Under the pieces are notes generated by a model. The model worked only from the letters and a program-made list of their open reading frames with translations, was not told where the DNA came from and made no database searches. From positions 2,689,501 to 2,753,500 of the forward strand of contig NC_018645.1 in NCBI RefSeq assembly GCF_000307105.1: a stretch of DNA of 64,000 nucleotides, read 5' to 3'. The position numbers and the translations under genes are program-made. Below, piece by piece: positions 1 to 64,000 of the stretch (position 1 is its first letter; every line of letters starts with the position of its first letter). Source of the stretch: Desulfobacula toluolica Tol2. Its GTDB lineage: Bacteria; Desulfobacterota; Desulfobacteria; Desulfobacterales; Desulfobacteraceae.

Positions 1-821
1 TTCAACCATGAAGCGTTAAGATCTTTAGCAAGTTTAACTGACAGATCGATAGCCTTCTGGGGCACCTTCCCCCATACCCCTATACCGCCATCGTCTATAT
101 TGACCTTCCACTGTTCTTCATAGGCCTGGTGACGCCAGTGGGCCTCTACAACCTTGTAATTGCCTGTGACTGTTTTTAAGTCCCTGTCGATATGGATAAA
201 TTTCTGTGCTATAAGGGGGGGAGAAAGAAACGGATAAAGCATTCTTTTTTGTTTAATCAGATAGTAATAAAAAATCCTCTTTTTCAGCAGTCTAAAAAAA
301 TAATTCAGTGAAAACCCGTTAACAAAATTAAATGTCGACAACTTATAAAAAGAAATTAATTCTTTTAAAGAGTTTACCCTATAAACAGAACCTCCACCGG
401 CACCATATCTATTTTTAATCACCATTGGATAACCGAGTTTTTTATCGGCTAATTTAACTGAATCCATTGAAAAAAGCGGATAAGTCTCGGGGATAGGGTA
501 TTGATTATGCTTTAAAAATAAATATTGTCTGTATTTGTCATTATAATAAGGAATAATCTTCGGGTCAGGGAACATACCAATATCCGGGTACATCGATTTG
601 ATATGTGTCAAATTATCATAAACATCCTGAAGTGCAAGTGGATAGCTGGAACTGTATTTAAAGGAAGGATAATAAATAACAAAGTCGATACTGCTGTAAT
701 CAAAATCAATCCATTCATTATCTGAAAAATCGAGTACAATACAATTTATCCCGTGATCCTCTAACGTACGCTTGAAGTCAGAAAACCGTTCCTGAGATTT
801 AAAAAGCACTGCTTTCTGCAT
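1..821 (-). CDS. ATP-grasp domain protein, partial (runs off the window)
   Basis: An open frame of 273 codons runs from an ATG at 821 off the left edge, so the C-terminus is missing. The first ~100 residues resemble a pre-ATP-grasp domain. They are followed by the ATP-grasp signature YPMVIKNRYGAGGGS (ATP-binding Lys and glycine-rich loop) and later LIAQKFIHIDRD, as in RimK/carbamoyl-phosphate-synthase-like ligases. Such enzymes join a carboxylate to an amine through an acyl phosphate. The start lies 3 nt after the stop of the upstream glycosyltransferase, so the gene is the distal member of the same EPS operon and probably modifies a sugar or a precursor. The substrate cannot be told. The fold assignment is good; the role is inferred from context. 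Confidence 0.8.
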   Translation of the reverse strand, partial: MQKAVLFKSQERFSDFKRTLEDHGINCIVLDFSDNEWIDFDYSSIDFVIYYPSFKYSSSYPLALQDVYDNLTHIKSMYPDIGMFPDPKIIPYYNDKYRQYLFLKHNQYPIPETYPLFSMDSVKLADKKLGYPMVIKNRYGAGGGSVYRVNSLKELISFYKLSTFNFVNGFSLNYFFRLLKKRIFYYYLIKQKRMLYPFLSPPLIAQKFIHIDRDLKTVTGNYKVVEAHWRHQAYEEQWKVNIDDGGIGVWGKVPQKAIDLSVKLAKDLNASWL

Positions 822-824
822 AAG

Positions 825-2051
825 CTATCCTTTCTTTTTTTGTTGATAATTATAGATTGCTTGTCTATACACAGCCTCCTGTTTCTCTTCGATTTTTTCC
901 CAGTCATACGTCCGGGCCAGGTCACGTGCATTCTTCTGCAGGAGCTCTCTTTGTTTCGGATTATTCAGCAAATGAACTACCCTGTCGGCAAAATCCTCCG
1001 GCGTATCTCCTATGAAAATATCCTTTCCATCCGTAACATTCAATCCCTCACATCCAACTCTGGTCGAAACTATGGCTTTTCCCATTGCCATCGAGTCCAG
1101 TATCTTCAACCGGGTTCCGCTGCCGATTCTGATGGGAACCATCAACACCATGGCCTCATCCAGATAAGGACGGATATCGTTTACAAAACCCGTTGTTTTA
1201 ATGTTTTTGTCCTTTTTTTCCGCTTCAGTTATTTCTGTCGGTGGAGATGTTCCAACGAATATAATGCGGACATCCGGGCATTTCATTTTCAGTACTGGAT
1301 ATATATCTCGCATAAAATACAACACCGCATCCAGATTTGTGTGGACATCCATGTGGCCGATCCAGAGAACCGATTTTTCAATTTTGTTTCGCCCTAATGG
1401 TTTAAAAAAATTTGTATCCGTGCCGTTTGGCACCACAACTATTTTGTTCTCCCCCCCCATTGCTTGTAAAATGTTACGGTCAATCTCGGAAACAGCAACG
1501 CAACAGTCAAATTTTCGCATTGCAATGCGCTCAAATGCTTTTAATTTAATATATTGTATTCCGAGATAAATTTTCTTTAATATATTTTTTTCATTTTGAC
1601 ACCACCTGAAAAGCCGAAGGGATTCGACATTATGGTTGACCAATATCTTGGGTATATCACTGAATTCTTGTTCATATGCAGTCAATGGCAGCATATCCAC
1701 ATGCACCAGGTCTATAGTTCCCTTTTTTAATATCTCCTGTATCTTACGCCGCATCAACGGGAAATCGTATTTTTGTGCAACAAAAGGCTTTAAAGAAAAA
1801 AGGTTTTTTATAAGGGCAGAAACAAGTTTGAACCTTGATGCATCTGCCGGGATTCTATACGGGTAAACTGCTTTACATATGGATTTGAGATGGTCTATAT
1901 TTTCCGACTTCAACTCTTCATCAAGTTGGATATGCGTAACAAGTGTTACATTGTGCCTTTTGGCCACCCCCCTCATAATATGATAGGTTCTCAAACTGTG
2001 CCCACTAATCAATGGGTATGGGCTTCTTGTTGAAAGAAATAAAACATTCAT
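825..2051 (-). CDS. GT4-family glycosyltransferase, exosortase-locus type
   Basis: 408 aa. The N-terminus MNVLFLSTRSPYPLISGHSL has the Rossmann-like start of GT-B glycosyltransferases found in PEP-CTERM/exosortase loci (sugar transferase, TIGR03087-like). The C-terminal half has the GT4 nucleotide-sugar region: VVVPNGTDTNFF, then SGTRLKILDSMAMGKAIVS, which occupies the E-x7-E region. It should add a sugar from a nucleotide donor to the growing lipid-linked repeat unit on the cytoplasmic face. An AAGG ribosome-binding site precedes the ATG. It is 15 nt from the upstream ligase gene and 3 nt from the downstream ATP-grasp gene, so they are probably co-transcribed. Donor and acceptor are unknown. 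Confidence 0.88.
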   Translation of the reverse strand: MNVLFLSTRSPYPLISGHSLRTYHIMRGVAKRHNVTLVTHIQLDEELKSENIDHLKSICKAVYPYRIPADASRFKLVSALIKNLFSLKPFVAQKYDFPLMRRKIQEILKKGTIDLVHVDMLPLTAYEQEFSDIPKILVNHNVESLRLFRWCQNEKNILKKIYLGIQYIKLKAFERIAMRKFDCCVAVSEIDRNILQAMGGENKIVVVPNGTDTNFFKPLGRNKIEKSVLWIGHMDVHTNLDAVLYFMRDIYPVLKMKCPDVRIIFVGTSPPTEITEAEKKDKNIKTTGFVNDIRPYLDEAMVLMVPIRIGSGTRLKILDSMAMGKAIVSTRVGCEGLNVTDGKDIFIGDTPEDFADRVVHLLNNPKQRELLQKNARDLARTYDWEKIEEKQEAVYRQAIYNYQQKKKG

Positions 2052-2066
2052 TATTGGCCTTCTTTT

Positions 2067-3431
2067 TTAACTCTGTCTTTTAACCATTAATTGCGAACTT
2101 AAATGTGCAACAATTCCCATAAAAACCCAATAAATCAGCATAAGATTGTAATACAACGATTGATCGCCGGTAATGCTTCCGACAAGATGGACACTCACAC
2201 ATAAAAAAAAGCCTAGTCCTATCCCTTTATAAAGACTGTTTTCAGCATACAGGTATAGTATAAATCCCTGCCGTAAAATGACGAATATAAATATGATAAA
2301 AACCAACATCCCCATTAATCCCTGCTCAGCTAATATTTTCATATACAAACTATGGGTGATCATCCCCTCAACATGCCGAAACGTATCAAACCCGATACCG
2401 ATGAACAAATGATCTTTAAAATATATCTTCGCCTTGTCCCACAACTCTTTTCTGCCTACCGTATCAACGCTGACGCCTCCAATCCCGATAGCATTTGATG
2501 TCACACTCTCTTCAATTACGGTAGCCTTTCCCAAAAATGTGCTGTCGATTCTTTCAACGACCGAATTAGGCAAAATATAGCTGTATCCTATAATCAAAAC
2601 AACCAGCAGTAAAAGTAATTTTCGATCTTTTATCATTCCGAGCAAAAAGAGACCTGCGATCATACAGATATATGCAGCTCTCGAGTAAGAAAATAGGATA
2701 GGATATAGATTGCATGCAGAGACGAATAATATAAGCCACTTGATTTTTTTATCCTGCATAAAATAAGAAATACCAATTAAAAGAAATGTGTACATGGAAT
2801 AGAAAACACCTAATTCATTTGGTCCCAGGAAACTAAAAGGCCCTGATATTCTGATATCATTACTGTAATGCTCTGCTTTTATCCATCTGAAGGTGCTGTA
2901 GAAATTAAAGTCCATGGCCAGCATGGCCAGGCAAATGCAAACAATTAACAACTTAATATTTTTTTCATCTCTCAGGTTGTTCATCGTTATAAAATACATG
3001 AGCGGTAGAATCATGTAATTCTTCCATGCCATCAGCCGTGTAAGGTTGATATCAGCCGGCAACGCCATGAAAGTGTAGCCCCTGATCAGGTTTACGACAC
3101 TGTAAATCACTATTAAAAAAACAGCCGCGTTAACCGGTGATCTTTCAATAATCCCCCGTCGCTCTCTTGCTACATTTACAAACCAGCCGAAAACCATTGC
3201 TATCAACATCCAATCCGCCATGTTATTGCCACCGGGAAATTCAGATATTTTTTGCATTACAGCAATAATAGGTACAAAAGTAACAAAAAAAAATATTCCA
3301 ATCTCAATTCGAGCGATACTAAACAGCATTACAGGAAATGAGAAAATGTAAGTAATGAGTGGAGCGAAAAAAGTCAGCATAATATTATATTTGAAAAATT
3401 TAATATTAAAAAAAGCTTCTGCATTGTTCAC
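2067..3431 (-). CDS. O-antigen ligase / polymerase-like membrane protein (Wzy_C)
   Basis: 454 aa with about 11-12 hydrophobic segments. The large periplasmic loop near residues 300-360 ends in HSLYMKILAEQGLMGMLVF, the conserved block of the Wzy_C / WaaL family. In exosortase loci such proteins are annotated as putative O-glycosylation ligases or polymerases; they transfer or polymerise lipid-linked glycans in the periplasm. The frame opens with a GTG directly after the TAG of the rhodanese gene, giving tight coupling; an ATG 17 codons further in (3380) is the alternative. Whether it is the EPS polymerase or a protein O-glycosylation ligase cannot be decided from the sequence. Confidence 0.85.
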   Translation of the reverse strand: MNNAEAFFNIKFFKYNIMLTFFAPLITYIFSFPVMLFSIARIEIGIFFFVTFVPIIAVMQKISEFPGGNNMADWMLIAMVFGWFVNVARERRGIIERSPVNAAVFLIVIYSVVNLIRGYTFMALPADINLTRLMAWKNYMILPLMYFITMNNLRDEKNIKLLIVCICLAMLAMDFNFYSTFRWIKAEHYSNDIRISGPFSFLGPNELGVFYSMYTFLLIGISYFMQDKKIKWLILFVSACNLYPILFSYSRAAYICMIAGLFLLGMIKDRKLLLLLVVLIIGYSYILPNSVVERIDSTFLGKATVIEESVTSNAIGIGGVSVDTVGRKELWDKAKIYFKDHLFIGIGFDTFRHVEGMITHSLYMKILAEQGLMGMLVFIIFIFVILRQGFILYLYAENSLYKGIGLGFFLCVSVHLVGSITGDQSLYYNLMLIYWVFMGIVAHLSSQLMVKRQS

Positions 3432-3902
3432 CTATTTATTTTTACCGGTTATAATTTTCCCCTCCCAAACAACTGGGAACCCGACCTTGGTCATCGCTTT
3501 CCAACCGCCGTCAACAAGGCATGTCCGCCTGTAACCTTTTTTTATTAATCTCAGCGCAACACTTGCGCTTGTTCCTTCATTTGCTCAGTCACAGTATACA
3601 ATAATCTTTTTGTTTTTCGATATCGGCAATTTTGCCATAGAAATACGATCAAGATCTTTTTTCCCATCCCCCGGCAAATTGATTGAGCCTAAAATATGGT
3701 ATTTTTTATATGTTCTTTTATTCATAGCATCGGCAATTATTACCTTACCACTTTTATACATGAGAAGAGCCATTTCCGCACTAATTCTAGGAACTTTTGA
3801 CAATAAGTATTGCATTCTTTTATCCTTATCGCTGTCCGCTTCCAAAAAATTTGGAAAGATTAAGCACATAAGGAATAAGGGTATAAAAAAAATTTTAACC
3901 AT
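3432..3902 (-). CDS. periplasmic rhodanese-like selenoprotein (in-frame TGA as Sec106)
   Basis: Read with TGA 3585-3587 as selenocysteine, this is a complete 156-aa protein ending at TAG 3432-3434. The ATG at 3902 overlaps the region of the deacetylase stop (TAA 3895-3897) and has the Shine-Dalgarno GAGGTG just upstream. Residues 1-22 form a signal peptide (MVKIFFIPLFLMCLIFPNFL). The rhodanese fold follows: RISAEMALLMYKSGKVIIAD, then the active-site strand IVYCD-U-ANEGTSASVA, then KKGYRRTCLVDGGWKAM, which is the usual end of the domain. Counting back from the conserved Gly-Tyr, the TGA falls exactly where GlpE-type enzymes have the catalytic Cys; relatives read YCxCPNEATSA. A SECIS-like hairpin follows. 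It likely acts in periplasmic sulfur or selenium transfer or redox. A conventional call would stop at 3585 and lose the last third, including the catalytic site. The alternative is a nonsense-mutated pseudogene, but the undamaged downstream frame argues against that. Confidence 0.82.
3553..3587 (-). promoter_or_regulatory. putative bacterial SECIS element downstream of Sec UGA
   Basis: On the minus strand the UGA at 3587-3585 is followed by 22 nt and then the loop of a perfect 7-bp hairpin: AGCGCAA (3569-3563), loop GUG (3562-3560), UUGCGCU (3559-3553). Bacterial SECIS elements lie inside the reading frame with the apical loop about 16-37 nt after UGA and a G among the first loop positions, so distance, loop size and loop base all fit. 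The element codes for part of the rhodanese helix, so the stem also has to satisfy protein constraints. SelB binding is inferred. Confidence 0.72.
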
Positions 3903-4929
3903 GAACACCTCTGTGTACTTTTTTAAAAACAATTTTAGCCAATTCCCCAGCAAACATAAACAATGGCCCAGTTATGTGAACTCTTGGCAGATCGTATGGA
4001 CTGGTATTTCCATTTACTATACCAAAATTAGTTGTAAGCACGCTTCTAAAATTTTCGTTTCTGCAAAACACCCTGAGTTCCTCTGTAAAATCTCCTGGCT
4101 GACCATTTGGTATGGCAAAGTGATTTACTTTGTTTTTTATAAATTTTTCTATCTCTTTTCTGGACAAGTAAATTTCAGCTTTTGCTTCTTTTGTTTTCAT
4201 TTTACTCAACGTCGGGTGAGTCATGGTATGGGCACCAAAAGTAATTCCATTTTCGCTCATTTCAACAATTTCAGACCAGTTTAACATCATTCTTTCGTGG
4301 CATTTTGTTCCATCGTTATTGCCCAAATACTGTATTAAACGGTTCAAATATTCCAGTTTCAAATTATGATCAAGATAGAGCAGTTTCAAATAAATCTTGT
4401 GAAGAATAGATAACCTGCTTGCTGTATCTGAAATGTTAATGATATTATTGCCGAATAATTCCGGAAAAAAGAGTCGCTTTTGATTTGTTTTTTCAAGGGC
4501 CATACCCAACTCATCCACCCATGGAGCTTTTGAGGTACCGATCAAACCAGAAGTTAAAAATATCGTGGCAGGGATATCAAGTTCTTTTAATATCGGATAA
4601 GCAAAATCATAATTATCCTTGAATCCGTCATCGATAGTGATGACGATTGTCGTTTTTTGAAACCGTTCCTTTTTTCTCACTTTTTCAACAAGATTATCCA
4701 AAGATATAACATCATACCATCTGTTTATATAGTGCATCTGTTTTCGAAAAAATTCGCTATCCAGCTTGTGAAGAATTGAATTGTTCTTCTTATCGGCAAA
4801 CCTATGATAAAATAAAACAACACATTTATTTTGTTTATTGAAAAAGAGCAGCCATAACTTAAGGAAACCGGAGTAATAGATTACAAAATAAAAAATTGTT
4901 TTAACCGCTTTTTTAAACTTTATTTTCAC
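3895..4929 (-). CDS. polysaccharide deacetylase family protein (NodB-like)
   Basis: 344 aa. The NodB homology domain shows motif 1 as TIDDGFKDNYDFAYPILKEL (catalytic Asp pair) and motif 2 as FGAHTMTHPTLSKM (zinc-binding His residues). The later strand NHFAIPNGQPGDF is in the usual position. An N-terminal hydrophobic stretch suggests membrane attachment. The family removes N- or O-acetyl groups from sugars. The frame begins with GTG inside the last codons of the flippase gene (17-nt overlap), pointing to translational coupling. The stop codon sits just upstream of the rhodanese ATG. This is one of four deacetylases in the locus; the substrate glycan is unknown. Confidence 0.88.
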   Translation of the reverse strand: MKIKFKKAVKTIFYFVIYYSGFLKLWLLFFNKQNKCVVLFYHRFADKKNNSILHKLDSEFFRKQMHYINRWYDVISLDNLVEKVRKKERFQKTTIVITIDDGFKDNYDFAYPILKELDIPATIFLTSGLIGTSKAPWVDELGMALEKTNQKRLFFPELFGNNIINISDTASRLSILHKIYLKLLYLDHNLKLEYLNRLIQYLGNNDGTKCHERMMLNWSEIVEMSENGITFGAHTMTHPTLSKMKTKEAKAEIYLSRKEIEKFIKNKVNHFAIPNGQPGDFTEELRVFCRNENFRSVLTTNFGIVNGNTSPYDLPRVHITGPLFMFAGELAKIVFKKVHRGVHG

Positions 4930-6391
4930 TCTTAAAAATGCCCATCTTTCTGATAGAAATAATTTTTAATCTGAGTTCTGCATCCAAGCAGACAACCAAA
5001 AAAAAATATATTGTCGCGCCCAAAAATATTTTACTGACAAAATCTACCAAAACAGTGCCAGTACTAATATTGTTAATTGCCAAAAACATCATACCTGCTG
5101 AAAAAGTGTACATCACCAACCGCTTATACTCCAACGGAAAACTAAATTCCCTCATGGACAGGAAGGTTAATACCAGCGTATAACAAATGTAAGATATCAA
5201 GGTTGCCTGGGCTGCACCAACAATTCCGTTCTTTGGAATTAAAAACAAGTTAAGAAATACATTCAGCGCGCACGTCCCCCCCATGACATAAGTCAGTAAA
5301 TGTGTCTTTTTCTTAATAAAAAGCCCTGAGTTTAAAATAATCGTACAAGCGTATATTGCCTGGCCCGTTACTACATAAGGCAGTACGGGATAGGCCTCAA
5401 TATATTTTGATGAGGCCAGCAGTCTTATTAAATCTTTGCCAACGGCAATAAACCCGAAGACCACAGGCACTATTATAAGCGAAAAATATGTAAACAATTT
5501 CGTAAAAAATACTCGCGTCTCTTCCTCTCCCTTATTCACCAAAATTTTCATATAAATGGGAGTCATTGCATAATTAATAGGATATATGATCGCATCGGTT
5601 AGATGCGTTGCCAAATTATATCCGGCCGTATACAATCCAAGCATGTTAGATCCGATATATATCTGTATTAAATACCTGTCGATGTAGTTCAGGATCAGGT
5701 GTCCCAATTCAGCCCAAACAATCGGAAATCCAAAACTTATGGCATTTCTCAACACACCATATGAAAAGAATGATTGCTTGATTCTTATATGTCTGCGCAA
5801 ATAGATTAAGAGAATCAATAAAATTAATAGCCAGACAGCCGCCTGGCCCAGATAAAACCCGTACAGGCCGTTGTACATATAGAGTGTGAGGAAAATGCCG
5901 AGTCCAATGGCACCATATCTTCGAACCGTTACAATAATATTATATGATTTTGTTCTCTGCTCCGCTCTCAAAAAACTTTTCAGCGTATCTGTCGCAGCGC
6001 CAACTAATACCAATAAAGGAAACAACCAGATTAATCCGGACAAGCTATTGTCGACAAACTTCGCGAAAAAATAATCCCAGGAAATGCCGAAACCCAATGA
6101 TACCGTTGCGGCAAATATCAATACCCCAAAAAAATTGGTTGTATAAAAAAGGGCTTTTTGATCGACAGCTTTATACTCTTGGTAAAAACGGACAATTGAA
6201 TTCGGAATGCCAAGTTTGGCGATGGCAATGGCAAAAAAAAGAGTTGTATTGATCAGCCCGAAAACACCATACTCTGTAACTGAAAAAATCCTTGTTAAAA
6301 TGGGGAAAGAAATAAGCCCTGCAGCCATCATAAATATGTGCCCACCCAAGTAATGAGATGCTTGTCTTATTAACGATCTGATTTCTATCAA
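4913..6391 (-). CDS. Wzx-type polysaccharide flippase (MOP superfamily)
   Basis: 492 aa, almost entirely made of 12-14 hydrophobic helices. The N-terminal pattern (SHYLGGHIFMMAAGLISFPI, then TRIFSVTEYGVFGL) is characteristic of the polysaccharide biosynthesis / MVF-like family. It should flip the undecaprenyl-linked EPS repeat unit to the periplasm. The start is a TTG with an AGGA Shine-Dalgarno 7 nt upstream; no ATG lies nearby. It overlaps the deacetylase by 17 nt and follows the aminotransferase-like gene after 2 nt. It is the only flippase seen in the locus, consistent with a Wzx/Wzy-type pathway. Confidence 0.9.
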   Translation of the reverse strand: MIEIRSLIRQASHYLGGHIFMMAAGLISFPILTRIFSVTEYGVFGLINTTLFFAIAIAKLGIPNSIVRFYQEYKAVDQKALFYTTNFFGVLIFAATVSLGFGISWDYFFAKFVDNSLSGLIWLFPLLVLVGAATDTLKSFLRAEQRTKSYNIIVTVRRYGAIGLGIFLTLYMYNGLYGFYLGQAAVWLLILLILLIYLRRHIRIKQSFFSYGVLRNAISFGFPIVWAELGHLILNYIDRYLIQIYIGSNMLGLYTAGYNLATHLTDAIIYPINYAMTPIYMKILVNKGEEETRVFFTKLFTYFSLIIVPVVFGFIAVGKDLIRLLASSKYIEAYPVLPYVVTGQAIYACTIILNSGLFIKKKTHLLTYVMGGTCALNVFLNLFLIPKNGIVGAAQATLISYICYTLVLTFLSMREFSFPLEYKRLVMYTFSAGMMFLAINNISTGTVLVDFVSKIFLGATIYFFLVVCLDAELRLKIISIRKMGIFKSENKV

Positions 6392-6393
6392 GT

Positions 6394-7587
6394 TTAAATC
6401 CTACCCCAAATGTTATCGAATGCTTCTATCATTTTTTCTATATGGATAGGTTCGATATTCTGATGTATCGGAAACCCCAAAAGGTTGTTTTTTAAAAATT
6501 TTGCATCAGGGAAGTCTTCCCAGGTTACTTTGGGATGGAAACGATCCCACCAGGGATGGGAAACGATCCCTTTTTCTTTCAGTGCCTTATACACCAGTTT
6601 CCTTTTATTCTCTTTCTCCAGAATTATCGGGAAAAGCAGGGGGCATTCCCCAGGCTTTAATCTGCCGAATAGCTTGACACTCAAGTTTTTGTTCTGAAAA
6701 TATTCATACATTAAATTATAATTTCGCACCCTGGTCTTTATAATTTCATTGTAGTCTATTGTTTTAATAATGGATCGGGATTTTTCTGAAATTCCCCACT
6801 GTTCAATCTCCTCGATATATTCATATGTATCTGACCTCGCAAGCCATAACGCATTGGGCATTAAATATCTTCTTACACCTGCCAAACCTTTCCTAAATCC
6901 ATTTAGAATGACTAAGCAGGAGGACAGTGCCGCCTGCTCAGCCCATTGTTTACAGCGCGATTTCTGCTCAATAGGTTTTTGCAGTATCAAGTCAGCTGTC
7001 ATCAAAAAAGTTGAAAGTTTATCAGGCTCTCTTCTGGTAGCAATTCTATTATTATTGTTTTTTTTTTGTGTTATTAAACAGCCTCCATTTGGTATGGGGA
7101 TACTTTTCAAAAGGCTGAAAAACGCGGCATCTCCAAAAGTGCCCAGTGGTTTGTTTCCATGTCTGCTCATAAATGCGTGTGAGCAGTCTTCAATTAACGC
7201 CACTTTCTTTTCTTCACATATTTTTTTTAGTGCCCCGATTGGTTGTGCCATGCCAAAATAATGGATTGCTAAAACGGCTGAGACATTTCGACCGATTGAT
7301 CGTTCAATGAATGCTAAGTCTGGGTTAAGATTTCTGTCAACGTTGTAAAATATCGGTATGATGCCATGATGATAAATCGGCTCCAGTTCAATGCCACAAA
7401 TGTATGCCGGCACAAGTATTTTTTTACCCGGTTTTATATTAAGTGATTTTAAAGCCCCGGCAAAAGCATATCGCCCGGAATAATAATATTCACATCTCCT
7501 TTGATCCAGCGGAAAAATCAGTTTAGGCTTTTTTGTTACTTTAATGTAGTCCCCGTATTTGGGTTTTCCGCTTATTTTTTTAATCAT
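6394..7587 (-). CDS. DegT/DnrJ/EryC1/StrS-type PLP aminotransferase-like protein
   Basis: 397 aa. The fold-type I features of sugar aminotransferases are present: the PLP-contacting region LIEDCSHAF (Asp near residue 134), then FGDAAFFSLLKSIPIPNGG with the Schiff-base Lys at about residue 161. The C-terminal half lacks the usual substrate-loop wording, so the acceptor could be an unusual ketosugar or the enzyme may be divergent. It probably makes an amino sugar for the EPS repeat unit, which could then be N-acylated by the neighbouring acetyltransferases. It is spaced 2 nt from the flippase gene downstream and 17 nt from the acetyltransferase-like gene upstream. Confidence 0.82.
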   Translation of the reverse strand: MIKKISGKPKYGDYIKVTKKPKLIFPLDQRRCEYYYSGRYAFAGALKSLNIKPGKKILVPAYICGIELEPIYHHGIIPIFYNVDRNLNPDLAFIERSIGRNVSAVLAIHYFGMAQPIGALKKICEEKKVALIEDCSHAFMSRHGNKPLGTFGDAAFFSLLKSIPIPNGGCLITQKKNNNNRIATRREPDKLSTFLMTADLILQKPIEQKSRCKQWAEQAALSSCLVILNGFRKGLAGVRRYLMPNALWLARSDTYEYIEEIEQWGISEKSRSIIKTIDYNEIIKTRVRNYNLMYEYFQNKNLSVKLFGRLKPGECPLLFPIILEKENKRKLVYKALKEKGIVSHPWWDRFHPKVTWEDFPDAKFLKNNLLGFPIHQNIEPIHIEKMIEAFDNIWGRI

Positions 7588-7604
7588 TATTCTGGCTCTG
7601 GTAG

Positions 7605-8762
7605 TTATGTATGATGAGGTTGCTTTCCCGAACGGTTATTTATAAATTTATAAATTATTCCATATAAGTTTTTGTTTCTCTTAATTGCCGGCCATATTTT
7701 AAGATCACAAATTGACGCTATCCTTCCCTTTAAGCTATTGTTATAAATAATTAGCCCTCTTCTCTCTCTTCTATTTTCCATCCATCTTTTTTTGTATGCA
7801 TCATCTCCACGAAGAAAGTCTATTTCCACGACTTTATCTGTATCCAGAACATATTTTATCATCTCGGTTAACCAAATTCCACCCACACCCAGACTGAGAA
7901 ATTCTTTATCGTACGCTGTTTTTTCAAAACAGGCGACCTTATTGTGAACAATTGCAAACCCAGCGGCAACAGGTTTATCCTCTATCATTACAATCCCCAG
8001 TCTCAACAGACCTTTTCGGGCAAAACCATTCATCAAATCAATATAAAAATGCGGTCCTACACTCTCATTTTTTTTCCAGCTTTTACTATAAACATCAAAA
8101 TAAATATTAATATACTCTTCGATCCCATCAGGGTGTTTAACCATGATAAATTGCATTTCACCCTTTTTTCGCGTTTTCTTATAATTTTTTTTTATACTAG
8201 CCCGCAAGTTTCTTGAACGATTTTTGAAAAATATGTCACTCGATATTGCTTTTCCCCTTGAATACCAATTACCAAAACATGAATATGGTTTTGTTTTATA
8301 CCTGCGATTTGATACTATCCATTCATTTATCGCTTTATATAAATCATGCTCCTCAGGAATTGCATCAAAATCCATGATATCCCATTTGATATTTTTAGCT
8401 ATATAATTAAAAAACCGGGCTACGAATTCTTTCCGCTCGGATAGGTCTTTACTTTTAAAAAGGAATAATTTAACAGGTGAATATACATTTCCTATGATTT
8501 GCAGTTTAACGACATTAATCCCCTTATATCTCTCTTTTTTGATAATTAGAGGGGCAATCCCTTGAATTTTATTGCCTTTATAAATTAAAAAAAAATGAAC
8601 TTGATTTTTTTTCTTAAAATGCTTCAACCATAACACAAACCAATCAAAATCAAGATATGGTTGATATGAATCTTGCAACAACGCAAGTGAATCAACTTCA
8701 ACTTTAAAATTTGCTAATTCTTCAAGACTTGTTACATCTTTTATTTTCCAATTATTTTTCAT
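7605..8762 (-). CDS. FemAB/BioF2-like GNAT acetyltransferase (Acetyltransf_6)
   Basis: 385 aa from the ATG at 8762; an in-frame TTG 27 nt earlier is less likely. The opening region LLQDSYQPYLDFDWFVLWLK and the C-terminal block GVGGIWLTEMIKYVLD, then VVEIDFLRGDDAYKKRW, match the GNAT-like family of cellulose/EPS-locus acyltransferases (PF13480 type). It is clearly paralogous to the product of 14559-15725, which shares FDWFxxWxKHF, xPEE and RGDxxYKK. It probably acylates an amino sugar or transfers an aminoacyl group; the exact reaction is unknown. Confidence 0.8.
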   Translation of the reverse strand: MKNNWKIKDVTSLEELANFKVEVDSLALLQDSYQPYLDFDWFVLWLKHFKKKNQVHFFLIYKGNKIQGIAPLIIKKERYKGINVVKLQIIGNVYSPVKLFLFKSKDLSERKEFVARFFNYIAKNIKWDIMDFDAIPEEHDLYKAINEWIVSNRRYKTKPYSCFGNWYSRGKAISSDIFFKNRSRNLRASIKKNYKKTRKKGEMQFIMVKHPDGIEEYINIYFDVYSKSWKKNESVGPHFYIDLMNGFARKGLLRLGIVMIEDKPVAAGFAIVHNKVACFEKTAYDKEFLSLGVGGIWLTEMIKYVLDTDKVVEIDFLRGDDAYKKRWMENRRERRGLIIYNNSLKGRIASICDLKIWPAIKRNKNLYGIIYKFINNRSGKQPHHT

Positions 8763-8847
8763 GGTAACAATCACCAGTGTCCGACTCAACTTTGTTAAAA
8801 AGCATATAACATTTGGTTGACTACAAACAACATCATTAGCATAATTC

Positions 8848-9858
8848 TCACTTCAACATGATTGTTCCTTTGATTATTTCTCTATTGATTTTCCACAACA
8901 GCGATTTAATGGAATCATAGCCGCTGACGGAAATTCTAGGGATATACATCGGATGGGCATGCTTATTTACAAGTCCTGACGCTGCAAGATAACCGAATTG
9001 ATATCCGTTTTGCCGACAGCATCTTGTGACACACGAATTAGTATCACCGTTGGGGTAAGCAAAATGAATGACGGGCTGTCCCAATAATTTTTCTAAGAAT
9101 TTCTTTGATTCAACAAGATTCATTCTCAAGTCTTTAGCCGTTAGATATGTCAGAATTTCATGCCGATGAGAATGGGAGCCGAAATGGCACAATCCACTGC
9201 TTTGCATCCGGCAAATCTCGTTCTCGACAAGTGGTCGATATTTCAGGATAATCTCTTCTCTGACATCTGGAAAGTTTTTTCTAAAAAAACTAATCACCCT
9301 TTTAATTTCCGGATCTGTTGCATTTCCTTTCGTTTTTATGTCCACCAAAAGCGTTTGGATGTCATTCCAGCGTTTAAGACCTTCTGAGGGGAAAAACCGA
9401 TAATCCCGCAATCCCAGATACCGAAGATCCAGTGAAGTGATTTTATAAATTTGAATGGATGAAATGATCCAATCAAACCAAAATGGCTCGCCCGAAAGGG
9501 TATGTCCTGTGGATATGAAAAACAGTGCGGGAATCTGAAATTTCTTTAAAACAGGAAGTGCCAGTTTGTAGTTATTGACAAAACCATCGTCAAAGGTCAC
9601 CAAAAAATTTAAGGTATCTTTTCTCAAAGTATCCTTCTGAAACAGGTCTGACGGCTGAATAAACTGTCCCAGTTCCAATAACTTGCGTATTTGAAACTCA
9701 AAAGAACTCTTCTTTACCCTTAACCATGATCTGAAATCATCATCGTCACATAAATCATGATACATCAATACAACCACAACAGCATGCTTATGTGATTTAT
9801 TCATGATTATAGTTAAGGTTTGATTGCCAAGTATCTGCTTTAATTTTTTTTTTACCAT
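8848..9858 (-). CDS. polysaccharide deacetylase family protein
   Basis: 336 aa. NodB motifs are visible: VTFDDGFVNNYKLALPVLKK (catalytic Asp pair), FGSHSHRHEILTYL (zinc His residues) and IHFAYPNGDTNSCV. The ATG is followed by a run of A bases (encoding MVKKKLKQ), a potential slippage tract. There is no clear signal peptide, so it may act on lipid-linked or nucleotide-linked sugars in the cytoplasm, or be exported by other means. It lies alone between an 85-nt gap downstream and the 343-nt gap upstream, hence in a recombination-prone part of the locus. Confidence 0.87.
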   Translation of the reverse strand: MVKKKLKQILGNQTLTIIMNKSHKHAVVVVLMYHDLCDDDDFRSWLRVKKSSFEFQIRKLLELGQFIQPSDLFQKDTLRKDTLNFLVTFDDGFVNNYKLALPVLKKFQIPALFFISTGHTLSGEPFWFDWIISSIQIYKITSLDLRYLGLRDYRFFPSEGLKRWNDIQTLLVDIKTKGNATDPEIKRVISFFRKNFPDVREEIILKYRPLVENEICRMQSSGLCHFGSHSHRHEILTYLTAKDLRMNLVESKKFLEKLLGQPVIHFAYPNGDTNSCVTRCCRQNGYQFGYLAASGLVNKHAHPMYIPRISVSGYDSIKSLLWKINREIIKGTIMLK

Positions 9859-10201
9859 GGGGCCATTGCACGACCACCCCGATCAGCCGATATTAGGATG
9901 GCCGCGGTGATCACAACCACCTTTCATTATTGAAATATGGTTTAAAACCGGTGTAGTTGCACCGAAAACGACCTTGCTCTTGGAACGAATCTTTAGGGCA
10001 AATCGGTTTTCGTGTCAAGCGTATTGCTTGGGTTGATCGGATGCAACAGGCACCAAATTGTCGAAATGATCGTTTTGAAAAAATATTTAAAAAAAAAATG
10101 GCAGCGATACTGGAAACAGAAACTGGACATCGAAGGTAATTCAGCATCCGGATCGTTAAGGGCATCAATGTCCTGAACATTATCAACCATCAATTGGAAA
10201 A
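9859..10201 (-). other. 343-nt gap without a convincing gene
   Basis: Short open frames exist on both strands but none has a ribosome-binding site, a sensible composition or a family motif I recognise. The stretch is less AT-rich than the block from 10.2 kb onward and includes a long A/T homopolymer (about 10089-10099). It may be a decayed gene left at the junction between two cargo blocks. No promoter or terminator stands out. Confidence 0.4.
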
Positions 10202-11293
10202 TTAGCGCAAACGTTTACAATAGTCTTTTATGACAGCATTATATATTGCAATCTGGTTTTTTATACCTATACCCAAAGGTAGCATTTTAAAAAAATTTTG
10301 ATGTCGTGAATATATTGCACTTCTAATTGCATACTTTACATAATCTTTTGATACATCTATTATTTTTTGGTGCTTTTTATTTAATAAATGTTTTGAATAA
10401 AGATCAATTTTTTTTAAATACTTTATTTTATCAGATTCTTTTACTAAGTCAGGTATTCCATTTTCATTAATTGTACAGGGAACAATATCCACAATTTCAA
10501 CCTGATTCTTACCTAAAGCTAAATGCACTATAACTGTCCACCTTGAACCTTTATATGGTTCTGAAAAAATAAAATTACCTAAGCTATAAAAAATCAATTT
10601 ATTATTGTAAGTTTCTATTCCTTGTACAAAATGCGGATGATGACCTAATATACAATCAGCTCCTGATTCTATAATTTGATGAGACATCTCAATCATCTCA
10701 ATTGTAGGATAATGAACATGTTCATGTCCCCAGTGCATGGAAACTATTAGACAGTCAACTTTGTCTTTAAGTTCGTTTATTTCTGTAATACTTTTTTCTC
10801 TCCCCTTTTTAATAAATTTTGCAGGCCCTTCTATTCCTTTACCAGCATAACCAATATGAGGACCAAAAAGATAACTATATGAAAGAAACCCAACGGTAAT
10901 ATTATGCTTTTTTATTTTAACCGGAAATTGCCTGTTATTTATTGAATTACCACTTACTCTGATACTATGTTTTTTTAAATTTATATGTGTTTTACTAAAG
11001 GCTTTGGCACCATAATCAAATACATGATTATTCGCAATGGATAGAACGTCAAATCCAATTCTATGAAGTTCATGAGAAATAAATTCTGGTGCACAAAACG
11101 TAATGTGAGGATTTTTACCACTGAGGGGCTTTCCAACATCAGATATAGGAGTTTCCAAGTTACCAAATAAAATATCTTTTCCCCCAAAAAAAGGCTTGAT
11201 TTTTTTGGAAATAAAGTATCTTTCATGTCTTTCAATGTATTTTTTTACTTCTCTAGAGAACATCATATCGCCTACAGCAACTAATCTGATCAT
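10202..11293 (-). CDS. CapA / PgsA-like metallophosphoesterase-fold protein
   Basis: 363 aa. The motif ladder of the bacterial capsule synthesis PGA_cap family is complete: VGDMMFSREV, FGNLETPISD, SIANNHVFDYG, VSMHWGHEHVHYP, LGHHPHFVQGIE and SLGNFIFSEP. These supply metal-binding Asp, Asn and His residues of a calcineurin-like fold. Members are needed for poly-gamma-glutamate or capsule production, though the precise chemistry is unclear. No signal peptide is evident, in contrast to many family members. It begins a strongly AT-rich block and lies 2 nt from the downstream end of the GT4 gene that precedes it in the operon. Confidence 0.87.
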   Translation of the reverse strand: MIRLVAVGDMMFSREVKKYIERHERYFISKKIKPFFGGKDILFGNLETPISDVGKPLSGKNPHITFCAPEFISHELHRIGFDVLSIANNHVFDYGAKAFSKTHINLKKHSIRVSGNSINNRQFPVKIKKHNITVGFLSYSYLFGPHIGYAGKGIEGPAKFIKKGREKSITEINELKDKVDCLIVSMHWGHEHVHYPTIEMIEMSHQIIESGADCILGHHPHFVQGIETYNNKLIFYSLGNFIFSEPYKGSRWTVIVHLALGKNQVEIVDIVPCTINENGIPDLVKESDKIKYLKKIDLYSKHLLNKKHQKIIDVSKDYVKYAIRSAIYSRHQNFFKMLPLGIGIKNQIAIYNAVIKDYCKRLR

Positions 11294-11295
11294 TT

Positions 11296-12447
11296 TTAAC
11301 GCTTCCTTTTTATAATGTTCTCAAATAGAACCTTTTCAAAATTTTTTATTAATAATTTTTCAGAAAAGTGATTTTTTATTCTCTCTTTTGAATTAACCGA
11401 CATACTCTTACGCATAGTATTATTCATTATAATTTTGTGAATTGCGGATGCCAGTGCGACAGAATCCTTTGGTGGTACAATATATCCTGTTTTACCATTA
11501 ATAACACATTCAGGATTACCACCAACACCTGTAGCCACAACTGGTAAACCAGCAGTCATGGATTCTAAAACAGAATTGGACATACCCTCGCTAAGGGAAG
11601 GGATAACGGAGATATCCATTTTTTTTAAAACAAACGGAACATACTCATGAGAAATATTCCTCGTAAAAGTAATAAAATTTTCTAAGTTATTATCTTTAAT
11701 ATACTGCAAAATTTCTTCATAGTAACTTCCCTTATGATCATATACAATGCCGATAAAATAAAGGTGAAATTTAATATTATCTTTTTTTAATATATTTACT
11801 GCTTCAACCAAATATTTTTGTCCTTTTATCGGGCGTATGTTAGCAAGACAACAAATCTTAGTATATTCTTGGGATATATCACATTGAAATATATCACCAT
11901 TTTTTTGTTGGGAGGTGTTAAAATTTTTAAAATTGACTCCGTTAGGGATTACTGTTATTATATTTGGTTTTATTTTTTGTGTTTTTACTACTTGGTTTTT
12001 AACTGCAGATGAAACCGCTATAATATGAGAAAAGATATTATTAATGATACGATATGTCTTTATGTGTCTGCTTTTTAGATTATAACCCATATCACGCCTA
12101 CTTGAAATAACAACCACTCCTGTTAAAAATTTAATAACAGCACCTAAATAATCGGATTTTAAATGGTATGTAACAAGCACATCAATTTTTTTTGTTTTTA
12201 TTATTTTAACAAGTGTGAAAAGTGATTTTAAACCGTTAAATGAATTAATCTTTTTAAGAGATAAATCTTTTAAAAAGAAACCATCATTTCTCATTAAAGT
12301 AGCGAGTTCTCCACCTTTCATGCAGGAAATTAGAACTATATGCCCGCGTTTTCTCAATCCTTTTGAAAGCATGTATAAGTTCTGTTCTGCTCCGCCAGTT
12401 CTTTTTAGGAGTTCAATTAAAAACAATATTTTTAATTTTTTATACAT
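11296..12447 (-). CDS. GT4-family glycosyltransferase
   Basis: 383 aa from the ATG at 12447, which has an AAAGG Shine-Dalgarno; an in-frame TTG 18 nt upstream is rejected. The N-terminus LFLIELLKRTGGAEQNLYML has the acceptor-side glycine loop of GT4 enzymes. VIPNGVNFKNF and EGMSNSVLESMTAGLPVVAT form the donor-binding region with the E-x7-E motif intact. It should add one sugar to the EPS repeat unit. Codon choice is very AT-rich compared with the 15-25 kb genes, suggesting later acquisition together with its neighbours. Confidence 0.9.
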   Translation of the reverse strand: MYKKLKILFLIELLKRTGGAEQNLYMLSKGLRKRGHIVLISCMKGGELATLMRNDGFFLKDLSLKKINSFNGLKSLFTLVKIIKTKKIDVLVTYHLKSDYLGAVIKFLTGVVVISSRRDMGYNLKSRHIKTYRIINNIFSHIIAVSSAVKNQVVKTQKIKPNIITVIPNGVNFKNFNTSQQKNGDIFQCDISQEYTKICCLANIRPIKGQKYLVEAVNILKKDNIKFHLYFIGIVYDHKGSYYEEILQYIKDNNLENFITFTRNISHEYVPFVLKKMDISVIPSLSEGMSNSVLESMTAGLPVVATGVGGNPECVINGKTGYIVPPKDSVALASAIHKIIMNNTMRKSMSVNSKERIKNHFSEKLLIKNFEKVLFENIIKRKR

Positions 12448-12612
12448 AATGAGACCTTTACACAACCAACATGATTCGGATGGTTGATGCTCTATTTTTC
12501 CTATAACCTCCCCCTACAGCCCCTCCGAAACCACCCAACCCAAGGCAGGAATGATAAAAAAAATACTAATTCATTTTGTTCTATACACGGCAATATCTAT
12601 ATTCTTATTGAG

Positions 12613-13794
12613 TTATTCGTTGTAATTCTTTTTTTTAAAGAAATAGCGAACCAATTGATTAACATGAAAAACGAAAGGCATTGGATCATCGGTTGAATAG
12701 TAGGCTTCGATTCTATTCCCTCTAACGGATTTAATCCATTGAAAAATAGTTTTACGATTAAATAATACATCTTTTTTTACACAAAAGTTTTTAAAATCAC
12801 TTATAATATCGACCCATTTAATGCACATTTTATTATCTTTGTAAACATCTATAGGATGACCCAACAAATCAGAATATGCAATTTGGGCAAAATTGATTCC
12901 GGCTTTAGTAGGTAAGCTATTTTGTACCCATGGTCTAGTATTAATTTCAATTACTTTAAATTCATTATCATTTAAATCATATGCATATTCTATCTCGCAT
13001 AAACCTTGATATTTAATTTTCTTCAAGAAGTCTAAAATAATGTTACCATAGTTTTTCACAGAAATATCATTGCAAGTTTGAACCAGAGTGCCGATTCCAA
13101 AATCTGGGTTTTGGTGTAATTTTTCTGTAAAATAGGTGGCTTTGATATTAGAATTACGGTCTATATATGCATATGCTGAATATTGAGCCTTAAGGTTAAG
13201 CAATTCTTGTGTAATGCAGTCAATATTTAAGCGAAGAAGCTTAAGTGCGACTTGTTTATACATTTCACGAGTATCTATTTTAATTGCCTTTTTTCCAAGC
13301 TTTTGCAAACTCCTAAATCCCACAGGTTTAAAAATACATGGAAATTTAATGAGGTCTAAATTGTCATTTAAAGATGTTTTATCTGAAAAAATTTTTGGGT
13401 GGGCAATATGATAGGCGCTGAATAATTTGTAAATCCGGGCCTTGTTATTAATAGTCTCGATAATATTATCACAGGGGTTAGAGAATAAATAATTTTTTTT
13501 CAAGACATTTGAGTGTTCAGAAATAAACAATACAAACTCATCAGATGTGGGAAATAAAACTTGTTTGTGATCTGAATGGCGATTATTGAAATAAAGGAAT
13601 TTAAGTAATTGGTCTTTATCAGCAACAACTATTTTTTTGTTGCAATAGCGAGATTTGAATCCAACCTGCTTAGAATCAAAATCGATTCCTATAACAAGTA
13701 TATTGCTGCGGCCAAGATTTCTAGCCACATGTAATCCTGTGATATTCATGCCCAAGATTATTGCTTCTACACTTTTTGATTTAATATTATTCAT
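12613..13794 (-). CDS. ATP-grasp carboxylate ligase-like protein
   Basis: 393 aa. The start at 13794 is chosen because its ATG overlaps the upstream stop as ATGA; a longer frame to 13872 would run through the upstream gene. Residues 1-~90 form a pre-ATP-grasp Rossmann half (AIILGMNITGLHVARNLGRS). The ATP-grasp core shows FPCIFKPVGFRSLQKLGKKA and the metal-binding region CEIEYAYDLNDNEFKVIEIN, then TRPW. It resembles carbamoyl-phosphate-synthase-like ligases that attach amino acids or other amines to carboxylates. With the GNAT gene beside it, it may decorate a uronic acid in the EPS; that is inference. Confidence 0.82.
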   Translation of the reverse strand: MNNIKSKSVEAIILGMNITGLHVARNLGRSNILVIGIDFDSKQVGFKSRYCNKKIVVADKDQLLKFLYFNNRHSDHKQVLFPTSDEFVLFISEHSNVLKKNYLFSNPCDNIIETINNKARIYKLFSAYHIAHPKIFSDKTSLNDNLDLIKFPCIFKPVGFRSLQKLGKKAIKIDTREMYKQVALKLLRLNIDCITQELLNLKAQYSAYAYIDRNSNIKATYFTEKLHQNPDFGIGTLVQTCNDISVKNYGNIILDFLKKIKYQGLCEIEYAYDLNDNEFKVIEINTRPWVQNSLPTKAGINFAQIAYSDLLGHPIDVYKDNKMCIKWVDIISDFKNFCVKKDVLFNRKTIFQWIKSVRGNRIEAYYSTDDPMPFVFHVNQLVRYFFKKKNYNE

Positions 13795-14396
13795 ATAACG
13801 ATTTTTTTGATTCCGATTAAAAGTCGGATCATAAAAATTTTGATTGAATAACATTTCCCAATAATTCTCCAACTTAAATTTAAATACATATTAACGGATG
13901 CTTTGTTCCAAGTATAAATAATTCCAACAAATTCTTTATATCCATCTGATTTTAAGATTTGCATCATTTTGGACATTAATAATTGTCCTAATCCTTTTTT
14001 CCTATGAGATGCAGAAATATATGAATTAAAACTAAATGCTTTTGACTTTTTAAGAGTGATATTTTTTTTAAATTCAGGAATATAAACATTGTTGATTCCA
14101 CTCCAGGACCAACCAACAATTGAATCCTCGTATTCTAATACAATAAAATAATATCCATGAATCAGTCTTTTCTTTACTTCATCTATATCAAATGGTGGTT
14201 TAAAATCCATTTTCATAATCGCCTTATTAATCGCGTGAATATCATATGACTTAACGTTTGTTATTTGCTTAACAGTATACTTAGGATGTTCAACATTAAA
14301 TTTCAGAGGATCAATCTTGAATAATGTTTCAAGATTGACATAAATGATAAAAAATTTTTTAATATCAAAAAAATTTTTTATATTTATAGTGATCAT
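13791..14396 (-). CDS. GNAT-family N-acetyltransferase
   Basis: 201 aa. The acetyl-CoA binding block ISASHRKKGLGQLLMSKMMQ (Q/R-x-x-G-x-G/A loop) is followed by the GNAT C-terminal pattern YTWNKASVNMYLNLSWRIIG. The N-terminal ~40 residues are extra. It likely acetylates an amino group of a small molecule or sugar. The last codon overlaps the next start as ATGA, so it is coupled to the ATP-grasp gene. A 162-nt stretch without a gene precedes it. AT-rich codon use matches the 10.2-14.4 kb block. Confidence 0.83.
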   Translation of the reverse strand: MITINIKNFFDIKKFFIIYVNLETLFKIDPLKFNVEHPKYTVKQITNVKSYDIHAINKAIMKMDFKPPFDIDEVKKRLIHGYYFIVLEYEDSIVGWSWSGINNVYIPEFKKNITLKKSKAFSFNSYISASHRKKGLGQLLMSKMMQILKSDGYKEFVGIIYTWNKASVNMYLNLSWRIIGKCYSIKIFMIRLLIGIKKIVI

Positions 14397-14558
14397 AACT
14401 CAACTTTCGGGATTGATTCCCAAAACAATCGATTGAATTCTCCGGCCTATCGAGACCCTTGCTGACATCCAAGTTTATTCCGACAAAAACCCCATGAAAA
14501 GATACTATGGTCGAGATATTTTTTTATACAAACGCAATTATAAGAACAGGTAAAGTAA

Positions 14559-15725
14559 TTAAAAACCGTTTTTCACCCATTGAAATACTTTGCTTTTTGC
14601 CGACAACAAAAAGGGATGTTTTTCAATATTTGGTAGAATCGCAAGCATCAGAAATGCTAAAGAACGTCCTTTTAAATTATTATTGAAAATTGTCATTCCT
14701 TTTCTCTGTTTTTGAGTGGGTGTCCAGTCTTTTTTATAAGGCTCGTCCCCCCTTATCGTATGTATAATTCCAGCATTTTCCTTATCAATTATATACTGCA
14801 TAAGTTCTGATCGTAAAATTGTTGTTGGACTAAATTTACTATATTCAAGGTCATAAACGGATTCCAGAAAGTAAACTGAATTTTTATAATTCATACGAAT
14901 GTGGCATGATATGGGTAAATTATTAAAAAAAAGGATCGCAAACCTCAGCCATCCTTTTTCCATAGCAGATTTTCTAAGTTCCTTTAAAAAAAAATTGTCC
15001 TTTTCAGGATGTTTCCAACTATGCTCTCTAACATAATTATAGATGCGTATATAATCATCAAATTTATTTTTATTTGTACCATTTTCAAAACGCAAATCAC
15101 CTTTACCTTGCAATCTTCGTTTTCTTTTTCCCAGCTCTTTTCTAATATTTTTAGAGCGTTTCTGAAGGTATTCACACCCTGAATAGCTTATTTTTTCCAA
15201 CACCCAATCATTGTAACAAAAATATTCTCTTCGTTTGAATCCAATCGTATTTGCCACATTTTTCAAAATATTAAAATAATGATCTTCTTCAGGTATGGAA
15301 TCCAATTCCATAATATCCCAATCTCTGTAAACATCAAAAAAGAAACGAAAAATCTTTAACAGACAATCAGACATCACTCTGATATCATGGTCTTTATAGA
15401 TGATATTTTTAATAGGGGAATGAATATTTCCAAGCAAAGAAACAATTCTGGCTTTCAAGTTTTTTTTAAAAAAGATTGATTTTATATGCAATGGTGCAAT
15501 AGCAACAACCCTATCCTGCTGATAAAGCAATAAAATAAAAAGTTCGTTATCTTTCAGGAAGTGCTTTATCCATATTCTAAACCAGTCAAAACACAAAAAT
15601 GGCATATGTGTTTTCTGGTTTTCGAGCAGTTCGTCCCATACCGTTCTTAATTGATAAAAACTTTCCAGGTCAGAAACCACTCTGATGGAATATCCATCCG
15701 CTAAATGATATAGTTTTTCATTCAT
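14559..15725 (-). CDS. FemAB/BioF2-like GNAT acetyltransferase (paralogue)
   Basis: 388 aa. Shared landmarks with the 7605-8762 product are FLCFDWFRIWIKHFL near the N-terminus, MELDSIPEEDHYF in the middle, and IIHTIRGDEPYKKDW near the C-terminus, where the duplicated GNAT fold binds the acyl donor. The arginine-rich helix KRSKNIRKELGKRKRRLQGK sits between the two halves. It is probably an acyltransferase acting on the EPS precursor. It follows the decarboxylase gene after 40 nt and is separated from the next gene by 162 nt with no recognisable content. Confidence 0.8.
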   Translation of the reverse strand: MNEKLYHLADGYSIRVVSDLESFYQLRTVWDELLENQKTHMPFLCFDWFRIWIKHFLKDNELFILLLYQQDRVVAIAPLHIKSIFFKKNLKARIVSLLGNIHSPIKNIIYKDHDIRVMSDCLLKIFRFFFDVYRDWDIMELDSIPEEDHYFNILKNVANTIGFKRREYFCYNDWVLEKISYSGCEYLQKRSKNIRKELGKRKRRLQGKGDLRFENGTNKNKFDDYIRIYNYVREHSWKHPEKDNFFLKELRKSAMEKGWLRFAILFFNNLPISCHIRMNYKNSVYFLESVYDLEYSKFSPTTILRSELMQYIIDKENAGIIHTIRGDEPYKKDWTPTQKQRKGMTIFNNNLKGRSLAFLMLAILPNIEKHPFLLSAKSKVFQWVKNGF

Positions 15726-15765
15726 TGCATTCCGTATTTTTTGCAGATAAAATCACAGCAACAAT

Positions 15766-17028
15766 TCAAGTAAAATCCATTATGGCTTTTCGTTTTCTGA
15801 TGACGCGGATATCATGATCACAAACCATCAATTCCAAGGGGGTTTTGTGTCCCAAGAAAAGAAGAGGACTGGAACTTAAGCCATAGCTCCCCGAATTTAA
15901 AAAACCAATCAGATGGCCCACCACAGGCGTTTCCACTGAAACTTTTTTCCCCATCAAATCCAGGGGCGTACACAAAGGCCCCACTAAATTACAGGTCATT
16001 ATAGGAGCCATGGGGGCTGAAAAATTTTTTACAATGTAATTTTTTCTCAACAATGCCCCCAGGTTTCCGGAGGCTGCCAGGTGGTGATTCATGCCACCGT
16101 CCAGCACAAAAAAATATTCCCCTCGTGACATTTTTTCGCTGACCACACGCGTAACATAAATGCCTGCAGAGCTGACAAGATACCGCCCCAATTCAATTAC
16201 AAAACGAGGCGTATCTTTCACTGATTCTTTATAGGCCTCAATGGGTGCCTTTATTGAAGAGGCAATTTTATTCAGATCAATGCCCACATTCTCATTGTAA
16301 TAGGAGACCCCGAAACCACCGCCGAAATTTATCCAACGGCACTCAACCCCATATTCTTTTTTTAACTGCCAGGCAATTTCAAGGGTGTTTATAATATTTT
16401 TCGACAAAGCCTCTTCGTTCATGCACTGAGAGCCGGCGTAAACATGAATGCCCTGAAAATTAAAAATATCAGGGGCACTTTTTATATATTCAATTGCGCC
16501 GCCTATATGTTCTTCATCAATGCCGAACTGTGTGGCCTTGCCCCCCATTTTCACTGCAAACTCATTGATGAGAAGTTTCGGGTTAATGCGAACAGCAATG
16601 TTTGCCCGAGCCCCCAGTCGTGGAACATTTTTTTTTATATCTTCAAGCTCTCTTATGGACTCAACACTGATGATACCTACTTCGCTTTTAATAGCTGCCT
16701 CAATGTCCTGTTTCGTCTTCCCGGGTCCTGCATAGCTCAACCGGGCTGCCTCATATCCGGATATCAGTGCCTGGTTCATTTCTCCCTCCGAGGAAATATC
16801 GAGGCCGTCAACTTCCTCTCTTATTTCTTTCAATATCTCCAGGTTGGGGTTGGCCTTCATGGCATAGAACAGGGAGAGGTTGTTTCCAAATGCCTTTTTG
16901 AAGCCGGATATTTTCTGCTTGATGGTCTCCAGATCGTAAAGGTAAAAGGGTGTTTCGAACTCATCTGCCAGATCTTCAAAACAAACATCTCTCAGATACA
17001 GTTTCCCATTTCGTTCTTTAAGCTTCAT
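15766..17028 (-). CDS. PLP-dependent decarboxylase, exosortase A system-associated
   Basis: 420 aa from the ATG at 17028 (GTGAG Shine-Dalgarno); the 78 upstream codons overlap the acyl-CoA ligase and are not native. It is an alanine-racemase-fold group IV decarboxylase: the PLP Lys lies in LSLFYAMKANPNLEILKEI, the phosphate loop in WINFGGGFGVSYY, and the second-subunit Cys in CNLVGPLCTPLDL. Relatives include diaminopimelate and ornithine decarboxylases and the exosortase-associated family TIGR03099. With the acyl-CoA ligase and ACP just upstream it makes a conserved module, probably preparing an aminoacyl-derived modification for EPS. The substrate amino acid is unknown. Confidence 0.92.
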   Translation of the reverse strand: MKLKERNGKLYLRDVCFEDLADEFETPFYLYDLETIKQKISGFKKAFGNNLSLFYAMKANPNLEILKEIREEVDGLDISSEGEMNQALISGYEAARLSYAGPGKTKQDIEAAIKSEVGIISVESIRELEDIKKNVPRLGARANIAVRINPKLLINEFAVKMGGKATQFGIDEEHIGGAIEYIKSAPDIFNFQGIHVYAGSQCMNEEALSKNIINTLEIAWQLKKEYGVECRWINFGGGFGVSYYNENVGIDLNKIASSIKAPIEAYKESVKDTPRFVIELGRYLVSSAGIYVTRVVSEKMSRGEYFFVLDGGMNHHLAASGNLGALLRKNYIVKNFSAPMAPIMTCNLVGPLCTPLDLMGKKVSVETPVVGHLIGFLNSGSYGLSSSPLLFLGHKTPLELMVCDHDIRVIRKRKAIMDFT

Positions 17029-17035
17029 TTTTTTC

Positions 17036-18625
17036 TCACGCCTGTTTGTTTGGTTTACTCTGCGGCCCCTTTTCGATCCATTTTTGTTTAATAAAGGCAC
17101 GATCAACTTTATCATTTGCTGTTTTTTTAAATTCATTTTCAAAATATATTTCATGCGGAACCATATAAGCAGGAAGGGTCTTCCTGCATGCCTGAAGAAC
17201 TGCCGGTTTTTCAAGCTGCCGGTTGCCTGTCTCAAGGACAGCAACAATATTCTGATCACCACTTTGCATAGACCTGCTGAAAACTACAGCACTTGCCACA
17301 TCCGGTATGGCAACCAGGCCTTCCTCTATTTCGGTGGGACTGATCCTGTAACCGGAGGTTTTAATCATCTCATCCCTTCTTGAAACAAAATACAGAAACC
17401 CTTGCTCGTCTTTTTTTACGATATCCCCGGAATATACCACCCTATCATCCAGGTGATCCTGACCTCCCGATAATGGGTTTTTTCTGAAAACCGCCCTTGT
17501 TTTTTCAGGATCGTTCCAGTATCCCCTAGTTACCAACGCCCCCCTGTGTACCAGTTCCCCTGGCTCCCCTGGCGCGCATTCCAGGCCATCCTTGTTGATA
17601 ACCATTATTTCAACGTTGGGGATGGCCTTTCCCATGGAATCAGGGTGCCTGTCCAACTCTTCCGGCGGAAGATATGTGCTTCTGAAGGCTTCGGTAAGTC
17701 CATACATCAGGTAGATCGCTGTATCCGGGAAAAAATCACGCATCTTATCAACAATGCTTCTGGGTACCTTTCCGCCCGTATTGGTAATATACCTCAGATC
17801 TGGAAAGTGCTGCCTGGATTTTGCACCATATTTTTCATTCAACAACTTGGACCATATTGGAATCATACCTGCAAAACCGGTTATTTTCTCTTCCCGCAAT
17901 ACTTTTAAAAGGTCGTTTGGAAGGAAAAAATGGTGCATCACAAGTGTGGCACCACACAAGATCGAACTGGTCGCCTGGTTGAGGCCATAATCAAAATTAA
18001 ACGGCAGTACACTGATCAGCCTGTCCGTTTGTAATATTCTAAGATAATCACTTACAATTGTGGCACCATCCACTACGGTTCGGTGAGGAACAACAACACC
18101 CTTTGGCAGCCCGGTGGAACCTGATGTATAAATAAGACAGGCGGTATCATCTGAAACCTGTTCAATCCGGCTGTTATCTGCAGCCAGGGACGTTTTGACC
18201 TGCTGCCACACGGGATGGGAAGTTTCAATTTTTGTCCTGTCCATGAAAAGAAACTGTTTTGGTTTGTCAATTGAGTTTGCCTGAAAGATTTTTCCCGTGG
18301 TAATCAACAGCTTAATATCGCAATCGCTGATTATATGATCAATTTGATTTTTTTTGAGTATCGGATTTAAAAATACAAAGATACCACCGGCCATTGATAT
18401 GCCGAACATACTTATCAATTGCTCTATCGATTTTTCCAATAATATACCGACGCGATCACCCTTTTTAATGCCCAAAGCGATCAGCAGACCTTTCATTTTC
18501 AATGAATCTTCATATAATTCAGCGTATGTGATGCTTCTTTCCTTCTGTTTTGCGGCCTCTTTTTCCAGATATTTGGCAGCACTGTCCTCCAACAAATGGC
18601 CTACAAGATAGGGACGCAAACTCAT
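17036..18625 (-). CDS. acyl-CoA ligase (AMP-forming), exosortase A system-associated
   Basis: 529 aa. The adenylate-forming superfamily motifs are intact: phosphate loop CLIYTSGSTGLPKGVVVPH, hinge region YSGDIVKKDEQGFLYFVSRR and DEMIKTSGYRISPTEIE. It resembles TIGR03098 enzymes of PEP-CTERM/exosortase loci. It likely activates a carboxylate or amino acid as an acyl-AMP and loads it on the small acyl carrier protein encoded immediately upstream, whose stop overlaps this start (ATGA). The PLP decarboxylase follows after 7 nt, so all three should be made together. Confidence 0.92.
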   Translation of the reverse strand: MSLRPYLVGHLLEDSAAKYLEKEAAKQKERSITYAELYEDSLKMKGLLIALGIKKGDRVGILLEKSIEQLISMFGISMAGGIFVFLNPILKKNQIDHIISDCDIKLLITTGKIFQANSIDKPKQFLFMDRTKIETSHPVWQQVKTSLAADNSRIEQVSDDTACLIYTSGSTGLPKGVVVPHRTVVDGATIVSDYLRILQTDRLISVLPFNFDYGLNQATSSILCGATLVMHHFFLPNDLLKVLREEKITGFAGMIPIWSKLLNEKYGAKSRQHFPDLRYITNTGGKVPRSIVDKMRDFFPDTAIYLMYGLTEAFRSTYLPPEELDRHPDSMGKAIPNVEIMVINKDGLECAPGEPGELVHRGALVTRGYWNDPEKTRAVFRKNPLSGGQDHLDDRVVYSGDIVKKDEQGFLYFVSRRDEMIKTSGYRISPTEIEEGLVAIPDVASAVVFSRSMQSGDQNIVAVLETGNRQLEKPAVLQACRKTLPAYMVPHEIYFENEFKKTANDKVDRAFIKQKWIEKGPQSKPNKQA

Positions 18626-18858
18626 ACAATTGCCTTTTTATCTTTAATAAAGCGCGTTATTGCCAAAATGGTTGTAAAATTTTCTACGGTCAAGTCATCC
18701 TCATCCGGTGTAACACCAAACGACTCTTCGATAAACGCAAGGAGTTCCATTATCCCCATGGAATCAATGATCCCCTCATCAATTAAAGGCGTATCCATGA
18801 CCACATCAGTTCCGGTTTGCTCTTTCAAATAGCTGATCAAAACTGTTTCGATTTCCAT
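18622..18858 (-). CDS. acyl carrier protein
   Basis: 78 aa, acidic, four-helix ACP pattern. The phosphopantetheine attachment serine is in GIIDSMGIMELLAFIEESFG, with the DSM triplet at the start of helix 2. It should carry the acyl or aminoacyl group activated by the neighbouring AMP-forming ligase, to which it is coupled by a 4-nt overlap. It is the first gene of the exosortase-associated ACP-ligase-decarboxylase module and lies 137 nt downstream of an acetyltransferase gene, with a hairpin in between. Confidence 0.92.
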   Translation of the reverse strand: MEIETVLISYLKEQTGTDVVMDTPLIDEGIIDSMGIMELLAFIEESFGVTPDEDDLTVENFTTILAITRFIKDKKAIV

Positions 18859-18897
18859 TTACAATTGTCCTTTCTATCCTTTTTCAACTTTCACCCG

Positions 18898-18928
18898 CCC
18901 CCTTTTGGTCGCTTGACCCTCAAGGGGG
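18898..18928. repeat. palindromic hairpin between operon genes
   Basis: CCCCCTT (18898-18904) pairs perfectly with AAGGGGG (18922-18928), and inside it GGTC (18907-18910) pairs with GACC (18915-18918) around a GCTT loop. No T-run follows on either strand, so it is not a classical terminator. It looks like a REP-type intergenic palindrome, or it may damp expression of the downstream ACP module. Confidence 0.55.
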
Positions 18929-18995
18929 AGCTCAGATAAAATATTAAAGACTTACTATGCTGGCTTCATGAGTACTGTGAGAGGCTTTCTTTCCT

Positions 18996-19976
18996 CTAAA
19001 ATACATCCAGATCTCCGATATGAATTATCCAACCCGTATCCGGCAATGGTTTGAAAGTCCTTGTGATAAAATCAAAATCCCAGCGTTTTATGAATAAGTG
19101 TTTTTTGAGGGCATTTTCATACCAGCAATCCGGTGTTGCATAAATAACAAGACGTCTCAAACCTTCCTTCCTTGCGATGCAGGAAAGTGTGGAAATTGCT
19201 TTTTCAAACCATTTTATATCATTTCTTTTCAGCTGAATATCCACTATTTTTTTCTCAAATCCTTTATCGTGCGTGGCACAATAGCCAATGACATCCCCTT
19301 TGTACTTGATATAATACCCGGTGACACCATAGTGCTTATTGCTCAGAAATTTCCAGTTAAGAAAAGCAGGGGTTTTGTAAAAGTAGAGTTGATCAGACGC
19401 ACTTAAACAATCTTCAATGACGGGTTTCAGGACATCTGGGTCAAACAGATTTACTTTTTCAAATATCAAGCCCTGATGCAATTTTCCGGGGCGAACAAGG
19501 GATAACAGGCCCTCCCGGGTGAGACCGGTGTACTTAGTGGCTTTTTTGTATACTTGTACTTTCGTGGCAACCTGCCACTTAAAATATTTCAGATAATATT
19601 TTTTAGATTCCTCATTGGCAAATGCGCAAAGAACATCCACGTTCTTCTTAATTTCACCAATTGTTAATTTACAGAGTTTGCCGAATATGCCGTAGAAGAG
19701 CCGATAGTCGGCATCAACCAGAGAATCAACCCCCAAAGCGCCTTTACAAATGCGCCCGCCGCATGCAAGGTCATGCTTAATGTAATTTTCCTGGCCCACT
19801 ATCTTTGTCTTGTGAAAACATAATCCCATTAATGGCTCACCAAAGGGGTTATCCATATAATGACTATCATATCTGTCAGTCGGAACAGAACCATGATTCC
19901 GCTCGTGCAAATCGAGAATTTCAGCCCGGTTGATTTCATAATCCGAAGTACACTCATAAGATAGGTTTATTTTCAT
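18996..19976 (-). CDS. GNAT-fold acyltransferase-like protein
   Basis: 326 aa. The arrangement (MGLCFHKTKIVGQENYIKHD early, ALGVDSLVDADYRLFYGIFG as the acyl-CoA loop region, and CIARKEGLRRLVIYATPDCW late) is that of two-lobed GNAT proteins common beside exosortase ligase/decarboxylase modules. It probably transfers an acyl or aminoacyl group, perhaps from the neighbouring ACP, to a sugar. It follows the deacetylase gene after 37 nt. Family assignment rests on the overall pattern rather than on one diagnostic motif, so moderate certainty. Confidence 0.68.
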   Translation of the reverse strand: MKINLSYECTSDYEINRAEILDLHERNHGSVPTDRYDSHYMDNPFGEPLMGLCFHKTKIVGQENYIKHDLACGGRICKGALGVDSLVDADYRLFYGIFGKLCKLTIGEIKKNVDVLCAFANEESKKYYLKYFKWQVATKVQVYKKATKYTGLTREGLLSLVRPGKLHQGLIFEKVNLFDPDVLKPVIEDCLSASDQLYFYKTPAFLNWKFLSNKHYGVTGYYIKYKGDVIGYCATHDKGFEKKIVDIQLKRNDIKWFEKAISTLSCIARKEGLRRLVIYATPDCWYENALKKHLFIKRWDFDFITRTFKPLPDTGWIIHIGDLDVF

Positions 19977-20013
19977 ATTCCTCTCATATCCTGATCTCAG
20001 GGGCAGGCGCTAT

Positions 20014-20811
20014 CTACTTTACGATCCGATATCGTATTCGATACATTTTTCGGTAAATGGCGTATCCCAGCATCCGTTTTACAACCCTTTTTAGCTGTTT
20101 AGATAAAACCATGGGCAAAATTGCAAATCCGTTTTTTTCACAAATCCTCTGGAATGTCAATAAACCGCCTGTTTCTGAGATATTGATTCTGCGAAGGACG
20201 GCCAGGCGCCCTGGGGAATGCAGGAAGCCGGGTTCGGACGTGCAGATGGCTCTGTATCCGGCAGCTATTGCGGCATCGACTACCCTTTTATCGACCATGC
20301 CATGCGGCGCACTCATAAATTGAACCGTCTTACCCAGCCGGTCTTCAATTTTGTTTTTGGATAATCTCAACTCTTTACCTATCTGAGCTTCACTTTTTTC
20401 GGTGAGCGCGCCATGGCTGGCTGTATGCGATTGAATCGATATGCCGTTCTTCTGCATTTCCTCAAGCTGCGGCCAATCCATATAGCCCTTCTGGCCAATA
20501 AAATCCGTCACAACAAAAATGGTCGCCTTAAGGCCCAGTTCTTTAAGGACTGGAAAAGCTTGTGAATAGTTGTTGTACCAACCGTCGTCAAAAGTAATGA
20601 TCACGCTTTGCTGTTCATTGTCCAGGCTACAGTCCAGATATTCATCCAGCCATAATGTTGTATGGCCACTGTTGCGCAGATAATGCATCTGCCGGCTGAA
20701 ATTCCTGGCAGTCAATACATAGGCCGGATTGGTATGACTGATAATGCTTTCCGTACTTTTCCAAACCTCGTGATACATGAGGATTGGTATTGTTGGGAGC
20801 GGATGATTCAT
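20014..20811 (-). CDS. polysaccharide deacetylase family protein
   Basis: 265 aa, the shortest of the four deacetylases. It shows PILMYHEVWKS at the N-terminus, VIITFDDGWYNNYSQAFPVL (catalytic Asp pair), IQSHTASHGALTEK (zinc ligands; the first His is followed by T-A-S-H), and MSAPHGMVDKRVVDA. The ATG overlaps the stop of the amidotransferase gene (20808-20811), so translation is coupled. Likely role: removal of acetyl groups from an EPS amino sugar. A basic C-terminal tail may bind the membrane. Confidence 0.88.
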   Translation of the reverse strand: MNHPLPTIPILMYHEVWKSTESIISHTNPAYVLTARNFSRQMHYLRNSGHTTLWLDEYLDCSLDNEQQSVIITFDDGWYNNYSQAFPVLKELGLKATIFVVTDFIGQKGYMDWPQLEEMQKNGISIQSHTASHGALTEKSEAQIGKELRLSKNKIEDRLGKTVQFMSAPHGMVDKRVVDAAIAAGYRAICTSEPGFLHSPGRLAVLRRINISETGGLLTFQRICEKNGFAILPMVLSKQLKRVVKRMLGYAIYRKMYRIRYRIVK

Positions 20812-22787
20812 CTCAAGTATTCACTCAAAGGCATGGGCTGAACTTCAAGAAAATCGTTGCTCAAATAAAAATGGTGCCAGATGTCAAAGGTCAAAAGAAA
20901 AAGGATTCGGTTGGCCTTGGAATTATGGAAATTGTGCCAATAGACCTTTTTCCTAAGGTGCTGTTCATAGTTTCCAAACAAAGTCTTTATATAATCCAGA
21001 TTGAAGCAGGCTTTTATAATGTCCGAATTCAGCAGATGCATGTATATCCGCTTTCTAAGATTCTCATTTTCAAGAAATATCATTACCGGCACAAAGCCGC
21101 CCTGCTTGGGTTTTGCCATGATTTCGGGAGGCAAAAGACCTTCCATTGCTTTTCTATGAAGAAACTTGGTCTGAATGTTTCTTCTTAAATGATCGACCAG
21201 CCCGCCGGACCGCTTGAAACCATAATCAACAGAAACCATAAAATCAGTCAGTTCCGTATCCAGATAGGATTCACGTAAGGTCAGATCCAGCATGTCGGCC
21301 ATGCGGCCTGATTTGACCATGAGGTTTTCATTGGAGAAATGTTTAATATCCTGGTTTATCTGGGTTTCACGGTAAAGGTCGGCAAACGAATCAGGAACGA
21401 CTGTCGGCTGCTTATCCGGAAAGATTCTCGGCGTTTTCGCCAGCAAAGGGTTTTGATGAAGCTGTCTGAGTTCATGTTCGTCATAACCGTAAAAAAACCA
21501 GTCATTCAAATCGGCAACCCGGTTCCAGAGGAGACGGAACTTGAAAGCAAGGTTGTCATGCTCGTAAAAATACCTTCTCTTCAAACTTCCTGCCATCCAG
21601 GACGCGGCCCCGAGCAGATGACCTTTTAAAAGGATATAGCGCAATGCCAGCGGCAACCCTCCCGCAAATCCACCGGTACCGAATATCTGATCGGCTGCTT
21701 CTCCGCCGAGTATCACATCAGTTTCTTTCCGGGCAGCCGCCATTCCCTGATAGGTTAGAAAAAGCCCCAGTTCGAAATACGGTTCTTCAAGATGCCAGAT
21801 TAAAGCAGGCAAATCTTCAATTTCGCTGCCGTTGATGCTGTACTCATGGTGCTGGGTACCGAAATGATCCGCCACAATCCTTGCATATGGCCGTTCATCA
21901 AATGCAGAATCTTCAAACCCAACGGAAAATGTTTTCAGCTTCTTATCCATACACTGGGAAGCTAAAGCAACATTGGCACTTGAATCAAGCCCCCCGCTGA
22001 GAAGGATACCTACTTGCCCATGGGTGTCAAGCTGGCGGGCGATTGAATTTTTCAATAATTCCTTATAGGTGAAAACAGCATCATCCAGGTTATCGGGTGT
22101 GTTTTTCAAGACATTAAAATCCCAGAAAGGTTCCTGGGTGGCTGTTCCATTTTTACAGACAAGGATGTTTCCGGGAGAAAGCTTGTGAATTCCTTTGATC
22201 ATCGACCAGGGTGACGATACGTAAGAATACTTCAAAAAAAGGTTCAACGCCTCGAAGTCTATTTCTTTATGGATTTCCGGACAGCTTAAAAGTGTTTTCA
22301 AGTGGGTTGCAAAGTAAAATCTGTTGTCAACATTTGTCCAGTAAATCTGATGGGCCATACCAAAGCGGTCATTTGCCAGGAAGAATGCCCTCTTCTTCAG
22401 GTCCAGGATCGCCAGGGAAAATAATCCGTTGAATTTCCTGTAAAATTCTTTCCCGTGCAACCGGTAGAGTTGAAGAGCCAAATCCAGATCGCCGCTGCAT
22501 TGCCCGGCCTCCTCTGGGATATCCTGCAACAAACTCTCATAATTATGAATTTCTCCATGGATGAGTCCGATCAACTGAAGATCTTCATTCTTTACAATAC
22601 CAGGCTGCTGAATTGAAATCTCACTGATACGTTTCATTCCGAGTATATAATGATCATCCCATTTGCAGGAGACCACTGCTTTTCTTGAGCCGCTGTTGTT
22701 AAGGAACCTGCCCATCGTGGCTGCAAGTTTTCCAGGCTGATCAATGATCTGCTTGAAATCGATTATTCCAAATATTCCCTGACTCAT
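20808..22787 (-). CDS. asparagine-synthase-like amidotransferase lacking the catalytic Cys2
   Basis: 659 aa, related to AsnB and to the exosortase A-associated amidotransferases. The N-terminal class II glutaminase domain starts MSQGIFGIIDF instead of MCGI, so the nucleophilic Cys is absent, although the rest of the domain is kept (LIGLIHGEIHNYESL, FNGLFSLAI, ANDRFGMAHQIYW). The synthetase domain has the ATP pyrophosphatase loop SGGLDSS at residues 264-270 and later LGGEAADQIFG. It should adenylate a carboxylate and couple it to an amine or free ammonia rather than to glutamine-derived ammonia. It is coupled to the downstream deacetylase. Confidence 0.88.
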   Translation of the reverse strand: MSQGIFGIIDFKQIIDQPGKLAATMGRFLNNSGSRKAVVSCKWDDHYILGMKRISEISIQQPGIVKNEDLQLIGLIHGEIHNYESLLQDIPEEAGQCSGDLDLALQLYRLHGKEFYRKFNGLFSLAILDLKKRAFFLANDRFGMAHQIYWTNVDNRFYFATHLKTLLSCPEIHKEIDFEALNLFLKYSYVSSPWSMIKGIHKLSPGNILVCKNGTATQEPFWDFNVLKNTPDNLDDAVFTYKELLKNSIARQLDTHGQVGILLSGGLDSSANVALASQCMDKKLKTFSVGFEDSAFDERPYARIVADHFGTQHHEYSINGSEIEDLPALIWHLEEPYFELGLFLTYQGMAAARKETDVILGGEAADQIFGTGGFAGGLPLALRYILLKGHLLGAASWMAGSLKRRYFYEHDNLAFKFRLLWNRVADLNDWFFYGYDEHELRQLHQNPLLAKTPRIFPDKQPTVVPDSFADLYRETQINQDIKHFSNENLMVKSGRMADMLDLTLRESYLDTELTDFMVSVDYGFKRSGGLVDHLRRNIQTKFLHRKAMEGLLPPEIMAKPKQGGFVPVMIFLENENLRKRIYMHLLNSDIIKACFNLDYIKTLFGNYEQHLRKKVYWHNFHNSKANRILFLLTFDIWHHFYLSNDFLEVQPMPLSEYLR

Positions 22788-22835
22788 ATCATATTTCCTT
22801 TATCTGTTGTTCCATTAAGCGTTTTTTTCCTGTGA

Positions 22836-23594
22836 TCACATAATTTTTTTCCCGCGCCGTTTAAACTCCTGCACATCTTTTCGTGTGGGGAAAGAAAAAT
22901 ATGAGCCTTCTGAGACCGGATTCTGACGATATTGCATATCGCCGGATTTGACCCTGTTGATCGCCTCAATCATAAGCCGGGCACCGATTTTTTTGGTACG
23001 CTTTATAAGGAAATCCAATGTTTCGCCAGCAAGTATTGCAACATCTTTCTGTAAGAGGATGCGCCCGTCATCTATCTCTGGATTGATTTCATGAATTGTG
23101 ATACCGATGGATTTTTCGCCATGATACATTTGCCAGAAATTGGGCAGCATTCCGCGGTATCTGGGAAGCTTGCCGCTGTGTATATTAATACAGCCATGCC
23201 GGGGAATTTTAATCAGTTCTTTTTTGAATATAAGGGGGGATGCAACTGAAACAATCAGATCCAGATTCATTGCTTTTATTTTATTCAAAAACAGTCTGGA
23301 ATTGATATCGGTTTCATGCATGACCTGCAACCCGGATTCTGCACAAAGCTTGCTGATGCTGTTATTCATCATCTTATATACTGCATATCTCAAACCCATT
23401 TTAAGGAAGTCTACTGCTCCGTAAAAATCATACATCTGACGGGCAAGCTGAAACATGCTTTTCTTGCCCATTGCCTGTGCGATGACAACACCTTTTACTT
23501 CTTCCGGATCAGGATAGATTCTGAATAATTCCTCAAAAAAAGTCCGGACGTAAAACGGATCATCCTGGGTAATGAATAGAATGTTGAAACTCAT
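22836..23594 (-). CDS. formyltransferase-like protein (Fmt/ArnA-N family)
   Basis: 252 aa from the ATG at 23594, whose ATGA overlaps the stop of the GT2 gene. The N-x-H...D catalytic signature is present: CINIHSGKLPRYRGMLPNFW, then GITIHEINPEIDDGRIL with the key Asp. N10-formyl-tetrahydrofolate is the family donor. Here it probably N-formylates an amino sugar, a known alternative to acetylation in surface glycans. The N-terminal ~90 residues match the Rossmann-like folate-binding part. Confidence 0.86.
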   Translation of the reverse strand: MSFNILFITQDDPFYVRTFFEELFRIYPDPEEVKGVVIAQAMGKKSMFQLARQMYDFYGAVDFLKMGLRYAVYKMMNNSISKLCAESGLQVMHETDINSRLFLNKIKAMNLDLIVSVASPLIFKKELIKIPRHGCINIHSGKLPRYRGMLPNFWQMYHGEKSIGITIHEINPEIDDGRILLQKDVAILAGETLDFLIKRTKKIGARLMIEAINRVKSGDMQYRQNPVSEGSYFSFPTRKDVQEFKRRGKKIM

Positions 23595-24730
23595 TTTCGT
23601 ATAGTCTCCCATGTAACCATTTTTCTGCCGAGGATAAAATTAAAAAATGCTCTGAAAGAAGCAAGATTCACGACACAGAAATACAACGGTAAAGATAATA
23701 TTTTATGTTTTTTCCCGATTTTTTCCAGATACCAGCCACCAAAGGCGGCTCCATAGAACACTGTCTGACCAATAAACAGAAATTGATAAAGTTTTTGATC
23801 CAAAAGCATGCAATTGGCAATGAAAATAAGAACCAGAAAAAAAGGAATGAGCCATCTCAAAACCTTGTGGGAATGAAGCTGGAATGCAACAAACTTATTT
23901 CTGAACGGGTTCAGCAAATCCTTGACATAGGCCAATCCGTTCATGCCTCGTGTGATCACCCGGACCCGCATTGAAAATTCTTCGAGGGCTTTTTCTTCAG
24001 TGACTTCGTAGGCTATGGCTTCCGGCTCAAAAGCAATACGGTAACCCTTTTCGATGATCTTCAACGGTTCGACAAGATCGCTGATAATCTCTTTAGGCAA
24101 AGGCTCATACAGACGTCTCCTCACTGAATAAATGCACCCGCAGCAGCCGGTGATCGTTTTGATGCGGGTCTGCCGGCTTTTAATAAAGTTTTCATATTTC
24201 CAGAAAAGGACCGTGCCTGTACCCACAGAGGCTCCGGTGGGATTCAAATACTCATACCTGCCGCTTACGGCTCCAATCGTTGGATCGTTGTAATTTCTAA
24301 CAATTTTTCGTATGGCATTTCTATCATAATTCGTGGTTGCATCAGAAAAAATAATAATCTCCCCTATAGCTGTTTTGACTGCCTGATTCTGGGTTTCAGT
24401 TTTACCGACCCTCCCTTCAACCCGATGTAAAACAACCCCCCTGCCGGAAAAGCTTTTGACAATTTCATCCGTATTATCTGTGGATCCATCCGAAGCCACC
24501 ATGATTTCTAATTTATCCCTGGGATAATCCAGACTCAGTGTATTATCCAGTTTCTGGCTGATATTCTTCTCTTCATTATAAGCCGTGATCAGAAAAGTAA
24601 CCGAGGGTTCAATGTCTTTTTTATGGACCGGATGATTGTTAAACAGGGAAAGAAAGAGTGTCAGCAAAGGATAACCGATGTAAGTATAAAAAATCACTCC
24701 GATGAAAAGCCAGAAGATTAGTTCAGTCAT
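23591..24730 (-). CDS. GT2-family membrane glycosyltransferase
   Basis: 379 aa from the ATG at 24730, which has AAAGGG 6 nt upstream; the ATG two codons earlier has no room for a site. One N-terminal helix is followed by the GT-A domain: FLITAYNEEKNISQKLDNTL, MVASDGSTDNTDEIV, and a metal-binding acidic stretch IIFSDATTNYDRNAI. RVRVITRGMNGLAYV resembles the (Q/R)xxRW-type loop of processive enzymes, and three or four C-terminal helices follow. It could start or polymerise part of the EPS backbone. Confidence 0.88.
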   Translation of the reverse strand: MTELIFWLFIGVIFYTYIGYPLLTLFLSLFNNHPVHKKDIEPSVTFLITAYNEEKNISQKLDNTLSLDYPRDKLEIMVASDGSTDNTDEIVKSFSGRGVVLHRVEGRVGKTETQNQAVKTAIGEIIIFSDATTNYDRNAIRKIVRNYNDPTIGAVSGRYEYLNPTGASVGTGTVLFWKYENFIKSRQTRIKTITGCCGCIYSVRRRLYEPLPKEIISDLVEPLKIIEKGYRIAFEPEAIAYEVTEEKALEEFSMRVRVITRGMNGLAYVKDLLNPFRNKFVAFQLHSHKVLRWLIPFFLVLIFIANCMLLDQKLYQFLFIGQTVFYGAAFGGWYLEKIGKKHKILSLPLYFCVVNLASFRAFFNFILGRKMVTWETIRK

Positions 24731-24745
24731 AATCATCCCTTTATT

Positions 24746-25891
24746 TTATCCGGATTGAAGCACATCTTGATAAACATCAAGATACTTTTCCGTCATGATA
24801 TTAGAAGAAAATTCAAGTTCGACTTTTTGGCGTGCATGATTTGCCATCTTTTGAATTTTTTTCGGATTTGCCAGTAATCCCATGATTTCCATGGAGAGAT
24901 TGTTGACATTTCCCGGTTCAATCAATACCCCGGACCGTCCATGTTCAAACACACTGGAAACAGCTCCGACATCCGTTGCTACTACCGGTTTTCGGGATGC
25001 CATGGCTTCAAGTAAAACCATGGGCAGTCCTTCGGTAAGAGAAGGTAAAACAAAAATATCCATAATGGAATAAATAGTGGATATGTCGTTTCTGACTCCG
25101 GTAAAAATAAAAGGATTTTGGGAAATAACTTTTTGAGAATATAATTTATCAGCTATCCGACAGGCTTTTTCTTCTAAATATTCCCTTAACGGGCCATCTC
25201 CAACAATGAGAAAAACGACTCTCGAATATTTCTGGAGTACCTTTTCAGCGGCTTTCAGGAAATAGATATGCCCTTTTTCTTCGGAAAGTCTGCCTACGGT
25301 GCCTATCACTTTGCAGTCATCTTCAATGCCGAGTTTTTTTCTTATATTATTCTCATTAATCCGGTTATTGAATCTCTTGATGTTAATGCCGTTGTAAACA
25401 GTTACCAGCTTTTCGGAGGAAATGCCGTGATTCAGAATTTCCTGATTTACCGCATCCGATACCGCTATAATTTTATCAAACCGGTTCAAAAAAAATTTAT
25501 CCAGCCTTGCATAGAATTTCATTTTGATATCATCACCGAGCCAGTTATGACAGGTTGTGATCATGGGGATTTTTTTACCAATCACTGCTGCCGTAGTATA
25601 AAAATTTGATTTATAACCATGGGTATGTATAAGGTTGATTTTCTGTTCATCTACAAATCTTCGAATCAATAAAACCGTCTTCAAATCCAATTTCCCTTTA
25701 CAGGGAAAGATTTGAACCGGCAGGCTATGCTGCCTTGCTACTTCCACAACTTCCAGATGAGGATTGTGTTTATTTTCAAACACGCCGATTACAGGTAAAA
25801 AAAAAGAATGCCGCAATTGCTTTGATAATTCTATAAGAACGTTGTCGGCACCGTAAAATCCACTGCTGCTGATGAGATGCAATACCCGCAT
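24746..25891 (-). CDS. GT4-family glycosyltransferase
   Basis: 381 aa. The start at 25891 is chosen for the strong GGGGGAA Shine-Dalgarno 7 nt upstream and because MRVLHLISSSGFYGADNVL is the typical N-terminus; 18 upstream codons would overlap the previous (broken) gene. Donor site: VYNGINIKRF, EGLPMVLLEAMASRKPVVAT with intact E-x7-E. It transfers a sugar to the EPS repeat unit. It is full length, in contrast to the neighbouring decayed GT4 copy at 25936-26643. Confidence 0.9.
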   Translation of the reverse strand: MRVLHLISSSGFYGADNVLIELSKQLRHSFFLPVIGVFENKHNPHLEVVEVARQHSLPVQIFPCKGKLDLKTVLLIRRFVDEQKINLIHTHGYKSNFYTTAAVIGKKIPMITTCHNWLGDDIKMKFYARLDKFFLNRFDKIIAVSDAVNQEILNHGISSEKLVTVYNGINIKRFNNRINENNIRKKLGIEDDCKVIGTVGRLSEEKGHIYFLKAAEKVLQKYSRVVFLIVGDGPLREYLEEKACRIADKLYSQKVISQNPFIFTGVRNDISTIYSIMDIFVLPSLTEGLPMVLLEAMASRKPVVATDVGAVSSVFEHGRSGVLIEPGNVNNLSMEIMGLLANPKKIQKMANHARQKVELEFSSNIMTEKYLDVYQDVLQSG

Positions 25892-25935
25892 AAATTCATT
25901 CCCCCACTGATACATTTCATATACAACGCCATATT

Positions 25936-26643
25936 TCATTCGCACAGCAATTGCAGATTATAATCCGCCTTTATCTTTCTACGGGCCTGCAGCCCTATCA
26001 ATGCTCTTTTGAAATAATTCTTTAGAAAATTTATTATAATCTCAGAAAGCATGTCAACATCTTTGGCAGGAAACAAAAAACCGGTTTCACCGTCCTCTCT
26101 CGCAAGATCAATCAAGTCTTTTTGGCTGCATCCGGATTCATTACAATCCTTACCGATAATAAGAAATTTAACATCCGGGATTTTCCTCACTGTTTCTGCG
26201 GCAGCCTTGAGAAAATATATGGGGCCTTTAATTTTTCTAAAATTAGCAATCATCCCCACACAATAGTCATGCTTATGAATTCCCAATATTTTTTTTATTT
26301 TATTTTTGTCATAATCTCCCAAAAACAAGCCAGCATCTACACCATTTGGGATTGTTACAATTTTTCCCGAAGGCGTCTTTTCTCTCGCTGCAATGTTGTT
26401 TTTAAACGGCATCCGATACCACAATAATCTTTGTAAAATACTTGTTGCATAATCGATAAAGAAATATGGGTCTTCGTTTTAATTTTTATCCCATATATCT
26501 CCGGCTTGAAAAAATCGGAATAGATGAAATCCTCTTTTGTTTAGTCCCTCCAGAATCTGAATGAGATTTCTTTCGGCGCCACCCATGCCGTGCAAATAAT
26601 CGTTAAAATATAAAATTGTTTTTACAGATCCGTCATCGTTCAT
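25936..26643 (-). pseudogene. decayed GT4 glycosyltransferase
   Basis: An ATG at 26643 with a good AAAGG site opens a GT4 N-terminus (FNDYLHGMGGAERNLIQIL) that stops at TAA 26479-26481 after 54 codons. Downstream, KIIVVSDAV (26405-26431) is followed by TAA in one frame, while KNNIAAREK, then IVTIPNGVDAG, continues in a neighbouring frame: a frameshift at an A-run. The final open segment (25936-26424) carries GMIANFRKIKGPIYFLKAA but jumps from the middle of the donor domain to GETGFLFPAKDVDML, deleting the E-x7-E region. The gene is therefore broken by at least one frameshift and two internal deletions. It still lies in line with the operon. Confidence 0.82.
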
Positions 26644-26649
26644 AAGCCT

Positions 26650-28191
26650 TTATAACGGGAGGTATTTTGTTGTTTCATTTATAAAAATATTCAGGAATTT
26701 CTCAAGCTTGATTTCCCGATCTTTCTTATTATGGGATGAACTTTTAAAAACAAGAACAAATACTGATCCATCCGACCTGTTCTGTAACAGACTATCCAAA
26801 ACCATAAATATCTTGGCTTGATATTGATTGTAAACATAGCGTCTGATATTCCGAGACCAAGACAAAAATGTCTCATTTTGAATCCCAGTATTTAAATTAG
26901 CGCAGGTTGTCTTTAATTTAAATGGTGATGGCTTTACATTTATATTCCAAGTTTTCAAATATTGATGAGCATGACTAAATTTTGGAGGAATGTTCTTGTT
27001 TGCATGAAAAACCAACTCCTGCCCCTGCTTTTGGATAGGCATAAATGAAATAAAAACCTTAATCTCATTTCCATCAGCATCTCTGTAAAGACGGCATAAG
27101 TTGTCAGTCGTTCCAGAAATTTGCGGACGCCATTCATGTTGCGAAAGTTCAGAACCTTTCCATTGACCCAGAATCGAAGGGAAAGACTTGAAGCTTTTTA
27201 TCATAGGCATGTCGGCCTGGGATTTAATTCGAAAATGAACCCAAAGTGGAACTAATAATATCATAACCACAATCAAGACACCACGATAAGATAAAAACCC
27301 CTGAAAAAATCGACGGAACTGATTCTCGCAGTTTGTTATTGGCTCTCCCCCGGCAACAGAACTTTTCCCAAAACGCAGGAGAAGACTCATGAATCCAAAA
27401 AGCATAATTAAAGCACCAATAAATATTATATATCCGTGAATCTTGTGTGGTATGCCGGAGACAAAAATAAGCTTTCCTTTGTACGGAATAATAAGCAAAC
27501 TCACGATACGAATCAGATTTCCCAAAATCGGCAGAATAGCGGAAACGATTACAATCGAAACTTTCTTCCATAACGAATTAAAATAAAGGTGGGCGATGGC
27601 AAACCCTATCGGCATGATAGCAGTGATATTCCGAACACCGGCACAGCCTGGGGCAACCCATACGGAGGTATCCGGAATTATGATCGAATATCCTTCTGAA
27701 AAAACAGGGATACCCAGAACACGTAAAATATTTACTGAAGCCTCCGTAAAAAAATATTGAAGATAAGGATAGACAAAATCCGGAAACGGCATCATGAATA
27801 TCAATATCAAGAGAGGAATAAAAAGCAGCTTTAATATATCAAAGCCAAAATAAAACAGAATGATACCTGGGATAATTATAAAAAAAGATATTTGCTGTGC
27901 TATCTTACTATAGGACGCCTGACCCATTATATACGCTGTCAGAGCAATGATGATTAATAACAGGCCTACTCTTGAAGGCTTGACAGTAACGTCTTGGAAC
28001 AAATATTTTTTCTTCCAAATGACATAAAATGATAAAAAAGGTATGGCGAATCCGAAATGGTAATCGAAATCGTTGACCCAGGTATGAATCCAAAAGGCAA
28101 ACGACTGCCAATAGAGCAGTATAAGCGAGACAGAAAGAATGACAAGATTAATTGTAACAGCAAGGTTTGCATAATAATATTTTGTTTGCAT
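26650..28191 (-). CDS. xrtA: exosortase A fused to EpsI domain
   Basis: 513 aa. Residues 1-~310 are the exosortase: eight or so membrane helices with the catalytic set Cys183 in VAPGCAGVRN, Arg228 in NLIRIVSLLI and His249 in GIPHKIHGYIIF. Residues ~315-513 are the EpsI (DUF3485) domain, starting around SFKSFPSILGQWKG and ending with an amphipathic tail. Exosortase cleaves PEP-CTERM sorting signals at the membrane; EpsI accompanies it in EPS loci. No PEP-CTERM substrate gene occurs in this window. The fusion and the surrounding EPS genes place it in the XrtA (EpsH) type. Confidence 0.92.
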   Translation of the reverse strand: MQTKYYYANLAVTINLVILSVSLILLYWQSFAFWIHTWVNDFDYHFGFAIPFLSFYVIWKKKYLFQDVTVKPSRVGLLLIIIALTAYIMGQASYSKIAQQISFFIIIPGIILFYFGFDILKLLFIPLLILIFMMPFPDFVYPYLQYFFTEASVNILRVLGIPVFSEGYSIIIPDTSVWVAPGCAGVRNITAIMPIGFAIAHLYFNSLWKKVSIVIVSAILPILGNLIRIVSLLIIPYKGKLIFVSGIPHKIHGYIIFIGALIMLFGFMSLLLRFGKSSVAGGEPITNCENQFRRFFQGFLSYRGVLIVVMILLVPLWVHFRIKSQADMPMIKSFKSFPSILGQWKGSELSQHEWRPQISGTTDNLCRLYRDADGNEIKVFISFMPIQKQGQELVFHANKNIPPKFSHAHQYLKTWNINVKPSPFKLKTTCANLNTGIQNETFLSWSRNIRRYVYNQYQAKIFMVLDSLLQNRSDGSVFVLVFKSSSHNKKDREIKLEKFLNIFINETTKYLPL

Positions 28192-28204
28192 AGCGCCCGT
28201 TTTT

Positions 28205-29089
28205 TTAATGCTTTGCAGTTTTATGTGAGAATTTTTTTATGTACTCCGTGCAGGTTGTGAAATTGCAATTCTGGAATGCGGTGATCATTTTTTTTAGTTT
28301 GGTTTCTGTTTTATTCAAATTGATATAATGCCTGAATTTAAAACCTTGGGAAGCTTGTTTGACCCGGGGTTGCTCAGGATCAAATTCCCATGGATGGGCG
28401 TAGAATATAAAAGTTTTATCTTTTTTCATTACTTTTTTCATTCCTGATTTGAATAAAGGGAATGGGTATAGCCTGAAGTAGCCCCCTCCGCCCAGGGGTA
28501 CTGTTATGTTGGCTATTTCCAGGTTGCTCAGGGGCAGTTCGTAAAAATTATCTGACAGTCTAAACAGGCAGTTTATTTTTTGTGCTTTGTTTAGGTCTAT
28601 GCTGCCGTATCTGCCGTGCATGGAAAATGAGTTGAAGCTTGAATCGTATGTGTAGCCGGTTTGTTTGATATATTTTATGATGGTGTTGTTTATTGAAAAA
28701 CTTGGTGCTCTGAATCCATTAACGGTATTGCCGGTAAGATCCTCAAGGATTTTTTTGCTTGATTTCAGGTCTTCAATCAGTTCTTGCTGTGGTAGTTTTT
28801 TATACAGGTGGTGATTAAAGCCGTGAGAGGCTACTTCGTGACCCATTTCATGAATTTGTCTAACCAGGCCGGGCAGTCTTTGCGCAATCCAGCCCAGGAT
28901 AAAAAAGGTGGCTTTCGGCTTGAAAGGAAAGGAATATAGGAGTTCAAGAATTTTTAAGGTATTTTTTTTAACTCGCAGCTCAAGGGAATCCCATATTGAA
29001 AATTCAATGTACGATTTAAAATTTTCAACCTGGAACCAGTCTTCAACATCAAAAGTTAACAGTATTGACTTCTTCACTGCTGATGCCAT
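28205..29089 (-). CDS. XrtA-associated polysaccharide deacetylase
   Basis: 294 aa from the ATG at 29089 (AGGA site); a TTG three codons earlier is less likely. The sequence matches the deacetylase family specific to PEP-CTERM/exosortase loci (TIGR03006 type): LTFDVEDWFQVENFKSYIEF, HEMGHEVASHGFNHHLYKKL and GFRAPSFSINN, and a C-terminal FYAHPWEFDPEQPRVK. Asp and the His pair of the NodB fold are intact. Probable role: N-deacetylation of the EPS. The start lies inside the remnant UDP-sugar dehydrogenase frame (41-nt overlap). Confidence 0.9.
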   Translation of the reverse strand: MASAVKKSILLTFDVEDWFQVENFKSYIEFSIWDSLELRVKKNTLKILELLYSFPFKPKATFFILGWIAQRLPGLVRQIHEMGHEVASHGFNHHLYKKLPQQELIEDLKSSKKILEDLTGNTVNGFRAPSFSINNTIIKYIKQTGYTYDSSFNSFSMHGRYGSIDLNKAQKINCLFRLSDNFYELPLSNLEIANITVPLGGGGYFRLYPFPLFKSGMKKVMKKDKTFIFYAHPWEFDPEQPRVKQASQGFKFRHYINLNKTETKLKKMITAFQNCNFTTCTEYIKKFSHKTAKH

Positions 29090-29441
29090 GGTATTCAAAT
29101 CCTGTTTCGCTTACTTGCTCGGGATCATATTGATTTCGCCCGTCAAATACAATCAATTTTTTCATGGTATCCGCCATCAGTTTAAAATCAGGCTGCCTAA
29201 AGGTTTTCCATTCTGTGAGCAAGATTAAAGCATCTGTATTTTCAACGGCTTTGTATTGATTCGCTTCAAATTTCAGATACCCGGTTTTAAAATATTTTTC
29301 ATAAAACTCTTTTCGAGCCTGGTACATAGCAACCAGGTCAAAAGCCTTGACCCTTGCTCTGGAATTGATCAAATTTTTAAGAACTTCAATCAATACATTC
29401 GCCAGTGATAAATTAAGCTTTATAAAATTTTGATAGATCAT
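29049..29441 (-). pseudogene. C-terminal fragment of a UDP-glucose 6-dehydrogenase
   Basis: 130 aa corresponding only to the UDP-binding C-terminal domain: VKAFDLVAMYQARKEF, NTDALILLTEWKTFRQPDFK, VFDGRNQYDPEQV and FEYHGISSEE. The NAD-binding and catalytic-cysteine domains are missing, and the region before it is already occupied by the barrel gene, so this is a truncated remnant. A complete nucleotide-sugar dehydrogenase of another subtype is encoded at 38571-39860. An ATG with no obvious site opens the frame; translation is possible but enzymatic activity is not expected. Confidence 0.78.
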
Positions 29442-29449
29442 TATTATCC

Positions 29450-30880
29450 TTAATTATGATAGATTTCATATTCCAAAGACTCTCTTGAGGGTGTAGATTT
29501 TAATCGAACAGGCTGGGACGGGATAAAGCTGACTGAGAATATTGCTTTATTTTCTGTATAATCACCTCTCTGGTCTGCATCTGTATCAAAATCCGTATAA
29601 TAATAGGAGAGATTAAATCGCAGCCATTTAAGGAAAAACCAGGAAAGCCCACCGCCAAGGTTTATTCTATTGTCCGTCCTGTCAACGTCTGCTTCGGTAA
29701 ATTCATCCCTTTGATAGGAAGCAAAAAGATTTGAGGATAACCTTTTCTGCAACTGATAATTCAAACGGCACCCTGCCTTGTAGTAAATGGTATAGCCAAG
29801 ACTTGCAGCTTCATCACCGGCCTCACTGTAACCGCTGGAACCGGTTATGGTCAACGATCCTTTTCTGCTGAAATTAAAAGTTTTATAGGCATCCATGTCG
29901 AGGAAAGGATCGGTTGAATCATCATTTTCATTATCCCATTGGGAAAATAAAACACCGATACCAAGTGAAATACGCGAATTTTTGCTTGTTTCCCAATCAA
30001 ACCCAACAGAAGGATGGTAAATGTGATGATCCCCTGACTCTCTTTGTGAATAAGAATGCCTGTATTTCAAATAGCCATCAAATTGTTTTGAGAATTTTCT
30101 AAGATAACGAATATGACCGGTATAGGTTTCAAGGTCATTGGAGGAATTATCAAAATCCGTATTTTCATAGGCAAAATTTGAATCAAACCCGTTCAAGGGA
30201 GCAAACCAATAAGTGATGAATCCGGAAGGACTGTATCTGGTGTATTCATCTGCATCGGAATTTTTATAGTCATCAAAATCATATGAAAAATCCAGACCCA
30301 TTCTGTCTTTTTTCCCGAATTGATTGATAATCCCGGCTGTTGTTCTATTAACTTTATGCTCATTGTATGTTCCGGTTCTTAACTGTTGGTCAAAACTCTT
30401 GGAATAAAACTGTAAAAAATTAACATTCACATTTTTTGTAATCTGACTGTCTCCGTATATGGAAGCCGTGTTCTCCCAAGTTTCACCGGATTCTCTGTCA
30501 TCCTTGGTAGTATAAGCCAACCGGGTGATAATATTAGTATATTTAGACAGATTAAAGTCTCCGTCAAGTGATAGATAATGCTCAACTCCGTCCCTGTCAT
30601 CCAGATTTTTATAGTCTCTATATTCAGGATTATACCCAAAATAGAGTTTAGTATTTTCATGGAGAAACCCTGCCGAAAACCCTAAGCCATAAGATGTAAT
30701 GTATTCCTCTTGTTTATTATCTTCTGTTTGAAAATAATTATCACTGTATTCTTCTGTTATGGTCAAAGTTGGAATTAGCTGGATGACAGTTCGTGAAAAT
30801 GAGGCCGAATATGAAAAAAATAAAATAAAAAGAGCTGATATAGATATTGTAATAATTTTTTGACCATATTTTTTTATCAT
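29450..30880 (-). CDS. outer-membrane beta-barrel protein, EPS/PEP-CTERM-associated
   Basis: 476 aa with a strong AGGAGG site. Residues 1-~31 are a signal peptide; the mature protein is rich in alternating aromatic strands (FYSKSFDQQLRTGTYNEHKV; LRFNLSYYYTDFDTDADQRG) and acidic turns, typical of a 14-18-strand barrel. It resembles the barrel proteins found beside exosortase EPS genes (TIGR03016 / BBP2 type). It is probably the outer-membrane pore or scaffold for polysaccharide secretion, partnering the Wza-like protein encoded just upstream. It does not end with a clear terminal Phe, having YHN instead. Confidence 0.82.
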   Translation of the reverse strand: MIKKYGQKIITISISALFILFFSYSASFSRTVIQLIPTLTITEEYSDNYFQTEDNKQEEYITSYGLGFSAGFLHENTKLYFGYNPEYRDYKNLDDRDGVEHYLSLDGDFNLSKYTNIITRLAYTTKDDRESGETWENTASIYGDSQITKNVNVNFLQFYSKSFDQQLRTGTYNEHKVNRTTAGIINQFGKKDRMGLDFSYDFDDYKNSDADEYTRYSPSGFITYWFAPLNGFDSNFAYENTDFDNSSNDLETYTGHIRYLRKFSKQFDGYLKYRHSYSQRESGDHHIYHPSVGFDWETSKNSRISLGIGVLFSQWDNENDDSTDPFLDMDAYKTFNFSRKGSLTITGSSGYSEAGDEAASLGYTIYYKAGCRLNYQLQKRLSSNLFASYQRDEFTEADVDRTDNRINLGGGLSWFFLKWLRFNLSYYYTDFDTDADQRGDYTENKAIFSVSFIPSQPVRLKSTPSRESLEYEIYHN

Positions 30881-30912
30881 TTAAGCCTCCTGACTGATTT
30901 GTTTTATCGAAT

Positions 30913-31473
30913 TTAAGGAACAATGATGATATCATCAGCTTTTAAAACCATATCTTTACCCAGTTTACCCTTTACGATATCATCATAATCAATTTTTATA
31001 ATTTTTTCCGTATTTCCCTGTTTACGATAAAGAATAATCTCGTCTTTAGATGCCCATTCAGTAAAGCCTTTCGCAAGTGCGAACGCCTGAACGATTGTAA
31101 GCTTTTTGATCAATGGATACTCACCAACATTCTGCACTTCACCCAAGATATAATATTTTTGACTGACAGCACCAACAAGTGTTATCGTAACGGATGGAGC
31201 TTCAACAAAATCGGCTAATTTTTTTTCAATTATTTTTTTAAGCTCAACCGTGGTGACACCTTCAGCCTGCAAATCATCAAGAAGAGGGAATGTAATCTTT
31301 CCATCGCTTCTAACCTGGACTGCATCACGCGAAAGATCTGGTTCCTTCCAGGTATCTATTTTTAAAACATCCCCAATACCTATTTTATAATCTTCATCAA
31401 AACCTAAAGAAACCGAACAAAATAAAATAATAAAACTGATTGAAACGATTGATGTTATCTTAATTTTAAACAT
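30913..31473 (-). CDS. polysaccharide export protein (Wza/EpsE-like, Poly_export-SLBB)
   Basis: 186 aa with a GGAG site. After a signal peptide (~24 residues) comes the Poly_export domain: YKIGIGDVLKIDTWKEPDLS, VRSDGKITFPLLDDLQAEGV; then an SLBB strand set: KYYILGEVQNVGEYPLIKK, and the ending MVLKADDIIIVP. Short versions like this, without a C-terminal membrane helix, are typical of exosortase A loci (TIGR03027 type). It should form the periplasmic ring through which EPS leaves the cell. The lipoprotein box is not convincing. Confidence 0.92.
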   Translation of the reverse strand: MFKIKITSIVSISFIILFCSVSLGFDEDYKIGIGDVLKIDTWKEPDLSRDAVQVRSDGKITFPLLDDLQAEGVTTVELKKIIEKKLADFVEAPSVTITLVGAVSQKYYILGEVQNVGEYPLIKKLTIVQAFALAKGFTEWASKDEIILYRKQGNTEKIIKIDYDDIVKGKLGKDMVLKADDIIIVP

Positions 31474-31536
31474 AGCTCCGCCCTTTCGATTACATACACA
31501 TTAACACATTGTTTTTACAAAAATATTTTAAATATA

Positions 31537-32931
31537 CTATCTTGCACCACGGCCAAACAAAACTGTTTTTATGGTGCGCAGAATAATGATCATATCCAGT
31601 GTCAGGGACATGTTTTTTATATAAAAAAGGTCATAGTTCAACTTTTCAATGGCATCGTCAACCGTTGCACCATAAGTGTAAGACACTTGTGCCCATCCCG
31701 TTACCCCCGGTTTGACATTAAACCGTTGAGAATAAAAAGGTATCTGCTTTTCAAGTTCATCCGTGAAATATTTGCGCTCCGGCCGGGGGCCGACAAGGCT
31801 CATGTTTCCGATCAAAACATCCCAAAGCTGGGGAAATTCATCAATCCTGAATTTTCTGATAACCTTTCCAACTTTTGTAATCCGGGTATCATTATTCTGA
31901 GCCCAAACAGGCCCTGTTGATTTTTCCGCATTTTTCAGCATAGAACGAAATTTATGCATCATATATTCTTTTTTATCCAGACCCACCCTGTCCTGGGAAA
32001 AAAAAACAGGACCCTTTGAATCAAGTTTAATTAGAATAGCAGCAAGAACAAGCAATGGTGAAAAAAAAATAAGCAGTATCAATGACAGGATTATATCTTC
32101 AATCCTTTTTAAAATTATTTTAAGCTTTGATTTTCTGAACCCGTCTGAAAAAATCAGCCAGGACGGATTAATCTGGGTCACCAAAACCTTGCCGGTCAGC
32201 ATTTCGTAAAATGTACTGCCTTCAATCACTTTTATGCCGCTGGTTCTGCACTTGATAAGTTCATCAATCGGGAATGAAGTCCTTTTTTCCTTTAATGCGA
32301 CAACCACTTTATTAATACCCATTTCAGAAGCAATCCGGTAAAGATTTCCTATCTCATTTTGAACATTTACCGTATCAGGAAGATCAATCAAATACCTCTC
32401 GTTTTTTGACTCCGGAATCATTATTGAAACCGTGTACCCACAATCAAGTGTATTAAAAATTTTTTTAAATATATCAGTTGCAAGCCTGCTGGAGCCTAAA
32501 ATCATTATGTATTCATTAAAAACACCCTTGTTTAAAATTTGAATATATAAAAACCGCCAGCCAATAATAAAGATCAAAAGGAAAAAAATGCTTAAAATAA
32601 AAACTTTTTGATCAACAATTGCCAAAGGAAATATATAATAGATAAAAGCCAAGGCGATAGACGTTATTCCGAGCGCCTGTAGAAGACGGATACTCGTTTC
32701 AGTCAGACTGGAAGACACATCAAAATCATACAAATCGTTATAGTAAAGGCAAACCTGGCAAATAAATGTAATTAATAATATTCTTAACACGATCAAGAGA
32801 TTAAATGGATACGAAAATGAAGAAGTCAAAAGGATCGTTGACAGCAGTATAGATCCAAAAATGACAAACCCTTCCAAAATGGAAAAAATAATGTTTCGTA
32901 TAGGAAAATACTGTTTTAATACTCTTAGCAT
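31537..32931 (-). CDS. polyprenyl-phosphate sugar-1-phosphate transferase (priming enzyme)
   Basis: 464 aa. Four N-terminal helices, a CoA-binding-like domain (YIMILGSSRLATDIFKKIF) and a fifth helix precede the bacterial sugar transferase domain: KRIEDIILSLILLIFFSPLL, FFSQDRVGLDKKEYMMHKFR, FRIDEFPQLWDVLIGNMSLV, then GPRPE, and KPGVTGWAQVSYTYG. It resembles WbaP/EpsB2-type enzymes of PEP-CTERM loci. It starts EPS synthesis by moving hexose-1-phosphate onto undecaprenyl phosphate. It lies in the core export segment of the operon, between the tyrosine kinase and the Wza-like gene. Confidence 0.92.
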   Translation of the reverse strand: MLRVLKQYFPIRNIIFSILEGFVIFGSILLSTILLTSSFSYPFNLLIVLRILLITFICQVCLYYNDLYDFDVSSSLTETSIRLLQALGITSIALAFIYYIFPLAIVDQKVFILSIFFLLIFIIGWRFLYIQILNKGVFNEYIMILGSSRLATDIFKKIFNTLDCGYTVSIMIPESKNERYLIDLPDTVNVQNEIGNLYRIASEMGINKVVVALKEKRTSFPIDELIKCRTSGIKVIEGSTFYEMLTGKVLVTQINPSWLIFSDGFRKSKLKIILKRIEDIILSLILLIFFSPLLVLAAILIKLDSKGPVFFSQDRVGLDKKEYMMHKFRSMLKNAEKSTGPVWAQNNDTRITKVGKVIRKFRIDEFPQLWDVLIGNMSLVGPRPERKYFTDELEKQIPFYSQRFNVKPGVTGWAQVSYTYGATVDDAIEKLNYDLFYIKNMSLTLDMIIILRTIKTVLFGRGAR

Positions 32932-32950
32932 TTTTTTAAGAAATCCCCAA

Positions 32951-33820
32951 TTATTTTACATGTCCATATTTATGATTTCCATATCCATATTTATAATACC
33001 CATATCCGTACCCTGGTCTCTTTTCAGCAAAATTATGAACAACGCCGATAATTTTTTCTTTACCATAAATGCTAATAATATCCTGAACATCTTTCATCCG
33101 TGTTTTTCCATGACGAATTATCACGATAATACCATCCACATATCTCGCAAGGGCATTTCCTTCAGATGTGATATAAGGCGGCGGCGTATCAATAATGATA
33201 TAGCGATCACTGTATCTCAATTTAACCTCATGTATGAGTCGCCTCATATGCTCAGAAGATAACAATTCAGAAGGATTCCGGGGAACGGTTCCACCTGGTA
33301 GAATCGTCAGCTTGTTGATAAACGTTTTTAAAAGTAAGGATGACAATGTTATTGCTGTTGACAGGTGATCACTTAAGCCCTTGGTATCGGGCAGGCCGAA
33401 CAATTTATGGATTGTTGGTGAACGAAGGTCACAATCCATTAAAAGGACATGCTCGTCAATGCTTTGAGCAATGCTGATCGAAAGATTTGCAGCGACAAAT
33501 GACTTGCCCTCGTCGGGAGAAGGGCTGGTGATCATTATGCTCCGGGGAGGTGTCCCATTTTCCGGAAAGAGAATATTGTTTTTTAAAAGCCTGAATTGTT
33601 CTGATTCAATCGAATGGGGAATATGAACCGTAACAAGTGTCGGATCAATATTTTCCGGTATCTCCTCGTAAGGCTCAGCCATGGATATATCACTGTTGGA
33701 AACATAAAAATCATTTTTTGGCTCTTCAGAAACATATTCTGTCTCCAAATCAGTTATCAGGCCACGCTCTTCCGATCTTTTTTTTTCAAATGCGCTATAA
33801 ATTTTACCCAAACCCGTCAC
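32951..33820 (-). CDS. BY-type tyrosine autokinase of the EPS/exosortase locus
   Basis: 289 aa. ParA/MinD-like kinase domain: Walker A SPSPDEGKSFVAANL, Walker A' VLLMDCDLRSPTIHKLFGL, Walker B region YIIIDTPPPYITSEG. The C-terminus is a tyrosine cluster (GYGYGYYKYGYGNHKYG, seven Tyr in 17 residues), the autophosphorylation tail that controls Wzz-kinase assembly. The start is a GTG at 33820 whose upstream GGGAG is very close; a TTG three codons later is possible. It lies 7 nt from the chain-length gene, its expected membrane partner (TIGR03018-like family). Confidence 0.92.
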   Translation of the reverse strand: MTGLGKIYSAFEKKRSEERGLITDLETEYVSEEPKNDFYVSNSDISMAEPYEEIPENIDPTLVTVHIPHSIESEQFRLLKNNILFPENGTPPRSIMITSPSPDEGKSFVAANLSISIAQSIDEHVLLMDCDLRSPTIHKLFGLPDTKGLSDHLSTAITLSSLLLKTFINKLTILPGGTVPRNPSELLSSEHMRRLIHEVKLRYSDRYIIIDTPPPYITSEGNALARYVDGIIVIIRHGKTRMKDVQDIISIYGKEKIIGVVHNFAEKRPGYGYGYYKYGYGNHKYGHVK

Positions 33821-33827
33821 TCCCGCA

Positions 33828-35489
33828 TTAAAAATTTAAATTAGATTTTATAAAATCAATTGTCCGATCAAGACCTTTAAAATTGAGTATTACAAAAAAA
33901 GACAAAAATAGTGTTGCATAAATTGTAACGCAGGCAAACGCAACCATTTCAACTTTTGTTTTTATTTTATGACCCGGTTTTTTCAAAATTGGGATAGCCG
34001 CAAGGATTGTTAAGCCAAGATTTTTTTCGATCTGTTCCTCTCTTCTGATAGAAGTATTAAACGCTTCAAGAAGGAAAATAACACCAAAACCAGTACCAAT
34101 ACCTGAGGCGACAGACAGGAGAAATAACATTGCTACACTAGGCGATATGGGTTTTTCAGGAAGTCTTGCATGATCAATTATCCTGAACTGCTCACCTTTT
34201 TGTTTCTTTTCCATGTTGACTGAAAGCTCTGCCTCGAGCCTTCTATCCAGAAGAGAATTAAAAACACTTTGTATACTGGCATAATCCCTTTGTAACGATT
34301 GAAGTTCCAGTTCTCTTTTAGGCGTATCTTCAACTCTTTTTTCATATACTTTCATCTGCTGTTCTATTTTAAATATATCAGACTGAATCTTTCTAATTTC
34401 ATTTTTAATCTGTTTGAGCTGCATTTCCTGCTGTATTGCAGCAAAATTTGGCATTCCGGTTTCCAAATCTTGCTCATCAACAATGTCTTCTATGGCTCCA
34501 GTTTCGCCTTCAGAATCTCCAGTCTCCAGTACTTTTTTTTCTTCTTTAATCGTTTTCTCCAACTTCTCAATTATTTTCTTAACTTTTGCCACATCAGGAT
34601 GTTTTTCCGTATATTTTAATAGAAGATTATCATATTGTTCCTTTGCCAAGGAAAGCTTTTGTTCATTTTCTGATCCTTCAAAAGCTCCTTCTTCAAAATC
34701 GAAAGAAGAAAACTTATCATCAAAACTTTGAGATGCCATTTCCTTGGATTGTGCGATTTGAGTTTCAAGAATATTTAATGAATTACGTGTAATTGTCAGT
34801 AATTCTTGTTTGCTTTTCAACTGATCCTGGAGCCGGTCAAGGGTTCGCAGGTTAGCGTTAAGTTCATCCGGAAGTCCCCCAATATATTTTGTCCTGTAAT
34901 CCGCCACTTTTTTTTCACGGTCTTCAAGTTTTTTCCGGGTTTTTTGAAGTTCAGCATCAAGAAATTCACTAGTGCCCACAGCTTGTGCTTCCCTGACCTT
35001 TAAATTTTCATCCATAAAAAAACTGGCCAGCGTATTTGCAACTTGCATAACCCTTTGAGGGTCATTGCCTTTAAAAGCAATTGAAAACGCTTCAGCCCCA
35101 TAGCGGGCTCTTTCAATCTTTACCTGAACCCGTTTTCTCATAATGGCAATTTTATCTTCAAGGTACATCTTTTCCTCATCTTCAAACAAGCCGAATTGGT
35201 AGATAATTTTCTCAAGATTGCTCCGGCTTAAGATCTGTTGGGAAATGGTGCTTAGTCTCTGGCTGATGCTTGAAGTAACAACTGATTTAATATAATTTGC
35301 CGGAACCCTTTGGGGCTGTACGAGAATCAGTGTAGAGGCTTCATAGGTTTTATCAATAGTAAAGGTTATAAAAAGGCCTAAAGTGAGTGTTATGCAAATC
35401 GGTATAATGATAAACCATCTTCTCCTGATGATTATTTCCAGTATCTGATCAGGTTTAATGGGTAGTTGAGGCTGAAAAGAATCTGCCAT
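33828..35489 (-). CDS. chain-length determinant / GumC-like Wzz protein
   Basis: 553 aa from the ATG at 35489 (AGGA site); 24 upstream codons run into the promoter and are rejected. Layout: an N-terminal helix (residues ~25-45), the Wzz domain, long coiled coils (~165-260 and ~290-410) with an acidic insertion GDSEGETGAIEDIVDEQD, a tyrosine-kinase-adapter region LPEKPISPSVAMLFLLSVAS as a second helix, and an unusual third helix close to the C-terminus. It controls EPS chain length and export with the BY-kinase. It is the first gene of the ~35-kb operon. Confidence 0.9.
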   Translation of the reverse strand: MADSFQPQLPIKPDQILEIIIRRRWFIIIPICITLTLGLFITFTIDKTYEASTLILVQPQRVPANYIKSVVTSSISQRLSTISQQILSRSNLEKIIYQFGLFEDEEKMYLEDKIAIMRKRVQVKIERARYGAEAFSIAFKGNDPQRVMQVANTLASFFMDENLKVREAQAVGTSEFLDAELQKTRKKLEDREKKVADYRTKYIGGLPDELNANLRTLDRLQDQLKSKQELLTITRNSLNILETQIAQSKEMASQSFDDKFSSFDFEEGAFEGSENEQKLSLAKEQYDNLLLKYTEKHPDVAKVKKIIEKLEKTIKEEKKVLETGDSEGETGAIEDIVDEQDLETGMPNFAAIQQEMQLKQIKNEIRKIQSDIFKIEQQMKVYEKRVEDTPKRELELQSLQRDYASIQSVFNSLLDRRLEAELSVNMEKKQKGEQFRIIDHARLPEKPISPSVAMLFLLSVASGIGTGFGVIFLLEAFNTSIRREEQIEKNLGLTILAAIPILKKPGHKIKTKVEMVAFACVTIYATLFLSFFVILNFKGLDRTIDFIKSNLNF

Positions 35490-35540
35490 AATATTTTCCT
35501 GTTTTTCTTGTAATTTAATTGTATTTACACAAAGCTTTAA

Positions 35541-35556
35541 AGCAAACAAAGTGCCA
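35541..35556 (-). promoter_or_regulatory. sigma-54 (-24/-12) promoter of the EPS operon
   Basis: On the minus strand 35556-35541 reads TGGCACTTTGTTTGCT. It has GG at the -24 site and GC at the -12 site with exactly the spacing of the sigma-54 consensus (TGGCAC-N5-TTGC-A/T). Transcription should begin near 35530, about 40 nt before the chain-length gene ATG. PEP-CTERM/exosortase EPS genes are known to go with the sigma-54-dependent PrsK/PrsR pair, so this fits biologically. The regulator itself is not in the window. Confidence 0.75.
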
Positions 35557-35857
35557 GACAAAAAATTTAACAGTAAAATCTATTTAATATTGAAAACAAA
35601 TCTTTATTAAAGCCGAAAAAGAAAAAAACATTAACTATTGATTCCGTGATAAAAATTTGTTTAAAGAAAATATGTGAAAAAAATTACATAATTTTACGAA
35701 AAAAATGTAACAATAATAGAGATAAATATACCCTGTAACAGAACCGGTTCATAGAGAATATTTTCCTTATTTAATTTGGGATTTTGTGTTAACTTATATG
35801 ATTCGTATCGAAAAATCAACAATTGAAAACTTTAATTTAGGATTTTATGGTTTCATT
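35557..35857. other. AT-rich intergenic region between divergent EPS operon and pepN
   Basis: About 300 nt, roughly 75-80% A+T, with no open frame that looks coding. It should hold the upstream activator sites for the sigma-54 promoter at 35541-35556 and the promoter of the plus-strand aminopeptidase gene. I see no clear inverted-repeat operator and no clear sigma-70 boxes. Confidence 0.5.
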
Positions 35858-38470
35858 ATGGAAGAACCAAAGACAATATATCTAAAAGATTATAAACCCG
35901 CTGAATTTATCGTAGATCGTGTTGACCTGACTTTTGACATCAAAGATAATCAGACAAAAGTCACCTCTATTTTAAATATCCATAAAAATTTTGATATTGC
36001 CGATAAAAACACGTCACTTGTTTTTGATAAAGGCGATTTTGAAATTTCTTCGGTTATTGCAAACGGAATGTTGTTACTGCCGGAAGAATACGAATCCGGT
36101 GGCGGCTATTTCAAGCTTGCCCGAACACCGGATATTTTTGATCTGGAAATTATTTCTATTTTAAAACCTGAAGAAAATACAAGCCTTGAAGGATTATATA
36201 AATCTGGGGATATCTTCTGCACACAGTGTGAAGCCCAGGGATTCAGAAAGATAACCCCTTTTCCTGACCGTCCTGACATTATGGCTGTGTATTCCTGCAC
36301 TATTATTGCGGACAAAACCCAATACCCTGTACTGCTATCCAACGGCAACTTGGTTGATTCCGGAGATCTTGACAACAACCGGCACTTTGTCCGGTGGGAA
36401 GACCCGTTTAAAAAGCCAAGTTACCTGTTTGCACTTGTTGCAGGCGATCTTGAACATATCCACGATCAGTTTACCACCAAATCCGGGCGAAATGTTGATC
36501 TTAAAATTTATTCAGAACGAGAAAATATAGACAAGTGCTATCATGCCATGAAATCTCTCAAGCAGGCCATGGAATGGGATGAAAAGCGATTTGGTCTTGA
36601 ATATGATCTGGATCTGTATCAGATTGTGGCGATCAATGATTTTAACGCAGGTGCTATGGAAAACAAAGGATTAAATATTTTTAATTCCAAATATGTTCTT
36701 GCCAACCCGGAAACCGCAACAGATGAGGATTTTCTTAATATTCAAGGCGTTATAGGCCATGAATACTTTCATAACTGGACCGGGAACCGGGTCACCTTGA
36801 AAAACTGGTTTCAATTAAGCTTAAAAGAAGGGCTGACTGTGTTCCGAGATCAGGAATTTTCATCCGACTTAAATTCAAGGGGAGTTAAACGAATTTCATG
36901 CGTCAGGAATTTAAGAGGGTCCCAATTCCCGGAAGATGCCGGCCCCATGACCCATCCTGTAAGACCTGATTCCTATATAAAAATGGATAATTTTTATACC
37001 ATGACAGTGTATGAAAAAGGCTCGGAACTTATCAGGATGATTCATCAATTGATAGGAGAAAAAAAGTTCAGAAAAGCAATTGATCTGTACTTTGAAAAAT
37101 TTGACGGGATGGCCGTCACCATAGAAGATTTTATTGGCGTGATGGAAGAAGCCGGAGGGTTGGATCTTAACCAGTTTAAATTATGGTATTTTCAATCCGG
37201 CACACCCACGGTAAAAGTGGAGCGATCCTATAATCCTGATTTAAAGCAGCTTGCAATAACCTTTGAGCAGCACATTGCACCGGACAGAAATCAATCGAAA
37301 AAAAAGCCTTTGCATATTCCTGTTAAGTTCGCAATTATTGATAATAAGGGGAATGATATCACTCCTGAAAGCAAATCCCTGTTAGAGCTGACATCCGGCA
37401 GACAAACTTTTGTATTTGGTAATATCCCTGAAAACAGCCTTCCGTCACTGTTCAGACAATTTTCTGCACCGGTGAAAATTAAAACGGATTTTACGAATGA
37501 AGAGCTTGCTTTTCTCATGGCCAATGATCCTGATGAATTTAACAGATGGGATGCTGCTCAAACGCTTTTTGTCAATGAACTCAAACGGATTATTACCGCG
37601 ATTCAGGCTGACAAGGAACTGTCCGTTTCCCCAAATCTGATCAAGGCTTTTAAAAAAGCCTTGCTGAATCAGCATACGGATCATGCATTTTTAGCAAAAG
37701 CGCTTTCTTTGCCTATGGAAACCGAAATCAAAAATCATTTTGATCTGGTTGATGTCCATGCCATTCATAGGGGCAGATTGTTTTTAAAACAACAAATAGC
37801 AAAACAACTGAAACAGCATTTTATGGATTTGATTGATTATTGCTCCAAATCAGATCCTTTGAGCCTGTCTCATGGGGCAATGGCGGATCGAAGCTTGAAA
37901 AATTTATCCTTGTCATACTTAGGCTGCTTAAAAGAAACAGATACAACACAGCTGGTTTTACGCCATTATGCAACAGCTAAAAACATGACGGATGAAATCG
38001 CAGCATTTAAAATTCTTTCCGAGATCCATCCGGATATAAAACAAACCGCTGTTAAAAATTTTTATTCCAAATGGCAGCATGACAAGCTTGTGTTGGATAA
38101 ATGGTTTGCGGTTCAGGCAGGATCATCTCTGCCCAATACCTTGAACATCGTAAAATCCCTTATCAAACATCCTGATTTTTCAATAAAAAATCCCAATAAG
38201 GTCAGATCATTAATATATATGTTTGCCATGCAGAACCATATCAATTTTCATCAAAAAAATGGAGACGGATACCGGTTTATTGCGGATCAAATTATTGCCC
38301 TGGATAAAATTAATCACCAGATAGCTGCCAGATTGTCTTCGTGCTTTAATCAAATGAAAAGATATGACAACGCCAGAAAAATTATCATAAAAAAAGAGCT
38401 GGAACGAATTCTTTGTGTTCCAACTCTTTCAAAAAATGTTTATGAAATTGTATCCAGGGCACTTGAGTAA
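35858..38470 (+). CDS. pepN: aminopeptidase N (M1 family)
   Basis: 870 aa from the ATG at 35858, the same length as E. coli PepN; a GTG 24 codons earlier gives a non-native N-terminus. The start EEPKTIYLKDYKPAEFIVD is typical of the family. GAMEN is at NAGAMENKGLNIFNS, and the zinc site HEYFH...E is in VIGHEYFHNWTGNRVTLKNW followed by SLKEGLTVF. The C-terminal DUF3458-like helical domain is complete. It is a cytoplasmic metallo-aminopeptidase cleaving N-terminal residues from peptides. It is the only plus-strand gene between 1 and 57 kb and stands alone. Confidence 0.96.
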   Translation: MEEPKTIYLKDYKPAEFIVDRVDLTFDIKDNQTKVTSILNIHKNFDIADKNTSLVFDKGDFEISSVIANGMLLLPEEYESGGGYFKLARTPDIFDLEIISILKPEENTSLEGLYKSGDIFCTQCEAQGFRKITPFPDRPDIMAVYSCTIIADKTQYPVLLSNGNLVDSGDLDNNRHFVRWEDPFKKPSYLFALVAGDLEHIHDQFTTKSGRNVDLKIYSERENIDKCYHAMKSLKQAMEWDEKRFGLEYDLDLYQIVAINDFNAGAMENKGLNIFNSKYVLANPETATDEDFLNIQGVIGHEYFHNWTGNRVTLKNWFQLSLKEGLTVFRDQEFSSDLNSRGVKRISCVRNLRGSQFPEDAGPMTHPVRPDSYIKMDNFYTMTVYEKGSELIRMIHQLIGEKKFRKAIDLYFEKFDGMAVTIEDFIGVMEEAGGLDLNQFKLWYFQSGTPTVKVERSYNPDLKQLAITFEQHIAPDRNQSKKKPLHIPVKFAIIDNKGNDITPESKSLLELTSGRQTFVFGNIPENSLPSLFRQFSAPVKIKTDFTNEELAFLMANDPDEFNRWDAAQTLFVNELKRIITAIQADKELSVSPNLIKAFKKALLNQHTDHAFLAKALSLPMETEIKNHFDLVDVHAIHRGRLFLKQQIAKQLKQHFMDLIDYCSKSDPLSLSHGAMADRSLKNLSLSYLGCLKETDTTQLVLRHYATAKNMTDEIAAFKILSEIHPDIKQTAVKNFYSKWQHDKLVLDKWFAVQAGSSLPNTLNIVKSLIKHPDFSIKNPNKVRSLIYMFAMQNHINFHQKNGDGYRFIADQIIALDKINHQIAARLSSCFNQMKRYDNARKIIIKKELERILCVPTLSKNVYEIVSRALE

Positions 38471-38504
38471 CCCCAATGTCCTATTGGCACAATAAAGACT
38501 GAAA

Positions 38505-38562
38505 GTAGTGAGTTGTGAGAAAAGCAGAGCTGGCAATTTGCACACTACTCATATCTCACTAC
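38505..38562. terminator. possible bidirectional terminator hairpin
   Basis: GTAGTGAG (38505-38512) is perfectly complementary to CTCACTAC (38555-38562), followed by CTTTTTG on the plus strand. It lies between the convergent pepN and UDP-sugar dehydrogenase genes. The loop is long (42 nt) and can form an alternative pairing (AGTAGTG with CACTACT at 38543-38549), so efficiency is uncertain. Confidence 0.45.
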
Positions 38563-38570
38563 CTTTTTGT

Positions 38571-39860
38571 TTACAAACGCCAGAAATTGATTCCCATTTT
38601 TTTTGCTTCTTGTGGATCAAACACTGATTTTACATCAATCAAGCAGCCGTCCGGAAGAAGCATCTTTTTCAACTCTGAAAGATTTTTTTTCAAATATTCT
38701 TTATGGGGTACTGCAAGGATAAGAGCGGAGAGTTCGTTGAGCTCATCCCATTCGCATTGATTTATATTATAATATGCCAGGGCCTCTTTGGGATCTGAAA
38801 TTGCATCATGAACCAGGACATTGGTTCCATATAAACAAAGTTCTTCAATGATATCAACTACCCTGGTATTTCTCAGGTCCGGACAGTCTTCCTTAAAGGT
38901 AAGCCCCAGAACCCCTATTTTTGAATCCTTGACATTCAATCCCTGGTTGATCATCATTTTAATAGTTTTTTCAACCACAAACCGTCCCATATTGTCATTA
39001 ATTCTTCGACCCGATAAAATGACCTGTGGATGATAGCCTTCGGATTCCGCCTTAAAGGTCAGATAGTAGGGATCAACCCCAATGCAGTGACCGCCCACAA
39101 GCCCTGGCTTGAAAGGAAGAAAATTCCATTTGGAACCGGCCGCTTCCAATACGTTTTTTGTATCAATACCAAATTTATCAAAAATAAGAGCCAGTTCATT
39201 CATTAATGCAATATTCAAATCTCTTTGCGTATTTTCAATTACCTTGGCAGCCTCAGCTTCTTTTATGGTTTGAGTTCTGTGAACCCCTGCATCAATAATG
39301 GTTTCATAAAGCATTGCCACCCGATCACAGGTTTCTTCATCATCTCCTGAAACAACTTTTACAATCTTTGGCAAGGTGTGTTCCTTGTCTCCCGGATTAA
39401 TCCGTTCTGGAGAATATCCCACATGAAAATCCTTTTTCCACTCGTATCCGGATACTTTTTCCAGTATAGGAACGCAGATCTCTTCTGTAACACCAGGATA
39501 AACAGTGGATTCAAAGATAACAACAGCACCTTTTTTCATATATTTTCCAGCAGTCTGAGATGAACTTTCCATGTACTTCAAATCGGGACGTCGTGCAGTA
39601 TCTATGGGAGTTGGAACTGCAACAATGATATAATCCGCATCTGAAATTTTGGATGGATCAGATGTCGGAAAAAAATATGCTGCTTTTTCAAACTCGTCCT
39701 TTGACACTTCACCTGTGGGATCTTCAAATTTTTTGCAGTTTTCAATAATACTTTCTTTTAGATCAAGACCGATTGTGTGAAATTTTGCAGCAAAATGAAC
39801 TGCCAGTGGTAATCCAACATAACCCAGACCAATAACCGCAATTTTTGTGTTTTTATCCAT
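38571..39860 (-). CDS. nucleotide-sugar dehydrogenase (TviB/WbpO type)
   Basis: 429 aa, full length. NAD-binding VIGLGYVGLPLAVHFAAKF; central domain with AEAAKVIENTQRDLNIALMN; catalytic Cys in VGGHCIGVDPYYLTFKAE; UDP-binding C-terminal domain with GLTFKEDCPDLRNTRVVDII. It belongs to the group that oxidises UDP-N-acetyl-hexosamines (or UDP-glucose) to uronic acids with two NAD+. It would supply a uronic acid precursor to the EPS locus on the other side of pepN. The next gene upstream is a UDP-glucuronate-epimerase-like gene, supporting uronic acid use. Confidence 0.92.
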   Translation of the reverse strand: MDKNTKIAVIGLGYVGLPLAVHFAAKFHTIGLDLKESIIENCKKFEDPTGEVSKDEFEKAAYFFPTSDPSKISDADYIIVAVPTPIDTARRPDLKYMESSSQTAGKYMKKGAVVIFESTVYPGVTEEICVPILEKVSGYEWKKDFHVGYSPERINPGDKEHTLPKIVKVVSGDDEETCDRVAMLYETIIDAGVHRTQTIKEAEAAKVIENTQRDLNIALMNELALIFDKFGIDTKNVLEAAGSKWNFLPFKPGLVGGHCIGVDPYYLTFKAESEGYHPQVILSGRRINDNMGRFVVEKTIKMMINQGLNVKDSKIGVLGLTFKEDCPDLRNTRVVDIIEELCLYGTNVLVHDAISDPKEALAYYNINQCEWDELNELSALILAVPHKEYLKKNLSELKKMLLPDGCLIDVKSVFDPQEAKKMGINFWRL

Positions 39861-39985
39861 TAAAAGCGTTCTCCCAATATCGTTTCATATAAAAGTCTTC
39901 AAAAATCAAAACAAAAATTTCATATTTTGTTATTGACAAACCAAAGAGACCAGATTGTTGTAAAAAAATAGCCAGGTCTGCCTTT

Positions 39986-40027
39986 GGCATTTATTTATAG
40001 GCATTTATTTATAGGCATTTATTTATA
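39986..40027. repeat. three tandem copies of a 14-bp unit
   Basis: GGCATTTATTTATA is repeated exactly three times (39986-39999, 40000-40013, 40014-40027). The last copy contains the stop codon of the epimerase gene, so copy-number changes would alter only the 3' untranslated part. Confidence 0.9.
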
Positions 40028-41023
40028 ATAGTCTGTATACCATTTAACAAAATTTTGTATACCCTCTTCTATGGAAGTTGAGGGTTTAAAGCCGGTATCT
40101 TTTATCAAATCATTTACATCTGCATAGGTTGCAGGCACATCACCGGCCTGTAACGGCAAATACTCTTTAACGGCTTTTTTGCCAATGGCAGTTTCAATGG
40201 CTTCAACAAATTCCATCAGGGCAACCGGTTGATTATTACCTATATTATACAATTTATAGGGCACACAACTGCTGGATGGATTGGGTGTGTCGGAACTCCA
40301 GTCAGGATCAGCCTTGGGAACATTATGCATTACCCTGACAACACCCTCTACAATATCATCAATATAGGTAAAATCCCTTTGCATATCCCCGTTATTGAAA
40401 ACCTTGATGGGTTCATTTTTTAAGATAGCCTTTGTAAAAAGGAAAAGGGCCATATCCGGCCGTCCCCATGGACCGTATACCGTGAAAAATCTAAGTCCGG
40501 TTGTGGGAAGGTTGTATAAATAGCTATAAGTATGGGCCATTAATTCATTGGCTTTTTTCGATGCAGCATACAGGCTGATGGGATGATCCACATTATGCCG
40601 GACGGAAAACGGCATGTGGGTATTAAGGCCATAGACAGAACTGCTTGAAGCATAAACCAGATGCTTTACCCCGGAATGCCGGCACCCTTCAAGGATATTG
40701 CCAAAACCCACAAGGTTGCTGTCGATATAAGATCCCGGATTTTCAATGCTGTAGCGGACCCCGGCCTGGGCTGCAAGATTTACAACATAGTCAAATTGAT
40801 AAGTTTCAAATAAAATTTTTATTTTTTCTCTGTCAGCAAGGTCACCAAGAATAAATTTAAATTTTGAATCTTTTTCAATAATAGATAACCTGTTTTTTTT
40901 AAGATTCACATCATAGTAATCATTTAAATTATCAATACCATAAACGCGGTGCCCCTCTTTGAGCAGACGACAACTCAAATTAAATCCGATAAAACCTGCC
41001 ACACCTGTTACAAGAATTTTCAT
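40019..41023 (-). CDS. UDP-glucuronate 4-epimerase-like NAD-dependent epimerase
   Basis: 334 aa extended SDR. The start MKILVTGVAGFIGFNLSCRL has the G-x-x-G-x-x-G loop; the catalytic YxxxK is in HPISLYAASKKANELMAHTY; YGPWGRPDMALFLFTKAIL is the signature of UDP-GlcA 4-epimerases (capsular polysaccharide LpsL/CapI group). It interconverts UDP-glucuronate and UDP-galacturonate. With the dehydrogenase downstream (158 nt away) it forms a uronic acid supply pair for the EPS. Confidence 0.92.
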   Translation of the reverse strand: MKILVTGVAGFIGFNLSCRLLKEGHRVYGIDNLNDYYDVNLKKNRLSIIEKDSKFKFILGDLADREKIKILFETYQFDYVVNLAAQAGVRYSIENPGSYIDSNLVGFGNILEGCRHSGVKHLVYASSSSVYGLNTHMPFSVRHNVDHPISLYAASKKANELMAHTYSYLYNLPTTGLRFFTVYGPWGRPDMALFLFTKAILKNEPIKVFNNGDMQRDFTYIDDIVEGVVRVMHNVPKADPDWSSDTPNPSSSCVPYKLYNIGNNQPVALMEFVEAIETAIGKKAVKEYLPLQAGDVPATYADVNDLIKDTGFKPSTSIEEGIQNFVKWYTDYYK

Positions 41024-41266
41024 AATATTCCTTACCTGATCGTTATTTTGATTTATAAAACGGATAAAATATTTTGATTTTTTAACACAGACAACAGATA
41101 AAAAACAATGAGAATCATCATTTTTCTAAGCCATAGGACGGTTAGACGCAAAAATCCGTTGACATGCTCACTGGCATGAAGCCTTGGCAAAGCGGAATAT
41201 CTAATGATTTAATTTTAAATTATTTTTCAGGCACCTTCATGAAAAATATCATTTAAGCTGCAGTAA

Positions 41267-41476
41267 TTATGGCAAATCAGAATAAATAGGTGAGCTGCAC
41301 CACTTGCTGATTCTTTCCCAGCCGTATCTGTCTTCCCAGCCTCTTCTACGGCCTTTTGGCTTTGCTCTCTTTTCCCGGCCGGGATACCCCGGCCCCATAT
41401 CTAATATGCGCCTGTCAACCGGGGATCTGCGATCCACGGGAGAACGTTTCGTGTAAACACTTTTTGCATGATCCAT
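41267..41476 (-). CDS. small conserved-looking basic protein with RRSPVDRR motif
   Basis: 69 aa with an excellent AAGGAG site 7 nt before the ATG. The sequence is basic and tryptophan-rich: KRSPVDRRSPVDRR, then LDMGPGYPGREKRAKPKGRR and GWEDRYGWERISKW. RRS-x-DRR stretches also occur just before PilZ domains and in small proteins of sulfate reducers, from memory. There are no membrane segments and no cysteine pair. Function unknown; possibly nucleic-acid or nucleotide binding. It stands alone, with a 243-nt gap downstream and a 183-nt gap upstream that hold nothing I recognise. Confidence 0.7.
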   Translation of the reverse strand: MDHAKSVYTKRSPVDRRSPVDRRILDMGPGYPGREKRAKPKGRRRGWEDRYGWERISKWCSSPIYSDLP

Positions 41477-41659
41477 TATATTCTCCTTAAAGCCTTAAAT
41501 TAAAAATTCAAACTATGCGGAGGGCGGCAAAATGATTGCAAAACGAGTTCTAAATGACAAGTACAATGGGTAAGAATATCAAAGGATTCACATCAGGTTA
41601 ACAATACAACTGCATAGTCTTTATATTATATAAAATTGTCAAAAATTGTCAAAAGATTT

Positions 41660-42034
41660 TTACGGAAAAATTAACCTTTCAAGAATAAGCCCATAAAAAA
41701 TTTTTAATTTTGACGAAAACATCCATCCCAAATGATTTGAACAATAATTACAGCTGCAGATTTGCCAGGAAAACCCCGTGAACCATGAGAACTCATCAGA
41801 AGACATTGAGCTTGGCCTGCACCCACCGGCATGAGAAAAACAGCCAATCTCAAACACATAACCGTGAGGATTGGCAAATACATGACTAAACGAACCATTG
41901 ACTATTATTTGTTTTAAAGGATCTGTGATATAATGATTACAGTATGCACAGACAATAATTTCCTCTTTTTGTGATAATATTTTGCTCTCTTCACCAGATA
42001 CCCTGTGAGGCGACTGTTTGCAAATCACTTCCAT
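41660..42034 (-). CDS. CULT-domain protein (bacterial cereblon-like)
   Basis: 124 aa, essentially one CULT domain, the beta-tent fold of the thalidomide-binding part of cereblon. Zinc ligands: Cys29 and Cys32 (CAYC), Cys95 and Cys98 (CNYC). The aromatic cage is complete: Trp84 and Trp90 in FSWFTGFSWQI and Trp104 in HLGWMF, aligning with human SWFPGYAW and HIGWKF. HVFANPHGYVFEIGCF and IFYGLILERL match the flanking strands. Bacterial single-domain CULT proteins are known but their physiological ligand is not settled; binding of a uridine-, glutarimide- or cyclic-imide-like group is plausible. No signal peptide. It stands alone on the minus strand. Confidence 0.88.
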   Translation of the reverse strand: MEVICKQSPHRVSGEESKILSQKEEIIVCAYCNHYITDPLKQIIVNGSFSHVFANPHGYVFEIGCFSHAGGCRPSSMSSDEFSWFTGFSWQICSCNYCSNHLGWMFSSKLKIFYGLILERLIFP

Positions 42035-42148
42035 ACAAATATCTTTATTTTCATATAAAAAGTTCTTTTAAACCTAATCTTGACTTTTATTTTTGGTTGC
42101 AGGCAAATCCGGATGAAAGAACAAATCTGCCCTTGGCAGTTATTTAAA

Positions 42149-42865
42149 TCATTGCCCTTCTTTATCAAGATAATAAAGGGTTGCACCAACCGGTGCAAAC
42201 GATAAAAATACAATATTCAACCAGGGGATCAGAAAAAGAAGACCAAACCCCACATGAAACAATAGATTCTTTTTTAAAAATCCAAACCGGGTTTTAAATG
42301 GAACCATACGTCTGGCAGGAATCAAGTCTGTATTGTCCCATGCCAGAAAAACAGTGGCGGCAATGGATGACATAAAGATTATAACAGGACCCAAAGGTGT
42401 TAACAAACCGGTCACCATGATTATCAGGGTAATCAAAACCGGGATAATCGCCCTGGGTATTTCCTGTTTTATAAGGTGTACAAAGAAACCAAACCACGAC
42501 TCAGGTTCAAAATGTGCCTCTTTTCCCATAACAATTTTTTCTGTTATTCTGGACATATAATCCATGATAAACACACAGAACAACAATTGTGATATCAAGT
42601 ATGCCATCACCATGGAAATGGCAGCCAAAAAAACGGATAATATCCATGAAACTGCTTTCCATAGATATATCAGCCAGCCGGATTCCGGCATTTTCCATAG
42701 CATCATTAAAATCTCATTATGCCAATATAAAACAAGACCGGACAAAAGAACCGTTAACAAAAAAACGACAAAAAATCGCAACACCCCAAGCATCAATAGC
42801 TTTGGTGTTTTTAAAGCCAGCGCCACCCCTTTGATATTATATTTTATACCATAATATAAATTCAT
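42149..42865 (-). CDS. EI24-domain (CysZ-like) membrane protein
   Basis: 238 aa with four strong hydrophobic regions. The order (GIKYNIKGVALALKTPKLL at the N-terminus, FFVVFLLTVLLSGLVLYW, then a paired helix region ending in AWDNTDLIPARRMVPFKTRF, and VGFGLLFLIPWLNIVFLSFA, then PVGATLYYLD) is the EI24/CysZ/DUF540 pattern. CysZ imports sulfate; other members of this fold are of unknown function, and this one is too diverged for a substrate call. It is not obviously in an operon (105 nt upstream, 114 nt downstream). Confidence 0.82.
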   Translation of the reverse strand: MNLYYGIKYNIKGVALALKTPKLLMLGVLRFFVVFLLTVLLSGLVLYWHNEILMMLWKMPESGWLIYLWKAVSWILSVFLAAISMVMAYLISQLLFCVFIMDYMSRITEKIVMGKEAHFEPESWFGFFVHLIKQEIPRAIIPVLITLIIMVTGLLTPLGPVIIFMSSIAATVFLAWDNTDLIPARRMVPFKTRFGFLKKNLLFHVGFGLLFLIPWLNIVFLSFAPVGATLYYLDKEGQ

Positions 42866-42970
42866 GTTAAAATTTCTTTCCTTTGCTCATTGTTATGGAA
42901 TACTTACATGTGTACTATATAAATAGTATTTTTTCAACGTTAAGACCGTCAAAATTCATGAACATACTAT

Positions 42971-44608
42971 CTAAAAATTATCCGAATCAGGGATACATTT
43001 GATTACATATGAAATATTTTTTGAAAACTCTTTATATGAAATGTTTTTTTGTTCTTTGATCACATTACCTTTAATTCCAAAAGTTGTTTTATAACAGTTA
43101 AAAAAATCCAAATCGTTTAATGTTTCGCTTTTTTTCAGATCATTTCCTATAAAAACAGTTTGCCAGACAATCTTTGTATCTCTTGTAATATGAGCATCTT
43201 TTAACAGGTTCATTACATTCTCGCTGATATGAATTCCATCCTGCACACCGGTACTTTCAAGTCGTGATGCCGTATTTACAGCTTTACCTATAGCGGTTAC
43301 AATTCTTCTTTTTTGGCTACCCAAAGGACCGATCAAAGCAGTCCCCATTTCCATTCCGGCTCTAAAGCTGATATTCGTTTGCGCTTCATCCAATATTTTT
43401 TTTACCCTGCCTGACTTATCCATGTCATGCCGGCCTGTTTTCAGCAAATGTATTTCATTAAAAATCGAGGTAATGGCAAAGATGATCAGCATTATTCTTT
43501 CATGTGTTCCCATGGGAAAACCAGCTTTTTCATCATCAAAAGGTGATGCGTTTTGCAGAAAAACAGAATCACCAATAAAATTATCCACCCTGCAGGAATA
43601 ACGATTTGCATTATCGGCGGCAATCTGGTGACAAAGGTTTAATATAAAAAAATAATCCAGGGGATTTATTATTTTCTTCCTCAAGGTGGCTGATCCTATC
43701 ATATCAATAAACGCATAAACACCATCTGTTATACTGACAGCTTCCATATTGAGCTGATTTTCGTTGACCGCACCCACGGCCTTCAGATAATTTTTCTGCT
43801 CATTCAATTCAATTTCTTTATTTTTTAATCGCAATGCGGTCTTTCTAAGCGTTTTTTCTTTACGCCATATGATATGGGCCGCCTGCCTGCCTCTGGCTAA
43901 CCCGATATATGCAATTGATGCCATTTCAATTGCGGAAATCAACATATTTAATCGTTTTTTTAATTGTAATTTATTTATGAATCCGTCTTTATTTTTTTGC
44001 AGCAGATTCTCATCAATCATATTAAAAACAATGGCACCATAATCCGGTATATAAGCACAAATAAAATTTTGTGACTTAAACTGATTGACAATGGCAGTAT
44101 TCATTTTCAAATCAGACAAGGATTTAAACACATCCCCATCATAAGAAAGAATAGACACCTTTGAAAAATTTTCTTTAGCATCATTTAATACTTCAAACCT
44201 TAATGCTTCCGGGCTGGTATCAATAATGAGGATTTTAATGCCCTTTTCATAAAAATCTTGATGTTTTCTAAGAACAAAAGAAATAATACCGTCAGTTTCT
44301 TTTGTTTCACCGAATTGAGTCTCCTTATACAGTCTGACAGGTGATAATCCTTTATATTTTACGATCCAGGTGCCAAAATATTTTAAAACCACCCCCTTAA
44401 ATCCCTTTCCGTCAAACTTATGCATCACCCCCCTGTCCCATTGATCAGGAGGCAAAAATTTCGAGTAGGTCTTGTTGGTACCAAACAAAAGGCCTGCCTG
44501 GCTGGCCTGCATTAATTTCAAAGAAAAGGACAAAAGAAGACCCAGGGGATTTTTCTTCTTAAAAACAATTCGTTCAAATTTTTCCATATCAGACGATTCG
44601 GGTTTCAT
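42971..44608 (-). CDS. GAF-class III adenylate/guanylate cyclase
   Basis: 545 aa. Residues ~25-200 look like a GAF-type sensor (SLKLMQASQAGLLFG, FLPPDQWDRGVMHKF). A helical linker with coiled coil (~250-280) leads to the cyclase domain. Metal-binding Asp302 is in YAFIDMIGSATLRKK and Asp347 in VDNFIGDSVFLQ; VNTASRLES supplies the transition-state Asn and Arg. An insertion of ~50 residues separates the metal-site half from the rest. It is likely soluble and active, making cAMP or cGMP. Its start lies inside the end of the fatty-acid cyclopropane synthase gene (20-nt overlap), so the two are translated together. Confidence 0.88.
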   Translation of the reverse strand: MKPESSDMEKFERIVFKKKNPLGLLLSFSLKLMQASQAGLLFGTNKTYSKFLPPDQWDRGVMHKFDGKGFKGVVLKYFGTWIVKYKGLSPVRLYKETQFGETKETDGIISFVLRKHQDFYEKGIKILIIDTSPEALRFEVLNDAKENFSKVSILSYDGDVFKSLSDLKMNTAIVNQFKSQNFICAYIPDYGAIVFNMIDENLLQKNKDGFINKLQLKKRLNMLISAIEMASIAYIGLARGRQAAHIIWRKEKTLRKTALRLKNKEIELNEQKNYLKAVGAVNENQLNMEAVSITDGVYAFIDMIGSATLRKKIINPLDYFFILNLCHQIAADNANRYSCRVDNFIGDSVFLQNASPFDDEKAGFPMGTHERIMLIIFAITSIFNEIHLLKTGRHDMDKSGRVKKILDEAQTNISFRAGMEMGTALIGPLGSQKRRIVTAIGKAVNTASRLESTGVQDGIHISENVMNLLKDAHITRDTKIVWQTVFIGNDLKKSETLNDLDFFNCYKTTFGIKGNVIKEQKNISYKEFSKNISYVIKCIPDSDNF

Positions 44609-45815
44609 TTTTAGCGTACGGGCTTAAAAAGATTTCAGTGCTGTTGTTATCACAATCTGTTTTATAAAAAAGATTTTGAAACAAGGAAATTTCTTTTGTT
44701 TTAAAAGAAATCAGTGATCCGATAAAAAAAACATGATAAATGCGATAAATATTATCTGATACAATCTGCTGCAATTTATCTTTGTGTCGTTCCATCATCA
44801 GTATCCAATCATTTAATGTCCTCACATAATGAGTTCTGAAATTTTCTGCATTCAGCAGCTCAAACCCGGAAGACGATGCCAGATCCAATAAATCCTGTTC
44901 AAGCATTAATTCACCTCCCGGAAACATATATTTGTCCATAAATGAATTTTCAAATCCTTTTTTCCTCCTATTATTGGTGGTAATGGTATGCTGCATAAAA
45001 AGGCCGCCTTTTTTAAGACTATTATAAACTGTTTTAAAAAAAACGGACATATTGGATTTTCCCACATGTTCAGACATCCCCACACATGAAATTTTATCAA
45101 ATATCTGACTGCCAAGATCCCGGTAGTTTAAAATTTTTATATTTATTTTATGGGACAGGCCTTCTTTTTCTATCCAGTTTTCAGCATATTTTTTCTGCTT
45201 GGAACTCAAGGTAATTCCGCTTACATTCACACCATAATGTTTTGCTGCATAAACAGCAAAGTTTCCCCATCCACAACCGATATCAAGAAGTTTATCTCCC
45301 TTTTTAAGTCTCAATTTCCTACAGATAATATCCATTTTTTCATTTTGAGCATCATCCATTGTTGCTCTTTCACTTGTATAATATCCACAAGTGTATCCCA
45401 TTGTTTTGCCTAAAAACAATCGATAAAAATCACTGGAAACATTATAATGGTATTCAATATTTTCCTTTTCCTTTTTCTTTGCTTTTACAAAAAAACTGGA
45501 AAAAAATGTAACTATACTTTTTCGTTGATCAGTGTTGAGTAATTTATCACAGACAAGTTCATAAAGTTCTTTTATGCTGCCGGATATATCAAAATATCCT
45601 TTTACATATGCCTCTCCGAGAGAAAATGCATCCGGGCAAATAAGGGCGTTAAAAAATTTTTGGTCTTTAATAAAAATTTTGTGTTTTATCCCATGAGGTG
45701 CTGTTGAATATTTATTCCCTTTTGTATCAATAATTTCAAGGGGAATCTTTTCCTGATTGAGCGTTTGGATAAACTTTTTTAAGAAAAAAGACTCTTTTTT
45801 GATGAAAAATTTCAT
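44589..45815 (-). CDS. cfa: cyclopropane-fatty-acyl-phospholipid synthase
   Basis: 408 aa from the ATG at 45815 (AAGGCG site); an ATG five codons earlier has none. The N-terminal lipid-binding part (DAFSLGEAYVKGYFDISGSI) is followed by HYNVSSDFYRLFLGKTMGYT and the SAM site LLDIGCGWGNFAVYAAKHYG; the catalytic-region motif SCVGMSEHVGKSNMSVFF and PGGELMLEQDL are also present. It adds a methylene group from SAM to unsaturated phospholipid chains, usually in stationary phase or stress. It is coupled to a downstream cyclase gene. Confidence 0.94.
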   Translation of the reverse strand: MKFFIKKESFFLKKFIQTLNQEKIPLEIIDTKGNKYSTAPHGIKHKIFIKDQKFFNALICPDAFSLGEAYVKGYFDISGSIKELYELVCDKLLNTDQRKSIVTFFSSFFVKAKKKEKENIEYHYNVSSDFYRLFLGKTMGYTCGYYTSERATMDDAQNEKMDIICRKLRLKKGDKLLDIGCGWGNFAVYAAKHYGVNVSGITLSSKQKKYAENWIEKEGLSHKINIKILNYRDLGSQIFDKISCVGMSEHVGKSNMSVFFKTVYNSLKKGGLFMQHTITTNNRRKKGFENSFMDKYMFPGGELMLEQDLLDLASSSGFELLNAENFRTHYVRTLNDWILMMERHKDKLQQIVSDNIYRIYHVFFIGSLISFKTKEISLFQNLFYKTDCDNNSTEIFLSPYAKNETRIV

Positions 45816-46011
45816 AATTTCGCCTTTCATAGAAGTTTGAGATTTTAAAAAAAACTTTTTATAAAAGATTCAAAAATTTAACTCGATTATATTAAATATC
45901 ATAAAAAGATAAAGGCTTATCTTAAAAAAATAACAAATTTTATATTAGAATAATGAGTATTAATATTCTCACAACGCATCAAGTTAATACGCTGTTATGA
46001 CTGATGATCGC

Positions 46012-49000
46012 TCAGGATATCGCTTTGAGGATATTCCTGGTTTCTAAAAGTGCTTTGGAAATATTATTCCTTTTTCTTCCCAACTGAATTCGAATGCTGT
46101 CTTTTTTGACAAATTCATAACGAACCATACCCTTTAAAGCTGTATTTAATTCATCCAGAGGTCTTTTCATATGTTTTTCAGAAAAGGCAAGGGTTAATAT
46201 GTTGGGTGAAATATCAAGCCTCTGAACACCTGCCTTTATACAATAAACCCTCAGCATGATTTTTAAGAGCATATTTTCAGCTTCTTTGGGCAGTTTCCCA
46301 TACCGGTCTGTCAGTTCTTTTTTCATATCTGAGATATCTGAAACCATGGTAATCCTTGATAACCGCCTGTATACGGTTAACCGCTGTTCAACAGACTCTA
46401 TGTAATCATCCGGGAACCCCGATGACATGGACGCATTGATTTCAGGCTCTAAAGGTTCAATGTTGTCTTCCCCTTTCAGATCATGAACAGCCTGATCCAG
46501 CAATTTTAAAAACATGTCATACCCAACGGCCGCTATATGTCCTGATTGAGATGCACCAAGGGCCGTTCCAGCACCACGTATCTGCAGATCTTTCATCGCG
46601 ATTTGAAATCCTGAACCCAAATCTTTGTATTCCATCAAGGCTGCCAACCTTTTCTTTGCATCCTTTGTCAATCTGCTCTCATCTGAAACAAACAGATAGG
46701 CATAGGCCTGATGATCCCCTCTTCCGATTCTTCCTCTTAACTGATATATCTGAGAAAGTCCGAAGTGTTCGGCTTTGTTGATAATCATGGTATTGGCCGA
46801 AGGAATATCAAGACCGGATTCAATAATGGTTGTGCATACGAGAACATCAATTTCAAGATTCACAAACTTGAGCATCACCTTTTCAAGTTCGGTTTCCGAA
46901 AGCCTTCCGTGAGCTACGGCAATCCTGGCTTCAGGAACAAGTTTTTCCAGATTTTGTGAGACCTTGAAAATAGTCTTGATGTTATTATGCACAAAAAATA
47001 TCTGGCCGTTTCTTGACAATTCTCTTTTAACGGCATCCTTAACAATTGGATCTTCATATTTTGAAATATAGGATATGATCGGCTGCCTGTCTGCAGGGGG
47101 AGTTGTGATCACGCTAATATCCCTCATTCCGGTCAAAGACATATGAAGGGTCCTGGGAATGGGTGTAGCGGTCAAGGCAAGGACATCCACGGAACTGCGC
47201 TTTTTTTTCAATGCTTCTTTATGCTTTACGCCAAACCGCTGTTCCTCATCAATCACCAAAAGTCCCAGGGATTTAAAATCAATGTCTTTTTGCAGCAGCC
47301 TGTGGGTTCCAATAACAATATCCACAAGACCGGAACGAATTGCCTTGATTATTCTTGCCTGCTCTTTTCGAGTTCGAAACCTTGACAGGCATTCAATATG
47401 AACAGGATATTGGGCAAACCGCTCCCTGAATGTTGACAGATGCTGTTCTGCCAATATGGTGGTGGGCACCACAACCGCCACTTGTTTAGCATCGTTTACC
47501 GCTTTAAACGCTGCCCGGATGGCAACTTCTGTTTTGCCGTACCCCACATCTCCGCAAACCAGCCGGTCCATTGGAATCTCGGACTCCATATCCAAATGCA
47601 CATCATCAATAGCCTTTAACTGGTCACGGGTCTCTTCATAAGGAAACGCAGCTTCAAAATCATTGTAATAATTATCAGGCCTGGAAAATGAAAATCCGTT
47701 ATTCACTTTTCTTTTTGCATACAGATTTAAAAGATCAGCAGCCAGTTTTTCAACTTCTTCCTTGGCTTTGGCTTTTGATTTTATCCAGGCTTTGGAACCG
47801 ATTTTATCCAGAACCGGCGTATACCCGTCCACGCCAATATATTTGCCAATCATTTCAATACGATCAACCGGCAAATATAGCTTATCTTTATCCTGGTAAA
47901 GAATGAGAATAAAATCCTGAGAGATACCATTTACGCTTAAACTGCATAATCCCTCGTATTGTCCGACTCCATGCTCAATATGGACAACAATATCTCCATT
48001 TTTCAACTCTTCCGGCGTGATAAACTGGGTTTTCAAATCTTGTCTGACCGGCTTTTGCCTGCGAATTCTTTTTTTGCCGAAAATTTCATTTTCAGTTACA
48101 AGTGCCAGATCTTCGTGTTTCAGGACAAATCCTGAGGATACATTTCCGAACAAATAATAAATCCCTGGTTTTTGTTTCATTGCCAGGGGAAATGCTTGAC
48201 ACGGTTCGGGTTTTATTCCATAGGGTTGCAATAGCGAAAGCAACCGTTTGGATTGTGACTCTTGACTGAGAACACAAAAAACTTTTCTGTAATTTTCAAT
48301 ATGATCGTTAAACCAGTCTACCAGGGGCCTTAAAGGATTATCTTTGGTACCTTCCCTTTTCAGCATTGAACAAATCTCTGTATTATCCTGGTAATCAAAT
48401 GAGAATGTTGTTTGACGGGCTTCATTTAAAGGCATAACGGCAGGATCAAACAGCTTAAATGATGTATGCTTTTTTGACTGAATAAGAGACTTTATTTTAT
48501 CCCATTTCAAGTAAATGGAATCAGGTTCAACACAAAGCCTGCTCTCGGATGCAGTTGTTTTGTAATTGAAAAATGCTTTACTTTCAAAATCCATTGCGCA
48601 AAATTCAAGTTCGTCAGGAACATCAAGCAGTAAACGACTGTTTTCAGGAATATAATCAAAAAACGTATCTAAATCATCATAAATAATGGACAGCATGCTT
48701 TCAATACCAGGAAATCTTCCAAATTCCCTGGTTTCATTCACATACCCTCTGACTTTTGGTGCATCAAGACCTGCAATATTTCCGGCCTGCCTGAGACGTG
48801 CAAGGATATGGGGCAAATTTTCTTTGCTGACGACAGCTTCGGTTGCCGGGATAATGACGGTCTCATAAATTTCTTTAACCCCTCTTTGGGTAAATGGAGA
48901 AAAATAGCGGATGGATTCTACCAAATCCCCGAAAAATTCAATTCGAACCGGATATTTTTCTCCCGGAGAAAACACATCCAGAATACCGCCCCGGACGGAA

Positions 49001-49506
49001 TATTCTCCAGGATCTTCCACAAGAGAGGTTTTGGTATAGCCACCGGACTCAAGTTTTAAAATCAATTCATCCCTGTCAATTTCTTCATTGGCAATCACCA
49101 ATTCTGCAAATTCATTCAGGCTTTTTTTAGGAATCAGCTTTTGCAAAATTGTTTCCACAACCGTTACTATAATTAACGGATGAAAAACCGAATCCATGAT
49201 TTTTGACAACGCTGCAAGCCGGTTTGTAGATGTTTCTCTATGGTAGGCCAGGGATTTAAACGGCAGGATATGATATCCTGGAAAAAAAACAATATGGTCT
49301 TTTTTATCCGGCAAAAAAAAATTCAGTTCATCTAAAAAGCCCAGCGCCTTTTTTGTATCACTTAAAATAACAACAATTGAATCATTTGAGTCATTAAACA
49401 ATTGAGATATCAAACAAGCCTTATGAGATCCGTCTGTCGGAATGATAACCACATTATTGTCCGTGGCTTGAATTTCTTTGATTATATGATTTGACATCTT
49501 TGCCAT
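46012..49506 (-). CDS. mfd: transcription-repair coupling factor Mfd
   Basis: 1164 aa from the ATG at 49506; the frame extends to 49605 but the extra 33 codons translate a degenerate tandem repeat. UvrB-like N-terminal module (EDPGEYSVRGGILDVFSPGE), RNA-polymerase interaction domain (GDIVVHIEHGVGQYEGLCSL), and translocase motifs GDVGYGKTEVAIRAAFKAV, DEEQRFGVKHKEAL, LTATPIPRTLHMSLTGMRD, RGRIGRGDHQAYAY; the C-terminal TRCF domain is complete. It removes RNA polymerase stalled at lesions and recruits UvrA. It is single-gene, separated from its neighbours by 156 and 164 nt. A 12-bp palindrome lies just upstream. Confidence 0.95.
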   Translation of the reverse strand: MAKMSNHIIKEIQATDNNVVIIPTDGSHKACLISQLFNDSNDSIVVILSDTKKALGFLDELNFFLPDKKDHIVFFPGYHILPFKSLAYHRETSTNRLAALSKIMDSVFHPLIIVTVVETILQKLIPKKSLNEFAELVIANEEIDRDELILKLESGGYTKTSLVEDPGEYSVRGGILDVFSPGEKYPVRIEFFGDLVESIRYFSPFTQRGVKEIYETVIIPATEAVVSKENLPHILARLRQAGNIAGLDAPKVRGYVNETREFGRFPGIESMLSIIYDDLDTFFDYIPENSRLLLDVPDELEFCAMDFESKAFFNYKTTASESRLCVEPDSIYLKWDKIKSLIQSKKHTSFKLFDPAVMPLNEARQTTFSFDYQDNTEICSMLKREGTKDNPLRPLVDWFNDHIENYRKVFCVLSQESQSKRLLSLLQPYGIKPEPCQAFPLAMKQKPGIYYLFGNVSSGFVLKHEDLALVTENEIFGKKRIRRQKPVRQDLKTQFITPEELKNGDIVVHIEHGVGQYEGLCSLSVNGISQDFILILYQDKDKLYLPVDRIEMIGKYIGVDGYTPVLDKIGSKAWIKSKAKAKEEVEKLAADLLNLYAKRKVNNGFSFSRPDNYYNDFEAAFPYEETRDQLKAIDDVHLDMESEIPMDRLVCGDVGYGKTEVAIRAAFKAVNDAKQVAVVVPTTILAEQHLSTFRERFAQYPVHIECLSRFRTRKEQARIIKAIRSGLVDIVIGTHRLLQKDIDFKSLGLLVIDEEQRFGVKHKEALKKKRSSVDVLALTATPIPRTLHMSLTGMRDISVITTPPADRQPIISYISKYEDPIVKDAVKRELSRNGQIFFVHNNIKTIFKVSQNLEKLVPEARIAVAHGRLSETELEKVMLKFVNLEIDVLVCTTIIESGLDIPSANTMIINKAEHFGLSQIYQLRGRIGRGDHQAYAYLFVSDESRLTKDAKKRLAALMEYKDLGSGFQIAMKDLQIRGAGTALGASQSGHIAAVGYDMFLKLLDQAVHDLKGEDNIEPLEPEINASMSSGFPDDYIESVEQRLTVYRRLSRITMVSDISDMKKELTDRYGKLPKEAENMLLKIMLRVYCIKAGVQRLDISPNILTLAFSEKHMKRPLDELNTALKGMVRYEFVKKDSIRIQLGRKRNNISKALLETRNILKAIS

Positions 49507-49516
49507 AACCGATTGG

Positions 49517-49528
49517 ACGGTATACCGT
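49517..49528. promoter_or_regulatory. 12-bp perfect palindrome before mfd
   Basis: ACGGTATACCGT lies 10 nt upstream of the chosen mfd start. It is a perfect dyad and could be a repressor site or a fortuitous palindrome; no regulator is known to me for this sequence. Confidence 0.4.
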
Positions 49529-49538
49529 TTTCCTTTAG

Positions 49539-49607
49539 CCTTAAGGTCACACGTTAACCTAAAAGTAACGCACAACCTGAAGGTCACTCGTAAACTGAAG
49601 GTCACAC
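49539..49607. repeat. degenerate ~18-bp tandem repeat upstream of mfd
   Basis: Four imperfect copies are seen on the minus strand: GTGTGACCTTCAGTTTAC, GAGTGACCTTCAGGTTGT, GCGTTACTTTTAGGTTAAC and a partial GTGTGACCTTAAGG. The period is close to a multiple of three, so it keeps an open frame that artificially extends mfd. Confidence 0.75.
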
Positions 49608-49670
49608 ATAAAAATTATGGTCTTGATTTAAAAGAAGTTTTAAAAAGAATCAAGAACAAATCAAGAAAAA

Positions 49671-51980
49671 TTATTTAAACTTGTTTGCCAGATCGTTATC
49701 TATCACATAAATACATGCCTCATTGGCCCCTTTGGTTGAATATCCGAATTTTCTGGACATATTGTCCAAAAGGAACTTCACATCTTTTTTAATTCTTTTG
49801 TCATGAGCTTTATATTTATCCGTATCAAAATCTTTGATGGCATTCCTGAAATTTTCATTTTCAATAAAAGGCTCAAGCACCCTTTTTTTAAGGTTGTGAA
49901 CATATCGGTCATATAAAGACTCAAACAGCCTGGTTTCCGTAATATTTTTTCCCTCTATCATGATCTCCTGGGTCAGGGTTCGGGTTGTGTATTCTTTTAA
50001 CACATCATTTCGGATCTCCTGTCTTCGCTTCTTATCCATATCTTCAGAAAGAAGCCTGTTTTCAATGCTTTCAAGAAAGGCTTCAGTTACATGGATCTCC
50101 TCTTTTGTAAAAATACATTTTACAACCGAGTCAAACTCATTGGTCACAGCAGAAATATAATTTTTAATATCTTTGGCAATCTGTTCTTCATTGTAATAGT
50201 ACAAGGATTCTTTGACCTGCTGAAGAACGCTGTAATCATACATTCTTAATAAAGATTCAAGAAATTGATGGGGAATCATTCTTTTTACCTGATCATTGAG
50301 CTTATTGAAAAATGTACACAAATCCGGCATATTAATCAAACGGTCTTCTTTGGCATATTTTGAATAAAACCGATCAAAAATTTTAATGGAATCACGACCG
50401 GACAGCCCTTCTTTTCCATATATTTCCGATTCAGCAATAATTTTTTTAAGCATCTTGTTATCAAGGGATTTAATATCATCCTCTTTGAGCCACTTTGGGA
50501 TGTTACCGGAAAACAATTCCATTTTTAACAGCATCAGCTGTTCATCACAAAAATTTTTATATTTTAACGGATCTTTTATCCATTCAGCCAATGCCAGTGA
50601 TTTTTTACCAATTCTTGTGCAGATAATAATCCTGGCAAAATTATCAAGTACCATGGGCAGAAAGCTGCCTTCAATATGCCTGCCAAAAATATTATTATAA
50701 ATTTTAACTTCAGTTTTCACATCAAGAACATAAGGAATATCAATATATTGGATCCTGTCTTCAAATGACGGGAAATCACGAATACTTCGTTTATCCTCAG
50801 GATTCATCAAGGCAAAAAACAATGAATCCACTCTTTCTTCAATATCTTCAACTTTATGAAGCCCTTCAGAGATGATATTATGAAGTTCAACCATTCGATC
50901 AATATTATGGGATTTAATATCCATGAGCGCATAAATCCCGTTATTGATTTTCGCAAACCTTGAATACAGGTAATTGATAACATTGCTGTCCTGAAAAAGG
51001 CTGTTGATCCTGTTTTGAAGCATCTCGTTTGAAAGCGTATTCATTTTCAAAGGCCTGTCACCTGGATTAAAAACACTTATGCCGTTTCCAAGACGACGGT
51101 TAAAATAGTAAGGTCTGGCATACAGCATTTTAAACACTTCCGAAGGATTTCCCAATCGTTCCAGCAAAGAATGATAAATCGAAGAACAAATGGTGCAAAC
51201 TTCTTCTTTAAAAACCCATTCATACTCTTTTTCCGTGAAAAGGCGCCATTTGAATTCATCATTTTTAATGAGTTCATCCAGAACTATCCGCCTTTGTTCT
51301 TTGGGTATGGCCAGAAAAGGATTATCATGTGAAATACAGGGTACTTCAATATAGTCGGCATTTTTAGGGATAAATATTTTTTCATTGGAATCCCGTTTCG
51401 ATCCTGTATCTTCTCCTTTTTCAACATATTGAATCAGTTTTTCAAAGGCTGATATGGACAAAGATTTGTCTTTGTCCTGAAGTTTTTTTATATCCAGGCG
51501 CCATACAATTTCATACCTGAGGCCTTCTTCCGTATTGGCATACATTTCAAACTTTTTTAATAAATTATTTAAAAATGTACTTTTTCCGCAACCATGGGGT
51601 CCATAAAAGATATATATCCTGTTCTGCTGGGCCCCGTGCCGTAAATACTCCATTTGTTTCATAAATCGGTTGGCAAACAACATGTCCGTGAAATAGGGAT
51701 TTTCAGAATCTTCAACAAACAGCCGTGAACAATCATAATTTGTAAAGGTCAGCTTATCAACATCCCTTGAGATGGTGTCTTCTGATTCATCAACATAGCA
51801 CTTGATCATGTCATGGAAGGCCTGAAAAATATTTCTTAAAATATGAGAAGGCTTGGCATTTAAAATGTTTAAAAATTCTTCAAACGGAACAGGCTTCAGC
51901 CGTTGGTAATCTGTTATATTTTTATCAAGCAGATCAAGGGTTTGGTCCACAGATGTTTTTTTTGAAGCGTTTATTTCCAT
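49671..51980 (-). CDS. divergent PrkA-like AAA ATPase / kinase
   Basis: 769 aa. The P-loop GPHGCGKS sits at residues 127-134 after a ~120-residue N-terminal region, in the same position and context as in PrkA (IYIFYGPHGCGKSTFLNNLL). PALIDMKSHN-like wording (GIYALMDIKSHNIDRMVELH) resembles the PrkA sensor region. The C-terminal ~200 residues are helical and charged. It lacks the close match to PrkA seen in the 54973-57036 product, so it is a paralogue, maybe the partner or antagonist of that kinase. It is 6 nt downstream of spoVR and clearly co-transcribed with it. Function unknown. Confidence 0.75.
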   Translation of the reverse strand: MEINASKKTSVDQTLDLLDKNITDYQRLKPVPFEEFLNILNAKPSHILRNIFQAFHDMIKCYVDESEDTISRDVDKLTFTNYDCSRLFVEDSENPYFTDMLFANRFMKQMEYLRHGAQQNRIYIFYGPHGCGKSTFLNNLLKKFEMYANTEEGLRYEIVWRLDIKKLQDKDKSLSISAFEKLIQYVEKGEDTGSKRDSNEKIFIPKNADYIEVPCISHDNPFLAIPKEQRRIVLDELIKNDEFKWRLFTEKEYEWVFKEEVCTICSSIYHSLLERLGNPSEVFKMLYARPYYFNRRLGNGISVFNPGDRPLKMNTLSNEMLQNRINSLFQDSNVINYLYSRFAKINNGIYALMDIKSHNIDRMVELHNIISEGLHKVEDIEERVDSLFFALMNPEDKRSIRDFPSFEDRIQYIDIPYVLDVKTEVKIYNNIFGRHIEGSFLPMVLDNFARIIICTRIGKKSLALAEWIKDPLKYKNFCDEQLMLLKMELFSGNIPKWLKEDDIKSLDNKMLKKIIAESEIYGKEGLSGRDSIKIFDRFYSKYAKEDRLINMPDLCTFFNKLNDQVKRMIPHQFLESLLRMYDYSVLQQVKESLYYYNEEQIAKDIKNYISAVTNEFDSVVKCIFTKEEIHVTEAFLESIENRLLSEDMDKKRRQEIRNDVLKEYTTRTLTQEIMIEGKNITETRLFESLYDRYVHNLKKRVLEPFIENENFRNAIKDFDTDKYKAHDKRIKKDVKFLLDNMSRKFGYSTKGANEACIYVIDNDLANKFK

Positions 51981-51986
51981 ATCAAA

Positions 51987-53627
51987 TTATAACTCCCGTT
52001 TATGAAGTTTACGGTTTTCCATCACATACACCATTCTTTTCCATTTGATAGGTTCCGTTTTTTTTTCGTCTGGTTGATGAGAAGTAGGATCATAATAATT
52101 GGCATAGCCTGCAGCAGGCTGTCCTGATTTAATAGGTTCGCTGGTCTCAAGGTGTACAGGTCCACCCCATAAATATTCTATGCCGACCATTGTATTTTCA
52201 ATAAAATCCTGTTTTAACGGTTTATTTTCAAATTTATGATTCAAATACAATATTCCATCTTTTGTGCCTGCTCTATCAACAAATATCTCAGGAGGGTGAT
52301 ACAGCGTATCAATGATCATATCCTTGTAATCTTCAGCCTTTTTGGATTTAATATAGTATTTCCAGGACATTCTGGACTGATCAAACCGCTTACCAGCAAC
52401 GAAAAGGTTATGCTTGGTAACAAATTCCTGATCAATATAGGTATTGATGAACGTAAAATCATTAAAATTTTCACGAACTTTTAATATAAATTCAACTCCT
52501 GAATCATTTCTCTTGTTATATTTTTTCTTTTCAAATTCATCTTTTAAAAACATATAATCAAACGAATAGCATCCCCTGTCTTCCATCTCTTCAATATGTT
52601 GAAACAATCTCATCCCCAGAGCATAGGGATTTAATCCGACCTTTGGCATGGCGGTTACATTTGCATTTACTTTGGCATAGTCGATTTCATGGCCGCAGAT
52701 CCTGTCATCTCTCATAAAAAGATATTCATGCCAGTAGCTTGCCCACCCCTCGTTCATGATTTTTGTTCTAATCTGCGGTTGAAAATATAAAGAGGTGTTT
52801 TTAACAATTTGAACCACGGATTTAATCCATTGATTTTCATCTTCTTTTAAAAACGATGAATGTCGAAGAATATATTCAACTATATCAAGTTCAGGTTTTA
52901 ATTTAACGGTCAATTCTTTTTTATATAATTCATCAAATTCAGGATATTGGCTGACAACCTGATCAAAAAATTCTTCATTGATGTTGTCTGTGGCATTAAA
53001 TCGTGTGATCTCTTTTAAATATTCATGGGTAGAAACCTTTTTATTTTTTTGTAAAAAAATATCAAAATAAAAATCTATTTTACTCAATTTATGTTGGGTT
53101 CCATTCATGATCGTATGGTTGAGTTCCTTTTGATACCCTACCAGATTATCAATACCGCGTGAAAATTCAATGGCATAATCAACCCATCTGCCCTTTTCAG
53201 ATCTGAGCTGGGCAATCAGACGTTTATCCGCCAATGCCTGACCTGTTAAATCAACATCCCATGTGTTTTTATAGAAAAGATTATTTTGAAAAAAATCAAT
53301 ATGCCCGAGAACATGATAAAAAATCATCACATTGAGCCAGTCCGGGTTATTATCATTATAAAATGAAATGGCAGGTCTGGTATTGATGACCGTTTCATAT
53401 GGATTTGAAGGGTAAGCTTCATACCTCCCCTTTCCGGACAACACCCTCACATCATGCACCCAGTAGTCATAAAGCGTGGGTATCATGACCTTGGGACTGA
53501 GTTCAATCATATCGCGATTGGTCACAATATATTCAAGGGTTTCATCATCAAACTTCAACCCTTGATCCCGGGCCCTTAATTTACATTCTTCCATTATGCC
53601 TTTGACATGTTGGCTGACAAGTTCCAT
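51987..53627 (-). CDS. SpoVR family protein
   Basis: 546 aa, close to the length of E. coli YcgB and Bacillus SpoVR relatives. Family landmarks: YEAYPSNPYETVINTRPAIS, MIFYHVLGHIDFFQNNLFY, MNEGWASYWHEYLFMRDD and NANVTAMPKVGLNPYALGMR. Rich in His and acidic residues around the two GHxDFF / EGWAxxWH blocks, which suggest a metal site. Its biochemical role is unknown; it is often encoded with PrkA and YeaH and linked to stationary phase, sporulation or stress. A 150-nt gap with a weak CCCC/GGGG hairpin (53706-53724) separates it from the yeaH-like gene. Confidence 0.93.
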   Translation of the reverse strand: MELVSQHVKGIMEECKLRARDQGLKFDDETLEYIVTNRDMIELSPKVMIPTLYDYWVHDVRVLSGKGRYEAYPSNPYETVINTRPAISFYNDNNPDWLNVMIFYHVLGHIDFFQNNLFYKNTWDVDLTGQALADKRLIAQLRSEKGRWVDYAIEFSRGIDNLVGYQKELNHTIMNGTQHKLSKIDFYFDIFLQKNKKVSTHEYLKEITRFNATDNINEEFFDQVVSQYPEFDELYKKELTVKLKPELDIVEYILRHSSFLKEDENQWIKSVVQIVKNTSLYFQPQIRTKIMNEGWASYWHEYLFMRDDRICGHEIDYAKVNANVTAMPKVGLNPYALGMRLFQHIEEMEDRGCYSFDYMFLKDEFEKKKYNKRNDSGVEFILKVRENFNDFTFINTYIDQEFVTKHNLFVAGKRFDQSRMSWKYYIKSKKAEDYKDMIIDTLYHPPEIFVDRAGTKDGILYLNHKFENKPLKQDFIENTMVGIEYLWGGPVHLETSEPIKSGQPAAGYANYYDPTSHQPDEKKTEPIKWKRMVYVMENRKLHKREL

Positions 53628-53777
53628 TGTTATCTCACTTTCAGGTTAAGTGCCAATCAAAAACCATCCGTTTTACCGATTATTGTGTTGATCTGAAATG
53701 TTAATCCCCAATGAACAAAAGGGGTATTTTCAAAAAAATTTCAGGTTTTAGTTCAGACACCAGGCAACCCCTTTCTT

Positions 53778-54950
53778 TTATGAAATAAGCCGTTTTATAC
53801 CTTGAATTATTCTGGAATCATCCGAATTTTCATCCATTACATCCAGCTTGATCAAGGTACTGTGTTTGGTGAGCAAATTGGATGCTTTTAAATATTTTTC
53901 CACCTCAGTCTGCTTTGACCCGACATAAGAATGTTCTACAATGGAAATCCCGATCCTTGAAACATAATTCATCATTTTTTCAATTTCGACAATGGTCTGT
54001 TTTCCTTCCTTATCCCAGTCATCTCCGTCTGTACCGTGAAAAACATAAATATTATAATCCCGGGCCAAGTTCTCCCTTTCTACAATATCATTCACCATTT
54101 TAAATGCTGTAAACACCTTTGTACCGCCAGCAACTTTATAGGAATAATACTTATAAAAATCCGACACCTCTTTGGCTTCCGTATCGTGAAGGATAAAACG
54201 GGTTTCCACCTGTTTTTCGTATTGGTACAACAGCCAGGAATACAGCATCACATGCTGGGAAACAACGGTCTGGGTAACTTTACCCCCCATTGATCCAGAA
54301 TAGTCCCTCAAAAAAAACACAAGGGCCTGGGACTCATAATCTTTCTCCCTGGATAAAATTCTGTAAATCATGTCCTGTGGTGAGATTATAAATTTTGTAG
54401 GATCGATATTTGCCACATCCGGGATATTTCCCAGGGTAATATTGGTTTCAACTATCCTCTTTAATGTTGCTTTTTTATCCAGAATCTGACCTACTCCCCT
54501 GTTCTTGTCGGTCAGATCATAGACATATCGTGCCAGAGTTCTTTTCTTCCCTTTGTCTTTTAAATTAGGCAGCTGGAAATCCTGGGATAAAACCTTGCCA
54601 AGCTCATATGCGTTGGATTCAAGTTCATGCTCACTACCCTTTCCTTCTCCTGGCCCTTCTCCTGAACCTTCTTCTCCATCTTCTCCTTCTTCAGGACGGA
54701 CCGGTTGTTCTCCAATGATATCTCCTTCTTCACCCTCACCTGTTCCGCCGGTGGGTTCACCTTCTCCTGGTTCCTGATTCAGGTTTATTTCATCATGAAC
54801 AAATTTTTCTTCAACCGTTGTCGGGACAATGATGATCTTATCTTTTCCACCTGTCCCAGGCTTGACAATTCTTCCAATACGGATTTTTCGTTTAAACCCG
54901 TCTTCTTCTCTTCTTTTGTCTTTTTCAAGAAGTTCATCAAGGGTTATCAT
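53778..54950 (-). CDS. YeaH/YhbH family protein (UPF0229, VWA-like)
   Basis: 390 aa. A very acidic, glycine-rich linker (residues ~58-112) follows a basic N-terminus. The C-terminal half is von Willebrand A-like with the MIDAS-type loop FFLRDYSGSMGGKVTQTVVS and later VFHGTDGDDWDKEGKQT. E. coli YeaH is encoded with the YeaG (PrkA) kinase and takes part in the same stress response; its activity is unknown. It is 22 nt downstream of prkA in the same direction, so the two are probably co-transcribed. Confidence 0.93.
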   Translation of the reverse strand: MITLDELLEKDKRREEDGFKRKIRIGRIVKPGTGGKDKIIIVPTTVEEKFVHDEINLNQEPGEGEPTGGTGEGEEGDIIGEQPVRPEEGEDGEEGSGEGPGEGKGSEHELESNAYELGKVLSQDFQLPNLKDKGKKRTLARYVYDLTDKNRGVGQILDKKATLKRIVETNITLGNIPDVANIDPTKFIISPQDMIYRILSREKDYESQALVFFLRDYSGSMGGKVTQTVVSQHVMLYSWLLYQYEKQVETRFILHDTEAKEVSDFYKYYSYKVAGGTKVFTAFKMVNDIVERENLARDYNIYVFHGTDGDDWDKEGKQTIVEIEKMMNYVSRIGISIVEHSYVGSKQTEVEKYLKASNLLTKHSTLIKLDVMDENSDDSRIIQGIKRLIS

Positions 54951-54972
54951 CAGTATTTACCTCCTCCCCTGT

Positions 54973-57036
54973 CTATTTATCATCCTCTTGACTGCAGAAA
55001 TATTCAATGGTTTTCTGGGCACAAGTTCTGCAATACCCAAGTTTTTCATTCATGGTATAAATCATTCTATCATAAAGTTTTTGATTTTCTTCGTTGGTTC
55101 TGTTGGCAAGAGCGCCAATTAATGAACCGGCACCGGCAATATCTGATTTAAGCCTTACATCTGTAATTGCCTTGACCAGTTCCAGGTTGTCCATAAAATC
55201 ATAGTTTGCATCCACAGACAGTTTCTGTCCATAAATCTTTCTAATAGAATTTCTAAAAGATGCTCTTTGCTCTTCGGTTTTCAAACCAAGCCGCTCTTCA
55301 ACATTTTTAATATATCTTTCATCTATTTTAAGAGCTTTTAGTTCGCCGGTCTGGGGATCTTTATACTTCCACATCATATCAGGACCAAGATATTCCGCAT
55401 CAACACCAATGATCATATTTACATAGTTCATCACATCTTTTTTTATTGCCAGCGGTTCATCCATGTAGGCATTGAACATCTCTGTCATAATTCTTTCACG
55501 GTACAGCCCTCTTGCAATTTTCAAATCCTCCTTGAACTTTGCACGGTCGGCAGGTTCCTGAACATAATCCAGTACCGTTCTTTCAAGAGCATTGAAAATA
55601 TCCAGAGCAAACATACATTGGCCTTCATTGGTTTCAGAACTTTCCAACAAAAGCTGTACAGCCCGGCCAAGATTTCGCTGTCCAAGGCCTTTTTGCCCAA
55701 ATCTTTTGGTGATATCCGTATCCTGGTTTAAAGAATCAATCAGCTCAGCAAGGGTTTTAAGGCTTTTTTCTCCGGCGATCTCTCCTGCTGCCAGCTTCAT
55801 AATTTCCACTGGAGTTAACTTGTCTGATCTGGGCAATCTAGTCAGGACAACACCAATGGATGCTGCATAATTTAAATTCGGGTCATGATGCAGTATTTTT
55901 GAATCAAGGGACCGTTTTGTATCAGTACCAATGGCATACTCTGTCAAGGTTTTCTGAATTTTGTAATCCGTATTATGGGCCACATAACAGATTCTGCAAC
56001 GGTCGACAATAGGCGCTTCTTCTCTTTCGGAAAGAAACGAATCAAATTCGGAATTATTACTGGTGGCAATAATCAACGTATCAATGGGCCATTTAAATCC
56101 GTCCATTTCAATCATCCGGTTTTGGATTACCCCGAGATACACCTGTACCAGATCTTTCTTGTTTTTATAAATTTCATCGCTGAAATGAATGCCGCCGCCT
56201 GCGACCCTTGCCAGTGCTCCTCTTCTTAAATCGAACCGATATGGATTATTGGAATCGGAAATATGAAGCAGTCTTTGAATGGATTCTTCCCCCATAAGGT
56301 CCACGGCAGATGAGGTAATCTTATCCTTGGCCGGATATTTACCTGTAATCGTTCCAAGGCTTTCAATCAAGGGGACCGGCGTAATTTCAACAAATGACAA
56401 CATCTTGTTAATATCATTGTCACAATGTTCCCGGATCTGATTTAGGATATAAGCAGAACAGGCTCCCAAAGGACGATATTTATCATACAGGTCATCTATC
56501 TGACCGTCAGTAAATTTAAATTTCTTTGCAAAAAGCTCTTTTGACTCGTCCTTTATCTCGCTCAGACTCATGGCCAGGATCATAGGGTCTTCATAGGTCT
56601 GGGATTCAATAAAATTAATTTTACCATACCCACCAATCTGATCCAGATTAATATACCTGAATGTATACTTCCTATTTTGAGGAATACTTAAAAATTCCCT
56701 GTATCTTGCACAAAGATATTCCACAAAAAAAGTCTTACCATTGCCGGGTTCGCCCACCAGAACAAAGGCCATCTCCCTTGATGATCCGCCTTCCGAGGCA
56801 TCCTTCACAAATGAAACAAAACTGTTTATTTCATCATACATCCCTACCAGATGCTTTTTCCCCTGACTGAATATATCAAACTGATAAGTTGATTTCCCTT
56901 TTACTGTAATTTTTTGAATACCCGCATCAAGGATCATTCTGGAAACACCCTGAAAAGCATCTTCAAATACTCGTTTTCCTTTTTTAACTGCATCAACGTG
57001 ACTGATTAAAGTTTTCGGATCTGTTTTGCCGACCAT
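54973..57036 (-). CDS. prkA: PrkA family serine protein kinase
   Basis: 687 aa. AAA-type P-loop GEPGNGKT at residues 95-102 within FVLVGEPGNGKTFFVEYLCA; the PrkA signature IQRLLHISDSNNPYRFDLRR and IHFSDEIYKNKKDLVQVYLG; and the C-terminal kinase-related domain ending FCSQEDDK with a CRTC cysteine pair in LGYCRTCAQKTIEYF. Bacillus PrkA and E. coli YeaG are stress- and sporulation-linked; kinase activity is reported for the family. It is preceded by a strong GGGGAGGG site and a leader hairpin. First gene of the four-gene cluster. Confidence 0.94.
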   Translation of the reverse strand: MVGKTDPKTLISHVDAVKKGKRVFEDAFQGVSRMILDAGIQKITVKGKSTYQFDIFSQGKKHLVGMYDEINSFVSFVKDASEGGSSREMAFVLVGEPGNGKTFFVEYLCARYREFLSIPQNRKYTFRYINLDQIGGYGKINFIESQTYEDPMILAMSLSEIKDESKELFAKKFKFTDGQIDDLYDKYRPLGACSAYILNQIREHCDNDINKMLSFVEITPVPLIESLGTITGKYPAKDKITSSAVDLMGEESIQRLLHISDSNNPYRFDLRRGALARVAGGGIHFSDEIYKNKKDLVQVYLGVIQNRMIEMDGFKWPIDTLIIATSNNSEFDSFLSEREEAPIVDRCRICYVAHNTDYKIQKTLTEYAIGTDTKRSLDSKILHHDPNLNYAASIGVVLTRLPRSDKLTPVEIMKLAAGEIAGEKSLKTLAELIDSLNQDTDITKRFGQKGLGQRNLGRAVQLLLESSETNEGQCMFALDIFNALERTVLDYVQEPADRAKFKEDLKIARGLYRERIMTEMFNAYMDEPLAIKKDVMNYVNMIIGVDAEYLGPDMMWKYKDPQTGELKALKIDERYIKNVEERLGLKTEEQRASFRNSIRKIYGQKLSVDANYDFMDNLELVKAITDVRLKSDIAGAGSLIGALANRTNEENQKLYDRMIYTMNEKLGYCRTCAQKTIEYFCSQEDDK

Positions 57037-57040
57037 TTTA

Positions 57041-57074
57041 CCCTCCCCTGGGCAGCAAGGAGGCTTATGCTGCC
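57041..57074 (-). promoter_or_regulatory. leader hairpin that can mask the prkA ribosome-binding site
   Basis: On the minus strand GGCAGCA (57074-57068) pairs perfectly with TGCTGCC (57057-57051), leaving a 10-nt loop that contains CCUCC (57063-57059). The Shine-Dalgarno GGGGAGGG (57048-57041) follows 2 nt after the stem and is complementary to that loop, so a pseudoknot that occludes initiation is possible. The pairing is seen; the regulatory role is inferred. Confidence 0.55.
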
Positions 57075-57498
57075 ATTCAAATTGATTGGAATTTCTTTTT
57101 ACTTTCTGCCAATGGCAGACAAATAATACTTGGGTAGATATTTATTAACGCTTACCAATATAAATCAAGCAACGCATACTTTATTTTATGATTGTTTTAA
57201 TCTTATCAAGATAAAAAAACAGAGTCAAATGATTTACTCAATATCACATTACTTTTTATTTTACAGCTATTCGCAACTGTAACAAGTAAAAAATATTTAC
57301 ACTGTTTTTCATTTTTATTCCCCCCCAAAAAAAATAAATCCTCTATCGGACAAGTATACATGCTTTTTAAAAACCTAAAAGCAGTTTTTTTAAATTTTTC
57401 TTTTTCACAAGACTTTATTTATTCAAAAAAATTCAATAAACTTAAGCAGGTTGTCGATTCAACCATAGTCAACTAATATTAGTAACAATGAGGATAAA
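57075..57498. other. AT-rich intergenic region between prkA and the plus-strand gene
   Basis: About 420 nt of very AT-rich sequence with homopolymer runs and a C8 tract followed by A8 near 57320. It must hold the promoters for the divergent prkA cluster and the MerR-like gene. CTGCCA-A-TGGCAG (57106-57118) is a perfect inverted repeat and could be an operator for prkA. No RNA gene or coding frame is evident. Confidence 0.5.
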
Positions 57499-58794
57499 AT
57501 GACACAAAAAAGATTATTATCAGTTAGTGGCATCATTAACGAACTGAACATAGGTAAAGTTACAACAAAATTTTTACTGAAACGGTTCGGCAAATGGATG
57601 CCTTATGACCTCATTGACGGACAGCCTTTTTATCCCATTGAAACGATTAAAAAACTCTTTATGATACAAGAAATGCTGGAAATGGGGATGCTTCCCAGCG
57701 ATATTGAAAAAAAACTGGTCTCAGCATTTAATTCGGATGACTCTCCCTCCCCTTTTGAAAACCAGCCTCAACAAGAAGATATCCGCTTGAGCATGGACGG
57801 ATTGACTCTTTTGAAATCCGTTTTCAGTGATATTGGCGAACAACAGAAAAGAATTGCCATAGCCCATGAAAAAAGAGCTGAAGCTGAAGAAAAAAAAGCC
57901 GATGCAATGAATAATATTGCCAATGCATTGCAGGAAATAAAAACACTTCTTGAAAACGACCCCGCTATTCAACGGATTATTCATCAGGCAAGCGCTGTCA
58001 TTACAAGCGATGATCCTGACGACACAGACAAAAAAGCCCCCCCCATTGAAATGGATGATCTGTCATTACTATTGGATGAGGCCGAAGAACAAGATGACCT
58101 GTCATTGTTGCTGGATGATACAAAAGAACTCAATGATCAGATGGATGATCTATCAACACTGATTGATGAAGTCGCCTGTCCGGCAAACGAATCTGACCAA
58201 CTGGATGATTTATCATTACTCCTTGATAAAGTTTCCTCAGAAGAGGATATCAAGACAGATAAGACTTTGGCGCTTGATGATCTGTCCGCCTTAATTGATC
58301 AAAACAGCAGTTCAATTAAAACAGAAGCCTCTGTTGAACAACCTGTTGAGCTGGATGATCTTTTAAAACTAATTGATGACCCTCCATACAAATCCCTACC
58401 GCCTTCCCAAGACCTGGATGATCTTTCATTATTAATAGAACAAGACCCTGTTTTAAAAAAAGAGACAAATAATACCGTGCAAGATAAAGACTTGAAAATG
58501 GATGATTTATCAACACTTCTTGATGATCAGACTAATAATGAACCCCCTTCTTTTGGCAACGAAGAGTCAGAAAATACCCCTGTCATAAAAATTGATATCA
58601 CACCAGAAGAAAATCTGGAAAGATATAAGGCTGCCGTCATGAAAGTCATAATAGGACTGGAAGCAGACGGTTTAGATGTTGAAGCAGCAACAAACCGACT
58701 GAACAAAAATAGAATCAGAACATTGTCCGGAAATCCCAAATGGAATCAAAAAGCAATTTCACAAATCTACAAATTCATCAGATCTGCAAAATAA
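57499..58794 (+). CDS. MerR-like protein with eight DDLSxLLD repeats
   Basis: 431 aa with a GAGG site. Residues 1-75 look like a MerR-type winged helix (LLSVSGIINELNIGKVTTKF, FYPIETIKKLFMIQEML). A coiled coil follows (~112-155, with AHEKRAEAEEKKADAMNNIA). Residues ~185-342 hold eight acidic copies of a (M/L)DDLSxL(L/I)(D/E) motif separated by 10-25 low-complexity residues. The C-terminus (residues ~375-431: MKVIIGLEADGLDVEAATNR, then GNPKWNQKAISQIYKFI) resembles the helix-turn region of serine recombinases. The repeats look like short linear docking sites for a partner. No known family as a whole. Stands alone, facing away from prkA. Confidence 0.78.
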   Translation: MTQKRLLSVSGIINELNIGKVTTKFLLKRFGKWMPYDLIDGQPFYPIETIKKLFMIQEMLEMGMLPSDIEKKLVSAFNSDDSPSPFENQPQQEDIRLSMDGLTLLKSVFSDIGEQQKRIAIAHEKRAEAEEKKADAMNNIANALQEIKTLLENDPAIQRIIHQASAVITSDDPDDTDKKAPPIEMDDLSLLLDEAEEQDDLSLLLDDTKELNDQMDDLSTLIDEVACPANESDQLDDLSLLLDKVSSEEDIKTDKTLALDDLSALIDQNSSSIKTEASVEQPVELDDLLKLIDDPPYKSLPPSQDLDDLSLLIEQDPVLKKETNNTVQDKDLKMDDLSTLLDDQTNNEPPSFGNEESENTPVIKIDITPEENLERYKAAVMKVIIGLEADGLDVEAATNRLNKNRIRTLSGNPKWNQKAISQIYKFIRSAK

Positions 58795-58801
58795 TTTTTT
58801 A

Positions 58802-59740
58802 TTATTTTGCACCTGCTTGTCTTGCAAAACCTGTATCAACGAATTTTTCAAGATCAATCAGACTGGTCATGATCTTCATCTCGTCCATCATGTATTTCTG
58901 GATTGTATCAAGGTCATCAATAATCGGAAACAGCTCACCTGTCAATATACGATCAGGCGGATCTGTGAGTACTTTTTTGATAACGTCTTTATCCTGGGAA
59001 AGAAAATTTCCGCCGATGATAGACGCAGGCTCAGGTTGTGCATCAATAGCAAGACCGGATCTTACAAAACTGTTGCAGATTTCCTGAATAGCTTCAGGAT
59101 GTTTTTCAATAATTTCATTTCTCATGACAAAAACACAGCAGGGGTGATTGGGCCATAAATCCTTGGAAAGACAAAATTCTTCCCCATGCCCCTTGGCAAC
59201 AACTTGCGATCCAAAGGGTTCTGCAACAATAAAGCCTCCGATTTCACCCTCTTCGTCCAATTCTATGGCTTCAGGCATCTGAAAGGGTGCAACCACTTCA
59301 AGAATAACATCAATGCCTTTTTCAGTTGATCTTCCGGGCTTTAAGCCTTTTTCAGACAAAAGCTTATGAAACAGCATATTATGAACCGAAAGTTGATACG
59401 GGATAAGTACTATTTTTCCGGCAAAATCTTCTATCGTTTCAATATGAGCATTTTTACTTTTAACCAGCACACTTCCTGATTTATGGGCAAATAGCAACAA
59501 TTTCAAATCAACCCCGGCCTTAAACATGTCCATAGCTGTCGGAGCAAGCAAAAAGGCACCATCAAGAGACTTCACAGAAAGCGCATCAGCAACCTCATTC
59601 CATCCATTTTTCAGCACAGGTTTAAGCGTACAATGTTCAAACTTTTCCATACCCTTTTTTAATTTAAGGTCTGTTACACCAAGAATAAGATGATCTGTAA
59701 TTTTAAGATAACCAATCTTTATTTCAGGTTTTTCCGCCAT
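58802..59740 (-). CDS. NrtA/SsuA-fold substrate-binding protein without signal peptide
   Basis: 312 aa. The periplasmic-binding type II pattern of the nitrate/sulfonate/taurine family is clear: KIGYLKITDHLILGVTDLKL, SLDGAFLLAPTAMDMFKAGV, LIPYQLSVHNMLFHKLLSEK, GFIVAEPFGSQVVAKG, VFVMRNEIIEKHPEAIQEI. Yet it begins MAEKPEIKIGYLK with no signal peptide or lipobox, and no permease or ATPase gene is nearby. It may be a cytoplasmic ligand sensor or a thiamine-pyrimidine-like enzyme of the same fold (THI5/NMT1). Converges with the MerR-like gene (7-nt gap). Confidence 0.78.
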   Translation of the reverse strand: MAEKPEIKIGYLKITDHLILGVTDLKLKKGMEKFEHCTLKPVLKNGWNEVADALSVKSLDGAFLLAPTAMDMFKAGVDLKLLLFAHKSGSVLVKSKNAHIETIEDFAGKIVLIPYQLSVHNMLFHKLLSEKGLKPGRSTEKGIDVILEVVAPFQMPEAIELDEEGEIGGFIVAEPFGSQVVAKGHGEEFCLSKDLWPNHPCCVFVMRNEIIEKHPEAIQEICNSFVRSGLAIDAQPEPASIIGGNFLSQDKDVIKKVLTDPPDRILTGELFPIIDDLDTIQKYMMDEMKIMTSLIDLEKFVDTGFARQAGAK

Positions 59741-59964
59741 TGTGATACCTCCGGGTTATGTGCTTGGACGAAAATAATCCGCTTTATCATGCTTCACTTA
59801 ATCTCAAAATCAAAAACAAAGTACTTGACAAACCAGATGCCAATTGTTTGATCGTGCAAAATGTTACATAATTTCTATCTAAAGTAAAGATTTATTTAGC
59901 TTAAACGCTTGTTAGCAAAGATTTTCAGAGATTACTTGAAAAACAAAAAAGACATTAATATCCA

Positions 59965-60675
59965 TTACACAATGCTTAACAGATATTTTCCCAAAGCAAG
60001 GTCTTCCGGGGTTGTAATTTTAATATTCATCTTAGATCCTTTAACAACAAAAACCTTTTTTCCGAAATGTTCCATCAACGAAGCATCATCTGTACCTGAA
60101 AAACAAGTTGCCTCTGCATGCTCAAACGCATCCCATATCAACTCCATTTTAAAAACCTGAGGAGTTTGTGCTTTATACAGATTCTCCCTGTTTAATGTTT
60201 TTTCAACAAACAATTCCCCAAAAACCTGTTTTACAGTATCAGTGATTTTAACAGCAGGAATACAGGCACCATATTCAACAGCACTATTGATACACTCTTT
60301 AATAATACTTTGATCAACAAAAGGACGAACTCCATCATGAATCAGAACCATGGTTTTTTTTTCATGATTTTTTTTATCTCTAACCTTTTTCAAGCCATTT
60401 AAGACGGAATCTTGTCTTTTTTTTCCGCCTCCAACCAAGTGAATTTTTTTTACAAATCCAAAAGGCTCAATAATGTTTTTTTTACAATATGCCATCTCGT
60501 CTTGTGGAACAACAAGTACAATCTCATTAAGTTGATCACACCTGTCAAACACCATGATGGTACGGGATAGAATCGGAATTCCCTCCAGACAAAGATACTG
60601 TTTTTTTGTCTTTGATCCCATTCGCAAGCCTTTGCCGGCGGCAACAACGATGACAAAACTTTCTAAACTCTGCAT
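59965..60675 (-). CDS. ispD: 2-C-methyl-D-erythritol 4-phosphate cytidylyltransferase
   Basis: 236 aa, normal length. CTP-binding loop VVAAGKGLRMGSKTKKQYLC; central ILSRTIMVFDRCDQLNEIVL; VLIHDGVRPFVDQSIIKECI; C-terminal KAQTPQVFKMELIWDAFEHA and TDDASLMEHFGKKVFVVKGS, all IspD signatures. It makes CDP-methylerythritol in the non-mevalonate isoprenoid pathway. It begins 1 nt after the stop of the HPr-domain gene. IspF is not adjacent and does not lie in the window. Confidence 0.95.
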   Translation of the reverse strand: MQSLESFVIVVAAGKGLRMGSKTKKQYLCLEGIPILSRTIMVFDRCDQLNEIVLVVPQDEMAYCKKNIIEPFGFVKKIHLVGGGKKRQDSVLNGLKKVRDKKNHEKKTMVLIHDGVRPFVDQSIIKECINSAVEYGACIPAVKITDTVKQVFGELFVEKTLNRENLYKAQTPQVFKMELIWDAFEHAEATCFSGTDDASLMEHFGKKVFVVKGSKMNIKITTPEDLALGKYLLSIV

Positions 60676-60676
60676 A

Positions 60677-61987
60677 TCAGCTCAAATAGGCCAGTTCTTT
60701 TGGCAAGGGGATGCCTTTTCCTATGTGATCTTCTCCATAATTCACACCGGCAAGAATCTTCAAATCGTTTAATGCCCTAACATCCCCTTTGAACTGAACG
60801 ATTTCTATCTCTTCTTTTTTTATCTTCCCTCCGGCCCATTGAATATCCAGAACACTTGCAGCATCAAAACTATCATTATTTACAAGCAGTTTAACTTCAC
60901 CGCCATAATGCTGAACAATTTTAGCAACCAAAAGGCTTGGCCGACTATGAAACCCACGATCCTTGGGAATTCCGACTTCTATAATCGAAGTCTCCATATT
61001 TTCATTCAATATTCTGGATGCCAGGTCTTTTCCTGTGGATAAAAACCTCCAGGCATAAAATAAACAGAAATTAACTGCCCTATCCAGAACAACATCAGGA
61101 TCAATCAAGTTGGATAAAGATTCACTGACATTCTTATAAACATCCTTAAACCCGATATCATACAGATGCCGTTCGTAAAAATGCAACAAACTGCCTGCGA
61201 CCTGAAGGATATGAAATACAATGGAAAAATGACTTCTAAGCTGTTCAAGTAACAAGTTTCCTGATGAAGATTTTGTATTGACCACATATGAATCAAACGA
61301 AGACTGTATATTATGAATCAACATTTCATATCTTCTGATGATGACCTCATTGAATTGTTCCGGTACAAGATTATTTATTTTTTTTAAATCATACCGCTCA
61401 TAAAATGCAAATTGATCAAAATCTTTTACAACTTCTAAAAATTCACTGGCAATCCGTGTCAGGTTCTCTCTTTGTTTGTCTTTGGCGTTAAAATCATCAA
61501 TATTATGGTCCAACTGTTGGACAGATGAAATTCCAGGAAAATAATTCAGGTTATACCCAGTAGCCGGAATATTAATTTTCAAGCGACGGGCTTCTTCTAA
61601 AATCACGGGCGCAGCAAGTTTTATGGAATCTTGTAAAATTTTCAGAGTATCAAATGCTTCAAGCTTGAATGTCTCATAACGATTTTCTTGAAAAAAATAA
61701 AATTTAAACCGGTTGAGAATATGCCGTTGAGAATAGCAAGCTAATGAAAGATGACGAATAGTTGCCGATAATTCACGATAAAAAACCCATTCTTTATTTT
61801 TTTTCGCTCCATGAAAGTCTAAAAAATCTTCAAGAATATGAGAAGTTGTAATCAGCTTTGAGTATAATTTTTTTGTAAAAACATAATCATTATCATCAAT
61901 TTCTACAACAAACAAAATACATTTCAGATATTCAAAAGAAAAAATATTGGCTTTTTCCCTAAAAGAAATATCGCAAAAATAATTCAT
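60677..61987 (-). CDS. protein with C-terminal HPr-like phosphocarrier domain
   Basis: 436 aa from the ATG at 61987 (a TTG two codons earlier is possible). Residues ~1-325 are an uncharacterised, mostly helical region. The last ~100 residues form an HPr-like domain: VGIPKDRGFHSRPSLLVAKI places a candidate phospho-acceptor His at residue 347 (HxRP), followed by YGGEVKLLVNNDSFDAASVL, equivalent to the Ser46-helix region of HPr where D-A-A-S replaces N-A-K-S. It probably receives phosphate from a PTS-like or kinase partner, or binds it without turnover. It sits immediately upstream of ispD and downstream of rnpB. Function unknown. Confidence 0.75.
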   Translation of the reverse strand: MNYFCDISFREKANIFSFEYLKCILFVVEIDDNDYVFTKKLYSKLITTSHILEDFLDFHGAKKNKEWVFYRELSATIRHLSLACYSQRHILNRFKFYFFQENRYETFKLEAFDTLKILQDSIKLAAPVILEEARRLKINIPATGYNLNYFPGISSVQQLDHNIDDFNAKDKQRENLTRIASEFLEVVKDFDQFAFYERYDLKKINNLVPEQFNEVIIRRYEMLIHNIQSSFDSYVVNTKSSSGNLLLEQLRSHFSIVFHILQVAGSLLHFYERHLYDIGFKDVYKNVSESLSNLIDPDVVLDRAVNFCLFYAWRFLSTGKDLASRILNENMETSIIEVGIPKDRGFHSRPSLLVAKIVQHYGGEVKLLVNNDSFDAASVLDIQWAGGKIKKEEIEIVQFKGDVRALNDLKILAGVNYGEDHIGKGIPLPKELAYLS

Positions 61988-62010
61988 GTTCAATAATCCA
62001 ATACTAAATT

Positions 62011-62404
<394 letters not shown>

Positions 62405-62417
62405 ATATATTTATAAT

Positions 62418-63137
62418 TTATGTATTCATATGATATAAAATCCTACTGCATTGCGGACATGAAATCAATGAGTTCCCACGCTGCACTTCAATATATAATT
62501 GAGGCGGTACATTCATAAAACACCCCATGCACACTTCGTTTTCCACATTGACTACAGCAAGCCCCCCATTCATTTTTGATATCTTTGCAAACCGGTTCAT
62601 CAAAGATGGATCAAGACTTTTACCTATTTCTTCCTGTCTGTCAAGATATTCATCAAGCAACTCTCGATCATCTATTGATTTTTTATCAATATCATTTTGT
62701 TCAGCATCTATTTGGTCCTTGAGAAGTTTATATTCATTCTCATTTTCCTGAACAATTTTTTCCATTTTTTCTTTTTCATCCAGATGTTCGAGTAATTCAG
62801 TTTCCAGAGCGTCTTTGCGTTTTTTGTTATCATCCACTTCTCTTAAAAAAAGCTGATACTCCTTATTGGTCTTCACCATCCTTAATTTTTCATTGCTTTT
62901 AACAATACGCTCATCAATGATTTGAATTTCCATTTCAATATCCCGGCAAGCTTTAACAGCACTTGAAAGATTTTCTTTATGATCTTCCAAGGCATTTCCA
63001 AACTGTTTTAACCTGATACTTAAATTTTCTTTTTCCTTTTCAACTTTTTCCAGAACAGTTTTCAGCCTGAAAATTTGAGTTTCAGCTTCCTGGAGTTTGA
63101 CAAGGGTTTCTATATCCGGTTTGGAAATATCATTCAT
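62418..63137 (-). CDS. coiled-coil C4 zinc-ribbon protein (DUF164/CdsZ-like)
   Basis: 239 aa. Residues ~10-170 are a long antiparallel coiled coil (QEAETQIFRLKTVLEKVEKE). The C-terminus is a zinc ribbon with two Cys pairs: VCMGCFMNVPPQLY and ISCPQCSRILYH. The family is widespread, lies next to nif3-like genes in many bacteria, and is thought to bind nucleic acid or a secretion/division partner. Here it is encoded between the Nif3-family gene (10 nt upstream) and rnpB (14 nt downstream), the same order seen in many deltaproteobacteria (from memory). Confidence 0.9.
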   Translation of the reverse strand: MNDISKPDIETLVKLQEAETQIFRLKTVLEKVEKEKENLSIRLKQFGNALEDHKENLSSAVKACRDIEMEIQIIDERIVKSNEKLRMVKTNKEYQLFLREVDDNKKRKDALETELLEHLDEKEKMEKIVQENENEYKLLKDQIDAEQNDIDKKSIDDRELLDEYLDRQEEIGKSLDPSLMNRFAKISKMNGGLAVVNVENEVCMGCFMNVPPQLYIEVQRGNSLISCPQCSRILYHMNT

Positions 63138-63147
63138 AACAATATCC

Positions 63148-63963
63148 TTAAACTATAATAAATGGATCTTTCTCTTTTTTGAACTTTTTTATTTGTATAT
63201 TCAGCCCGGCCATTTGAATAGCATGGTCTAATTTATCGGCAAGCAAATCTACTGCCATATGTTCAGAACCAAAATGCCCCACATCAACCAGTCCTTTTGA
63301 ATATTCTTCAACACGTCTTGCTTCATGATATTTTATATCTCCGGTGATATAAAGGTCTGCTCCAGATATCAAGAACTCATCAATCAGTGAGCCACCACTG
63401 CCTGTACAAACAGCAACAGTTGTTACGGGCATATCCATATTGCCTGTTACACGCAGATGTTTTAAATCAAGTTTTTCTTTTATTTGATGAACAAAATGTT
63501 TAAGCATAATCGGAGATTCCAGATATCCAATTCTGCCGATACCTGTCATTTCATCCTTTTGCATAGATGATGACGGATCAACAAGAAAAGCACCGGTTGT
63601 CTTGATACCAATCTTTGATGCAAAATAATCATTTAATCCGTCTTGTGCCTTATCAAGATTAGTATGTGCTGATATTATACTGATTTTTTTTCTTGCAGCA
63701 ATTTCAATCGCTTTGCCCGGCATTCTATTGAAATCAATTGATTTTTCAGGGGAAATCATAAGAGGGTGATGGGTGAGTACAAGGTCTGAATTCCATTTTT
63801 CCGCAGCATTCATTAATGGCAGGGACACATCAAGACCGATCATTATTTTTTTTACTTCCCAAATCAAATTTCCCGCCTGAAGCCCTGAATTATCCCAACC
63901 TTCAGCAATATCAAAAGGAGCTATGATATTGAGAAATCCCAATATATCCTTTGTTTTAACCAT
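63148..63963 (-). CDS. Nif3-like dinuclear metal centre protein (YbgI/YqfO family)
   Basis: 271 aa, complete with ATG at 63963. Metal ligands are visible in SDLVLTHHPLMI, AHTNLDKAQDGLNDYFASKI and DVGHFGSEHMAVDLLADKL; IAPFDIAEGWDNSGLQAGN is the family N-terminus (a GTP cyclohydrolase I type 2 homologue). The longer CutA-like insertion of YqfO is absent. Family members form hexamers with two metals; their role is uncertain. Co-oriented with, and 10 nt from, the zinc-ribbon gene. Confidence 0.92.
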   Translation of the reverse strand: MVKTKDILGFLNIIAPFDIAEGWDNSGLQAGNLIWEVKKIMIGLDVSLPLMNAAEKWNSDLVLTHHPLMISPEKSIDFNRMPGKAIEIAARKKISIISAHTNLDKAQDGLNDYFASKIGIKTTGAFLVDPSSSMQKDEMTGIGRIGYLESPIMLKHFVHQIKEKLDLKHLRVTGNMDMPVTTVAVCTGSGGSLIDEFLISGADLYITGDIKYHEARRVEEYSKGLVDVGHFGSEHMAVDLLADKLDHAIQMAGLNIQIKKFKKEKDPFIIV

Positions 63964-64000
63964 AAACGACCTACTGACAAATAAAAAAAGCGTGGTAGAT

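Follow-up and report, generated by a model that had tools for sequence, protein, structure and literature searches.

A divergent CxU rhodanese with a predicted selenocysteine in an exosortase/EPS locus of Desulfobacula toluolica Tol2

A rhodanese gene of Desulfobacula toluolica Tol2 carries an in-frame TGA that, judged from its conservation, a covarying SECIS hairpin and the sel genes of the genome, encodes selenocysteine (Sec) with near certainty. The gene lies in an exosortase/EPS locus within the 64,000-nt stretch analysed here (contig NC_018645.1, positions 2,689,501 to 2,753,500), which is referred to as the window. Three Aminotran_4 proteins are encoded in the genome, matching the number reported for D. 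toluolica Tol2; one of them agrees at all 286 residues with PDB 9j0u, a predicted D-alanine aminotransferase, which fits the 286-residue DtolTA of the strain (PMC11673721). Although truncated by standard gene calling, the small, probably exported, sulfur-handling rhodanese is almost certainly a full-length selenoprotein of known type, and very likely a Sec-encoding CxU rhodanese belonging to an EPS-linked subgroup. This subgroup of seven loci appears to be new, and its association with exosortase/EPS genes, which make and export cell-surface sugar polymers, was found nowhere described.

Results

Gene, reading frame and protein

A first-pass annotation, made from the sequence alone, had reported a rhodanese with an in-frame TGA and an undamaged frame behind it. 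Both observations hold; the gene is located on the minus strand, which that annotation had left unstated (Table 1). The peptide around the TGA reads ...IIVYCD-U-ANEGTSASVALRLIKKGYRRTCLVDGGWKAMTKVGFPVVWEGKIITGKNK. In the read-through protein (P0001), Pfam Rhodanese (PF00581) covers residues 60-154 at 53 bits against a cut-off of 22; the domain therefore extends across the TGA and is completed by the frame downstream of it, as had been proposed. This match above the curated cut-off and the rhodanese fold of the structure model (see below) both assign the protein to the rhodanese superfamily. Mechanical ORF calling yields a 122-codon ORF ending at the TGA and hides the C-terminal half, again in agreement with the earlier reading. 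The hydrophobic leader, recognised by eye, fits the signal peptide suggested before, and the rhodanese is probably exported. Less straightforward is the claim that its TAG lies one base before the next gene: this is correct for the mechanical ORF, which opens with GTG 3431, but according to the comparison of orthologues the O-ligase probably starts at an internal ATG (MLTFFAP...).

Table 1. Features of the Sec-rhodanese gene and its surroundings (window coordinates)
Feature	Position	Strand	Evidence and remarks
Sec-rhodanese gene	3432..3902	-	ATG 3902, TAG 3434-3432; 156 aa including one Sec (U106); read-through product matches Pfam Rhodanese and NF041203
In-frame TGA (UGA), motif YC-D-U, read as selenocysteine	3585..3587	-	TGA at the same codon in syntenic orthologue L095 and in every subgroup member found
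Hydrophobic N-terminal leader (probable Sec-pathway signal peptide)	3837..3902	-	Sequence MVKIFFIPLFLMCLIFPNFLEA, read by eye
Bacterial SECIS hairpin AGCGCA-AGUGU-UGCGCU	3553..3569	-	16-32 nt after the UGA, inside the coding sequence; fold and covariation
RimK-like ATP-grasp gene, truncated at the edge of the window	3..821	-	L116 orthologue matches PF08443; syntenic in L050 and L116
PEP-CTERM/XrtA-system glycosyltransferase (TIGR03087-like)	825..2051	-	227 bits vs cut-off 317; adjacent in L116; adjoins the rhodanese in L050
O-antigen ligase-like (Wzy_C) gene, directly downstream of the rhodanese	2067..3431	-	Same neighbour in L116
Polysaccharide deacetylase gene, directly upstream, 8 nt overlap with the rhodanese start	3895..4929	-	PF01522; same neighbour in L116
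Polysaccharide flippase	4913..6391	-	Part of the gene order kept in L095/L116
DegT/DnrJ-type aminotransferase, last gene of the block common with L116	6394..7587	-	
Exosortase A system decarboxylase (TIGR03099) and acyl-CoA ligase (TIGR03098) genes	15766..18625	-	
Exosortase with EpsI domain, marker of the locus	26650..28191	-	TIGR02602 160 bits, TIGR02914 76 bits

Evidence for selenocysteine at the TGA

The sel gene set of the genome is complete, comprising tRNA-Sec (selC; 76.5 bits, over the cut-off), selB (358.7 bits), selA (605.6 bits) and selD (360 bits). A lack of selB or selC had been named as grounds for giving up the Sec reading; with all four genes present, this objection falls away. 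The selD match (L059, G000:C1:2134729-2135649) contains an in-frame TGA of its own, so SelD is itself probably a selenoprotein.

A direct comparison is offered by the syntenic orthologue L095 from MAG G389 of the same phylum, which shares 67% identity over 120 aa and likewise has TGA at this codon. The MAG is a draft with 5% contamination, and the kinship of the L095 contig WFRX01000002.1 is less sure than its sequence. With synonymous sites near saturation, dS has no numeric value, and we relied on pS, protein identity and the spread of differences over codon positions. Upstream and downstream of the TGA, pS was 0.92 and 0.89, pN 0.20 and 0.23, and protein identity 47/69 (68%) and 32/48 (67%), respectively; the nucleotide differences after the TGA fell on codon positions 1, 2 and 3 in numbers of 12, 10 and 34. 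By these measures, conserved coding sequence continues beyond the UGA and is under selection on both sides of it. Homologues had been suggested as a check for random substitutions downstream, which is not the pattern seen (pN 0.23 vs pS 0.89), and the subgroup relatives carry TGA at this position. The recurrence of TGA at this position, in the syntenic orthologue (67% identity) and in these other relatives alike, goes beyond chance.

A stem-loop with a loop G and a covarying stem follows the UGA. The five pairs of its core are formed in all 18 homologues that could be aligned gap-free, and the loop G is invariant. Three of these core pairs change on both sides (GC to CG, UA to CG, CG to AU; 12 cells in total). 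None of 500 shuffles attained the covariation score, and slid controls lay at 0.00-0.15 vs 0.37. Inspection by eye revealed a like hairpin in L050 and L096, displaced by their longer loop, and in L049, L051 and L052, there with one mismatch; the minimum-energy folds predicted for some of L049-L052/L096 differ.

Active site: C104 and U106

An AF2 model (pLDDT 84, seven-row alignment) displays the rhodanese fold, with a strand at residues 99-103 followed by C104 and a helix starting at residue 110. In a strand-anchored alignment with 6mxv, C104 lines up with the strand-end Cys, and U106 is part of an insertion of two residues; counting 17 residues back from the Gly-Tyr instead pairs U106 with the GlpE Cys. 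These pairings are mutually exclusive because the loop is two residues longer. The earlier assignment of the TGA to precisely the catalytic Cys position follows from the Gly-Tyr count, but is doubtful since both the 6mxv alignment and the AF2 model place C104 there. In place of the single catalytic Cys that opens the short loop of GlpE-type enzymes, the window protein has a C-D-U pair in a loop exceeding that of 6mxv by two residues. The natural reading of the active site is a C-x-U pair, in which the usual Cys is retained as C104 and U106 is an added partner. Since C104 is kept, and since relatives may carry Sec at the two positions together, Sec looks added rather than swapped for the usual Cys.

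UxU motifs, in which TGA occupies both positions and one rhodanese loop holds a pair of Sec codons spaced by two residues, were found in L051 and L052, and also in L028, L033 and L043. In L124 (G211:C43:230554-230883 and downstream), the reading frame of a UxU rhodanese runs on into a C-terminal portion that contains eight CxxCH heme-binding motifs, and this fusion suggests a rhodanese-cytochrome redox protein. The UxU variants and this fusion point to redox chemistry using both motif positions. CxU is a redox motif in SELENOF (PMC9304195).

Family placement and known relatives

The best curated match of the window protein was NF041203 (rhodanese_LYCAU), a family of rhodanese-related (seleno)proteins, at about 58-65 bits (57.8 in the genome search) and therewith below the cut-off of 115. 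NF041203 was also matched by all five seeds of our subgroup profile, and the motif of the family, CxU (or UxU/CxC) with a SECIS at the same place, is present in the window gene. Canonical CxU members are abundant in the class, some of them UxU, and one CxC variant (L118) was seen. CxU rhodanese selenoproteins have been described before, as 'form 3, CxU' (PMC13188914) and as 'form 2' CxU (PMC9312934). With NF041203 as best match and such proteins already in the literature, the window protein is, by its sequence, a divergent relative of known CxU rhodanese selenoproteins and not a new kind. The suggestion of a new type of sulfur or selenium transfer protein was therefore dropped.

The window protein and NF041203 have in common the rhodanese domain, the CxU after the strand, the position of the SECIS and, in most members, a leader. 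They differ in the active-site loop, which reads CDUANEG in the window and CAUPNE and the like in canonical members, in a C-terminal extension found in most subgroup members, and in the exosortase/EPS setting, constant in the subgroup and absent from the 16 canonical loci sampled. NF045521 (rhoda_near_glyco) is likened by the rhodanese domain and by a family name that suggests glycan genes nearby, whereas the window protein reaches only 27-28 bits against its cut-off of 145. The thiosulfate sulfurtransferases GlpE and PspE, the latter periplasmic, share the fold and the single-domain size, but have one catalytic Cys, a shorter active-site loop and no Sec, and their models give only 17-22 bits. 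A rhodanese domain with Sec is also present in the TsoB rhodanese/DsbD fusion selenoprotein (NF045694) and in the UxxS rhodanese selenoproteins, which differ in domain build or Sec position.

A second in-frame-TGA rhodanese of the same genome (L054:9462-10241 (+), G000:C1:3293578-3293943) has the motif YCASSNUWKS and is probably a UxxS selenoprotein form. Two more weak NF041203-like matches outside the window (G000:C1:4647448-4647672 and G000:C1:298513-298770) have a TGA inside the match or frame.

An EPS-linked subgroup

The subgroup profile was built from the window protein and four relatives. Searched against 389 genomes of the class, it returned its seed loci with 171-212 bits and everything else with at most 63 bits; the one exception was a locus that occurred again in another MAG. 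The subgroup was present in 5 of the 389 sampled class genomes; with so few carriers, the rhodanese is not required by exosortase systems in general. Among 395 genomes of the phylum, two members from outside the profile, each with TGA, were recovered (G389 and G592, 142 and 119 bits). All seeds but the window had been chosen by score or TGA count before their surroundings were read, which leaves the two members from the phylum search as the ones strictly independent of the profile.

Each of the seven distinct loci (window, L049, L050, L051, L052, L095/L116 and L096) encodes C/U-x-U, contains TGA and lies among EPS genes. The window, L050 and L052/L114 include an exosortase gene, and L049 and L096 an exosortase A system decarboxylase and ligase. 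Using the same queries, an EPS setting was found for 7/7 subgroup loci vs 0/16 canonical loci, with one weak tyrosine-kinase hit among the latter, some of which were short (shortest 5.9 kb). A Sec-rhodanese inside an exosortase EPS locus had been called unexpected; the locus is confirmed, and the placement recurs in every subgroup locus. In the tree, the subgroup stands apart from 13 canonical rows (support 100/97); its own unity is weak (73/69), and L074 may fall inside it.

The gene order ATP-grasp, glycosyltransferase, O-ligase, Sec-rhodanese, deacetylase, flippase and DegT aminotransferase is kept between the window and L095/L116. A ThiF-like gene (PF00899; L052:10664-11545) is located two genes from the rhodanese in L052, and another, recognised from its sequence by inspection only (L115:2545-4566), lies about 16 kb downstream of the window rhodanese; they constitute a possible sulfur-carrier link.

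A scan of genome contigs with a two-row alignment returned the L095 contig (MAG S015_6, WFRX01000002.1) and a weak Pedobacter match, the same scan with the single window protein gave no match, and no match was found in viral contigs. Among the papers searched, none was found to connect exosortase with a rhodanese selenoprotein; the few co-mentions of exosortase with rhodanese or selenocysteine were judged incidental from titles and term counts, and such an absence is not proof. Contigs L020 (G276:C73) and L021 (G355:C158), from two MAGs of different assigned families, yield identical translations of the rhodanese frame, suggesting shared or mis-binned sequence.

Discussion

Mechanical ORF calling halts at the TGA, an ordinary stop codon outside selenoprotein genes, and the gene could on this ground be taken for a pseudogene, or for one from which only the 122-codon product without the active-site loop is made. 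We give this next to no credence, since the frame stays open under purifying selection equal to that before the TGA, the identical codon recurs in the syntenic orthologue and all subgroup members, the SECIS covaries and the full sel machinery is encoded. The conserved TGA of the orthologue, the selection on both sides and the covarying SECIS also led us to reject a sequencing error. That the protein is an ordinary NF041203 member, placed among EPS genes by chance, is highly improbable as well: NF041203 is the curated family of all five seeds and the window's best match, and CxU motif and SECIS sit at the same position, but the score stays far below the cut-off (58-65 vs 115 bits), most subgroup members have a C-terminal extension, and EPS genes surround every subgroup locus and, bar one weak kinase hit, none of the canonical ones.

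With regard to function, a classical sulfurtransferase of the GlpE/PspE type is conceivable but rather unlikely. Here, Sec would take the place of the catalytic Cys, with thiosulfate or polysulfide as the sulfur donor and an acceptor belonging to EPS or exosortase biology. The rhodanese fold, the weak matches to the GlpE and PspE models and the count from the Gly-Tyr that arrives at U106 are in line with it; against it stand the retained strand-end Cys, C104, which the 6mxv alignment pairs with its counterpart, and the relatives in which both positions can be Sec.

We favour a redox role for a C104-U106 pair. SelB and Sec-tRNA very likely read the UGA as Sec, directed by the SECIS hairpin just downstream in the coding sequence, and the resulting Cys-Asp-Sec pair is carried in the lengthened active-site loop of a probably exported single-domain rhodanese. 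On the envelope side of the membrane, C104 and U106 may form a selenenylsulfide/sulfane-sulfur redox pair. In a sulfide-rich envelope, the rhodanese could then clear sulfane sulfur or pass it on, or act as a reductant of oxidised thiols; part of the exosortase/EPS machinery, e.g., the active-site Cys of the exosortase, might in this way be held in a working state. We put forward this envelope mechanism serving the EPS/exosortase system as a tentative proposal. The idea that a distinct envelope CxU/UxU rhodanese subfamily controls the thiol/sulfane-sulfur state of exosortase systems in sulfate reducers and their relatives is doubtful; if true, it would be the first selenium link to the exosortase protein-sorting pathway.

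Wherever TGA is taken for a stop, gene calling discards the active site of this rhodanese, and the curated CxU model misses the protein by 50 bits. By recurring in exosortase/EPS loci, the selenium rhodanese links the redox chemistry of selenium and sulfur to the export of surface polysaccharide and PEP-CTERM proteins, and the D. toluolica Tol2 rhodanese is a concrete, testable candidate in a cultured sulfate reducer.
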